Shown here: positions 1 to 24,574 of the stretch, one piece after another
Position numbering within the stretch: the first letter of the stretch is position 1
Layout of the letters: each line of letters begins with the position of its first letter
IMG/VR virus record: IMGVR_UViG_3300035162_004632
Span: 1 to 24,574 of that record
Direction: 5' to 3' (one strand)
Length of the DNA: 24,574 nucleotides
Origin: a virus
The notes under the pieces: generated by a model
Database searches by the model: none
Seen by the model: the letters and a program-made list of their open reading frames with translations, nothing else
Told to the model about the DNA's origin: nothing
Made by a program: the position numbers and the translations under genes

Positions 1-1
1 A

Positions 2-169
2 GTCGGCTTAGACCCTGATGGCGGAGAATACTACGCTTTCGAGGGTGGCAAACGTGCGGTCACAACAGAGCACTCTGTCAATATGCGTGACAAAGCGGCC
101 AACGACAACGCGCCGTCAACTGTTGGCTGGCAAGGCGACCGCATAGAGATCAAGGACTTGAACGCATGA
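2..169 (+). CDS. 3' end of an unknown phage protein (5' cut by window edge)
   Basis: An open frame runs from the left edge (first full codon at base 2) to a TGA at 167-169. It encodes 55 residues ending in DRIEIKDLNA. The protein end is polar and contains the segment KAANDNAPS; an 'AANDN' stretch is common in alphaproteobacterial proteins. The stop overlaps the start of the GcrA-like gene as ATGA (166-169), so the two genes are probably translated together. I recognise no domain. The codon pattern looks like real coding sequence, and the ATGA junction matches the compact style of the rest of the window. Confidence 0.6.
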   Translation, partial: VGLDPDGGEYYAFEGGKRAVTTEHSVNMRDKAANDNAPSTVGWQGDRIEIKDLNA

Positions 170-489
170 GCTGGAATAAAGAACGTGTCGAACAGCTCAC
201 ACAGCTTTGGATCGAGGGTTTAAGCGGGTCTGAAATTGGCAGGCGTTTAGATATTTCTAAAAGCGCCGTCATTGCCAAAGCTCGCCGCTTAGGTCTCCCC
301 TCACGCGAAAGGTGCATTACTAACCCTGTACCTTACACCGACAAACAGAAAGCGGACATCACTGAAATGGCGCACGCAGGTCTTAATTACAGAGTGATAG
401 CACGATCGTTGAATCGAACCCCGGCATCGGTCAATTCGAAAATGTCCTCTATGGGGCTGAAGACAACAGGAGCGCTATCATGGAACTAA
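166..489 (+). CDS. GcrA-like transcription regulator with a second HTH-like segment
   Basis: This 107-aa protein has an N-terminal half (about residues 1-47) that closely fits the GcrA DNA-binding domain: W at 3, a hydrophobic helix with LW, EGLSGSEIGRRL, then a recognition helix with SAVIAKARRLGL. GcrA of alphaproteobacteria works with sigma-70 RNA polymerase at promoters methylated at GANTC sites. From about residue 55 a second helical unit follows (YTDKQKADITEMAHAGLNY, then VIARSLNRTPASVNSKM), which resembles another homeodomain-like HTH. Host GcrA proteins are longer and carry a C-terminal sigma-binding part that I do not see here. An AAGGA lies 9 bases before the ATG. The gene overlaps its left neighbour by ATGA, and the next tiny ORF starts inside its 3' end. 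The family call is confident; the regulatory role in the phage is inferred. Confidence 0.82.
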   Translation: MSWNKERVEQLTQLWIEGLSGSEIGRRLDISKSAVIAKARRLGLPSRERCITNPVPYTDKQKADITEMAHAGLNYRVIARSLNRTPASVNSKMSSMGLKTTGALSWN

Positions 490-548
490 CGAAAGCCGAC
501 CTCAAAGAGCAACTGAAGGCCACGAAGCTAGAGGAGAAGGAAGAGTGA
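480..548 (+). CDS. 22-aa charged mini-protein (hypothetical)
   Basis: ATG at 480 to TGA at 546-548 encodes MELTKADLKEQLKATKLEEKEE, a short, highly charged peptide predicted to be one amphipathic helix. It starts 10 bases before the end of the GcrA-like gene and its stop overlaps the GTG start of the next ORF (GTGA at 545-548), so it sits in a chain of translationally coupled genes. No ribosome binding site is evident beyond the coupling. Function unknown. It could be a leader or coupling ORF and not a functional protein. Confidence 0.4.
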   Translation: MELTKADLKEQLKATKLEEKEE

Positions 549-646
549 TTAATGCAATCTTTCTTTCAGCGCTTTTCTTTGTCACTACGATACTGATAGC
601 CATATCTGGCATGATATTCAACACCCACTACAAGCACAATAATTAA
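545..646 (+). CDS. 33-aa single-pass membrane mini-protein
   Basis: GTG at 545 to TAA at 644-646 encodes 33 residues dominated by one hydrophobic stretch (about residues 4-24, IFLSALFFVTTILIAISGMI) followed by a polar, basic tail (HYKHNN). This is the shape of a small inner-membrane protein. GAGGAGAAGGAAGA at 530-543 gives a strong purine-rich ribosome binding site just upstream, and the start overlaps the previous stop as GTGA. It lies between the regulator and the excisionase/integrase pair. The role is unknown; small membrane proteins next to early phage genes sometimes act in exclusion, but nothing here shows that. Confidence 0.5.
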   Translation: MINAIFLSALFFVTTILIAISGMIFNTHYKHNN

Positions 647-649
647 CCC

Positions 650-892
650 ATGACCACACGCCCAGCCATCCAGCCACGAGGAATGAGAGTCGAGCAAGCC
701 GCGTTTTACGTTGGCATGGGTCGGACAAAGTTTCTAGAACTGGTAGAAAACAAGACTTTTCCACAGCCTTTACACATTGACGGGCTTAGGATCTGGGATG
801 TACGCTTGCTCGATGCCACGCTTGACGACCTCTCACAACCCAGCCCGACCCCGAAAAAGACGGTCTCTTACGGAGGCCTCAAGAGTGTTTAA
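650..892 (+). CDS. AlpA-like HTH protein, probable excisionase
   Basis: This 80-aa protein has the layout of the AlpA/Xis-type winged-helix family. RVEQAAFYVGMGRTKFLELV (residues 13-32) is the HTH that usually reads 'eaA.ylGvsr.tfyrlv', followed by the wing region with FPQPLHIDGLRIWDVRLLD, where the conserved W precedes the last helix. Such proteins bind and bend attachment-site DNA and help the integrase excise the prophage, and some also regulate transcription. The gene lies directly before the integrase and overlaps its start by 8 bases, the usual xis-int arrangement. There is no clear ribosome binding site before ATG 650. A second in-frame ATG at residue 12 is possible but follows GAGGA with no spacer. 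The excisionase role is inferred from context. Confidence 0.7.
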   Translation: MTTRPAIQPRGMRVEQAAFYVGMGRTKFLELVENKTFPQPLHIDGLRIWDVRLLDATLDDLSQPSPTPKKTVSYGGLKSV

Positions 893-1985
893 GGGTCAAT
901 ACCCGTTCCTACAGTCCGAAGAGTCGCGTCATGACGCCGTGTGCTATTACGTCAAGCACCCTGATTGGAGACGAGACAGCGGGCGAATGATACAGATGCG
1001 CATTAAGGCCATGCTCGGCACCCCTGAATTCAAAGAACAGTACGACAGTTTGATTCTTTACGGCCCGACAGGAAAGCCTGAACGAAGGACAGACTTCAAA
1101 GACAGTTTCAAGTGGCTGTGCGGCGAATATCTCTCTTCTCTTGCCCGACTGAAGAAAACCACAAGAGCCGTTAGGACACGAGAGCTAGACCGATTGTGCC
1201 GGACTGAGATCTATCTAGAGAACGGTGATGCCACTAAGGTTGGTGACTTCCCTTACTCTGCCATCAACAGGACTATGGTTGTCGACCTTAGGGATGACGC
1301 GGCGCATAAAGTGGACAAAGACGGTGAAGACATATTCACGCCCTCAGCAGCACAGACGCGGCTCAAATTCATCAAGTACGTTCTCAATTTTGCTGTAGAG
1401 AAGGGCTACTTGAAACATTCATCGGCACAATCGGTCAAAAAGATCTCGTTCAAGTCTACTGGCTACCACACTTGGACCCTTGAGGAGATCGAACAGTTCG
1501 AGGAGTGCCACCGGGTTGGCACGAAGGCACGGCTCGCAATGGCGCTGTTGCGTTACACCCTTCAGCGCAGATCTGACATTGTGCGGCTTGGACTGCAAAC
1601 CAAGAAATCAAATAGTCTAGTTTTCAAGCAGGAGAAGACCGGCCAGCAGATGAGCTTTCCTATTCTTCCTGAGTTGACACGGATCATAGAAGCATCGCCA
1701 GTAGGAGCCATGGTGTGGCTTGAGGCTGAAAACCCAAGGAAACCCTACACCCCTGAGAACTTCGGACGACAGTTTCGAATCTGGTGTGATGAAGCGGGCC
1801 TGCCTCATTGTTCGGCTCATGGCGTGAGAAAGGGCGGCTGTGTAATTCTCGCTGAGCAAGGAATGAGTGCTCACGAAATCATGTCGATCACTGGCCACAA
1901 AACATTGCAGGAAGTGCAGCGTTACACCGAGGACGCAAGACGCGAAGTGCTGGCGGCATCCGCGATTAGAGGGCTCGCAGTATGA
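885..1985 (+). CDS. int: Tyrosine recombinase / phage integrase
   Basis: This 366-aa tyrosine-family site-specific recombinase would integrate the phage genome at attB and, with the excisionase, remove it. The catalytic residues are visible: arginine in the LQRRSDIV box (R228 or R229), H312 and R315 in HGVRKGG, H338 in the TGHK box, and the nucleophile Y347 in QRYTEDAR. The N-terminal 200 residues hold the arm- and core-binding parts (LARLKKTTRAVRTREL and following). I chose the GTG at 885 because GGAGG at 872-876 lies 8 bases upstream and the homologous-looking sequence begins there; the frame is open back to 777 but that part overlaps the excisionase gene. The stop overlaps the next ORF as ATGA. 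The putative attP lies immediately downstream, the common int-attP arrangement. Confidence 0.93.
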   Translation: MFKGQYPFLQSEESRHDAVCYYVKHPDWRRDSGRMIQMRIKAMLGTPEFKEQYDSLILYGPTGKPERRTDFKDSFKWLCGEYLSSLARLKKTTRAVRTRELDRLCRTEIYLENGDATKVGDFPYSAINRTMVVDLRDDAAHKVDKDGEDIFTPSAAQTRLKFIKYVLNFAVEKGYLKHSSAQSVKKISFKSTGYHTWTLEEIEQFEECHRVGTKARLAMALLRYTLQRRSDIVRLGLQTKKSNSLVFKQEKTGQQMSFPILPELTRIIEASPVGAMVWLEAENPRKPYTPENFGRQFRIWCDEAGLPHCSAHGVRKGGCVILAEQGMSAHEIMSITGHKTLQEVQRYTEDARREVLAASAIRGLAV

Positions 1986-2209
1986 CTGAATGTCCGTACC
2001 TTCTGTCCTTACCTAGAAAAGGTACGGACATTGAAGGTTATTTACTTAATGATATCAAACACTTAGCGGATGATATGGCGACCCCTACGGGCCTACAGAT
2101 ATCCAAACAAATCAACCAACTAGCATTCAAGGTACGGACATTAACACCCGCTATGTTCCGTATTTGTGCGCGGCTATGTCCGTACCTTTTTACCAACCAA
2201 GGAGAATAG
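1982..2209 (+). CDS. 75-aa hypothetical ORF lying across the putative attP
   Basis: ATG 1982 overlaps the integrase stop as ATGA, and GAGGG sits 8 bases upstream, so translation is plausible. The 75 residues show no domain that I recognise. The middle part (about residues 35-65, with ISKQINQLAFKVRTLTPAMF) could be helical. The ORF contains all four arm repeats and the tRNA-like core described separately. The repeats are read in different frames (for example CPYLLS and KVRTLT), so DNA-level constraint could have shaped the sequence. If it is a true gene, integration at the core would cut it at about codon 32-37. It may equally be a chance reading of attP DNA. Confidence 0.4.
   Translation: MTECPYLLSLPRKGTDIEGYLLNDIKHLADDMATPTGLQISKQINQLAFKVRTLTPAMFRICARLCPYLFTNQGE
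1989..2032. repeat. Left arm: 14-bp perfect inverted repeat plus one degenerate copy
   Basis: AATGTCCGTACCTT at 1989-2002 is mirrored exactly by AAGGTACGGACATT at 2019-2032, with 16 bases between. A one-mismatch direct copy, TGTCCTTACCT, lies inside at 2004-2014, 13 bases after the first. The repeat unit recurs twice at 2129-2188. The spacing of the outer pair gives a possible hairpin in RNA just after the integrase stop, but there is no following T-run, so I read these as protein-binding sites. Confidence 0.85.
2076..2091 (-). other. Putative attP core matching a tRNA 3' end (probably tRNA-Glu)
   Basis: Read on the minus strand the 16 bases are CCCGTAGGGGTCGCCA. They parse exactly as a tRNA 3' end: five bases of the T-stem 3' strand (CCCGT), seven of the acceptor 3' strand (AGGGGTC), a G discriminator and CCA. 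The sequence before it (CTGTAGG) does not continue into a T-loop, so this is not a tRNA gene but a fragment of the kind phages carry to restore the tRNA after integration. A G discriminator and this acceptor sequence resemble my recollection of alphaproteobacterial tRNA-Glu, which starts GACCCCT; that identification is from memory and needs a search. Confidence 0.6.
2129..2188. repeat. Right arm: second inverted pair of the same 13-mer
   Basis: AAGGTACGGACATT at 2129-2142 and ATGTCCGTACCTT at 2176-2188 repeat the left-arm unit in inverted orientation with a wider gap of 34 bases. ATGTTCCGTATTT at 2153-2165 between them is a partial copy. The orientation of the right-hand pair (minus then plus) is opposite to the left-hand pair (plus then minus). 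Confidence 0.85.
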
Positions 2210-2212
2210 AAG

Positions 2213-2341
2213 ATGGGCCGAAGTAAAATTAATCGAGATGTCATGGGGTACTGCCGGAAATCCGACCCTTTGTTTAAAGACACTGGCAAGTCAAAAGGCG
2301 GAAAGACCCGACACAAGAAGAGAAAGGCCTTTAGACCATGA
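2213..2341 (+). CDS. 42-aa lysine/arginine-rich small protein
   Basis: ATG 2213 is preceded by AAGGAG (2199-2204) with 8 bases of spacing, an ideal ribosome binding site. The stop overlaps the next start as ATGA at 2338-2341. The product is very basic, with a C-terminal run of GKTRHKKRKAF, and contains one cysteine. It looks like a nucleic-acid-binding or ribosome-associated mini-protein, but I recognise no family. Signals at both ends make translation likely. Confidence 0.6.
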   Translation: MGRSKINRDVMGYCRKSDPLFKDTGKSKGGKTRHKKRKAFRP

Positions 2342-2652
2342 GTGAGTTACTAGTTTACAGACCCAGAGTCTCAGACGTTATCGCGATTGAATACACTTAT
2401 CCCGCGTCAGAAACGATTAAAAAGCTACTCGGCCCTGACTACATAGGGGAACAGAAAGCCCGCTGCATGACTTCCAAGGGGGTGCTCACTGCGAGGAATA
2501 AAAAAGGCCGCTTGACTCTACTTGAGGGGAATATGCTTATACAGGACGGTAACGGAGAATTCTCGTCGTCGCCAAAACTGCGATTTACCCAAATGTACGA
2601 GGCAACGGGTTTAGCCTCCACTGAATTTAATGATGACCTGTCCAATGACTAG
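2338..2652 (+). CDS. 104-aa hypothetical protein
   Basis: This soluble-looking 104-aa protein is mixed alpha/beta by composition, with no signal peptide or membrane segment and no motif I can name. It begins at an ATGA junction with the 42-aa gene and its stop is overlapped by the next ORF (ATGACTAG at 2645-2652), so it is part of the short rightward operon after the integrase. AAAGG lies about 10 bases upstream of the start. The final 15 residues are acidic (TEFNDDLSND). Operon position suggests an accessory early or middle phage protein. Confidence 0.6.
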   Translation: MSELLVYRPRVSDVIAIEYTYPASETIKKLLGPDYIGEQKARCMTSKGVLTARNKKGRLTLLEGNMLIQDGNGEFSSSPKLRFTQMYEATGLASTEFNDDLSND

Positions 2653-2896
2653 CCACACTTTCGAGCTTGGGCAATGGTGGGTAAGAGCATGGAGGCTAAA
2701 GAGACCCCTTGAGCTTAAGGGGCTTGCTCTCTGTGGCCGAAGTACACAATGGGTTACGCGAGGAAAGATAACAGTTTGCAAAATTTGCAAATTGATGGGT
2801 CGAAGAAGCTTGTATCGTTCTATAGCTTGGACGCTGCTCTTTCTGTGTCCGAAGTGCAGGCCCGCACCTGTTTACGCAAAACCATATGGTCCTTAG
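2645..2896 (+). CDS. Small cysteine-containing ORF overlapping the spanin gene
   Basis: From ATG 2645, which overlaps the preceding stop, the frame encodes 83 residues. CGRSTQWVTRGKITVCKIC at about residues 30-48 and a later CPKC give four cysteines near the middle and end, as in small phage zinc-ribbon proteins. The last 77 bases overlap the 3' end of the Rz1-like gene on the other strand, and the C-terminal portion (PAPVYAKPYGP) may be a shadow of that gene. No terminator separates the converging genes. It is either a genuine zinc-binding mini-protein or a chance extension of the operon. Confidence 0.35.
   Translation: MTSHTFELGQWWVRAWRLKRPLELKGLALCGRSTQWVTRGKITVCKICKLMGRRSLYRSIAWTLLFLCPKCRPAPVYAKPYGP
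2705..2722 (-). terminator. Stem-loop in the convergent zone, possible terminator of the lysis operon
   Basis: CCCCTT at 2705-2710 pairs with AAGGGG at 2717-2722 around a six-base loop. Read leftward it is followed by TCTCTTTAG, a weak T-rich stretch. It lies about 100 bases beyond the Rz1 stop, where leftward transcription from the lysis genes should end. The T-tract is poor, so termination efficiency is doubtful. Confidence 0.35.
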
Positions 2897-3101
2897 CGAA
2901 TTCAGCCGGCGGCGAACCCTCGGGCTGAACCTCTAGCCAGTCAGCAAGCTCCATGACAAACGTCTCTGAATACTCCCTAAGAGGCGGGCAACCGTCCACA
3001 TAGACAAGCCGGTTATAGTCCTTTCCGCAACTCGTCAGCAGCATCAAGGTTAGAGGTAGGGCGCTTATTTGCAGCGTCCATTTGTTTCTGGCGAATGTCA
3101 T
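2820..3101 (-). CDS. Rz1-like outer-membrane spanin lipoprotein
   Basis: This 93-aa protein has a short basic N-terminus, a hydrophobic segment and a lipobox (LLTSC, cysteine 25), so it should be processed by signal peptidase II and anchored to the outer membrane. It begins inside the 3' part of the i-spanin gene in another frame (89 bases of overlap) and extends well past it, an arrangement typical of Rz/Rz1 pairs. In the spanin model it joins the inner-membrane partner across the periplasm and disrupts the outer membrane at the last step of lysis. Unlike many Rz1 proteins it is not strongly proline-rich, and it ends in a charged helical tail. Position after the lysin supports the call. Confidence 0.72.
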   Translation of the reverse strand: MTFARNKWTLQISALPLTLMLLTSCGKDYNRLVYVDGCPPLREYSETFVMELADWLEVQPEGSPPAEFAKDHMVLRKQVRACTSDTERAASKL

Positions 3102-3288
3102 CTTCTTTGCCTCTTACGTGTTGGTTCTCTTCTAGGATCTGGGCTTTGTTGTTGGCGTTGGCTTCTGCTTCGCCTTCCTTCCGCTTCACGTGGCCATAGC
3201 CCCACAGAGCCAAAAACCCACCAAGGACCGCTAAGCACGTCTGAAACAGTGAGTTGTTTAGGATCAAGTCTATAGCGATAGCTATCAT
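3013..3288 (-). CDS. Rz-like inner-membrane spanin
   Basis: ATG at 3288 overlaps the lysin stop as ATGA; the frame is open further upstream but that part lies inside the lysin gene. The 91-aa product has one N-terminal membrane segment (about residues 14-32, QTCLAVLGGFLALWGYG), then a charged, alanine-, glutamate- and glutamine-rich helical region (about 35-75) likely to form a coiled coil in the periplasm. This is the i-spanin topology. It pairs with the overlapping lipoprotein gene to fuse inner and outer membranes during lysis. Sequence similarity to named Rz families cannot be judged here; the call rests on topology and gene order. Confidence 0.72.
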   Translation of the reverse strand: MIAIAIDLILNNSLFQTCLAVLGGFLALWGYGHVKRKEGEAEANANNKAQILEENQHVRGKEDDIRQKQMDAANKRPTSNLDAADELRKGL

Positions 3289-4088
3289 GGGTTTCGCCCC
3301 GTCGCCTTGTCGTTCCTTCGTGCGTACATAGCAACCAGGCCAACAACCACAACACCAACACAGACGCCAAGAATCACCCAACGCCACGGGCTTTGAGAAT
3401 TCGTCACAGCGTCTTCTATGGCTCCGTCAGGAACCCTGGCTTTAACTTCCTCAAAAACCTTGATGCCATTGTCTATGGTCAAGATTGCTCCGCCAGCCGT
3501 AGCGCCGCCGCCAGCCCACATTGTCTTGGATTTAAGCAACGGTTTAGCTTTCGGCTTAACAAATGCGTCCTCCTCCTTAAGAACACGCGCCGCCGCTTCT
3601 CTGACTTGATGAGCCGTTAGATGTGCGCCTGTCCCGCTTTCATGGGCAAACATTGCGCTAGCAAGCATAACCAAGTCATCAACGCTGTTTTTTTGGATCG
3701 GGTCATCGAAGCCAAGACCAGAATTGGCCGTCCAAGCTTTCTTGTAGGAATTAATGAGCGATTGGCTGCCGCCAGAGTATCGCTTAGCGACGTCCCTGAG
3801 CGTGAATTGATCACTGAGGCTGTAGACGTTAATCAGGAGGTTAAAGAACGCCACAACGCCGTCTTCTGCTGTTCTGTAAACGGATGTGACGTTGCCTTTA
3901 CCGTCATCTAGCGTCTTGCCTAGAAAGCCTTCCATTCCTCTCTGCCACTTAGCAAAGTTCAGCGCTCCAGGATTGTTTGCAGCGACCGATCGAGGCGCGG
4001 ACAAGGCCCTTTGACTCTTTGGCTTTCGTGCGTTTTCTAGGATTTGGTCATCTGCCCAGCCTCTAGTATAGTTTTTGTATTTAGACAT
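3285..4088 (-). CDS. Lysin (peptidoglycan-degrading protein) with C-terminal membrane anchor
   Basis: This 267-aa protein has an N-terminal enzymatic-type region (about residues 35-150) with the NNPGALNFAKWQ motif and later MFAHESGT, seen in phage muramidase or transglycosylase-like lysins of the 'NNPGN' kind. A linker with KPKAKPLLKSK follows, then an alanine/glycine-rich stretch and a strong transmembrane segment near the C-terminus (WRWVILGVCVGVVVVGLVAM) before a basic end. C-terminal membrane parts of this kind occur in alphaproteobacterial phage lysins. The start at 4088 is the only ATG before the NNPG motif. It follows directly on a hairpin and T-run, with AGGAGG 22 bases away (see findings). 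It lies before the spanins and after small membrane genes. The catalytic class is not certain. Confidence 0.7.
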   Translation of the reverse strand: MSKYKNYTRGWADDQILENARKPKSQRALSAPRSVAANNPGALNFAKWQRGMEGFLGKTLDDGKGNVTSVYRTAEDGVVAFFNLLINVYSLSDQFTLRDVAKRYSGGSQSLINSYKKAWTANSGLGFDDPIQKNSVDDLVMLASAMFAHESGTGAHLTAHQVREAAARVLKEEDAFVKPKAKPLLKSKTMWAGGGATAGGAILTIDNGIKVFEEVKARVPDGAIEDAVTNSQSPWRWVILGVCVGVVVVGLVAMYARRNDKATGRNP

Positions 4089-4112
4089 AAAAAAACCCGC
4101 TCTTGTCGGGCC
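4089..4112 (-). terminator. Hairpin plus seven T immediately before the lysin start
   Basis: On the minus strand the 29 bases between the upstream stop (4118-4120) and the lysin ATG contain AGGAGG, then CCCG-ACAAGAG-CGGG followed by TTTTTTT. The GC stem is four pairs, or six with two G-U pairs (GGCCCG/CGGGTT). The T-run ends exactly at the ATG. It has the form of a weak intrinsic terminator or attenuator. It could limit lysin expression, or fold and bring AGGAGG closer to the start. Confidence 0.5.
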
Positions 4113-4117
4113 TCCTG

Positions 4118-4564
4118 TTATGGGTAAATTTGGGTGATTGTCGTCCATATCGGGTGGCAACGATGGAGAACCCGTGCTTTCGTGCCCTTCATGGTCGTTA
4201 GAGGAGCAAACCCACTTGGGGCTGAAAGTTGCCACGGTCCTGTGAACTGAGGCCCGACGATCCTAGTTGCTGGTGAAAGACTGCTGCTTGCCTCAAACTT
4301 AAGGACAAGCCTCTCATCGCCCCTGTACCAGGCTATCCCGAGGAAATCACATTGCCGCTTTTTGTCAAACTTTACATAAAACTCTATGATTCCGTCTTCA
4401 ATGCGGACCGCTTCTTGTCGGATTTCTAACCTGGTCGTCACTGGGAACAGCATTGGCTCCAACCTAGCTAAAGCCGGTGACAGTGCAAAAACCGTCACAA
4501 TGGCAATAATAAAGGCAAGCGACATCGCAGCCAGCCAGTTTATTGTTCTGTTGAAAACTATCAT
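4118..4564 (-). CDS. Membrane-anchored hypothetical protein, 148 aa
   Basis: ATG 4564 overlaps the preceding stop as ATGA, so I prefer it to the longer frame that begins at 4651. The protein has one N-terminal membrane segment (about residues 9-33, with AAMSLAFIIAIVTVFALSPALA) and a soluble domain of about 110 residues, presumably periplasmic, with two cysteines and a pattern of alternating hydrophobic residues (IIEFYVKFDKKRQCDFLGIA) suggesting beta structure. I do not recognise the family. It is placed in the lysis region between a small membrane protein and the lysin and is probably co-transcribed with them. A role in lysis timing or superinfection control is possible but unshown. Confidence 0.65.
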   Translation of the reverse strand: MIVFNRTINWLAAMSLAFIIAIVTVFALSPALARLEPMLFPVTTRLEIRQEAVRIEDGIIEFYVKFDKKRQCDFLGIAWYRGDERLVLKFEASSSLSPATRIVGPQFTGPWQLSAPSGFAPLTTMKGTKARVLHRCHPIWTTITQIYP

Positions 4565-4749
4565 CCTTTGAAGGCTCCTATTAGGTTCCACATGGCAGCG
4601 CCCGCTGCTAATATGACGGGGAATTTTCCAAGCCAAAAAATGACTTTCCATGTTCGTTTAGCCCAGCCCCACCCAACGGCCACTTCGGCAACGTTGTCGT
4701 GCTGTTCGAGCGGCAATCGTACTATTGTTTCATCTGTTTTGTTTGACAC
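4561..4749 (-). CDS. Small membrane protein, holin candidate
   Basis: The GTG start at 4749 is supported by AAAGGG about 8 bases upstream. The 62-aa product has a polar acidic N-terminus (SNKTDETIVRLPLEQHDN), a tryptophan-rich transition and one hydrophobic segment (about residues 36-58, VIFWLGKFPVILAAGAAMW). Its size and position before the lysin fit a small class III or pinholin-like holin, but the three neighbouring membrane mini-proteins fit about equally well. The stop overlaps the next start as ATGA. Confidence 0.6.
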   Translation of the reverse strand: MSNKTDETIVRLPLEQHDNVAEVAVGWGWAKRTWKVIFWLGKFPVILAAGAAMWNLIGAFKG

Positions 4750-4804
4750 GTTGTCGCCCTTTCGTGTTGGACTCTGGATTGACGCGCCCGTCCGGTTTGT
4801 TGCT

Positions 4805-4975
4805 TTATGGTCTTGTGGTGCTGGCTGGGCTTGAAGCCCTCTCAGTCCAGTTCGGTCTCACGGTCGCTGTGTCCTGTGGCAGCTTCGCCAGGATGATCCC
4901 CACTACGGCAAACCAGCAGGCTGCGCCGATAAGCAGGAACTTATCGTCTTTGAGTTTTTCTTTTATCCAAACCAT
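4805..4975 (-). CDS. 56-aa single-pass membrane protein
   Basis: ATG 4975 to TAA 4805 encodes 56 residues. The N-terminus is charged (MVWIKEKLKDDK), a hydrophobic helix follows (about 13-32, FLLIGAACWFAVVGIILA), and the tail is polar with serine, threonine and proline. The start lies 13 bases inside the preceding gene, which indicates coupled translation. It is one of several consecutive membrane mini-proteins before the lysin and another holin or antiholin candidate. I cannot name a family. AAAGGA is present but about 11 bases from the start. Confidence 0.55.
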   Translation of the reverse strand: MVWIKEKLKDDKFLLIGAACWFAVVGIILAKLPQDTATVRPNWTERASSPASTTRP

Positions 4976-5160
4976 GAGCTAAACAATCCTTTCAGTTTTT
5001 CATGGAAGAACGCCGCTACGATTAAGGCTGCCGGACCAAGTTTTGTCGACACGGCGAAAAACGTGCGCCAGAACCTCGTCCACTTCACTACGAAGTCCAA
5101 ATGTTGATGGTTCTCGGAGGCTGCCCTGTAGGGCGTTTTCCCGTCATTTTCTTCAGTCAT
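4963..5160 (-). CDS. 65-aa single-pass membrane protein
   Basis: ATG 5160 has AAAAGGG five bases upstream. The N-terminal 30 residues are polar and include histidines (ENHQHLDF). One membrane segment follows (about residues 32-52, FFAVSTKLGPAALIVAAFF), then a short basic and aromatic end (HEKLKGLFSSWFG). It starts the series of small membrane proteins leading to the lysin. The topology, with polar residues outside and one helix, is shared with the 62-aa gene downstream, so the two could be a diverged pair such as holin and antiholin. That is inference from shape only. Confidence 0.58.
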   Translation of the reverse strand: MTEENDGKTPYRAASENHQHLDFVVKWTRFWRTFFAVSTKLGPAALIVAAFFHEKLKGLFSSWFG

Positions 5161-5275
5161 AAAAAGCCCTTTTCCTACTATATTTGGCAGTTACTAAAAC
5201 TGCCCTTTTGACGCATAAGGAAATTGTGCGATTGAGGGCGTTGGAGACGGCGCCTTCTACTTTGGAGGAGGGCAT
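5153..5275 (-). CDS. Possible 40-aa basic ORF (weak)
   Basis: In the 172-base gap between the tail fibre and the small membrane genes, ATG 5275 opens a 40-codon frame ending at TGA 5153-5155, overlapping the next start (ATGACTGA). The product is basic (VKRAVLV, KYSRKRAF). The overlap with the next gene is in the style of this operon, but there is no ribosome binding site and the codon pattern is unremarkable. I list it as a candidate only. The rest of the gap holds the terminator-like element near 5290-5312 and nothing else I can support. Confidence 0.25.
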   Translation of the reverse strand: MPSSKVEGAVSNALNRTISLCVKRAVLVTAKYSRKRAFYD

Positions 5276-5292
5276 AAAAAAGTTACATAAAA

Positions 5293-5312
5293 ACGGGGTC
5301 CCGGATTTTTTG
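5293..5312. terminator. Weak bidirectional terminator-like element after the tail fibre
   Basis: CGGGGTCCCGG at 5294-5304 can form only a three- to four-pair stem. It is flanked on the plus strand by ATTTTTT and on the minus strand by TTTTT. For leftward transcription it lies about 25 bases after the tail fibre stop and before the lysis genes. The short stem makes real termination uncertain. Confidence 0.25.
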
Positions 5313-5332
5313 TTTTGATTTGAGTCATGGGA

Positions 5333-6880
5333 TCAACCGAATGTGTGAGTAAATGCAACACGGAGTTCCGTTACTTTCTGCGCCACATCTCTCACTAAAT
5401 TCGGGTAAAACTTTGCATACGCACTTGTCGAGTAACTGATCTCACTACGTCCTGGGGTATACCTTGCATCGGTCTCCGAGACGCTGATTGTTACGGACAT
5501 GCCCGTTGCTGGATCTATTTGCCGAACGTGGTTCGTTATACCCAGGTCGGAATTATCAACTTCCACGTCTTCGATGAACCGTGGGTGTGTCACCGCAGAG
5601 ACATTAGTATTTGTCGCACACATCCCAATGTGAAGCGTTTCGGCAACAACGTCCCCAATCACCTCGACGTGCATTCGCTTTTGGCTGTCGCCCAGGATAG
5701 TCTCCGAATTAACGTCGAGGTACTCCCCTCCAGGCCAGTCCAGCCGTGTTTTCTGACGAATAGAAAATGACTTTCCCACTCGCATTTCCCCGGGGGTCAT
5801 CGCGAAGTTCGCGCGATCCATGTAAAACAAATCCTGAGTGGATGTTTCGCCGCCGTGGAATGAGCCTGCCCAGAGAGCATCGGCCTCGCTCTTGATCGCG
5901 TAGTCGGACGCGCCACGGGAATTAATGTAGTCTGGCGATTTCCGGTAAACGGCCAAACGGTCAAGCACCGTTTTTGCGTGCTCAAACTCCTCATTGAGGA
6001 GGAACAAGTTTGCCCCAACTACATAGAGATTAGCAGCCCCTGCCGGATGGGTTAGTTTCAGCACGTTCGTGCCTGGCGGGCAAGGGACTTCAACGATCAT
6101 AACACTGGTGGCGAATGTAGAAACATTAACAGTTTTTGCAACCGCCCCATTAACCTCAATATCTAGTGCAGTGGGGGATGATCCCGTTGCATAGAGAGCT
6201 ATGCGGGCCTTCGCACCATAGCCCGCGACAACATTAAATTCCACCGCATTGCCGGGGGTCTGCGACCGGCGGCAGGGGAGATCTAGATCACTTTCTATAG
6301 ATATCGGATCAGGTCCTAGCAACTTCGACTCTGGGATTGAGTAGTCTATCCAAGTTCCTGTTTCTTGACGGGTATCCGTCAAGACAAAGCCGCTATCATC
6401 CTCGATCTGGCGAACCTTCCCTGTCCGCCAGAAATCCCAACTACCGTTCACTGAGTTTGTGGGCAGACTAGGCGCGGCAACATTGCCACGATTGAACTCG
6501 AACAATGTTCCACCTGAAGGTCCACGAGAGGCGACGTAAAACCTGTCAACGGACGTACAGTAAAGTGCTTTTGTCTTTCCTGCCAGTGAGGCAGAAGGTG
6601 CGCGATACACCTCACCATTCACGTACGTCAAGCTTATCGTCCAAGTGACCGAGGAGATGCCGTTTCCCGCCTCCACTGTGTAAGTGCCCGGCGCAGCATA
6701 GAATCTAAAAAATCCGTCGTTGCCCGTCGTTATTGGGTTCGCTATAGGTGTTTGGCCCTCACCATCGTCATAGAGGCTAGCTAGGGAGTTGTCTAAGGCG
6801 CTCCGAACCTCTACGGATGCAAAAGGAATTACATTACCCGAGTCATCAACCACCGTTCTGGTCAGCACTGCAAACGCCAT
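5333..6880 (-). CDS. Tail fibre / receptor-binding-type protein
   Basis: This 515-aa protein begins at ATG 6880, which has GGAG six bases upstream; a TTG 12 bases earlier is less likely. Residues 1-90 look like a carboxypeptidase-regulatory or Ig-like beta module (TVVDDSGNVIPFASVEVRSA, then DGFFRFYAAPGTYTVEAGNG), used by many phage fibres as an N-terminal adaptor. The remaining 420 residues are rich in G, S, T, N and aromatics, typical of a beta-rich receptor-binding body, with no chaperone or enzyme motif that I can see. It is the last large tail gene before lysis, the usual place for the host-range fibre. It would be trimeric and sit at the tail tip. Enzymatic (tailspike) activity cannot be excluded. 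Confidence 0.68.
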   Translation of the reverse strand: MAFAVLTRTVVDDSGNVIPFASVEVRSALDNSLASLYDDGEGQTPIANPITTGNDGFFRFYAAPGTYTVEAGNGISSVTWTISLTYVNGEVYRAPSASLAGKTKALYCTSVDRFYVASRGPSGGTLFEFNRGNVAAPSLPTNSVNGSWDFWRTGKVRQIEDDSGFVLTDTRQETGTWIDYSIPESKLLGPDPISIESDLDLPCRRSQTPGNAVEFNVVAGYGAKARIALYATGSSPTALDIEVNGAVAKTVNVSTFATSVMIVEVPCPPGTNVLKLTHPAGAANLYVVGANLFLLNEEFEHAKTVLDRLAVYRKSPDYINSRGASDYAIKSEADALWAGSFHGGETSTQDLFYMDRANFAMTPGEMRVGKSFSIRQKTRLDWPGGEYLDVNSETILGDSQKRMHVEVIGDVVAETLHIGMCATNTNVSAVTHPRFIEDVEVDNSDLGITNHVRQIDPATGMSVTISVSETDARYTPGRSEISYSTSAYAKFYPNLVRDVAQKVTELRVAFTHTFG

Positions 6881-6881
6881 T

Positions 6882-7247
6882 CTATTCTCCAATTCTCGTG
6901 TTGATGTTTCTAAAGTGACCTTGCGCTACCGTCTGTTTGTCTCCGGTCTCGGAGGCGATCATCTGGACTTCACAGAACAGGACGCCAGCAGGGAGAGCAG
7001 CGCTCTCCGTGTCTGAAATATCGAAGTAAAAGACCCCTCCCGCGCTGGTGCTGATTCCGTCACCAGTCAAAGTTTTCGTCAGCAGGATCGCGGAATTTAC
7101 GTTTCTGCAAATAACGAACGTGATCTCCGAGAAGGCTGCGAGGTCGAGCGCAGTTCCGTCTTGGTCCTTGCTGTTGAACAAGAACCGTTTGTCGTTGCTT
7201 TGCCCTATGCTCAAGTCTATGTGCTTGATATCGTTGGTTGGTGTCAT
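6882..7247 (-). CDS. Baseplate/fibre-associated protein with BppU-like features
   Basis: ATG 7247 forms an ATGA overlap with the preceding small gene and has GGAG nine bases upstream, so I prefer it to the GTG at 7253. The 121-aa product has alternating beta-type sequence (KRFLFNSKDQDGTALDLAAF, then FVICRNVNSAILLTKTL and VFYFDISDTESAALPAG). This matches the general pattern of the N-terminal domain of phage baseplate upper proteins, which read 'i..gd...f.f.l.D..G...dL....i.f.l', followed by a 'G.f...l...dt..l..G.y' part. It probably joins the fibre to the tail tip. It is followed after one base by the fibre gene. The family assignment is by pattern only. Confidence 0.5.
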   Translation of the reverse strand: MTPTNDIKHIDLSIGQSNDKRFLFNSKDQDGTALDLAAFSEITFVICRNVNSAILLTKTLTGDGISTSAGGVFYFDISDTESAALPAGVLFCEVQMIASETGDKQTVAQGHFRNINTRIGE

Positions 7248-7369
7248 TTGCACTGTCTCCAGACTACGGTAACGGTCTGGCTTTCAACCCTGACGACATC
7301 TAAGTGCTGGCAAGGCTTGTTCGGATACCTTGGAACAACCAAGTTGTGACTGATAACGGTATTTCTCAT
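7244..7369 (-). CDS. 41-aa small protein in the tail-tip operon
   Basis: ATG 7369 overlaps the stop of the coiled-coil gene (ATGA, 7366-7369) and its own TGA overlaps the start of the next gene (ATGA, 7244-7247). Coupling at both ends makes it very likely to be translated. The product is soluble, with a beta-like C-terminal half (HLDVVRVESQTVTVVWRQCK) and two cysteines. I recognise no family. Its place between two tail-tip genes suggests a small virion or assembly component. Confidence 0.6.
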   Translation of the reverse strand: MRNTVISHNLVVPRYPNKPCQHLDVVRVESQTVTVVWRQCK

Positions 7370-7614
7370 TTCTTCGCCCCCGCTGTAACACGCTGTCGCT
7401 TCGCTTCGCGTGAACGGTACGCCTCCAGGGCCTCGTGAGCCTCGGTTGCTGACTTCTCGGCAGCGGCTTTGTCGACCACCAATTGGCGTAGGTGTTCCGC
7501 GCCTGAAACGTCTTTTTTCAAATCAGCGCGCAACTTCTTTACCTGGGCGGCCAGTTGGCGATTCTGTTCCTGAAGGTTGAGAATATCGCGCTTGTACCGT
7601 TCTACGCTTGCCAT
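7366..7614 (-). CDS. 82-aa coiled-coil protein
   Basis: Almost the whole protein is charged helix: heptad-like leucines and valines run through ILNLQEQNRQLAAQVKKLRA (residues 11-30) and continue to about residue 70 with alanine- and glutamate-rich repeats. The C-terminus is basic (REAKRQRVTAGAKK). It starts two bases after the stop of the preceding tail gene. Such short coiled coils in tail operons may be linkers or chaperones of fibre assembly. No named family is recognised. Confidence 0.6.
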   Translation of the reverse strand: MASVERYKRDILNLQEQNRQLAAQVKKLRADLKKDVSGAEHLRQLVVDKAAAEKSATEAHEALEAYRSREAKRQRVTAGAKK

Positions 7615-7616
7615 GA

Positions 7617-8201
7617 CTACACCCCCACCGGGGCGATGAATTTATCGGTACAAAAGGACAGGAAGACAGGGCCTGCCTGTCCTCCATTCCGGCAAGAAGC
7701 AATGAAATAGAAGTGATCACCACTCCCCACCGTCAAATCGATGTAGTCATCGCCCGAATTGTCAAACGCAACGTAATGAGTTCCGGACGACGGCACATCC
7801 CAAGAAACGCCCCCTATTTGCTCCACTGAAGAACCTACTGGTTTTCTGTTGAGCGTCAGGAAAGTGTTGTTTCCTGAGCCAGTGCCGCCGTTGCCTATGC
7901 CCGCGAAGCGGACCCTGTAAGTTCCGGCCCTGTAAATGGTCACGCTGCCGCGTCCATAATCATTTTCCGAGCTGTAATCAGTGTACTCCCCCCCGTTATC
8001 CGTATGGGTCCATAAGGCTATATCCGTTTCTTCTCCACGACCATGACCGAAGCAGAGAACAACAACCTCGCCCGCCGATGGCGCGGGGCCGCCTCCTTCC
8101 GAGATCGCTACAGGGTTGTCCCGCAGCCTTGTCATGACTGGAGCTGTAACAGGGCTGTCCTTATCGATCTCTGTATCAGCGATTGCGGTATAGTTTGTCA
8201 T
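7617..8201 (-). CDS. Tail-tip protein, 194 aa, beta-rich
   Basis: The N-terminus (NYTAIADTEIDKDSPVTAPV, then MTRLRDNPVAISEG) is the short adaptor motif with which many phage tail and fibre proteins begin: 'i...eid.dSpi....m..lrdNp.ai'. The remainder, residues 45-185, is glycine-, serine- and threonine-rich with alternating aromatics, as in a compact beta domain (jelly-roll or C1q-like: RGSVTIYRAGTYRVRFAGIG, then HYVAFDNSGDDYIDLTVGSG). It directly follows the large tail-tip gene with one codon of contact and probably forms part of the tip or a side fibre. The head motif is well supported; the fold is inferred. Confidence 0.6.
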   Translation of the reverse strand: MTNYTAIADTEIDKDSPVTAPVMTRLRDNPVAISEGGGPAPSAGEVVVLCFGHGRGEETDIALWTHTDNGGEYTDYSSENDYGRGSVTIYRAGTYRVRFAGIGNGGTGSGNNTFLTLNRKPVGSSVEQIGGVSWDVPSSGTHYVAFDNSGDDYIDLTVGSGDHFYFIASCRNGGQAGPVFLSFCTDKFIAPVGV

Positions 8202-9965
8202 CTATGAGATTACTCCTGCGGTTGCGCCACCAGTCAGCAGCCCGTCGGCGTCGCCGATGTAAGCATTTTTTATCGGTGCTGAATCGTAGCCGGTAAAATC
8301 CTCAGCTGCGGCATCCATGACAAAATGCAACTGCCCGTAGGGGCTTGTTTCTATTGCGACATAGCGAACCGTTTCGCCTGGGATGACTTCCTCAGCGCTG
8401 ATGATTGTCCACTTCCTATTACGGCGAGCGCCGTATTCGTCTAGGTCCAGGTAGTGCGAGAGAAAGAAGTCGTCGCTAAGCCAGAACGTCCGGTCCTTTG
8501 CGTCCAACATAAAATGGAGCCATTGAGGCGTGTATTTAAACCCGTCCAGAATCCTATTGCCCGTATAGAAAACCGTCGCCTCGTCATCGAGCCAGCGGCT
8601 AAAGATCTTGCGTATGCTTGCCGTGCCGTAGAGCTCCGCCGTCTCGGTCTCTAGATCCGCTGTTACATACTGACTTTGGAAGTCGGTTGCCTTTGATAGT
8701 GCGAGATAAGTTGCAGGGTTGTAGTAGAACCAGCACTGACTCGTGCGATCACGCGGTCTGTCTTTAATTTGCAAGCTACCGCTGATTATATTCGCGGCGT
8801 CCGTAAGCGTCGCCGGTGTCTCGATGTAGCCGCGAACGGCTTTCATCTTCACGAGCGCGTCTCGTTCATCCCACCAAATATAGCAAAGCGTCTGCGCCTG
8901 GATCTCGCTAATAAGCTTATAAACGGACGTGGGTTCCGTGATTACAGTGTTGAGTCGGTAGGCATCCAGGTAGTCTTCTCGCTCATCTGACCAGTTTGCC
9001 GTATCCAACCAGGCAGCGTCTATACCGCAGTATGTAGTAAGCAGGTCGGAGATAACAGAATCAACTGTCGCTTCGCTGTAAACAATGCACTGCTGAACGC
9101 CGTCATTAGCGGAGTGCTCTTCCGCTTGTGTTCTATACTGACCACGGCTCAGCCCGCCGAACGTCACACCATCAGTCACCGTTGCGGTACTGGCGTAGCT
9201 AATGAGCTCGTCGTTGACCCTGACCACCCCACTCGACGAATAATCAGCCGCGAAGGCGTTCACCAAAAGGAAAGAAGTGGCTCCCGCAGTTATGTCAGCG
9301 TAAAGCTTGCCTAAGCTGGTTTTCGGGGCTTGCGCTTTTCTTTCCTCGACTTTCGAAAGAATATCCTTGCCAGCCATGGTCACACGACCGGAACTATCGA
9401 CATTCGTAATCGTCTCCATGAAATAGGTGCGATTGGTCATCGCCGCCAACGACTGACCGGCGTACCCGTCATAGATCACGATCTGGATTTGGCTTCGGTA
9501 TTTGTTGCGCGCCACCCACCTCGCCCAAAACGAACCGCGCTCGCTAGACATAGGGTCCCAAGTCCTGCCGGACAGATAGGGGTCAACAAGCCTGTCGGTG
9601 TGCTGGTGATCACTAAAGACAAGCGTGCAAAGCGCTCTGTTTCCTAGTCCTTGCAAGTCAGAATTGGAGCCGCCGAAGTTAATAACTGTCGGCGCGGTAG
9701 ATACTGATACGAGCGACGGAAACAGGTAATCGACCCCGTCGATATCGATCTCGGCGACGCCGCCTTTGCCGAAGAACAGACTTAACGGAGTACCATCAAG
9801 CGCGAAGTTCTCCGCATCCTGGCAAGTCGACCTGGTGTTATAGCATTTGGTGTCACCCGTGCCGGTTGCGGTGCAAGGCGAAGTGCCAAAGACCCGCGAG
9901 CAAATGGGCTGTTTGATCTCAACAATCTGGATAGCTTCGCGCCCGACGGTTGTCTCGCTACTCAT
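8202..9965 (-). CDS. Large tail-tip / baseplate hub-type protein
   Basis: This 587-aa protein has a cysteine-bearing N-terminal region with C22, C31, C41 and C48 in the pattern PICSRVFGTSPC and CYNTRSTCQDAENF, which recurs in tail-tip proteins of several siphophages and could hold a metal or disulfides. The middle has LSRGQYRTQAEEHSAND (about residues 270-290), a common 'R.q.gT.a..h..g' tail module. The C-terminal 250 residues are beta-rich with many aromatics. It overlaps the preceding gene by eight bases. From position after the tape measure and distal-tail-type gene, it should build the tip that contacts the host. I cannot name a Pfam family with certainty. Confidence 0.65.
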   Translation of the reverse strand: MSSETTVGREAIQIVEIKQPICSRVFGTSPCTATGTGDTKCYNTRSTCQDAENFALDGTPLSLFFGKGGVAEIDIDGVDYLFPSLVSVSTAPTVINFGGSNSDLQGLGNRALCTLVFSDHQHTDRLVDPYLSGRTWDPMSSERGSFWARWVARNKYRSQIQIVIYDGYAGQSLAAMTNRTYFMETITNVDSSGRVTMAGKDILSKVEERKAQAPKTSLGKLYADITAGATSFLLVNAFAADYSSSGVVRVNDELISYASTATVTDGVTFGGLSRGQYRTQAEEHSANDGVQQCIVYSEATVDSVISDLLTTYCGIDAAWLDTANWSDEREDYLDAYRLNTVITEPTSVYKLISEIQAQTLCYIWWDERDALVKMKAVRGYIETPATLTDAANIISGSLQIKDRPRDRTSQCWFYYNPATYLALSKATDFQSQYVTADLETETAELYGTASIRKIFSRWLDDEATVFYTGNRILDGFKYTPQWLHFMLDAKDRTFWLSDDFFLSHYLDLDEYGARRNRKWTIISAEEVIPGETVRYVAIETSPYGQLHFVMDAAAEDFTGYDSAPIKNAYIGDADGLLTGGATAGVIS

Positions 9966-10773
9966 AGCCGCGCGCCTTTACATCCATAGAAACGGCCATT
10001 CTGTCGGCGATCCCCATGTTCGACGGAACTGGAACGTCATCTACTTGGCAAAACCCGACGCCCGCGTCCGTGTAAGTGCTCGGACGCCAAGCAACCCAGA
10101 AGGGCTCGTCCTCTATGGCGATTTGGACCGTAGGCCAGTTAGCGTGCACCCACGACGCTTGAAGATGATCCCATTGGTAAGCCGTTTCTAAGAACGTGCG
10201 CTGCTTAGTCCGCCCCAGGCTCTCGCCGGTTTCCGAATAGTTTGCCCGCAACTTAGTGCGTCTTGATAGGTCAACAGGAGAGTGGCCCCCAAAAATGGGC
10301 TGCTGCATTTGCAATGCCGTGCCAAACTTAATCACCCCTATTTTAGGGATGCTCGTCGCACTAGTAATATTCACTCGCCAGCGCCAAGCTGACGTTGGAG
10401 TGAAGATAGTGAATATCGGGCTGTCGTCAATTAGCGCTTCGCTGTCTGTTAGATCCTGCCAACTTCCTGAATAATATTGTATCTTGATCGTCGCGCCACT
10501 AGACCCCAGCGTGTGCGCCGCGATACAACAGTAGTCACAAGACACCTCTGATCCATGGTCGTATTCCCAGGTTGAGGCGGTAGCGGTGGGCTTCCAGAAC
10601 TCGTAGGTGAGCGTATTCAATGGCGCTTCATCAAAGAACGCGCTATCCGTTGTTGACGCCGCCACGGTTCCGCCAGTGTGCCAATTCAGGCTGTGAGCGA
10701 TTCTAGCATGGTCAAGAGACTTTGCTCCCCCTGGAACCGTGTAGCTTGATTTATACAAGACGGACAACGGCAC
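9958..10773 (-). CDS. Distal tail / tail-tip protein, 271 aa
   Basis: The first gene after the tape measure is usually the distal tail protein that caps the tail tube. This protein is rich in aromatic and beta-type segments (LTYEFWKPTATASTWEYDHG, then WRWRVNITSATSIPKIGVIK) and ends in a region with EDEPFWVAWRPS and DRMAVSMDVKARGYE, consistent with a structural tail component. The start could be the GTG at 10773 or the TTG six bases on; GAGGGG lies too close to the GTG and better spaced for the TTG. It overlaps the tape measure gene by 23 bases. The exact family is not recognised; the role is inferred from order. Confidence 0.58.
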   Translation of the reverse strand: MPLSVLYKSSYTVPGGAKSLDHARIAHSLNWHTGGTVAASTTDSAFFDEAPLNTLTYEFWKPTATASTWEYDHGSEVSCDYCCIAAHTLGSSGATIKIQYYSGSWQDLTDSEALIDDSPIFTIFTPTSAWRWRVNITSATSIPKIGVIKFGTALQMQQPIFGGHSPVDLSRRTKLRANYSETGESLGRTKQRTFLETAYQWDHLQASWVHANWPTVQIAIEDEPFWVAWRPSTYTDAGVGFCQVDDVPVPSNMGIADRMAVSMDVKARGYE

Positions 10774-12850
10774 CCCCCTCTACGGCTTCGTTGATCTGGT
10801 TGATCAAGCCGCGTATTTGTTCCTGCCCGAAGTTCTGGCCTTCAAGACGGATGGCCACGTTTCTAGAGACATTACCGCCGCTAGAGCTACTTTGCCCGCC
10901 GCCAGCAGCGGAAGTACCGCCCCCCGCAGAGGATGCCGACTTAGAGCCTGATTTAATGTTACGTACCGCATTGAGACCAGCAGCCAACGCCGAACTCGCC
11001 GCAGCGATGCGCCCTAGCGGGTTCCCGACAAAAGACGGGTCCTTGAGAACTTCAGTGAAAGCCAACCAAGAGTTAGTCACTCCAATAGCAGCCCCGATCT
11101 TCTTCGACCCCTGGAATACCTGGCCCAGAGCCTTAAGCGTCCCCTTAACGCCAGCATTGCGGGATTGCATCATCTTGAATTGGTGCGTATCTTCTACGCG
11201 CTGCAAAAGGGCGGCATGTTCTTCGTGAGCCCCTGTTCTTGATTTAAGGAAGTTCGTGAGCGCCTCTTTCTGACGTTCGTAAGAGGCAAGCTGCAGCTCT
11301 TCAGTTGTGAATAGCGCGTTCTTGATCGCCTCGATTTCGCGATCAACAGCTGAGATCTTTGATCCTCTAGAGCCTGACTGCGTTTTGCTTTCGCCCTCTT
11401 CGGTGGCACCGGAACTAGTGCCCAACAGGCCCGGGGAGCCGATGCTACTGGCCGCGCTTAACGGGGCCGTGCTGCTCTCGCTGTCAACCAACAAAGCATC
11501 ACTGATTGTATCCTTGAGTTCCCGCCAAGCTGTGTCCGCTATGTTCGCAGCATGAGTCCATTTCTTACCAGATAGAGCCGCCATGGCCTCGGACCGCTTT
11601 CCAAGATTGTCTACCTCTTGGGCCAAAGCGTGGTATTTAGAGCCCGCCATGATGGCAGCAACGCCGAGGTTTTGGACGGCCTTAGTTTCTGCTATTAGCG
11701 GGTTAGCACGGCTAGCCTCAGCCAAACTGTGCAAGAAGTCTGCCCAACGTTTTTGCATACCCATTACGAGCGATGCAAAAAACTTTTGCACATCAACAAA
11801 CACACCTTTCATTGAGAAGAACAGACTTTCTCCGGCCACCGACATTGCCAACCAAGACCGTTTCCAAAAAAGCTGAAGCGCCTTAACCGCCTCACCGATA
11901 CCGCCGAGCCCCTTTACGACTTTCATCGCCCAGAACACCGCCTCACCGAGCGCGACAACGAAGATGCCAATGCCGGATCTAACCAAGAGCTTCTTGAAAT
12001 TACTCGTCACAAAGGATGCTGCGATAACGGCGGCACGGTAAGCGACCATGGCCCCTACCAGGGAAAACACGGTAGCAGTGTAGGCCGGTACCCTAGCGAA
12101 CAACTGGGAAAGAGTGTTTGTTAGAGCGCTCCCTCTCTTAAACAGATCACCCACAATGCGAGAAAAGTTCTCTAGAGCCGGTGCGATCTGCGAAGCCACT
12201 CGATTACCAAGGCCCTTAGTAATGAGAGAGAGCCTCGATATGGCGTCGTTGGCCTGCTGAATGCGCGCAGCATCCACCTCACTGACCGCAACACCGAAAT
12301 CATCGATCTCCTGGGTAGCCTGCCGGATAGTGGCGGGATCAATACGCGCCATCGCAATAGAGCCTTCTTCGCCGAACAGCTGGCCTGCAACAGCAGCCCT
12401 TTCAGCAGCCGGGATAAACTTCTCTATTGCTGCGTTAATGGCACTGACGCGCTCATCAAGGGGCAATTGGTACAGCTCTCCGGCTGTGAGCTTTAGCCGG
12501 TTTAACGCGTCAGCCGCAGGGCCAGTGCCACCAGCCGCTTGGCTTAGGCGACGGGTTAAATCCTTAGTGGCCTGCTCCACGCCAGACATAGCGACCCCTG
12601 CGAGGTCGCCTGCGCGTTCCATGATTTGTATTGATTTTGTGGTGGTACCTAAACTTTTAGCAAGCTTAGCTTGGGCGTCTATCGTTCGAAGGGACGCGAC
12701 TCCTAGCGCAAACGTCGCCGCTTTGACCGCGACCAGGGCGGCTGTTGCTTTAATAGCAAAGCTTTTAACCAACGCCCCAGAGTCCCCCAGACCTTTTTTA
12801 AGTGGGTCTGTGTCTGCGCCGACGACGATTTTAAGCTTAGGTATTGCCAT
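10751..12850 (-). CDS. Tape measure protein
   Basis: This is the longest gene here, 699 aa, and it sits just after the tail chaperones. The N-terminus (LKIVVGADTDPLKKGLGDSG) is typical of lambdoid/TP901-type tape measure proteins. Long alanine-rich amphipathic helices follow, with hydrophobic segments at about residues 25-50, 260-290 and 300-320 (for example GIFVVALGEAVFWAMKV) that may enter the host membrane on DNA ejection. A glycine/serine-rich linker (SGSKSASSAGGGTSAAGGGQ) precedes a short terminal domain with NVAIRLEGQNFG. Using about 1.5 angstrom per residue, the tail would be near 100 nm. No lytic transglycosylase or peptidase motif is seen. It overlaps the chaperone ORF by 14 bases. 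Confidence 0.88.
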   Translation of the reverse strand: MAIPKLKIVVGADTDPLKKGLGDSGALVKSFAIKATAALVAVKAATFALGVASLRTIDAQAKLAKSLGTTTKSIQIMERAGDLAGVAMSGVEQATKDLTRRLSQAAGGTGPAADALNRLKLTAGELYQLPLDERVSAINAAIEKFIPAAERAAVAGQLFGEEGSIAMARIDPATIRQATQEIDDFGVAVSEVDAARIQQANDAISRLSLITKGLGNRVASQIAPALENFSRIVGDLFKRGSALTNTLSQLFARVPAYTATVFSLVGAMVAYRAAVIAASFVTSNFKKLLVRSGIGIFVVALGEAVFWAMKVVKGLGGIGEAVKALQLFWKRSWLAMSVAGESLFFSMKGVFVDVQKFFASLVMGMQKRWADFLHSLAEASRANPLIAETKAVQNLGVAAIMAGSKYHALAQEVDNLGKRSEAMAALSGKKWTHAANIADTAWRELKDTISDALLVDSESSTAPLSAASSIGSPGLLGTSSGATEEGESKTQSGSRGSKISAVDREIEAIKNALFTTEELQLASYERQKEALTNFLKSRTGAHEEHAALLQRVEDTHQFKMMQSRNAGVKGTLKALGQVFQGSKKIGAAIGVTNSWLAFTEVLKDPSFVGNPLGRIAAASSALAAGLNAVRNIKSGSKSASSAGGGTSAAGGGQSSSSGGNVSRNVAIRLEGQNFGQEQIRGLINQINEAVEGGAVVRLV

Positions 12851-13097
12851 TGTCTTCTTTCGCCCATTTCAGCAATCGGTCTGCGTCTTTCCGGCTGAGG
12901 CCTTTCCGTCCCCCTTCTTGGGGCTTGCCTTCTTCTTCTAGTAGCCACCAAAAATGCCGGGGTTTCATGCTCCAGAATTCCGAGGGAGCGATCTTGAGTT
13001 GTCGAATAGCAAGGAGGAAGCACCGCTTAACTAGCCGGTTATCTTTTTTTTTCGTCGTCCTCGTTGTCTCCGTCGCCGGTTGGTTCTGGCGCTCCAT
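12837..13097 (-). CDS. Tail assembly chaperone T-type ORF, probably read by frameshift from G
   Basis: The conserved part (residues about 20-86) contains RCFLLAIRQLKIAPSEFWSM followed by KPRHFWWLLE. This is the signature of the small chaperone encoded just before the tape measure in gene transfer agents and alphaproteobacterial phages: 'l.l.P.eFW.ltp.El'. Such proteins bind the tape measure during tail assembly. The ATG at 13097 has no ribosome binding site, and the first 15 residues are a low-complexity shadow of the G gene. A run of nine A (13044-13052) lies where the conserved part opens, so the protein may be made only as a G-T fusion. Independent initiation remains possible. Confidence 0.75.
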   Translation of the reverse strand: MERQNQPATETTRTTKKKDNRLVKRCFLLAIRQLKIAPSEFWSMKPRHFWWLLEEEGKPQEGGRKGLSRKDADRLLKWAKEDNGNT

Positions 13098-13398
13098 CCA
13101 TGAGCATATCGATTAGACCGCCAGCGAGGTTCGCCAACATGTCCGCTTTACCTGCTGGGCCTTCGCCTTTGATGCTTGCCATGATCTCGGAGTGGACTTC
13201 TTTAGGGTCGGCGTAGCCACCGGCGAAGTTAACCACTGCCGCGTAACAACGGGACAGTTTGATAAACTTAGGCTTTTCACCCATGTCGCCGAGTTCCGCG
13301 AGGGTGATAATGTCCTCGATTTCTTCGGCGAGCGCGAAGGCCTGGTCTTCTTTGACCGTGTAGGTCTTCCCCGCCCAATCAACTGATATCTGTTTCAT
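13039..13398 (-). CDS. Tail assembly chaperone G-type protein
   Basis: This 119-aa acidic protein follows the major tail protein after three bases. It begins KQISVDWAGKTYTVKEDQAF and is mostly helical, ending in a very acidic, low-complexity tail (GDGDNEDDEKKR) encoded up to the A9 run. Position and size fit the first of the two tail chaperone ORFs (lambda G, gene transfer agent gp10). Its role is to keep the tape measure soluble and recruit tail tube subunits. The stop codon comes three bases after the A9 run, the usual place for a G-T frameshift. Confidence 0.75.
   Translation of the reverse strand: MKQISVDWAGKTYTVKEDQAFALAEEIEDIITLAELGDMGEKPKFIKLSRCYAAVVNFAGGYADPKEVHSEIMASIKGEGPAGKADMLANLAGGLIDMLMDGAPEPTGDGDNEDDEKKR
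13044..13052 (-). promoter_or_regulatory. A9 slippery run at the G/T overlap, candidate programmed frameshift
   Basis: On the coding strand the sequence is GAC GAA AAA AAA AGA TAA in the G frame. The conserved T frame continues as AAA GAT AAC CGG. Going from G to T needs a shift of -2 (or +1), not -1. Polymerase slippage on the A-run losing one A would give the same result. I see no obvious downstream pseudoknot by eye. Confidence 0.55.
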
Positions 13399-13401
13399 CG
13401 G

Positions 13402-13797
13402 TTAAGCCGCTGCTGTGTAGGTCCAGGAGCCACTGGATTGCAGGGATGCGCTAAAGGTAACTGCATCTTCGTGCGAGCCAGTCTCGTCATAGCTGGCGAG
13501 GTAGAAGTCCCCGCTAATAGTGCCCGTGTCTGCAAACTCAAGGGTGATGTCTGTTAACAGCAGCGTAGCCGTTTCTAGGATAGCGGCATCGCGCAATACC
13601 TTGTCAATCCAGACACCAGACGTTGAAACGTCGAGGGCTTTAGTCCCTGCAAAAGACGCAAGTGTTCTAAAGCCACTGTCGCTCTTCGAAGTGATGTCAA
13701 CGGGCGAACCGTCCAATGAGATGCCATCTTCACGGCAACCAGCAATGACGGTGCCTGCCTTTTTGACCTTGAAGTCTCGGCCTGTATCAGCTGCCAT
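13402..13797 (-). CDS. Major tail tube protein
   Basis: This 131-aa protein has the profile of the TP901-1 / gene transfer agent major tail protein family: GRDFKVKKAG at the start, then 'DGISLDGSPVDITSKSDSGF' (residues 25-44), in which 'vDiT.k.s.g.r.l' is characteristic, and a C-terminal SFSASLQSSGSWTY-like beta segment (here VTFSASLQSSGSWTYTAAA). Hexamers stack to form the tail tube. A perfect AAGGAG lies eight bases before ATG 13797, stronger than most ribosome binding sites in this operon, as suits an abundant virion protein. The genes on either side, tail terminator and tail chaperone, are in the expected order. Confidence 0.87.
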   Translation of the reverse strand: MAADTGRDFKVKKAGTVIAGCREDGISLDGSPVDITSKSDSGFRTLASFAGTKALDVSTSGVWIDKVLRDAAILETATLLLTDITLEFADTGTISGDFYLASYDETGSHEDAVTFSASLQSSGSWTYTAAA

Positions 13798-13814
13798 TTC
13801 GTTAACTCCTTACT

Positions 13815-13845
13815 GAATTGGTTTGTTTAATATCATAATTGGTCA
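13815..13845. repeat. Two AATTGGT copies before the major tail gene
   Basis: AATTGGT occurs at 13816-13822 and 13837-13843, 21 bases apart (two helical turns), in the gap and 3' end of the tail terminator gene upstream of the major tail protein. The same heptamer and spacing recur near 18588-18615. A regulatory site is possible but unproven. Confidence 0.3.
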
Positions 13846-14246
13846 TAAATTACACGAACTAAAGTTATTCCATGTTTAGATTTACCGTCTGGGTCTTTTG
13901 AATAAGATTGACTTTCCACTACGGTATTAACGTGTTCTGCCGTCGCAAAGGTTAAGTCCTGTTTATGGAGCGCCCTGTAGATCGCCTTACCTATCTGCTT
14001 CGCCTCGATCAGGTTGTTCGTCCGAGACCAAGTATCGATCTGGCAAATAGCGCTTGCGCCGTTGTTCGTCTTCGTGTCCCAGTTGGAGATGCTGTCATCT
14101 CCGAACGTGATGTAAGGAAAGACCGATTCTTCTTCAGGAAAATCAGGCTGCTCGACATCAACGTAAACGCCCGTGATCAATGCCATCAACGGAGTGTCCC
14201 CCGTTAGCTTGCTGTAGATTGCGTCTTGCAGTTCATCGGCTAGCAT
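13833..14246 (-). CDS. Tail terminator / completion protein, DUF3168-like
   Basis: This 137-aa protein has the DUF3168 layout: DELQDAIYSKLTGDTPLMAL, then VYVDVEQPDFPEEESVFPYI in which 'P.iPyv.fG' is read here as 'FPYITFGDD', and a central TKTNNGASAICQIDTWSR strand where the family reads 'h.l.vwv.s'. The tail terminator forms a hexameric ring that stops tail polymerisation and joins the tail to the head. It sits between the gp10-like gene and the major tail protein, as in HK97-like phages. The start overlaps the previous gene by 14 bases. Confidence 0.8.
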   Translation of the reverse strand: MLADELQDAIYSKLTGDTPLMALITGVYVDVEQPDFPEEESVFPYITFGDDSISNWDTKTNNGASAICQIDTWSRTNNLIEAKQIGKAIYRALHKQDLTFATAEHVNTVVESQSYSKDPDGKSKHGITLVRVIYDQL

Positions 14247-14730
14247 CGTTCGCCTTCTTTATCAGGAAGTCTTCGACCATCTGTTTGTAGACAGGCTCCG
14301 CCTTGTCCCTAACTGGTCGCCACAAAGGCCTTGGCAGAATCTCGCGTGTTCCCCACTCTAACCAAGCGCCGTATTTCTCAGCGAACCCGTAAGGTGCAAC
14401 TTCACGGACGCCGGGGTCTGTCTTCTCTACTGCTATAAACTTGGCGAGATCGCCAGTGTCTGAGTTGGGGGCGAAGCCCGGAGCGCTTGCCACATGCGGC
14501 TTAGCCCGCCTCTTGCCCTCTACCAAATGTCCGTTGGGTAACTGGCCTAGTATTTCGTGGGTATAGACGTTCCCTGCGCTCGCGTGCGCGTGGTATCCCT
14601 TCTGAATTTCAGACTTGACAACAAGACCCGTCGCGTCTGCAACGCCGTCTAGCCCATCAGCGATATCGTCAGCGAATTTCGATAGGAAAGCCTGGAGCTC
14701 TTTTTCACCAATGACGACATTCTTGCTCAC
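14233..14730 (-). CDS. HK97 gp10-like minor tail / neck protein
   Basis: The start is GTG 14730, overlapping the previous stop as GTGA. This 165-aa protein matches the HK97 gp10 family by its order of motifs: an N-terminal helix ('GEKELQAFLSKFADDIADGL'), then VVKSEIQKGYHAHASAG, a PVDTGDLA-type box (here APNSDTGDLAKFIAVEK), and the 'VAPYGFAEKYGAWLEWGTRE' strand pair followed by PRPLWRPV, corresponding to 'y...ve.GT....a.PFlrpa'. These proteins act at the head-tail junction or tail completion. The neighbours (head closure, tail terminator) are in the standard order. Confidence 0.85.
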   Translation of the reverse strand: MSKNVVIGEKELQAFLSKFADDIADGLDGVADATGLVVKSEIQKGYHAHASAGNVYTHEILGQLPNGHLVEGKRRAKPHVASAPGFAPNSDTGDLAKFIAVEKTDPGVREVAPYGFAEKYGAWLEWGTREILPRPLWRPVRDKAEPVYKQMVEDFLIKKANDASR

Positions 14731-15077
14731 GTTGCCACCCCGAGATCGAGATCAATCTCCAGCCACTGGTCCATAAATTCTAGGTTGTTGATAAACTGGA
14801 TGTTGTGCCGCCTGTTTCGGATGGTAACGGCGTCGGACTCTTTGAGGCCACTGAAGTAGCGAACTGTCAACTTGTACTTGCTGGTGGCTTCTGTTCGCGA
14901 ATTCGCCCAACGTTCGCCGCCAGAAGTCGCCTTGACATGACCAACCGTTGGCGCACTGGCCACAGCCGCAAACGCTGTCGTGTATCCACCTTTGCTATCG
15001 GATGTCTTGACAGGCCTTTGGAAGGTAACCGGCTCTGTCAACATCCCTGAGTGAAGCTTGTCACACTTGCAGGCCAC
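14727..15077 (-). CDS. Head closure / head-tail joining protein
   Basis: This 116-aa protein starts at GTG 15077 with AGAGG about eight bases upstream. It matches the phage head-tail adaptor family (SPP1 gp16/HK97 gp7-like): 'MLTEPVTFQRPVKTSDSKGG', then a beta strand with VGHVKATSGGERW, and 'YKLTVRYFSGLKESDAVTIR' with the family's 'r.d.rv...r.y.I....', ending in the strand DQWLEIDLDLGV. It plugs the connector after DNA packaging. An unusual N-terminal CKCDKLH extension adds two cysteines before the usual start (residue 12 is an in-frame ATG), so a shorter product is possible. Confidence 0.82.
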   Translation of the reverse strand: MACKCDKLHSGMLTEPVTFQRPVKTSDSKGGYTTAFAAVASAPTVGHVKATSGGERWANSRTEATSKYKLTVRYFSGLKESDAVTIRNRRHNIQFINNLEFMDQWLEIDLDLGVAT

Positions 15078-15079
15078 GG

Positions 15080-15766
15080 CTACAACCTCTTAACCGCGTA
15101 AGCGTCTACGAGAGACGCGGTGCCGCTGTCTTGGTAGAGCTGTGTCACAGTGCAGCCGTCGCCCCGGTTTCGGTATAGAGCCGCAGCGAATTGCTTGACT
15201 GCCCTTTTTAAGGTGGCGGGGACATTACTAGCAGCGGTGCCATAACCTGCTACGTAAGTAATCTTGATCGCATTAGCGGTCCTGGTTGCCGCAGGCCACG
15301 TCTTGCCAGACTTAAGCACGATGCGCCCAGGCTTTCGAGAAGTGTCCGTGATGAAGTAATCAGAGATAGTAATGGCGGTCTCCGCGCCCGTCTCCGAGAA
15401 TGTAGATATGCCAGTAACTGACGAGAGAGGATAGCGAGGCAGCGTCATATGATTGATTGCGCTGTTAGTGTAAAGATCACTGACGGCCATCTCCCTGACG
15501 CCTGACCACCACTCGGTGGAGCCTGACCTTGGCCAACTATCGAGATCCATAGCCCACGTTTGATTGATCAGCGCTAGCCCTGTCATCTGCTCGATGTATT
15601 GGCGCGCTTCGGTGATCAAGTCGTCAGCCTGGGCGTCAGGCAATGCTGTCGAATTGGTGATCAGGTGTGTCTGTAATTCAACCGCCGTTACCGGCTCTAC
15701 CGCTGGCTCTATGGTCAGTGTGTGGCCGTGCCTTAGTGTGGCTGGGCTAAGGTCGCGCAATGTCAC
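15080..15766 (-). CDS. Head-tail connector protein (phiE125 gp8-like / HK97 gp6-like)
   Basis: This 228-aa protein starts at GTG 15766, overlapping the preceding stop as GTGA. The features fit the phiE125 gp8 family: 'EPAVEPVTAVELQTHLITNS', then DDLITEARQYIEQMTGLALI followed by NQTWAMDLDSWP, a central 'LPRYPLSSVTGISTF' segment, and the C-terminal ITYVAGYGTAASNVPATLK that leads into a helix (RAVKQFAAALYRNRGD). These match the family's 'L.....D.......A......e..tgr.l..qt....ld.fP' and 'y.aGy......vP..l..A...'. It joins the portal to head closure proteins. Confidence 0.87.
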   Translation of the reverse strand: MTLRDLSPATLRHGHTLTIEPAVEPVTAVELQTHLITNSTALPDAQADDLITEARQYIEQMTGLALINQTWAMDLDSWPRSGSTEWWSGVREMAVSDLYTNSAINHMTLPRYPLSSVTGISTFSETGAETAITISDYFITDTSRKPGRIVLKSGKTWPAATRTANAIKITYVAGYGTAASNVPATLKRAVKQFAAALYRNRGDGCTVTQLYQDSGTASLVDAYAVKRL

Positions 15767-15972
15767 TTGCCGCGTCCCCTATGTTTCTTTTCTGGTACGG
15801 CGATGACCTTAGTCTCTCGCTCGCTTGCCCAAGAAACGAACTCCGCCGCCCGGTCGTCAACGGCAAGCTGTGCAGTAAGCCCCTCCACCACTTCGCCCTC
15901 TGCAAACGTGACGACGGTATGTCCTTCTGGTGCGCACTTGTAGCCACCAACTTTTGTGATTCTTGCTTTCAA
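15763..15972 (-). CDS. Small head-region protein, 69 aa
   Basis: The start is TTG 15972 with GGAG seven bases upstream. The product begins KARITKVGGYKCAPEGHTVV and continues TFAEGEVVEGLTAQLAVDDR, a form seen in small hypothetical genes between the capsid and connector genes of alphaproteobacterial phages ('y.c..ghtv..f..G..v.g..A..al.dgaA'), and ends in a basic lysine/arginine stretch. It may be a minor capsid or assembly protein. The stop overlaps the connector start. The use of TTG suggests low expression compared with the neighbours. Confidence 0.6.
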   Translation of the reverse strand: MKARITKVGGYKCAPEGHTVVTFAEGEVVEGLTAQLAVDDRAAEFVSWASERETKVIAVPEKKHRGRGK

Positions 15973-16019
15973 TGGGCTACTCCAAGGAGAAGAGGCGAGC
16001 CTAAACCCGCCTCGGCCTA

Positions 16020-16463
16020 TTAAGTTCTAGCGACGGAAGTGCCGACGAAAGTCGTCTTAGCCACCGATGGGCGTCCGAGGACGGCAAACACAGAGATATC
16101 TGCGTTTGAGCCCGTAGTGCCGGTCACCGTGATGCCGACGTAGCGCTTGTTACCGTTGTACCCCAAAGCACCGACGTTGGTGTTGTCGGCGGAATCACTG
16201 GTTACGGTGAGCGTGTTGACTGCGGCTGTAGTCTCGGCAGCCACGACTGTTGCGGCACTGGCGGCGGCTGTGTCAGCCGAGTCTTGCAGCGTGACAGTAA
16301 AGCCCGCCGCTGTTCCGGCATCGGTCACCGTATTCGCCACCACCATAACAGCGCAGGCATTGAAGCCCCGCAGGTCGACATAAGAAGAAGTCGCAGGTGT
16401 GACGCCGCTGACAGAGACATTGCCCAAGTGGACAACTTGTTGATTGCTAATATTATCACGCAT
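16020..16463 (-). CDS. Probable head decoration protein, 147 aa
   Basis: This alanine-, threonine- and valine-rich protein follows the major capsid gene. It is beta-type throughout: VHLGNVSVSGVTPATSSYVD, then AVMVVANTVTDAGTAAGFTV, a run of TAAASAATVVAAETTAAVNT, and a C-terminal KRYVGITVTGTTGSNADISV. A product of this size and place is often the decoration or stabilising protein of the capsid. AAGGGG stands ten bases before ATG 16463. There is no clear match to lambda gpD. The role is inferred from gene order and composition. Confidence 0.55.
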   Translation of the reverse strand: MRDNISNQQVVHLGNVSVSGVTPATSSYVDLRGFNACAVMVVANTVTDAGTAAGFTVTLQDSADTAAASAATVVAAETTAAVNTLTVTSDSADNTNVGALGYNGNKRYVGITVTGTTGSNADISVFAVLGRPSVAKTTFVGTSVART

Positions 16464-16520
16464 GATTTTTAAACCCCTTGATTGCGTTGGACGTTGGCCA
16501 GGTATCAGCCGACAGGAAAG

Positions 16521-16545
16521 ACCAGGAGAGATAGCCCCTCCTGGT
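16521..16545. other. Stem-loop between major capsid and decoration genes
   Basis: ACCAGGAG (16521-16528) pairs perfectly with CTCCTGGT (16538-16545) around a nine-base loop, 11 bases after the capsid stop. On the coding strand it is followed by CTTTCCTG, which is not a strong T-tract. It may act as a partial terminator or an mRNA-stabilising hairpin that sets capsid expression above that of the downstream genes. Confidence 0.5.
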
Positions 16546-16555
16546 TAGTTAATGC

Positions 16556-17851
16556 TTAAGCCGCGAACTTGATGAACTTGAGCGCCTCGCCGTTAATCAA
16601 GCCGCCACCTGTGCGCTTCGTCGTGTAGAACTCGACGTAAGGCTTGACGGTGAACAGATCGCGGATAACCCGTAGGCCTTGGCGATCAACGATCTGGTAG
16701 GCCGCCCCGAGGTCACCAACCGCGATAGAGAGCGAGCCCGCTGCAATGTCCGCCATGTCCTCAAACGCTGCGGCGATAGCGTGACCAAGAAGTGAAGAGG
16801 GTTGACCCGCCTCAATGCCTGGTTGCCACAAGTAGCGACCATCGCTGTCTTTCAGCTTACGCGTCGCCGCCATCGTCGACCGGTTCATAAACCAGTTAGC
16901 GGACTGCCTATACTCACCCTTAAGCGCGTAGAGGGCGTCCATAAACACGTCACCACCATCCGGTGCCGCTTTAAACGCACCACTCGCGCCGGTTTTGTAC
17001 TGCTTGACTTCACCGCGCACGGAATCGCCATCCGCGTATGTCATGAAGCCCCGAGGCTGTCCGGTGCCGGTGCCTACTGTGTAAGCCGTGTTTTCTTTTC
17101 GGAGCATCTTGCTTGACACCTTCTCGCCAAGCCACTGCTCTGCATTGAACGAAGCGTCATCCAAAAGACGCTGTGTCGCGCGCGGAGCCGCGTAGATCTC
17201 GTGAACAGGAATACGCCACTCGCCTAGTCCGGGGGTCGTGGTCTCACTGCGTGATCCCGCTTCGGAGACCCAACCAGCATCCGCCTCTTGGTCGTCATAG
17301 AGACCTGACAGCTCGTCAGTACCGATGACCTGCACGGATGCGTAAGCTCTAATGGGGGATGTTTCGAAAATCTTCTTAACGATCCGTCCGCTCGTGTCGG
17401 GATCGACCACGTAGCCGCCTGCGGAATCGGAGCCAACAGACAGGGCCTTGTACTCGTCCACACTCAGCGCTCGGTCACCTTTGCGAAGATAAACGCCAAG
17501 ACCGGACTTGTATTGGTCCAGTTTCTCAGCGTTCATGTCGTCTTTGGCGCCAAAAGATTTGCCCCAATCATGGGCTTTCTGGTCCAGGTCAATCGCGTTG
17601 CCTGCACCATCTGTTACCGTCCGGGCGGCGCGTTTTTGAGCAAGAATAAGCTCGTCATTCTTGGCTTCGTTAGCCTGGATACTTGCCTCAACCTTTTCAA
17701 GACGCTCTGTTACGAGGGGATCAACGGAGCCCTTTTTCTGATATTCGTCCAGGCTCTCAGTGTGGGTTTTCTTAAACTCTTCAAACGCGGTGTTGATTTC
17801 CTCGTTTGCTCTCTTTGCTTCCAGCAACAGCTGGCTCATATCATCAGGCAT
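16556..17851 (-). CDS. Major capsid protein, HK97 fold
   Basis: The start is ATG 17851, which overlaps the protease stop; the frame is open to 17932 but that part lies within the protease gene. This 431-aa protein has an N-terminal charged, helical delta-type domain (about residues 1-105, scaffold) that the protease should remove, then the HK97 capsid core: ALSVGSDSAGGYVVDPDTSG, SPIRAYASVQVIGTDELSGL, the conserved PVHEIYAAPRATQRLLDDAS segment, a WFMNRSTMAATRKLKDSDGR strand, and IAVGDLGAAYQIVDRQGLRV near the C-terminus. It builds the icosahedral shell. The order protease then capsid is the standard HK97 module. Confidence 0.93.
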   Translation of the reverse strand: MPDDMSQLLLEAKRANEEINTAFEEFKKTHTESLDEYQKKGSVDPLVTERLEKVEASIQANEAKNDELILAQKRAARTVTDGAGNAIDLDQKAHDWGKSFGAKDDMNAEKLDQYKSGLGVYLRKGDRALSVDEYKALSVGSDSAGGYVVDPDTSGRIVKKIFETSPIRAYASVQVIGTDELSGLYDDQEADAGWVSEAGSRSETTTPGLGEWRIPVHEIYAAPRATQRLLDDASFNAEQWLGEKVSSKMLRKENTAYTVGTGTGQPRGFMTYADGDSVRGEVKQYKTGASGAFKAAPDGGDVFMDALYALKGEYRQSANWFMNRSTMAATRKLKDSDGRYLWQPGIEAGQPSSLLGHAIAAAFEDMADIAAGSLSIAVGDLGAAYQIVDRQGLRVIRDLFTVKPYVEFYTTKRTGGGLINGEALKFIKFAA

Positions 17852-18494
17852 GGCTAATGTTTTCCTTGAGGCCTTGTAGGCTCTCCAAATAAGATTTGAT
17901 TGATTCCGCTGCTTGGCCTTCTGCTTCACCATCCCGGCGCGCGTTCAAACCGTCGAAGCCACGGGCAGCGATTCCCTTGGCTTCCGCTTGAGAGAAACCA
18001 GCATCCCGCAAGGTTTTCTCAAGATCTCGTATTGTTGTGATTGATTTAACGGCGGTTACGTTCGCACTGTCCAGCATTGGGAAAGTGACGACACTGATCT
18101 CGAACAGCTTGACCGCTAGCAAACGGCGGACAGCCCCGCCATTCTCGCGGGCGATTTCTTTGGCTTGGTAGCCTATCGACATCGAATCGAGAGCGCCAGC
18201 CCGCATCAGCTCTAGTGCTTCGCGGCCCTTCTGGACCCCGGCTAGCAGTCGGCCTTTGACTCTCAAGCCCTTGTCATCTTCCTGTATGCTCTCCCAAATA
18301 CCGATAGGCTGTCCTTGGTCGTGCTGCCAAAGCATCTTAACTTTATGGCCAGACTGTAGGGATTCAGTGAATGCGCCCTTGGCGACGATATCCATACCGT
18401 TGTCGAGTTCATCGAAGACACTGGCGTAACCCTCAAAGGTTCCTTCGTCACCATCGTCTAGTTTGTACTCGATAGGAGTGTTTAGATGCTGCAT
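17844..18494 (-). CDS. HK97-type prohead maturation protease
   Basis: This 216-aa protein (start ATG 18494; an in-frame TTG 15 bases upstream is less likely) belongs to the U35 caudovirus prohead protease family. It opens with the 'FEGYASVFDELDNGMDIVAK' motif, has the catalytic histidine in MLWQHD (about H58), and the catalytic serine in LDSMSIGY (about S106), followed by a strand with LFEISVVTFPML. It cleaves the capsid delta domain inside the prohead so the shell can expand. The C-terminal 60 residues are helical and charged. The stop overlaps the capsid start. Confidence 0.92.
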   Translation of the reverse strand: MQHLNTPIEYKLDDGDEGTFEGYASVFDELDNGMDIVAKGAFTESLQSGHKVKMLWQHDQGQPIGIWESIQEDDKGLRVKGRLLAGVQKGREALELMRAGALDSMSIGYQAKEIARENGGAVRRLLAVKLFEISVVTFPMLDSANVTAVKSITTIRDLEKTLRDAGFSQAEAKGIAARGFDGLNARRDGEAEGQAAESIKSYLESLQGLKENISHA

Positions 18495-18620
18495 TAGAAA
18501 ACAACCCAATTTGGTGTTTTATGAGCCGATAAAACCATTACGGCCACTTAATGCCAATTCTTGTATCACAAAATTTACAAATAAAAAACCAATTAGGTTA
18601 TTTATTTACCAATTATGAAA
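18495..18620. promoter_or_regulatory. AT-rich gap with four CCAATT motifs before the protease/capsid genes
   Basis: This is the main AT-rich break inside the structural operon. It carries CCAATTTGG (18506-18514, nearly palindromic), GCCAATTC (18553-18560) and two ACCAATTA copies exactly 20 bases apart (18588-18595, 18608-18615). On the coding strand these read AATTGG. No convincing -35/-10 pair stands out. It may hold a promoter or operator for the capsid genes, or simply be relaxed sequence. Confidence 0.35.
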
Positions 18621-19371
18621 TAACTACATGTCCGAGTGCGCACCGGCAGTTGATTACATTAGCAGCGCTGCCGTTAGGGTCGCCTGGGAAACGGAGCTTT
18701 TCGCCGTTCACGATAAACCCCTCGTCCATACCTACGACTTTCCCGTTGGCGCTCGAGTGGGCCGATCTCGTGCGCCCATCATTGACGCTGATCCATTCCT
18801 TCTTGAGCCTGAGCCCTGTCTCTACCGCTGCGTCATTGGCACCGGCATTGGCGGCTGCGTGCGTCTCTGTTCGGGCGATCACCTTAGCGCGGGCTCGAGA
18901 GATGCTCGGACCTGCCTTGCGTATCTTCGCTATGGCTTCGGCTTTAGTTAAGCCCCCTTGGACCCCGATACGTAGCGCCTTGACGATCTGTTTCCGCGTG
19001 GCCTCGGCAATCGAAGTGATCCGTTTCTTGATCGATTCTTGATTCACGTAGGCGATTGCGCGGTCGCGAAAAAACGTAGTGATGTTGAACTTGACCTCTA
19101 AGATTAGCCCCGCGCTTTTCCCCTGGTCGAGTATTCTCCCGCCGAAAGCCGCCATGGCCGTTTCAGCTAGCTGACGCTCTATCGATACCAGACTGTCATA
19201 GTGCCGCTTACCCCCCGGCTTTTTACCGGCTTCAAGCTGCGTGAGCGTGTGTGCGATTTCAGCGCCGATCTCTTTCGCGAAACGGCTGGCGTACTGCCGC
19301 TCCAGGACGAGCAGCAGTCGCGTTTGTCGCCTTAGTTCGCGTTGGGGGTTCTGGTCAAGTAATCGTCTCAT
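18613..19371 (-). CDS. SPP1 gp7 / Mu F-type head morphogenesis protein
   Basis: This 252-aa protein has a helical, basic N-terminal part and a C-terminal Phage_Mu_F domain: VIARTETHAAANAGANDAAV, then KKEWISVNDGRTRSAHSSAN, a GEKLRFPGDPNGSAANVINC segment and a final CRCALGH. The conserved H, D, P-G-D and C-R-C elements are all present. Members of this family attach to the portal and travel with the head, and are needed for normal head assembly or DNA ejection. It overlaps the portal gene by 17 bases and precedes the protease, its usual position. Confidence 0.88.
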   Translation of the reverse strand: MRRLLDQNPQRELRRQTRLLLVLERQYASRFAKEIGAEIAHTLTQLEAGKKPGGKRHYDSLVSIERQLAETAMAAFGGRILDQGKSAGLILEVKFNITTFFRDRAIAYVNQESIKKRITSIAEATRKQIVKALRIGVQGGLTKAEAIAKIRKAGPSISRARAKVIARTETHAAANAGANDAAVETGLRLKKEWISVNDGRTRSAHSSANGKVVGMDEGFIVNGEKLRFPGDPNGSAANVINCRCALGHVVIS

Positions 19372-20860
19372 AGCCCGCCACTAGTCTTAGTGCCTTCCCG
19401 TCTATATCGGCGGATGTACTTTCGAAGCCGTCGGCGGGATGGATCATGCTCTCCACTTGGGGGCGCGTAAGCGTTGGAATGGCGACAAGCAGCATCTCTA
19501 CCGCCGAATCTGCGGGAAGCAAACCGTCCGACACGGCCTGTATCACCGCCTGTAGACTGGCCATTTGTGCACTGTTCAAAGCCTGCCGCTGCACGTCAAC
19601 ACCGGTTGACGCGGCCACCCCTAGCGCGCCGGTCGACGGCGCGCCTTCACCCGCCTGACCGCCCGGTTCGAGGGCGAGAGACGCGCTCGCATCTTCTAGC
19701 CCTATGAGCCCCGAGCCGACAAGCAGGACGTCACCGCCTTTGATCTCTGGGTAGCCCTTGATCTTTCGCTTTTCGTTCACTGTCAGGTCCGTCGAGGCGT
19801 CGATCATCTGCCAAAGAGATTGGCGCTTTTCAACGATGGCGGGTACTTTCTCCAGGGCGGGCCGGACTTCAACACCGTCACGTCGACCTAGCCACGCGGT
19901 CAAATCCGCAGCGATGAGGTCCACGAGTGGAATGACAGTGTCCTCCCAAAAGGATATCCTTGCTTCTGAGTAGTTGGCATAGGTGTTGTCGCCTGGGATG
20001 CCTATGAGCTGGGGCGGCACGCCAAAGGCGAGTGCTATGTCTCTTGACGCACTAAACTTGGTCTCCAGGATACCCATATCTGAAGGGGACAATCCGAGCT
20101 GGACCCAATCAACGCCTTGCAGGAGCATGGGGCGTCCGCCGTTCCGGCTGCCCGTGTAGCTTTCCGTAATCTCATTCTTTAAGTTCGTAAAATCTTCGTC
20201 ACTGAGCGGGTTGTCTGCCGGAACCTTAACCGCCCCAGAAGGCCGCGAACCGTTCTGCAACAAGGCCTGTATCCATTTCATAGCCTCATTACTCTGGTCA
20301 ACGGCGAACGCTCCTGCCTCGACTGGGCTCTGCCCGTACCAATCGTTGGTCGGGTTGAACGCTTTCATATGCCAGATAGAATCATCTTGTGCGGCGAAGG
20401 TTGTCTTGGCACCACTTTCGCTCGCATGGACGAACGCGGACGGGTCGCCCTGTGTTGACGGGACGATTGACATCCGGTCTGGGCGAAGCTGATAGAGTTC
20501 TTTGGTCTCTCCGCTTACCTCTAGTCTCTCCGTATACGAGTTACCTGAAAGCATGTAGTAGCTTACTAGCGCCCTGAAATACTCCTTGCCTGACTGGTGC
20601 GGGTTTGGTCTCTTCAAGAGCTGCACGATTGAGTGGCTCTCCTGCTCCGTGTCTCCCTTGTAGACGGCCCAATCAACGCCCGCCACGGCGTCGGCCACCC
20701 GGTTCACCGCTTGGTAAGCAACGACGTTCATCTGGTAGGCTTCCCTGGCGAAGGCCTTGTAATCCCTACCTGACCAAGTAGCTTGTCCTGGAGAGACAAC
20801 AAGTGTATGCCCGACACTGCTTGATTTCTTCTCTCGGAAGAAGCGACCTAAAAAGCTCAT
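19355..20860 (-). CDS. Portal protein, HK97 family
   Basis: This 501-aa protein has the phage portal motifs: VVAYQAVNRVADAVAGVDWA near residue 47, 'LLKRPNPHQSGKEYFRALVS' with the following YYMLSGNSYTE, MKAFNPTNDWYGQSPVEAGA, and the downstream 'SASRDIALAFGVPPQLIGIP' with GDNTYANYSEAR. Twelve copies should form the ring through which DNA enters and leaves the head. The usual family length is about 400; here some 100 extra residues follow LVGSGLIGLED, with a helical SAQMASLQAVIQAVSDGLLP and SAVEMLLVAIPTL part seen in some other portal families. The start overlaps the terminase stop as ATGA. Confidence 0.92.
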   Translation of the reverse strand: MSFLGRFFREKKSSSVGHTLVVSPGQATWSGRDYKAFAREAYQMNVVAYQAVNRVADAVAGVDWAVYKGDTEQESHSIVQLLKRPNPHQSGKEYFRALVSYYMLSGNSYTERLEVSGETKELYQLRPDRMSIVPSTQGDPSAFVHASESGAKTTFAAQDDSIWHMKAFNPTNDWYGQSPVEAGAFAVDQSNEAMKWIQALLQNGSRPSGAVKVPADNPLSDEDFTNLKNEITESYTGSRNGGRPMLLQGVDWVQLGLSPSDMGILETKFSASRDIALAFGVPPQLIGIPGDNTYANYSEARISFWEDTVIPLVDLIAADLTAWLGRRDGVEVRPALEKVPAIVEKRQSLWQMIDASTDLTVNEKRKIKGYPEIKGGDVLLVGSGLIGLEDASASLALEPGGQAGEGAPSTGALGVAASTGVDVQRQALNSAQMASLQAVIQAVSDGLLPADSAVEMLLVAIPTLTRPQVESMIHPADGFESTSADIDGKALRLVAGYETIT

Positions 20861-22080
20861 AATGTTCTGACCCTTGGAGCTGCCTTGTTTCTGATTAACG
20901 GCGCAAGCGCGTACCGGATCGCGTCGATGTAGTGGTTATTAGCGTCGACTATTATCGGCAGAACGTCACCGCTGTTCTTATCAACCTTATAGCTATATAC
21001 TCTAAATTCACGTGCGGTACTAGAGCACCGCGAATGAATGACGACTTTTTCAAAAGACCGGATGAAAGAAACCCCGTCCTCAATTGACCCTGGCCATTTC
21101 TTCACGCCCGTGATCCGCTCCAAACCGTGGCGCTTTAGATAGCTAATAGACTCTGGCCTGGCGCTGTCCGCCCTGGTAACGTAGAGATCAAAATCCGGCA
21201 CCCCCTCGTTAAAGAAGGCAGCCGTTCTATCAAGCTCCAACGACTTTGACCCGGCGTCGTACTCCACGTACAAAACGTTATCTTTTATCCAAAGGCGAAC
21301 AGCTGTCGACGGATCTTGGGAGAAGCCAAAGTCCATGCCCTGGTACGGTCCATTCCAATGATCTTGAGGCTCGAAGTCCTCGATAACGAACTTATCCTTG
21401 AACACCTGAGCATCTGTGATCGTGAGGAAGCCGCCACCCCAAACATGATCGTAAGTCTCGGGGCGAAGGCGCTGATCGTCAAGACGTTCCAGATTCAAAA
21501 CATCGGGAAACCACGGGTTGTCTTCCCAGTTTATCGTTGTGATCACGCTATTGGCGGGCGGGTCCTTAATGAAGCGATTATGGGTAGCGCTGTCTGGGCT
21601 CTCAGGGTTATAGGAGACCCAATTTTCAGACCCTTCCTCCCTTATAGTCGGGATTAATTTGCGCCAAGCCGCCTCACTCACACTCTCCGCTTCATCGGTC
21701 CAGTTGCCCAATATCCGCGCTTTCGATTTTATGCTGTCGAGGTTCATTCTCAGACCGGCAAACACAAAAGATATCTTGCGGTTCTTGGTTCTGATGTAGT
21801 TCTCGCCGATCTCAAAGTAGTTACTTAGCCAATCAACAGATCGGATGGCGGACTTGACCTCCCCCATAGAGCTATCCGCTAAGCTATTGAGGTGCTCACG
21901 TGAACACAACCATATGCCCTCTCTGCCCGCTTCGGAAAATTGATACACCTTGACCGCCGACATAAGCGCAAGAGATCTCGTTTTGGAACTCCCCCTGCTA
22001 CCCTTAAATACCCTATGCCTCGCAGGCTTGGCGAAATTGGCAACGATCTTAGGGGGCAGTTCAATCTGAGCTGTCGTCAT
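20857..22080 (-). CDS. Terminase large subunit (PBSX XtmB / Terminase_3 type)
   Basis: This 407-aa DNA-packaging motor has an N-terminal ATPase with a Walker A-type loop at about residues 27-34 (FKGSRGSSKTRS) and a Walker B with catalytic acid at D129-E130 (ILGNWTDEAESV), followed by a coupling-type WVSYNPESPDS segment. The C-terminal RNase H-like nuclease shows its acidic residues in GMDFGFSQDPST (about residue 250), VTRADSARPESI and DANNHYIDAIRYAL. It docks on the portal, translocates DNA and cuts the concatemer. It overlaps the small subunit gene by 20 bases. All motifs expected for an active enzyme are present. Confidence 0.94.
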   Translation of the reverse strand: MTTAQIELPPKIVANFAKPARHRVFKGSRGSSKTRSLALMSAVKVYQFSEAGREGIWLCSREHLNSLADSSMGEVKSAIRSVDWLSNYFEIGENYIRTKNRKISFVFAGLRMNLDSIKSKARILGNWTDEAESVSEAAWRKLIPTIREEGSENWVSYNPESPDSATHNRFIKDPPANSVITTINWEDNPWFPDVLNLERLDDQRLRPETYDHVWGGGFLTITDAQVFKDKFVIEDFEPQDHWNGPYQGMDFGFSQDPSTAVRLWIKDNVLYVEYDAGSKSLELDRTAAFFNEGVPDFDLYVTRADSARPESISYLKRHGLERITGVKKWPGSIEDGVSFIRSFEKVVIHSRCSSTAREFRVYSYKVDKNSGDVLPIIVDANNHYIDAIRYALAPLIRNKAAPRVRTL

Positions 22081-22666
22081 CCGCTACCTTGGCCACAAGG
22101 ACAACCTGTGTTGGGTTGGGGGTCAAGGAGCCGTCGGGATTAGTGTGTTCAAGCTTAGTCGGGAACATGCCGAGGTGCTTACCAATGTGGAGGAGCGCGG
22201 TCTGTTTGTCGTACATCTTGATCTTAATGCCGTTCTGAGTGAGGGAGATCTCGGATACCGCCGCTGCTGTATCGTCGTCAATTTCCTCGGACGGTATCAA
22301 TTCAACTGGGTACAGACCTAAGCCGTTGGGGTCCGCGTTCTTGGACTTTTCATCAATCGGGCTGCGTCCCCACCGAGCGGTTTTGCGGATGTCTGAGAAC
22401 CCGATTTTCTCCAATTCAGCCAGAACTTGATCCTGTGTTACCTTGGTTCTTTCGGACCTTTCAGCCTTGGCTTTGTTGAGCGCTTTTTGGATATTGAGTT
22501 TTGTTAAGTTTTGCGAGGCTATGTCTTTGGCCGTCTTCGCGCTGTAGCCTGCCGTTAGAGCAGCACGTGTCCCGTTGAAGTCGATCAGGTACTCGTCAAC
22601 GAAAGCTTGCTGCTTAGCAGTGAGAGGTCGGTCCTCGGGGGGTAGATGTTTTCCTGCTTGTCCCAT
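22061..22666 (-). CDS. Terminase small subunit (Terminase_2 type)
   Basis: This 201-aa protein has the Terminase_2 pattern: LTAKQQAFVDEYLIDFNGTR, then AALTAGYSAKTAKDIASQNL and the following helix ending in LNIQKALNKAK. This N-terminal HTH binds the packaging site on phage DNA. The middle contains KVTQDQVLAELEKIGFSDIR, a common second conserved block, and the C-terminus is acidic (ADDDSSD), as often used for oligomerisation or contact with the large subunit. ATG 22666 is the only start; there is an in-frame stop nine bases upstream and no ribosome binding site, so a leaderless or weakly initiated mRNA is possible. Confidence 0.9.
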   Translation of the reverse strand: MGQAGKHLPPEDRPLTAKQQAFVDEYLIDFNGTRAALTAGYSAKTAKDIASQNLTKLNIQKALNKAKAERSERTKVTQDQVLAELEKIGFSDIRKTARWGRSPIDEKSKNADPNGLGLYPVELIPSEEIDDDTAAAVSEISLTQNGIKIKMYDKQTALLHIGKHLGMFPTKLEHTNPDGSLTPNPTQVVLVAKVADDDSSD

Positions 22667-22732
22667 TTGGTAACATTAACATAAATATTCTATTTTTTAA
22701 ACCTTATTGGTAATATTCTATCAGAATGCTCT
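22667..22732. promoter_or_regulatory. AT-rich gap before terminase with two TTGGTAA direct repeats
   Basis: TTTGGTAACATT (22666-22677) and ATTGGTAATATT (22706-22717) are direct repeats 40 bases apart, and AATATTCTAT occurs twice (22684-22693, 22712-22721). The gap separates the membrane-protein gene from the packaging genes. The minus strand has several TATTTA/TATGTT-like -10 candidates but no clear -35. It is a plausible promoter or operator for the structural operon. Confidence 0.4.
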
Positions 22733-23209
22733 CTACATTTCAGGGTCGCGTCTACCGTTGGATTGGACAATGATCACTTCCCTGCGAGCGCCAAGGCTCA
22801 AAACGGCCCCAACAGCAAGCAAAACAGCCCCCACGATTAAGCCTACAAAAGTGGCGACGCCCGTGGCGATTATGGCAAAAAAGCCTACACCAACCACCTC
22901 AGCTGCCCCAGCACCCTCTACTTCGTTAAGCACGTCAGCCGCTAATATCCCTGACATGAAGAAGGTCGATACTGGCAACAAGAACACGGCGGCCCCTAGA
23001 AGCAAGAACCCATACCCAAAAGCCCCTCTAACAGTTGACGCTAAAAGACAAATTAACGCCCCCAGTAACACGGGCAGGAACCACGCTACTAAGACAAAAT
23101 TTGGACCATACGAAGGAAACGCTGTGATGGCAGGCAGTAACGCGGTAGCGGCCGCCGCTCCGAAAATCCCCCCAACTATCATTTGAAACAACGATCTAAC
23201 GAGTAACAT
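22733..23209 (-). CDS. Multi-pass membrane protein, 158 aa
   Basis: Four hydrophobic segments are visible: about residues 8-28 (MIVGGIFGAAAATALLPAIT), 37-58 (FVLVAWFLPVLLGALICLLA), 64-88 (FGYGFLLLGAAVFLLPVSTF) and 108-138 (GVGFFAIIATGVATFVGLIV onward). The C-terminus is polar and basic. The start is ATG 23209 with a purine-rich GAGGGGAAGGG upstream. An equally long plus-strand frame exists but is proline/lysine/threonine-rich low-complexity sequence, the expected mirror of hydrophobic codons. The gene sits between early-type small genes and terminase, an unusual place for a membrane protein. Superinfection exclusion is possible; no family is recognised. Confidence 0.7.
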   Translation of the reverse strand: MLLVRSLFQMIVGGIFGAAAATALLPAITAFPSYGPNFVLVAWFLPVLLGALICLLASTVRGAFGYGFLLLGAAVFLLPVSTFFMSGILAADVLNEVEGAGAAEVVGVGFFAIIATGVATFVGLIVGAVLLAVGAVLSLGARREVIIVQSNGRRDPEM

Positions 23210-23252
23210 GCCCTTCCCCTCTATTGCACTTTACACTCTACATAAATTTTGT

Positions 23253-23360
23253 TTAGCATCTTGTAAAGGCAGCTCTTTCTTTCGCCTCCACGTCAGGCGT
23301 TACCCTATACCCTTCTTTGCCAGCACCGCCAAAAGCTCCGCTGTAGACAATAGTGGTCAT
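23253..23360 (-). CDS. 35-aa small protein
   Basis: ATG 23360 overlaps the preceding stop as ATGA. The product starts TTIVYSGAFGGAGKEGYRVT, continues PDVEAKERAAFTRC and ends at TAA 23253. It is soluble with one cysteine at the very end. The coupling supports translation. No domain is recognised. The bases from here to the membrane-protein start (23210-23252) hold nothing else I can support. Confidence 0.5.
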   Translation of the reverse strand: MTTIVYSGAFGGAGKEGYRVTPDVEAKERAAFTRC

Positions 23361-23551
23361 TCCAACTCCGCCTTCTCGATAGTTGTTTCGGCGTCAATGC
23401 GATCAGGGTGAATAACGACATAGATGTTATCTACGGCATAGAAGCTCGGCCCCTCTTCCACCCGGTCGTGGAGATCTTTTGGATTTCGTTCTGTCATCTT
23501 TTCAACCTTTCTAGGTTTGTTGATCGGTGCGCCAGGTATCTGCCAACCCAT
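23357..23551 (-). CDS. 64-aa hypothetical protein
   Basis: The frame is open back to 23617, but the only in-frame start with a good ribosome binding site (GGAAGG nine bases upstream) is ATG 23551; a GTG precedes it directly. Starting further upstream would need TTG or GTG and would overlap the preceding gene by 44 bases. The 64-aa product is polar: IPGAPINKPRKVEKMTERNP, then a strand with FYAVDNIYVVIHPDRI and an acidic C-terminus. I recognise no family. The stop is coupled to the 35-aa gene. Confidence 0.55.
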   Translation of the reverse strand: MGWQIPGAPINKPRKVEKMTERNPKDLHDRVEEGPSFYAVDNIYVVIHPDRIDAETTIEKAELE

Positions 23552-23573
23552 CACTTCAATCCTTCCATCGTGG

Positions 23574-24023
23574 TCACACTTTAGCCCCTTCTCTCTCACA
23601 TAGCGGCGGACCACCAAACATTCTCATTTCAGCCTGTGCTATCTCTTCAGTGATAACTATCTTCCCCGAATCGCTTGGCAGATAGTTTCCTAATGTCTTA
23701 GGCCTATGTCCGATTGTGTGCTTTTTAACCATCTTGTTGAATTTCGACTTAGACAGCCACCAACCTCGATCCCTTAGCCCATCCTCTTGTTCGGTTCTGG
23801 ATAGGCCGGCACCTTCTTTCTTGAGCCATGCTATGGCTTCGGGACAAAAGAACTTATCACCTGTGTTTTTAAGCCAGCCTTGTTTGATCCTGTACGCCTT
23901 CACTGAATGGAGCGCTCTTCCACCTTCTACATTAGCAAGCATCTCAACCAGCTGCTCGTCTGACTTTTCTTTGTGGTGCGCCTTTACTAACTCAGCTTCT
24001 TTTTGTGTCCACCGCGTACTCAT
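23574..24023 (-). CDS. 149-aa protein with SANT/Myb-like N-terminal HTH
   Basis: The first 50 residues (RWTQKEAELVKAHHKEKSDE, then QLVEMLANVEGGRALHSVKA and YRIKQGW) resemble a homeodomain/SANT-type unit that begins with W and ends 'rt..av..r....g', the same general kind as the two units of the GcrA-like protein at the left of the window. The next part includes AIAWLKKEGAGLSRTEQEDG and RDRGWWLSKSKFNKMVKKHT, perhaps a second DNA-binding helix pair. It is likely a regulator or a DNA-binding accessory protein of the early region. ATG 24023 overlaps the preceding stop as ATGA. The family is not named with certainty. Confidence 0.6.
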   Translation of the reverse strand: MSTRWTQKEAELVKAHHKEKSDEQLVEMLANVEGGRALHSVKAYRIKQGWLKNTGDKFFCPEAIAWLKKEGAGLSRTEQEDGLRDRGWWLSKSKFNKMVKKHTIGHRPKTLGNYLPSDSGKIVITEEIAQAEMRMFGGPPLCEREGAKV

Positions 24024-24220
24024 CCCTTATCTCCCGCCCACGTCTCTCCTATCTTGATATCCAGCCCTAGCCGTTTGATGTGGTAGGCTGCTTTTGCTGG
24101 GTGAATTTCTAGCCCTGTGGCTATTTCGATGTGGTCTAGGCCAACACCGTCCCATAGCCTCAATTCGTCAGCTATGGCGTCGTCAGGGATGAGGGGGCGG
24201 AGCTGGTGAACGTTGCTCAT
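24020..24220 (-). CDS. 66-aa HTH-like small protein
   Basis: The central part (DDAIADELRLWDGVGLDHIE, then IATGLEIHPAKAAYHIKRLG) has the length and hydrophobic pattern of a helix-turn-helix that recognises DNA, of the type 'i..l...G.s..eIa..lg.....v..hlkrLgl'. The gene is coupled at both ends by ATGA overlaps (24217-24220 and 24020-24023). It probably regulates phage transcription or assists the neighbouring replication-type protein. No specific family is assigned. Confidence 0.58.
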   Translation of the reverse strand: MSNVHQLRPLIPDDAIADELRLWDGVGLDHIEIATGLEIHPAKAAYHIKRLGLDIKIGETWAGDKG

Positions 24221-24574
24221 GCTGGGTTCTTCTCACCAAGCTCTTTGCCCGTCATTTTGCTAGCGAGTCCGTCAATCATCTCCTGGCAAGCCACAAGGGT
24301 TTCCTCTGACACAGGCTCCGCTTTCTCCTTCGACTTGCGAGCCTGGATAGGGTTGGACAAGGTAAAATCAAAACTATCCCTCTTGGAATTGAGCTTAGTC
24401 ATTTTCTCATAAACTTCACTCGGGGCTGGCCTGAATGGAGTTGTGAGCCTGATTTGCCTCAACCCGCTTCTCACCACATCAGCGGGGAAGTCCTTCAAGT
24501 CGTTAACAAGGCCCGCAATATAAAGTTTCGTGTCGTTGTGGTCTTCTGCTCTGGCCTTCATCCCTGAGATCGCA
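24217..24574 (-). CDS. Replication-associated-type protein, 5' end cut by window edge
   Basis: The frame remains open to the right edge (codons for AISG precede the ATG at 24561), so the protein probably begins outside the window. The visible part includes KARAEDHNDTKLYIAGLVND, then LKDFPADVVRSGLRQIRLTT and PFRPAPSEVYEKM. This is the 'l..yPaDvv..al..w.....f.Pt..El' pattern of short phage proteins linked to replication or helicase loading. The C-terminal part is charged and ends in TGKELGEKNPA. Its position at the head of the leftward operon, beside small HTH genes, fits an early replication/regulation region to the right. The role is inferred from the pattern. Confidence 0.6.
   Translation of the reverse strand, partial: AISGMKARAEDHNDTKLYIAGLVNDLKDFPADVVRSGLRQIRLTTPFRPAPSEVYEKMTKLNSKRDSFDFTLSNPIQARKSKEKAEPVSEETLVACQEMIDGLASKMTGKELGEKNPA

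Follow-up and report, generated by a model that had tools for sequence, protein, structure and literature searches.

A putative lambda-type attP site with four arm repeats around a tRNA-Glu core, directly downstream of a phage tyrosine integrase gene

The integrase module and the adjoining repeat array

The window spans an entire virus record (24,574 bases). It contains a head module of the HK97 type (terminase, portal, and major capsid protein) and, on the plus strand of its left end, genes for a GcrA-like regulator, a small AlpA/excisionase-like protein, and a tyrosine integrase. The integrase gene ends at position 1985, and four bases separate it from the first of a series of 13-base repeats that surround a sequence identical to the 3' end of a tRNA. 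The features of the region are as follows, with arm positions counted from the first base of the core (2076):

166-489, plus strand: GcrA-like DNA-binding protein (PF07750, E 4.6e-16)
650-892, plus strand: small AlpA/excisionase-like HTH protein; overlaps the integrase start
885-1985, plus strand: tyrosine integrase, 366 aa; GTG start after GGAGG; PF00589, E 1.8e-14
1990-2002, plus strand: candidate outer left arm site, ATGTCCGTACCTT; exact repeat; starts at -86, a position common to relatives
2003-2015, plus strand: degenerate fifth copy, CTGTCCTTACCTA, possibly a weak arm site; three mismatches; abuts the first 13-mer
2019-2031, minus strand: candidate inner left arm site; exact inverted repeat; its 11-base motif starts at -55 (relatives -52 to -57)
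2053-2065, plus strand: IHF-like site TATCAAACACTTA between the left arms and the core; exact match to WATCAANNNNTTR
2076-2091, minus strand: candidate core (crossover region); last 16 nt of tRNA-Glu(TTC), CCA included
2129-2141, minus strand: candidate inner right arm site; exact repeat; its 11-base motif starts at +55 (relatives +50 to +55)
2176-2188, plus strand: candidate outer right arm site; exact repeat; starts at +100 (relatives +100 to +102)

The GcrA-like protein belongs to a family of alphaproteobacterial cell-cycle regulators, which fits an alphaproteobacterial host. The product of the open reading frame at 650-892 resembles both PF05930 AlpA (E 0.17) and TIGR01764 'excise' (E 0.0037), although neither match reaches the curated cut-off, and Sinorhizobium phage phi2LM21 has an annotated AlpA regulator at the matching position; this small protein is probably a recombination directionality factor. 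A further plus-strand reading frame of 75 aa (1982-2209), whose ATG overlaps the integrase stop, stays open through the entire putative attP and matches no family in Pfam or PHROGs; as it would be cut on integration, it is either spurious or expressed from the free form only.

The integrase carries the R-K-H-R-H/W-Y catalytic residue set of lambda-type tyrosine integrases: among 43 relatives K251, H312, R315, and Y347 are invariant and R228 is present in at least 90%, while the window protein has H338. An AlphaFold2 model (mean pLDDT 93.3) places three strands (residues 9-13, 19-29, and 35-40) and a helix (47-59) at the N-terminus, followed by a low-confidence linker (64-69), beyond which lie a helical core-binding domain and then the catalytic domain. 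Full-length lambda Int (1z1b) is the best solved match both in structure alignment of the model (Z 20.8) and in a sequence profile search (E 6e-17). The enzyme is thus predicted to be lambda-Int-like, with a separate N-terminal arm-binding fold of three strands and a helix; in lambda Int it is the N-terminal domain that binds arm sites (PMC4880445).

The array extends from 5 to 203 bp past the integrase stop, and its four exact 13-mers stand in the order plus, minus, core, minus, plus, with the 11-base motif within them at -86 (plus), -55 (minus), +55 (minus), and +100 (plus). A preliminary description, made by reading the bases, had reported four identical 13-mers as two inverted pairs directly after the integrase stop, and both points hold exactly. 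Apart from these four, the 24.6 kb contain no copy of the 13-mer with two or fewer mismatches, and in none of 200 dinucleotide shuffles of the whole window did any 13-mer occur more than twice within 250 bp. The view that the array is no product of chance is therefore sustained; the earlier emphasis on its mirror symmetry is not, since relatives exist in which all four arms share one orientation, and the symmetry thus cannot be essential. The conserved feature of the arms is their position. Among viral contigs, an inverted pair of the window 13-mer was found solely in L040 (11491-11549), where it forms a hairpin, likely a terminator, flanked by unrelated genes and away from any visible integrase; this is apparently a coincidence.

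Inverted repeats past a stop codon could also be RNA hairpins that terminate transcription between the integrase and the next gene, the core being coincidental. The left pair forms a perfect 14-bp inverted repeat directly past the integrase stop, and a run of T follows the right pair, as this explanation would have it. However, a terminator scan finds none, one and the same word lies on both sides of a core that is a crossover site in use (see below), and several relatives have direct arms on a similar grid. Since both inverted and direct arm orders are found in the family, the repeats are taken to act as DNA sites, and the likelihood of terminator hairpins is negligible.

A core identical to the 3' end of tRNA-Glu

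The core, TGGCGACCCCTACGGG (minus strand CCCGTAGGGGTCGCCA), occupies positions 2076-2091, close to the array midpoint at 2089, and is identical to bacterial tRNA-Glu 3' ends at 16 of 16 bp. Its exact sequence occurs in 12 of 385 sampled alphaproteobacterial genomes, with no occurrence of a reversed control, and in all 12 a tRNA-Glu(TTC) gene terminates in these 16 bases, CCA among them; one of the 12 holds a second copy, in a tRNA-Glu gene with anticodon CTC. Among 299 genomes sampled from the phylum, the sole match was to one of the same 12. The initial parsing of the core as a tRNA 3' end is thereby confirmed base for base on real genes, as is its assignment to alphaproteobacterial tRNA-Glu; the search for a host-group tRNA gene ending in these 16 bases, which had been proposed as a check, returned tRNA-Glu in every chromosomal case.

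In two of the 12 genomes a second, shortened copy of the 16-mer lies 13.6 kb (17-bp exact repeat) and 10.3 kb (20-bp repeat) away, and these direct repeats enclose two unrelated integrated elements. The 13.6-kb element (L217, 957-14570) has an apparent integrase, as judged from its sequence, that does not match the profile of the window's family, while that of the 10.3-kb element (L218, 601-10895) is weakly matched by the profile and lies near apparent restriction-modification genes and an apparent site-specific resolvase, likewise judged from sequence. These second copies indicate that the 16-mer is a crossover site used by several element lineages.

Several viral contigs that carry tRNAs have tRNA-Asp(GTC) genes with the same 16 bases at their end, and one prophage of the integrase family sits at tRNA-Asp (L075), which raises the question of whether a genuine attP might be directed at another tRNA with this 3' end, such as tRNA-Asp. 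The Asp cases are, however, virus-borne genes, not chromosomal ones, and all matches in the 385 alphaproteobacterial and 299 phylum genomes are tRNA-Glu or integration-truncated copies of it; a target other than tRNA-Glu is very improbable. An alphaproteobacterial tRNA-Glu as the predicted target also helps to give a host range to an uncultivated phage. Several further matches of the 16-mer in viral contigs are coincidences within coding sequences, and one contig with a tRNA-Glu near its end (L206) has no recognisable integrase at that end.

Integrated relatives, the arm grid and the arm words

Since the window integrase, used as a single query against viral contigs, yielded no relative, an alignment of four was employed as a profile, one of 12 being too diverse for searching. 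The profile found 80 viral and 80 genome loci, the genomes almost all alphaproteobacterial. The best relatives are about 35-43% identical to the window integrase, no close relative was found, and the phage records hold distant ones only, below 37% identity. In 62 of the 77 genome loci examined, a minus-strand tRNA gene lies shortly past the integrase stop, the same placement as that of the tRNA-sense strand of the window core; across the 81 loci where such a tRNA is present, the integrase match ends a median of 107 bp from the tRNA 3' end. The targets include tRNA-Phe (29) and tRNA-Glu (13), and also Ser, Met, Arg, Leu, Cys, Val, Asn, Tyr, Ala, and Asp. Of 53 family regions (110 bp past the integrase stop), 6 contain an IHF-like site, versus none of 1030 control windows.

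Three side observations were made within the family. In L095 (3220-3737), a same-family integrase is directly followed by a tandem array of three tRNA-Glu(TTC) genes, spaced by about 220 bp, whose duplication may stem from repeated rounds of insertion and loss. In L022 (9230-9541), a variant of the L035 phage, a C-terminal integrase remnant adjoins a resolvase-like gene and the core is retained, an apparent replacement of the integrase. Finally, intact family attP sites in L076 and L069 share the core-like sequence GATAGCGGCAGGAG, approximately 60-85 bp past the integrase stop, that lacks the TGG (CCA) end.

A prophage of the window phage itself was not found, and its attB is consequently deduced from the core; the expected prophages of related phages at tRNA-Glu 3' ends do exist, with an integrase of the window's family alongside. 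In four of them a second copy of the tRNA-Glu 3' end lies 44.6 kb (Filomicrobium insigne), 15.2 kb (a Bradyrhizobiaceae MAG), 10.8 kb (Rhodobacter), and 8.0 kb (Thiosulfatihalobacter marinus) away. In all four the far copy is truncated and is followed by copies of the same arm word that lies past the integrase at the near end. Rejoining the ends yields attP sites whose arms can be set beside those of viral contigs:

Filomicrobium, rejoined: -74 (plus), -54 (minus), +53 (minus), +101 (plus)
Thiosulfatihalobacter, rejoined: -82 (plus), -53 (minus), +54 (minus), +102 (plus)
Rhodobacter, rejoined: -74 (plus), -55 (minus), +50 (plus), +102 (plus)
L061, intact viral attP: -84 (plus), -52 (minus), +55 (minus), +100 (plus)
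L035, attP: -84, -52, +50, +102

The window arms fall within this grid while the arm words differ, and three of the five compared sites have the window's orientation of plus, minus, minus, plus.

The left half of the grid could be followed across 81 attL-type regions by setting the longest pair of repeats found between the integrase and the tRNA against shuffled sequence; 40 of the 81 are significant singly at p 0.05, and the inner left arms concentrate at -54. The arms of L004, L005, and L009 escape an automatic scan for 9-mer repeats, so that counts of arm arrays are lower bounds. The 47 TGTC-anchored outer left arms, the window's included, gather at -85 to -80 (22), -74 to -71 (22), and -64 to -63 (3), with none between these clusters. 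Steps of about 10 bp suggest, from position among related sequences, that the arm must keep its helix face.

The window arm word TGTCCGTACC deviates from the family consensus TGTC[CTA][AC]AC[CT]. In a register-tolerant comparison (a fixed-register version was noisy) of 46 integrases, with relatedness partly controlled, arm-word distance correlates by rank with distance in the N-terminal domain at 0.39, and at 0.30 once core-binding and catalytic distances are removed (p 0.001 by permutation); the corresponding values for the catalytic domain are 0.10 and, as partial correlation, -0.15. Core divergence correlates weakly with each of the three integrase domains and favours none of them sharply.

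These comparisons bear on the possibility that the repeats are bound by another protein of the module, for instance a repressor or the AlpA-like excisionase. An excisionase-like gene does adjoin the integrase, and excisionases too bind repeats at att sites, as described for Apl of phage 186 (PMC7498355). Against this, the arms lie at integrase-like positions on both sides of the core and are split between attL and attR, the arm word tracks the integrase N-terminal domain, the window offers no further copy within two mismatches, and a sigma-70-like promoter was not detected in this region. Binding by a protein other than the integrase is accordingly very unlikely, and arm sites of the integrase remain the preferred reading of the repeats.

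On balance, we lean somewhat towards the existence of a widespread alphaproteobacterial branch of lambda-type integrases in which a rigid four-arm attP grid (outer left at approximately -63, -72, or -83, in steps of about one helical turn; inner at approximately -54 and +53; outer right at approximately +101) is combined with arm words that drift with the N-terminal domain and cores that switch between tRNA genes. No description of such a family-wide grid with drifting words was found in the literature searched, most subscription journals lying outside it. It is this combination, in a layout common to many distant relatives, that makes the site of interest: if the reading is true, recognition of the arms and choice of the target would form modules separable from each other, and the code of the arms could be read in the sequence. 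The dozens of relatives with the same grid and different words offer a natural data set on arm-site reading by lambda-type integrases.

Proposed function and comparison with known systems

The region 1989-2188 can be regarded with high confidence as the intact attP of the lambda-type tyrosine integrase encoded directly upstream, aimed at tRNA-Glu, and it is very probably through this site that the phage inserts into an alphaproteobacterial chromosome. The original proposal of an attP with arms around a tRNA 3'-end core is thus supported, the rejoined sites of related prophages sharing the arm layout. With an internal core and neither arm pair missing, the record corresponds to the phage in its unintegrated form, in agreement with the earlier remark that phage genes lie on both sides.

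In the mechanism envisaged, the N-terminal domain of the integrase (three strands and a helix) would bind the four 13-mers, while the core-binding and catalytic domains would bind the tRNA-derived core. Host IHF or a similar DNA bender, acting at the IHF-like site at 2053-2065, would fold the arms back so that integrase subunits could bridge arm and core. Strand exchange within the 16-bp core with the 3' end of tRNA-Glu would restore the tRNA. In the resulting prophage, the integrase and the left arms would lie at one end and the right arms at the opposite end. Excision would be driven by the likely excisionase, the AlpA-like protein whose gene lies immediately before that of the integrase. 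Compact int-attP cassettes of this kind could become integration vectors for Alphaproteobacteria.

The window site belongs to the known class of lambda-type attP sites, and comparable alphaproteobacterial systems, phi2LM21 and ICEMlSymR7A, have been published. Lambda Int, whose attP comprises arms P1, P2, and P'1-P'3 together with IHF sites H1, H2, and H', shares the heterobivalent architecture, predicted for the window integrase, of N-terminal arm-binding, core-binding, and catalytic domains, and its fold (1z1b) is the closest solved one; the two attP sites are alike in having arms on both sides of the core, and the IHF-like sequence of the window between arm and core may be a further resemblance. 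The integrases are, however, 16% identical, the window has four regularly spaced arms, neither a second IHF-like site nor a Xis site was recognised in it, and the lambda core is an intergenic site whereas that of the window is a tRNA 3' end.

Sinorhizobium phage phi2LM21 (MF614627), whose integrase is 36.6% identical to that of the window, has the same order of AlpA-like gene, int, and att directly past the stop, with a 17-bp core at a tRNA 3' end; its attachment site, a 17-nt repeat, lies in tRNA-Phe (PMC5537653). It differs in its target, tRNA-Phe(GAA), and in an arm word unlike the window's. The Mesorhizobium element ICEMlSymR7A likewise employs an alphaproteobacterial tyrosine integrase, IntS, and an attP with multiple short arm repeats, all five of which are required for integration (PMC11963761); its attP of 283 bp differs in the number of arms, in their consensus TGKTGGTATC, and in lying upstream of intS (PMC11963761). 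Viral contig L018 (IMG/VR 3300038701_002920) has the identical 16-bp core 83 bp past its integrase stop and four arms, two per side, but its integrase is 25% identical to that of the window and its arms carry a word of their own, AACGGGACAC, all in one orientation.
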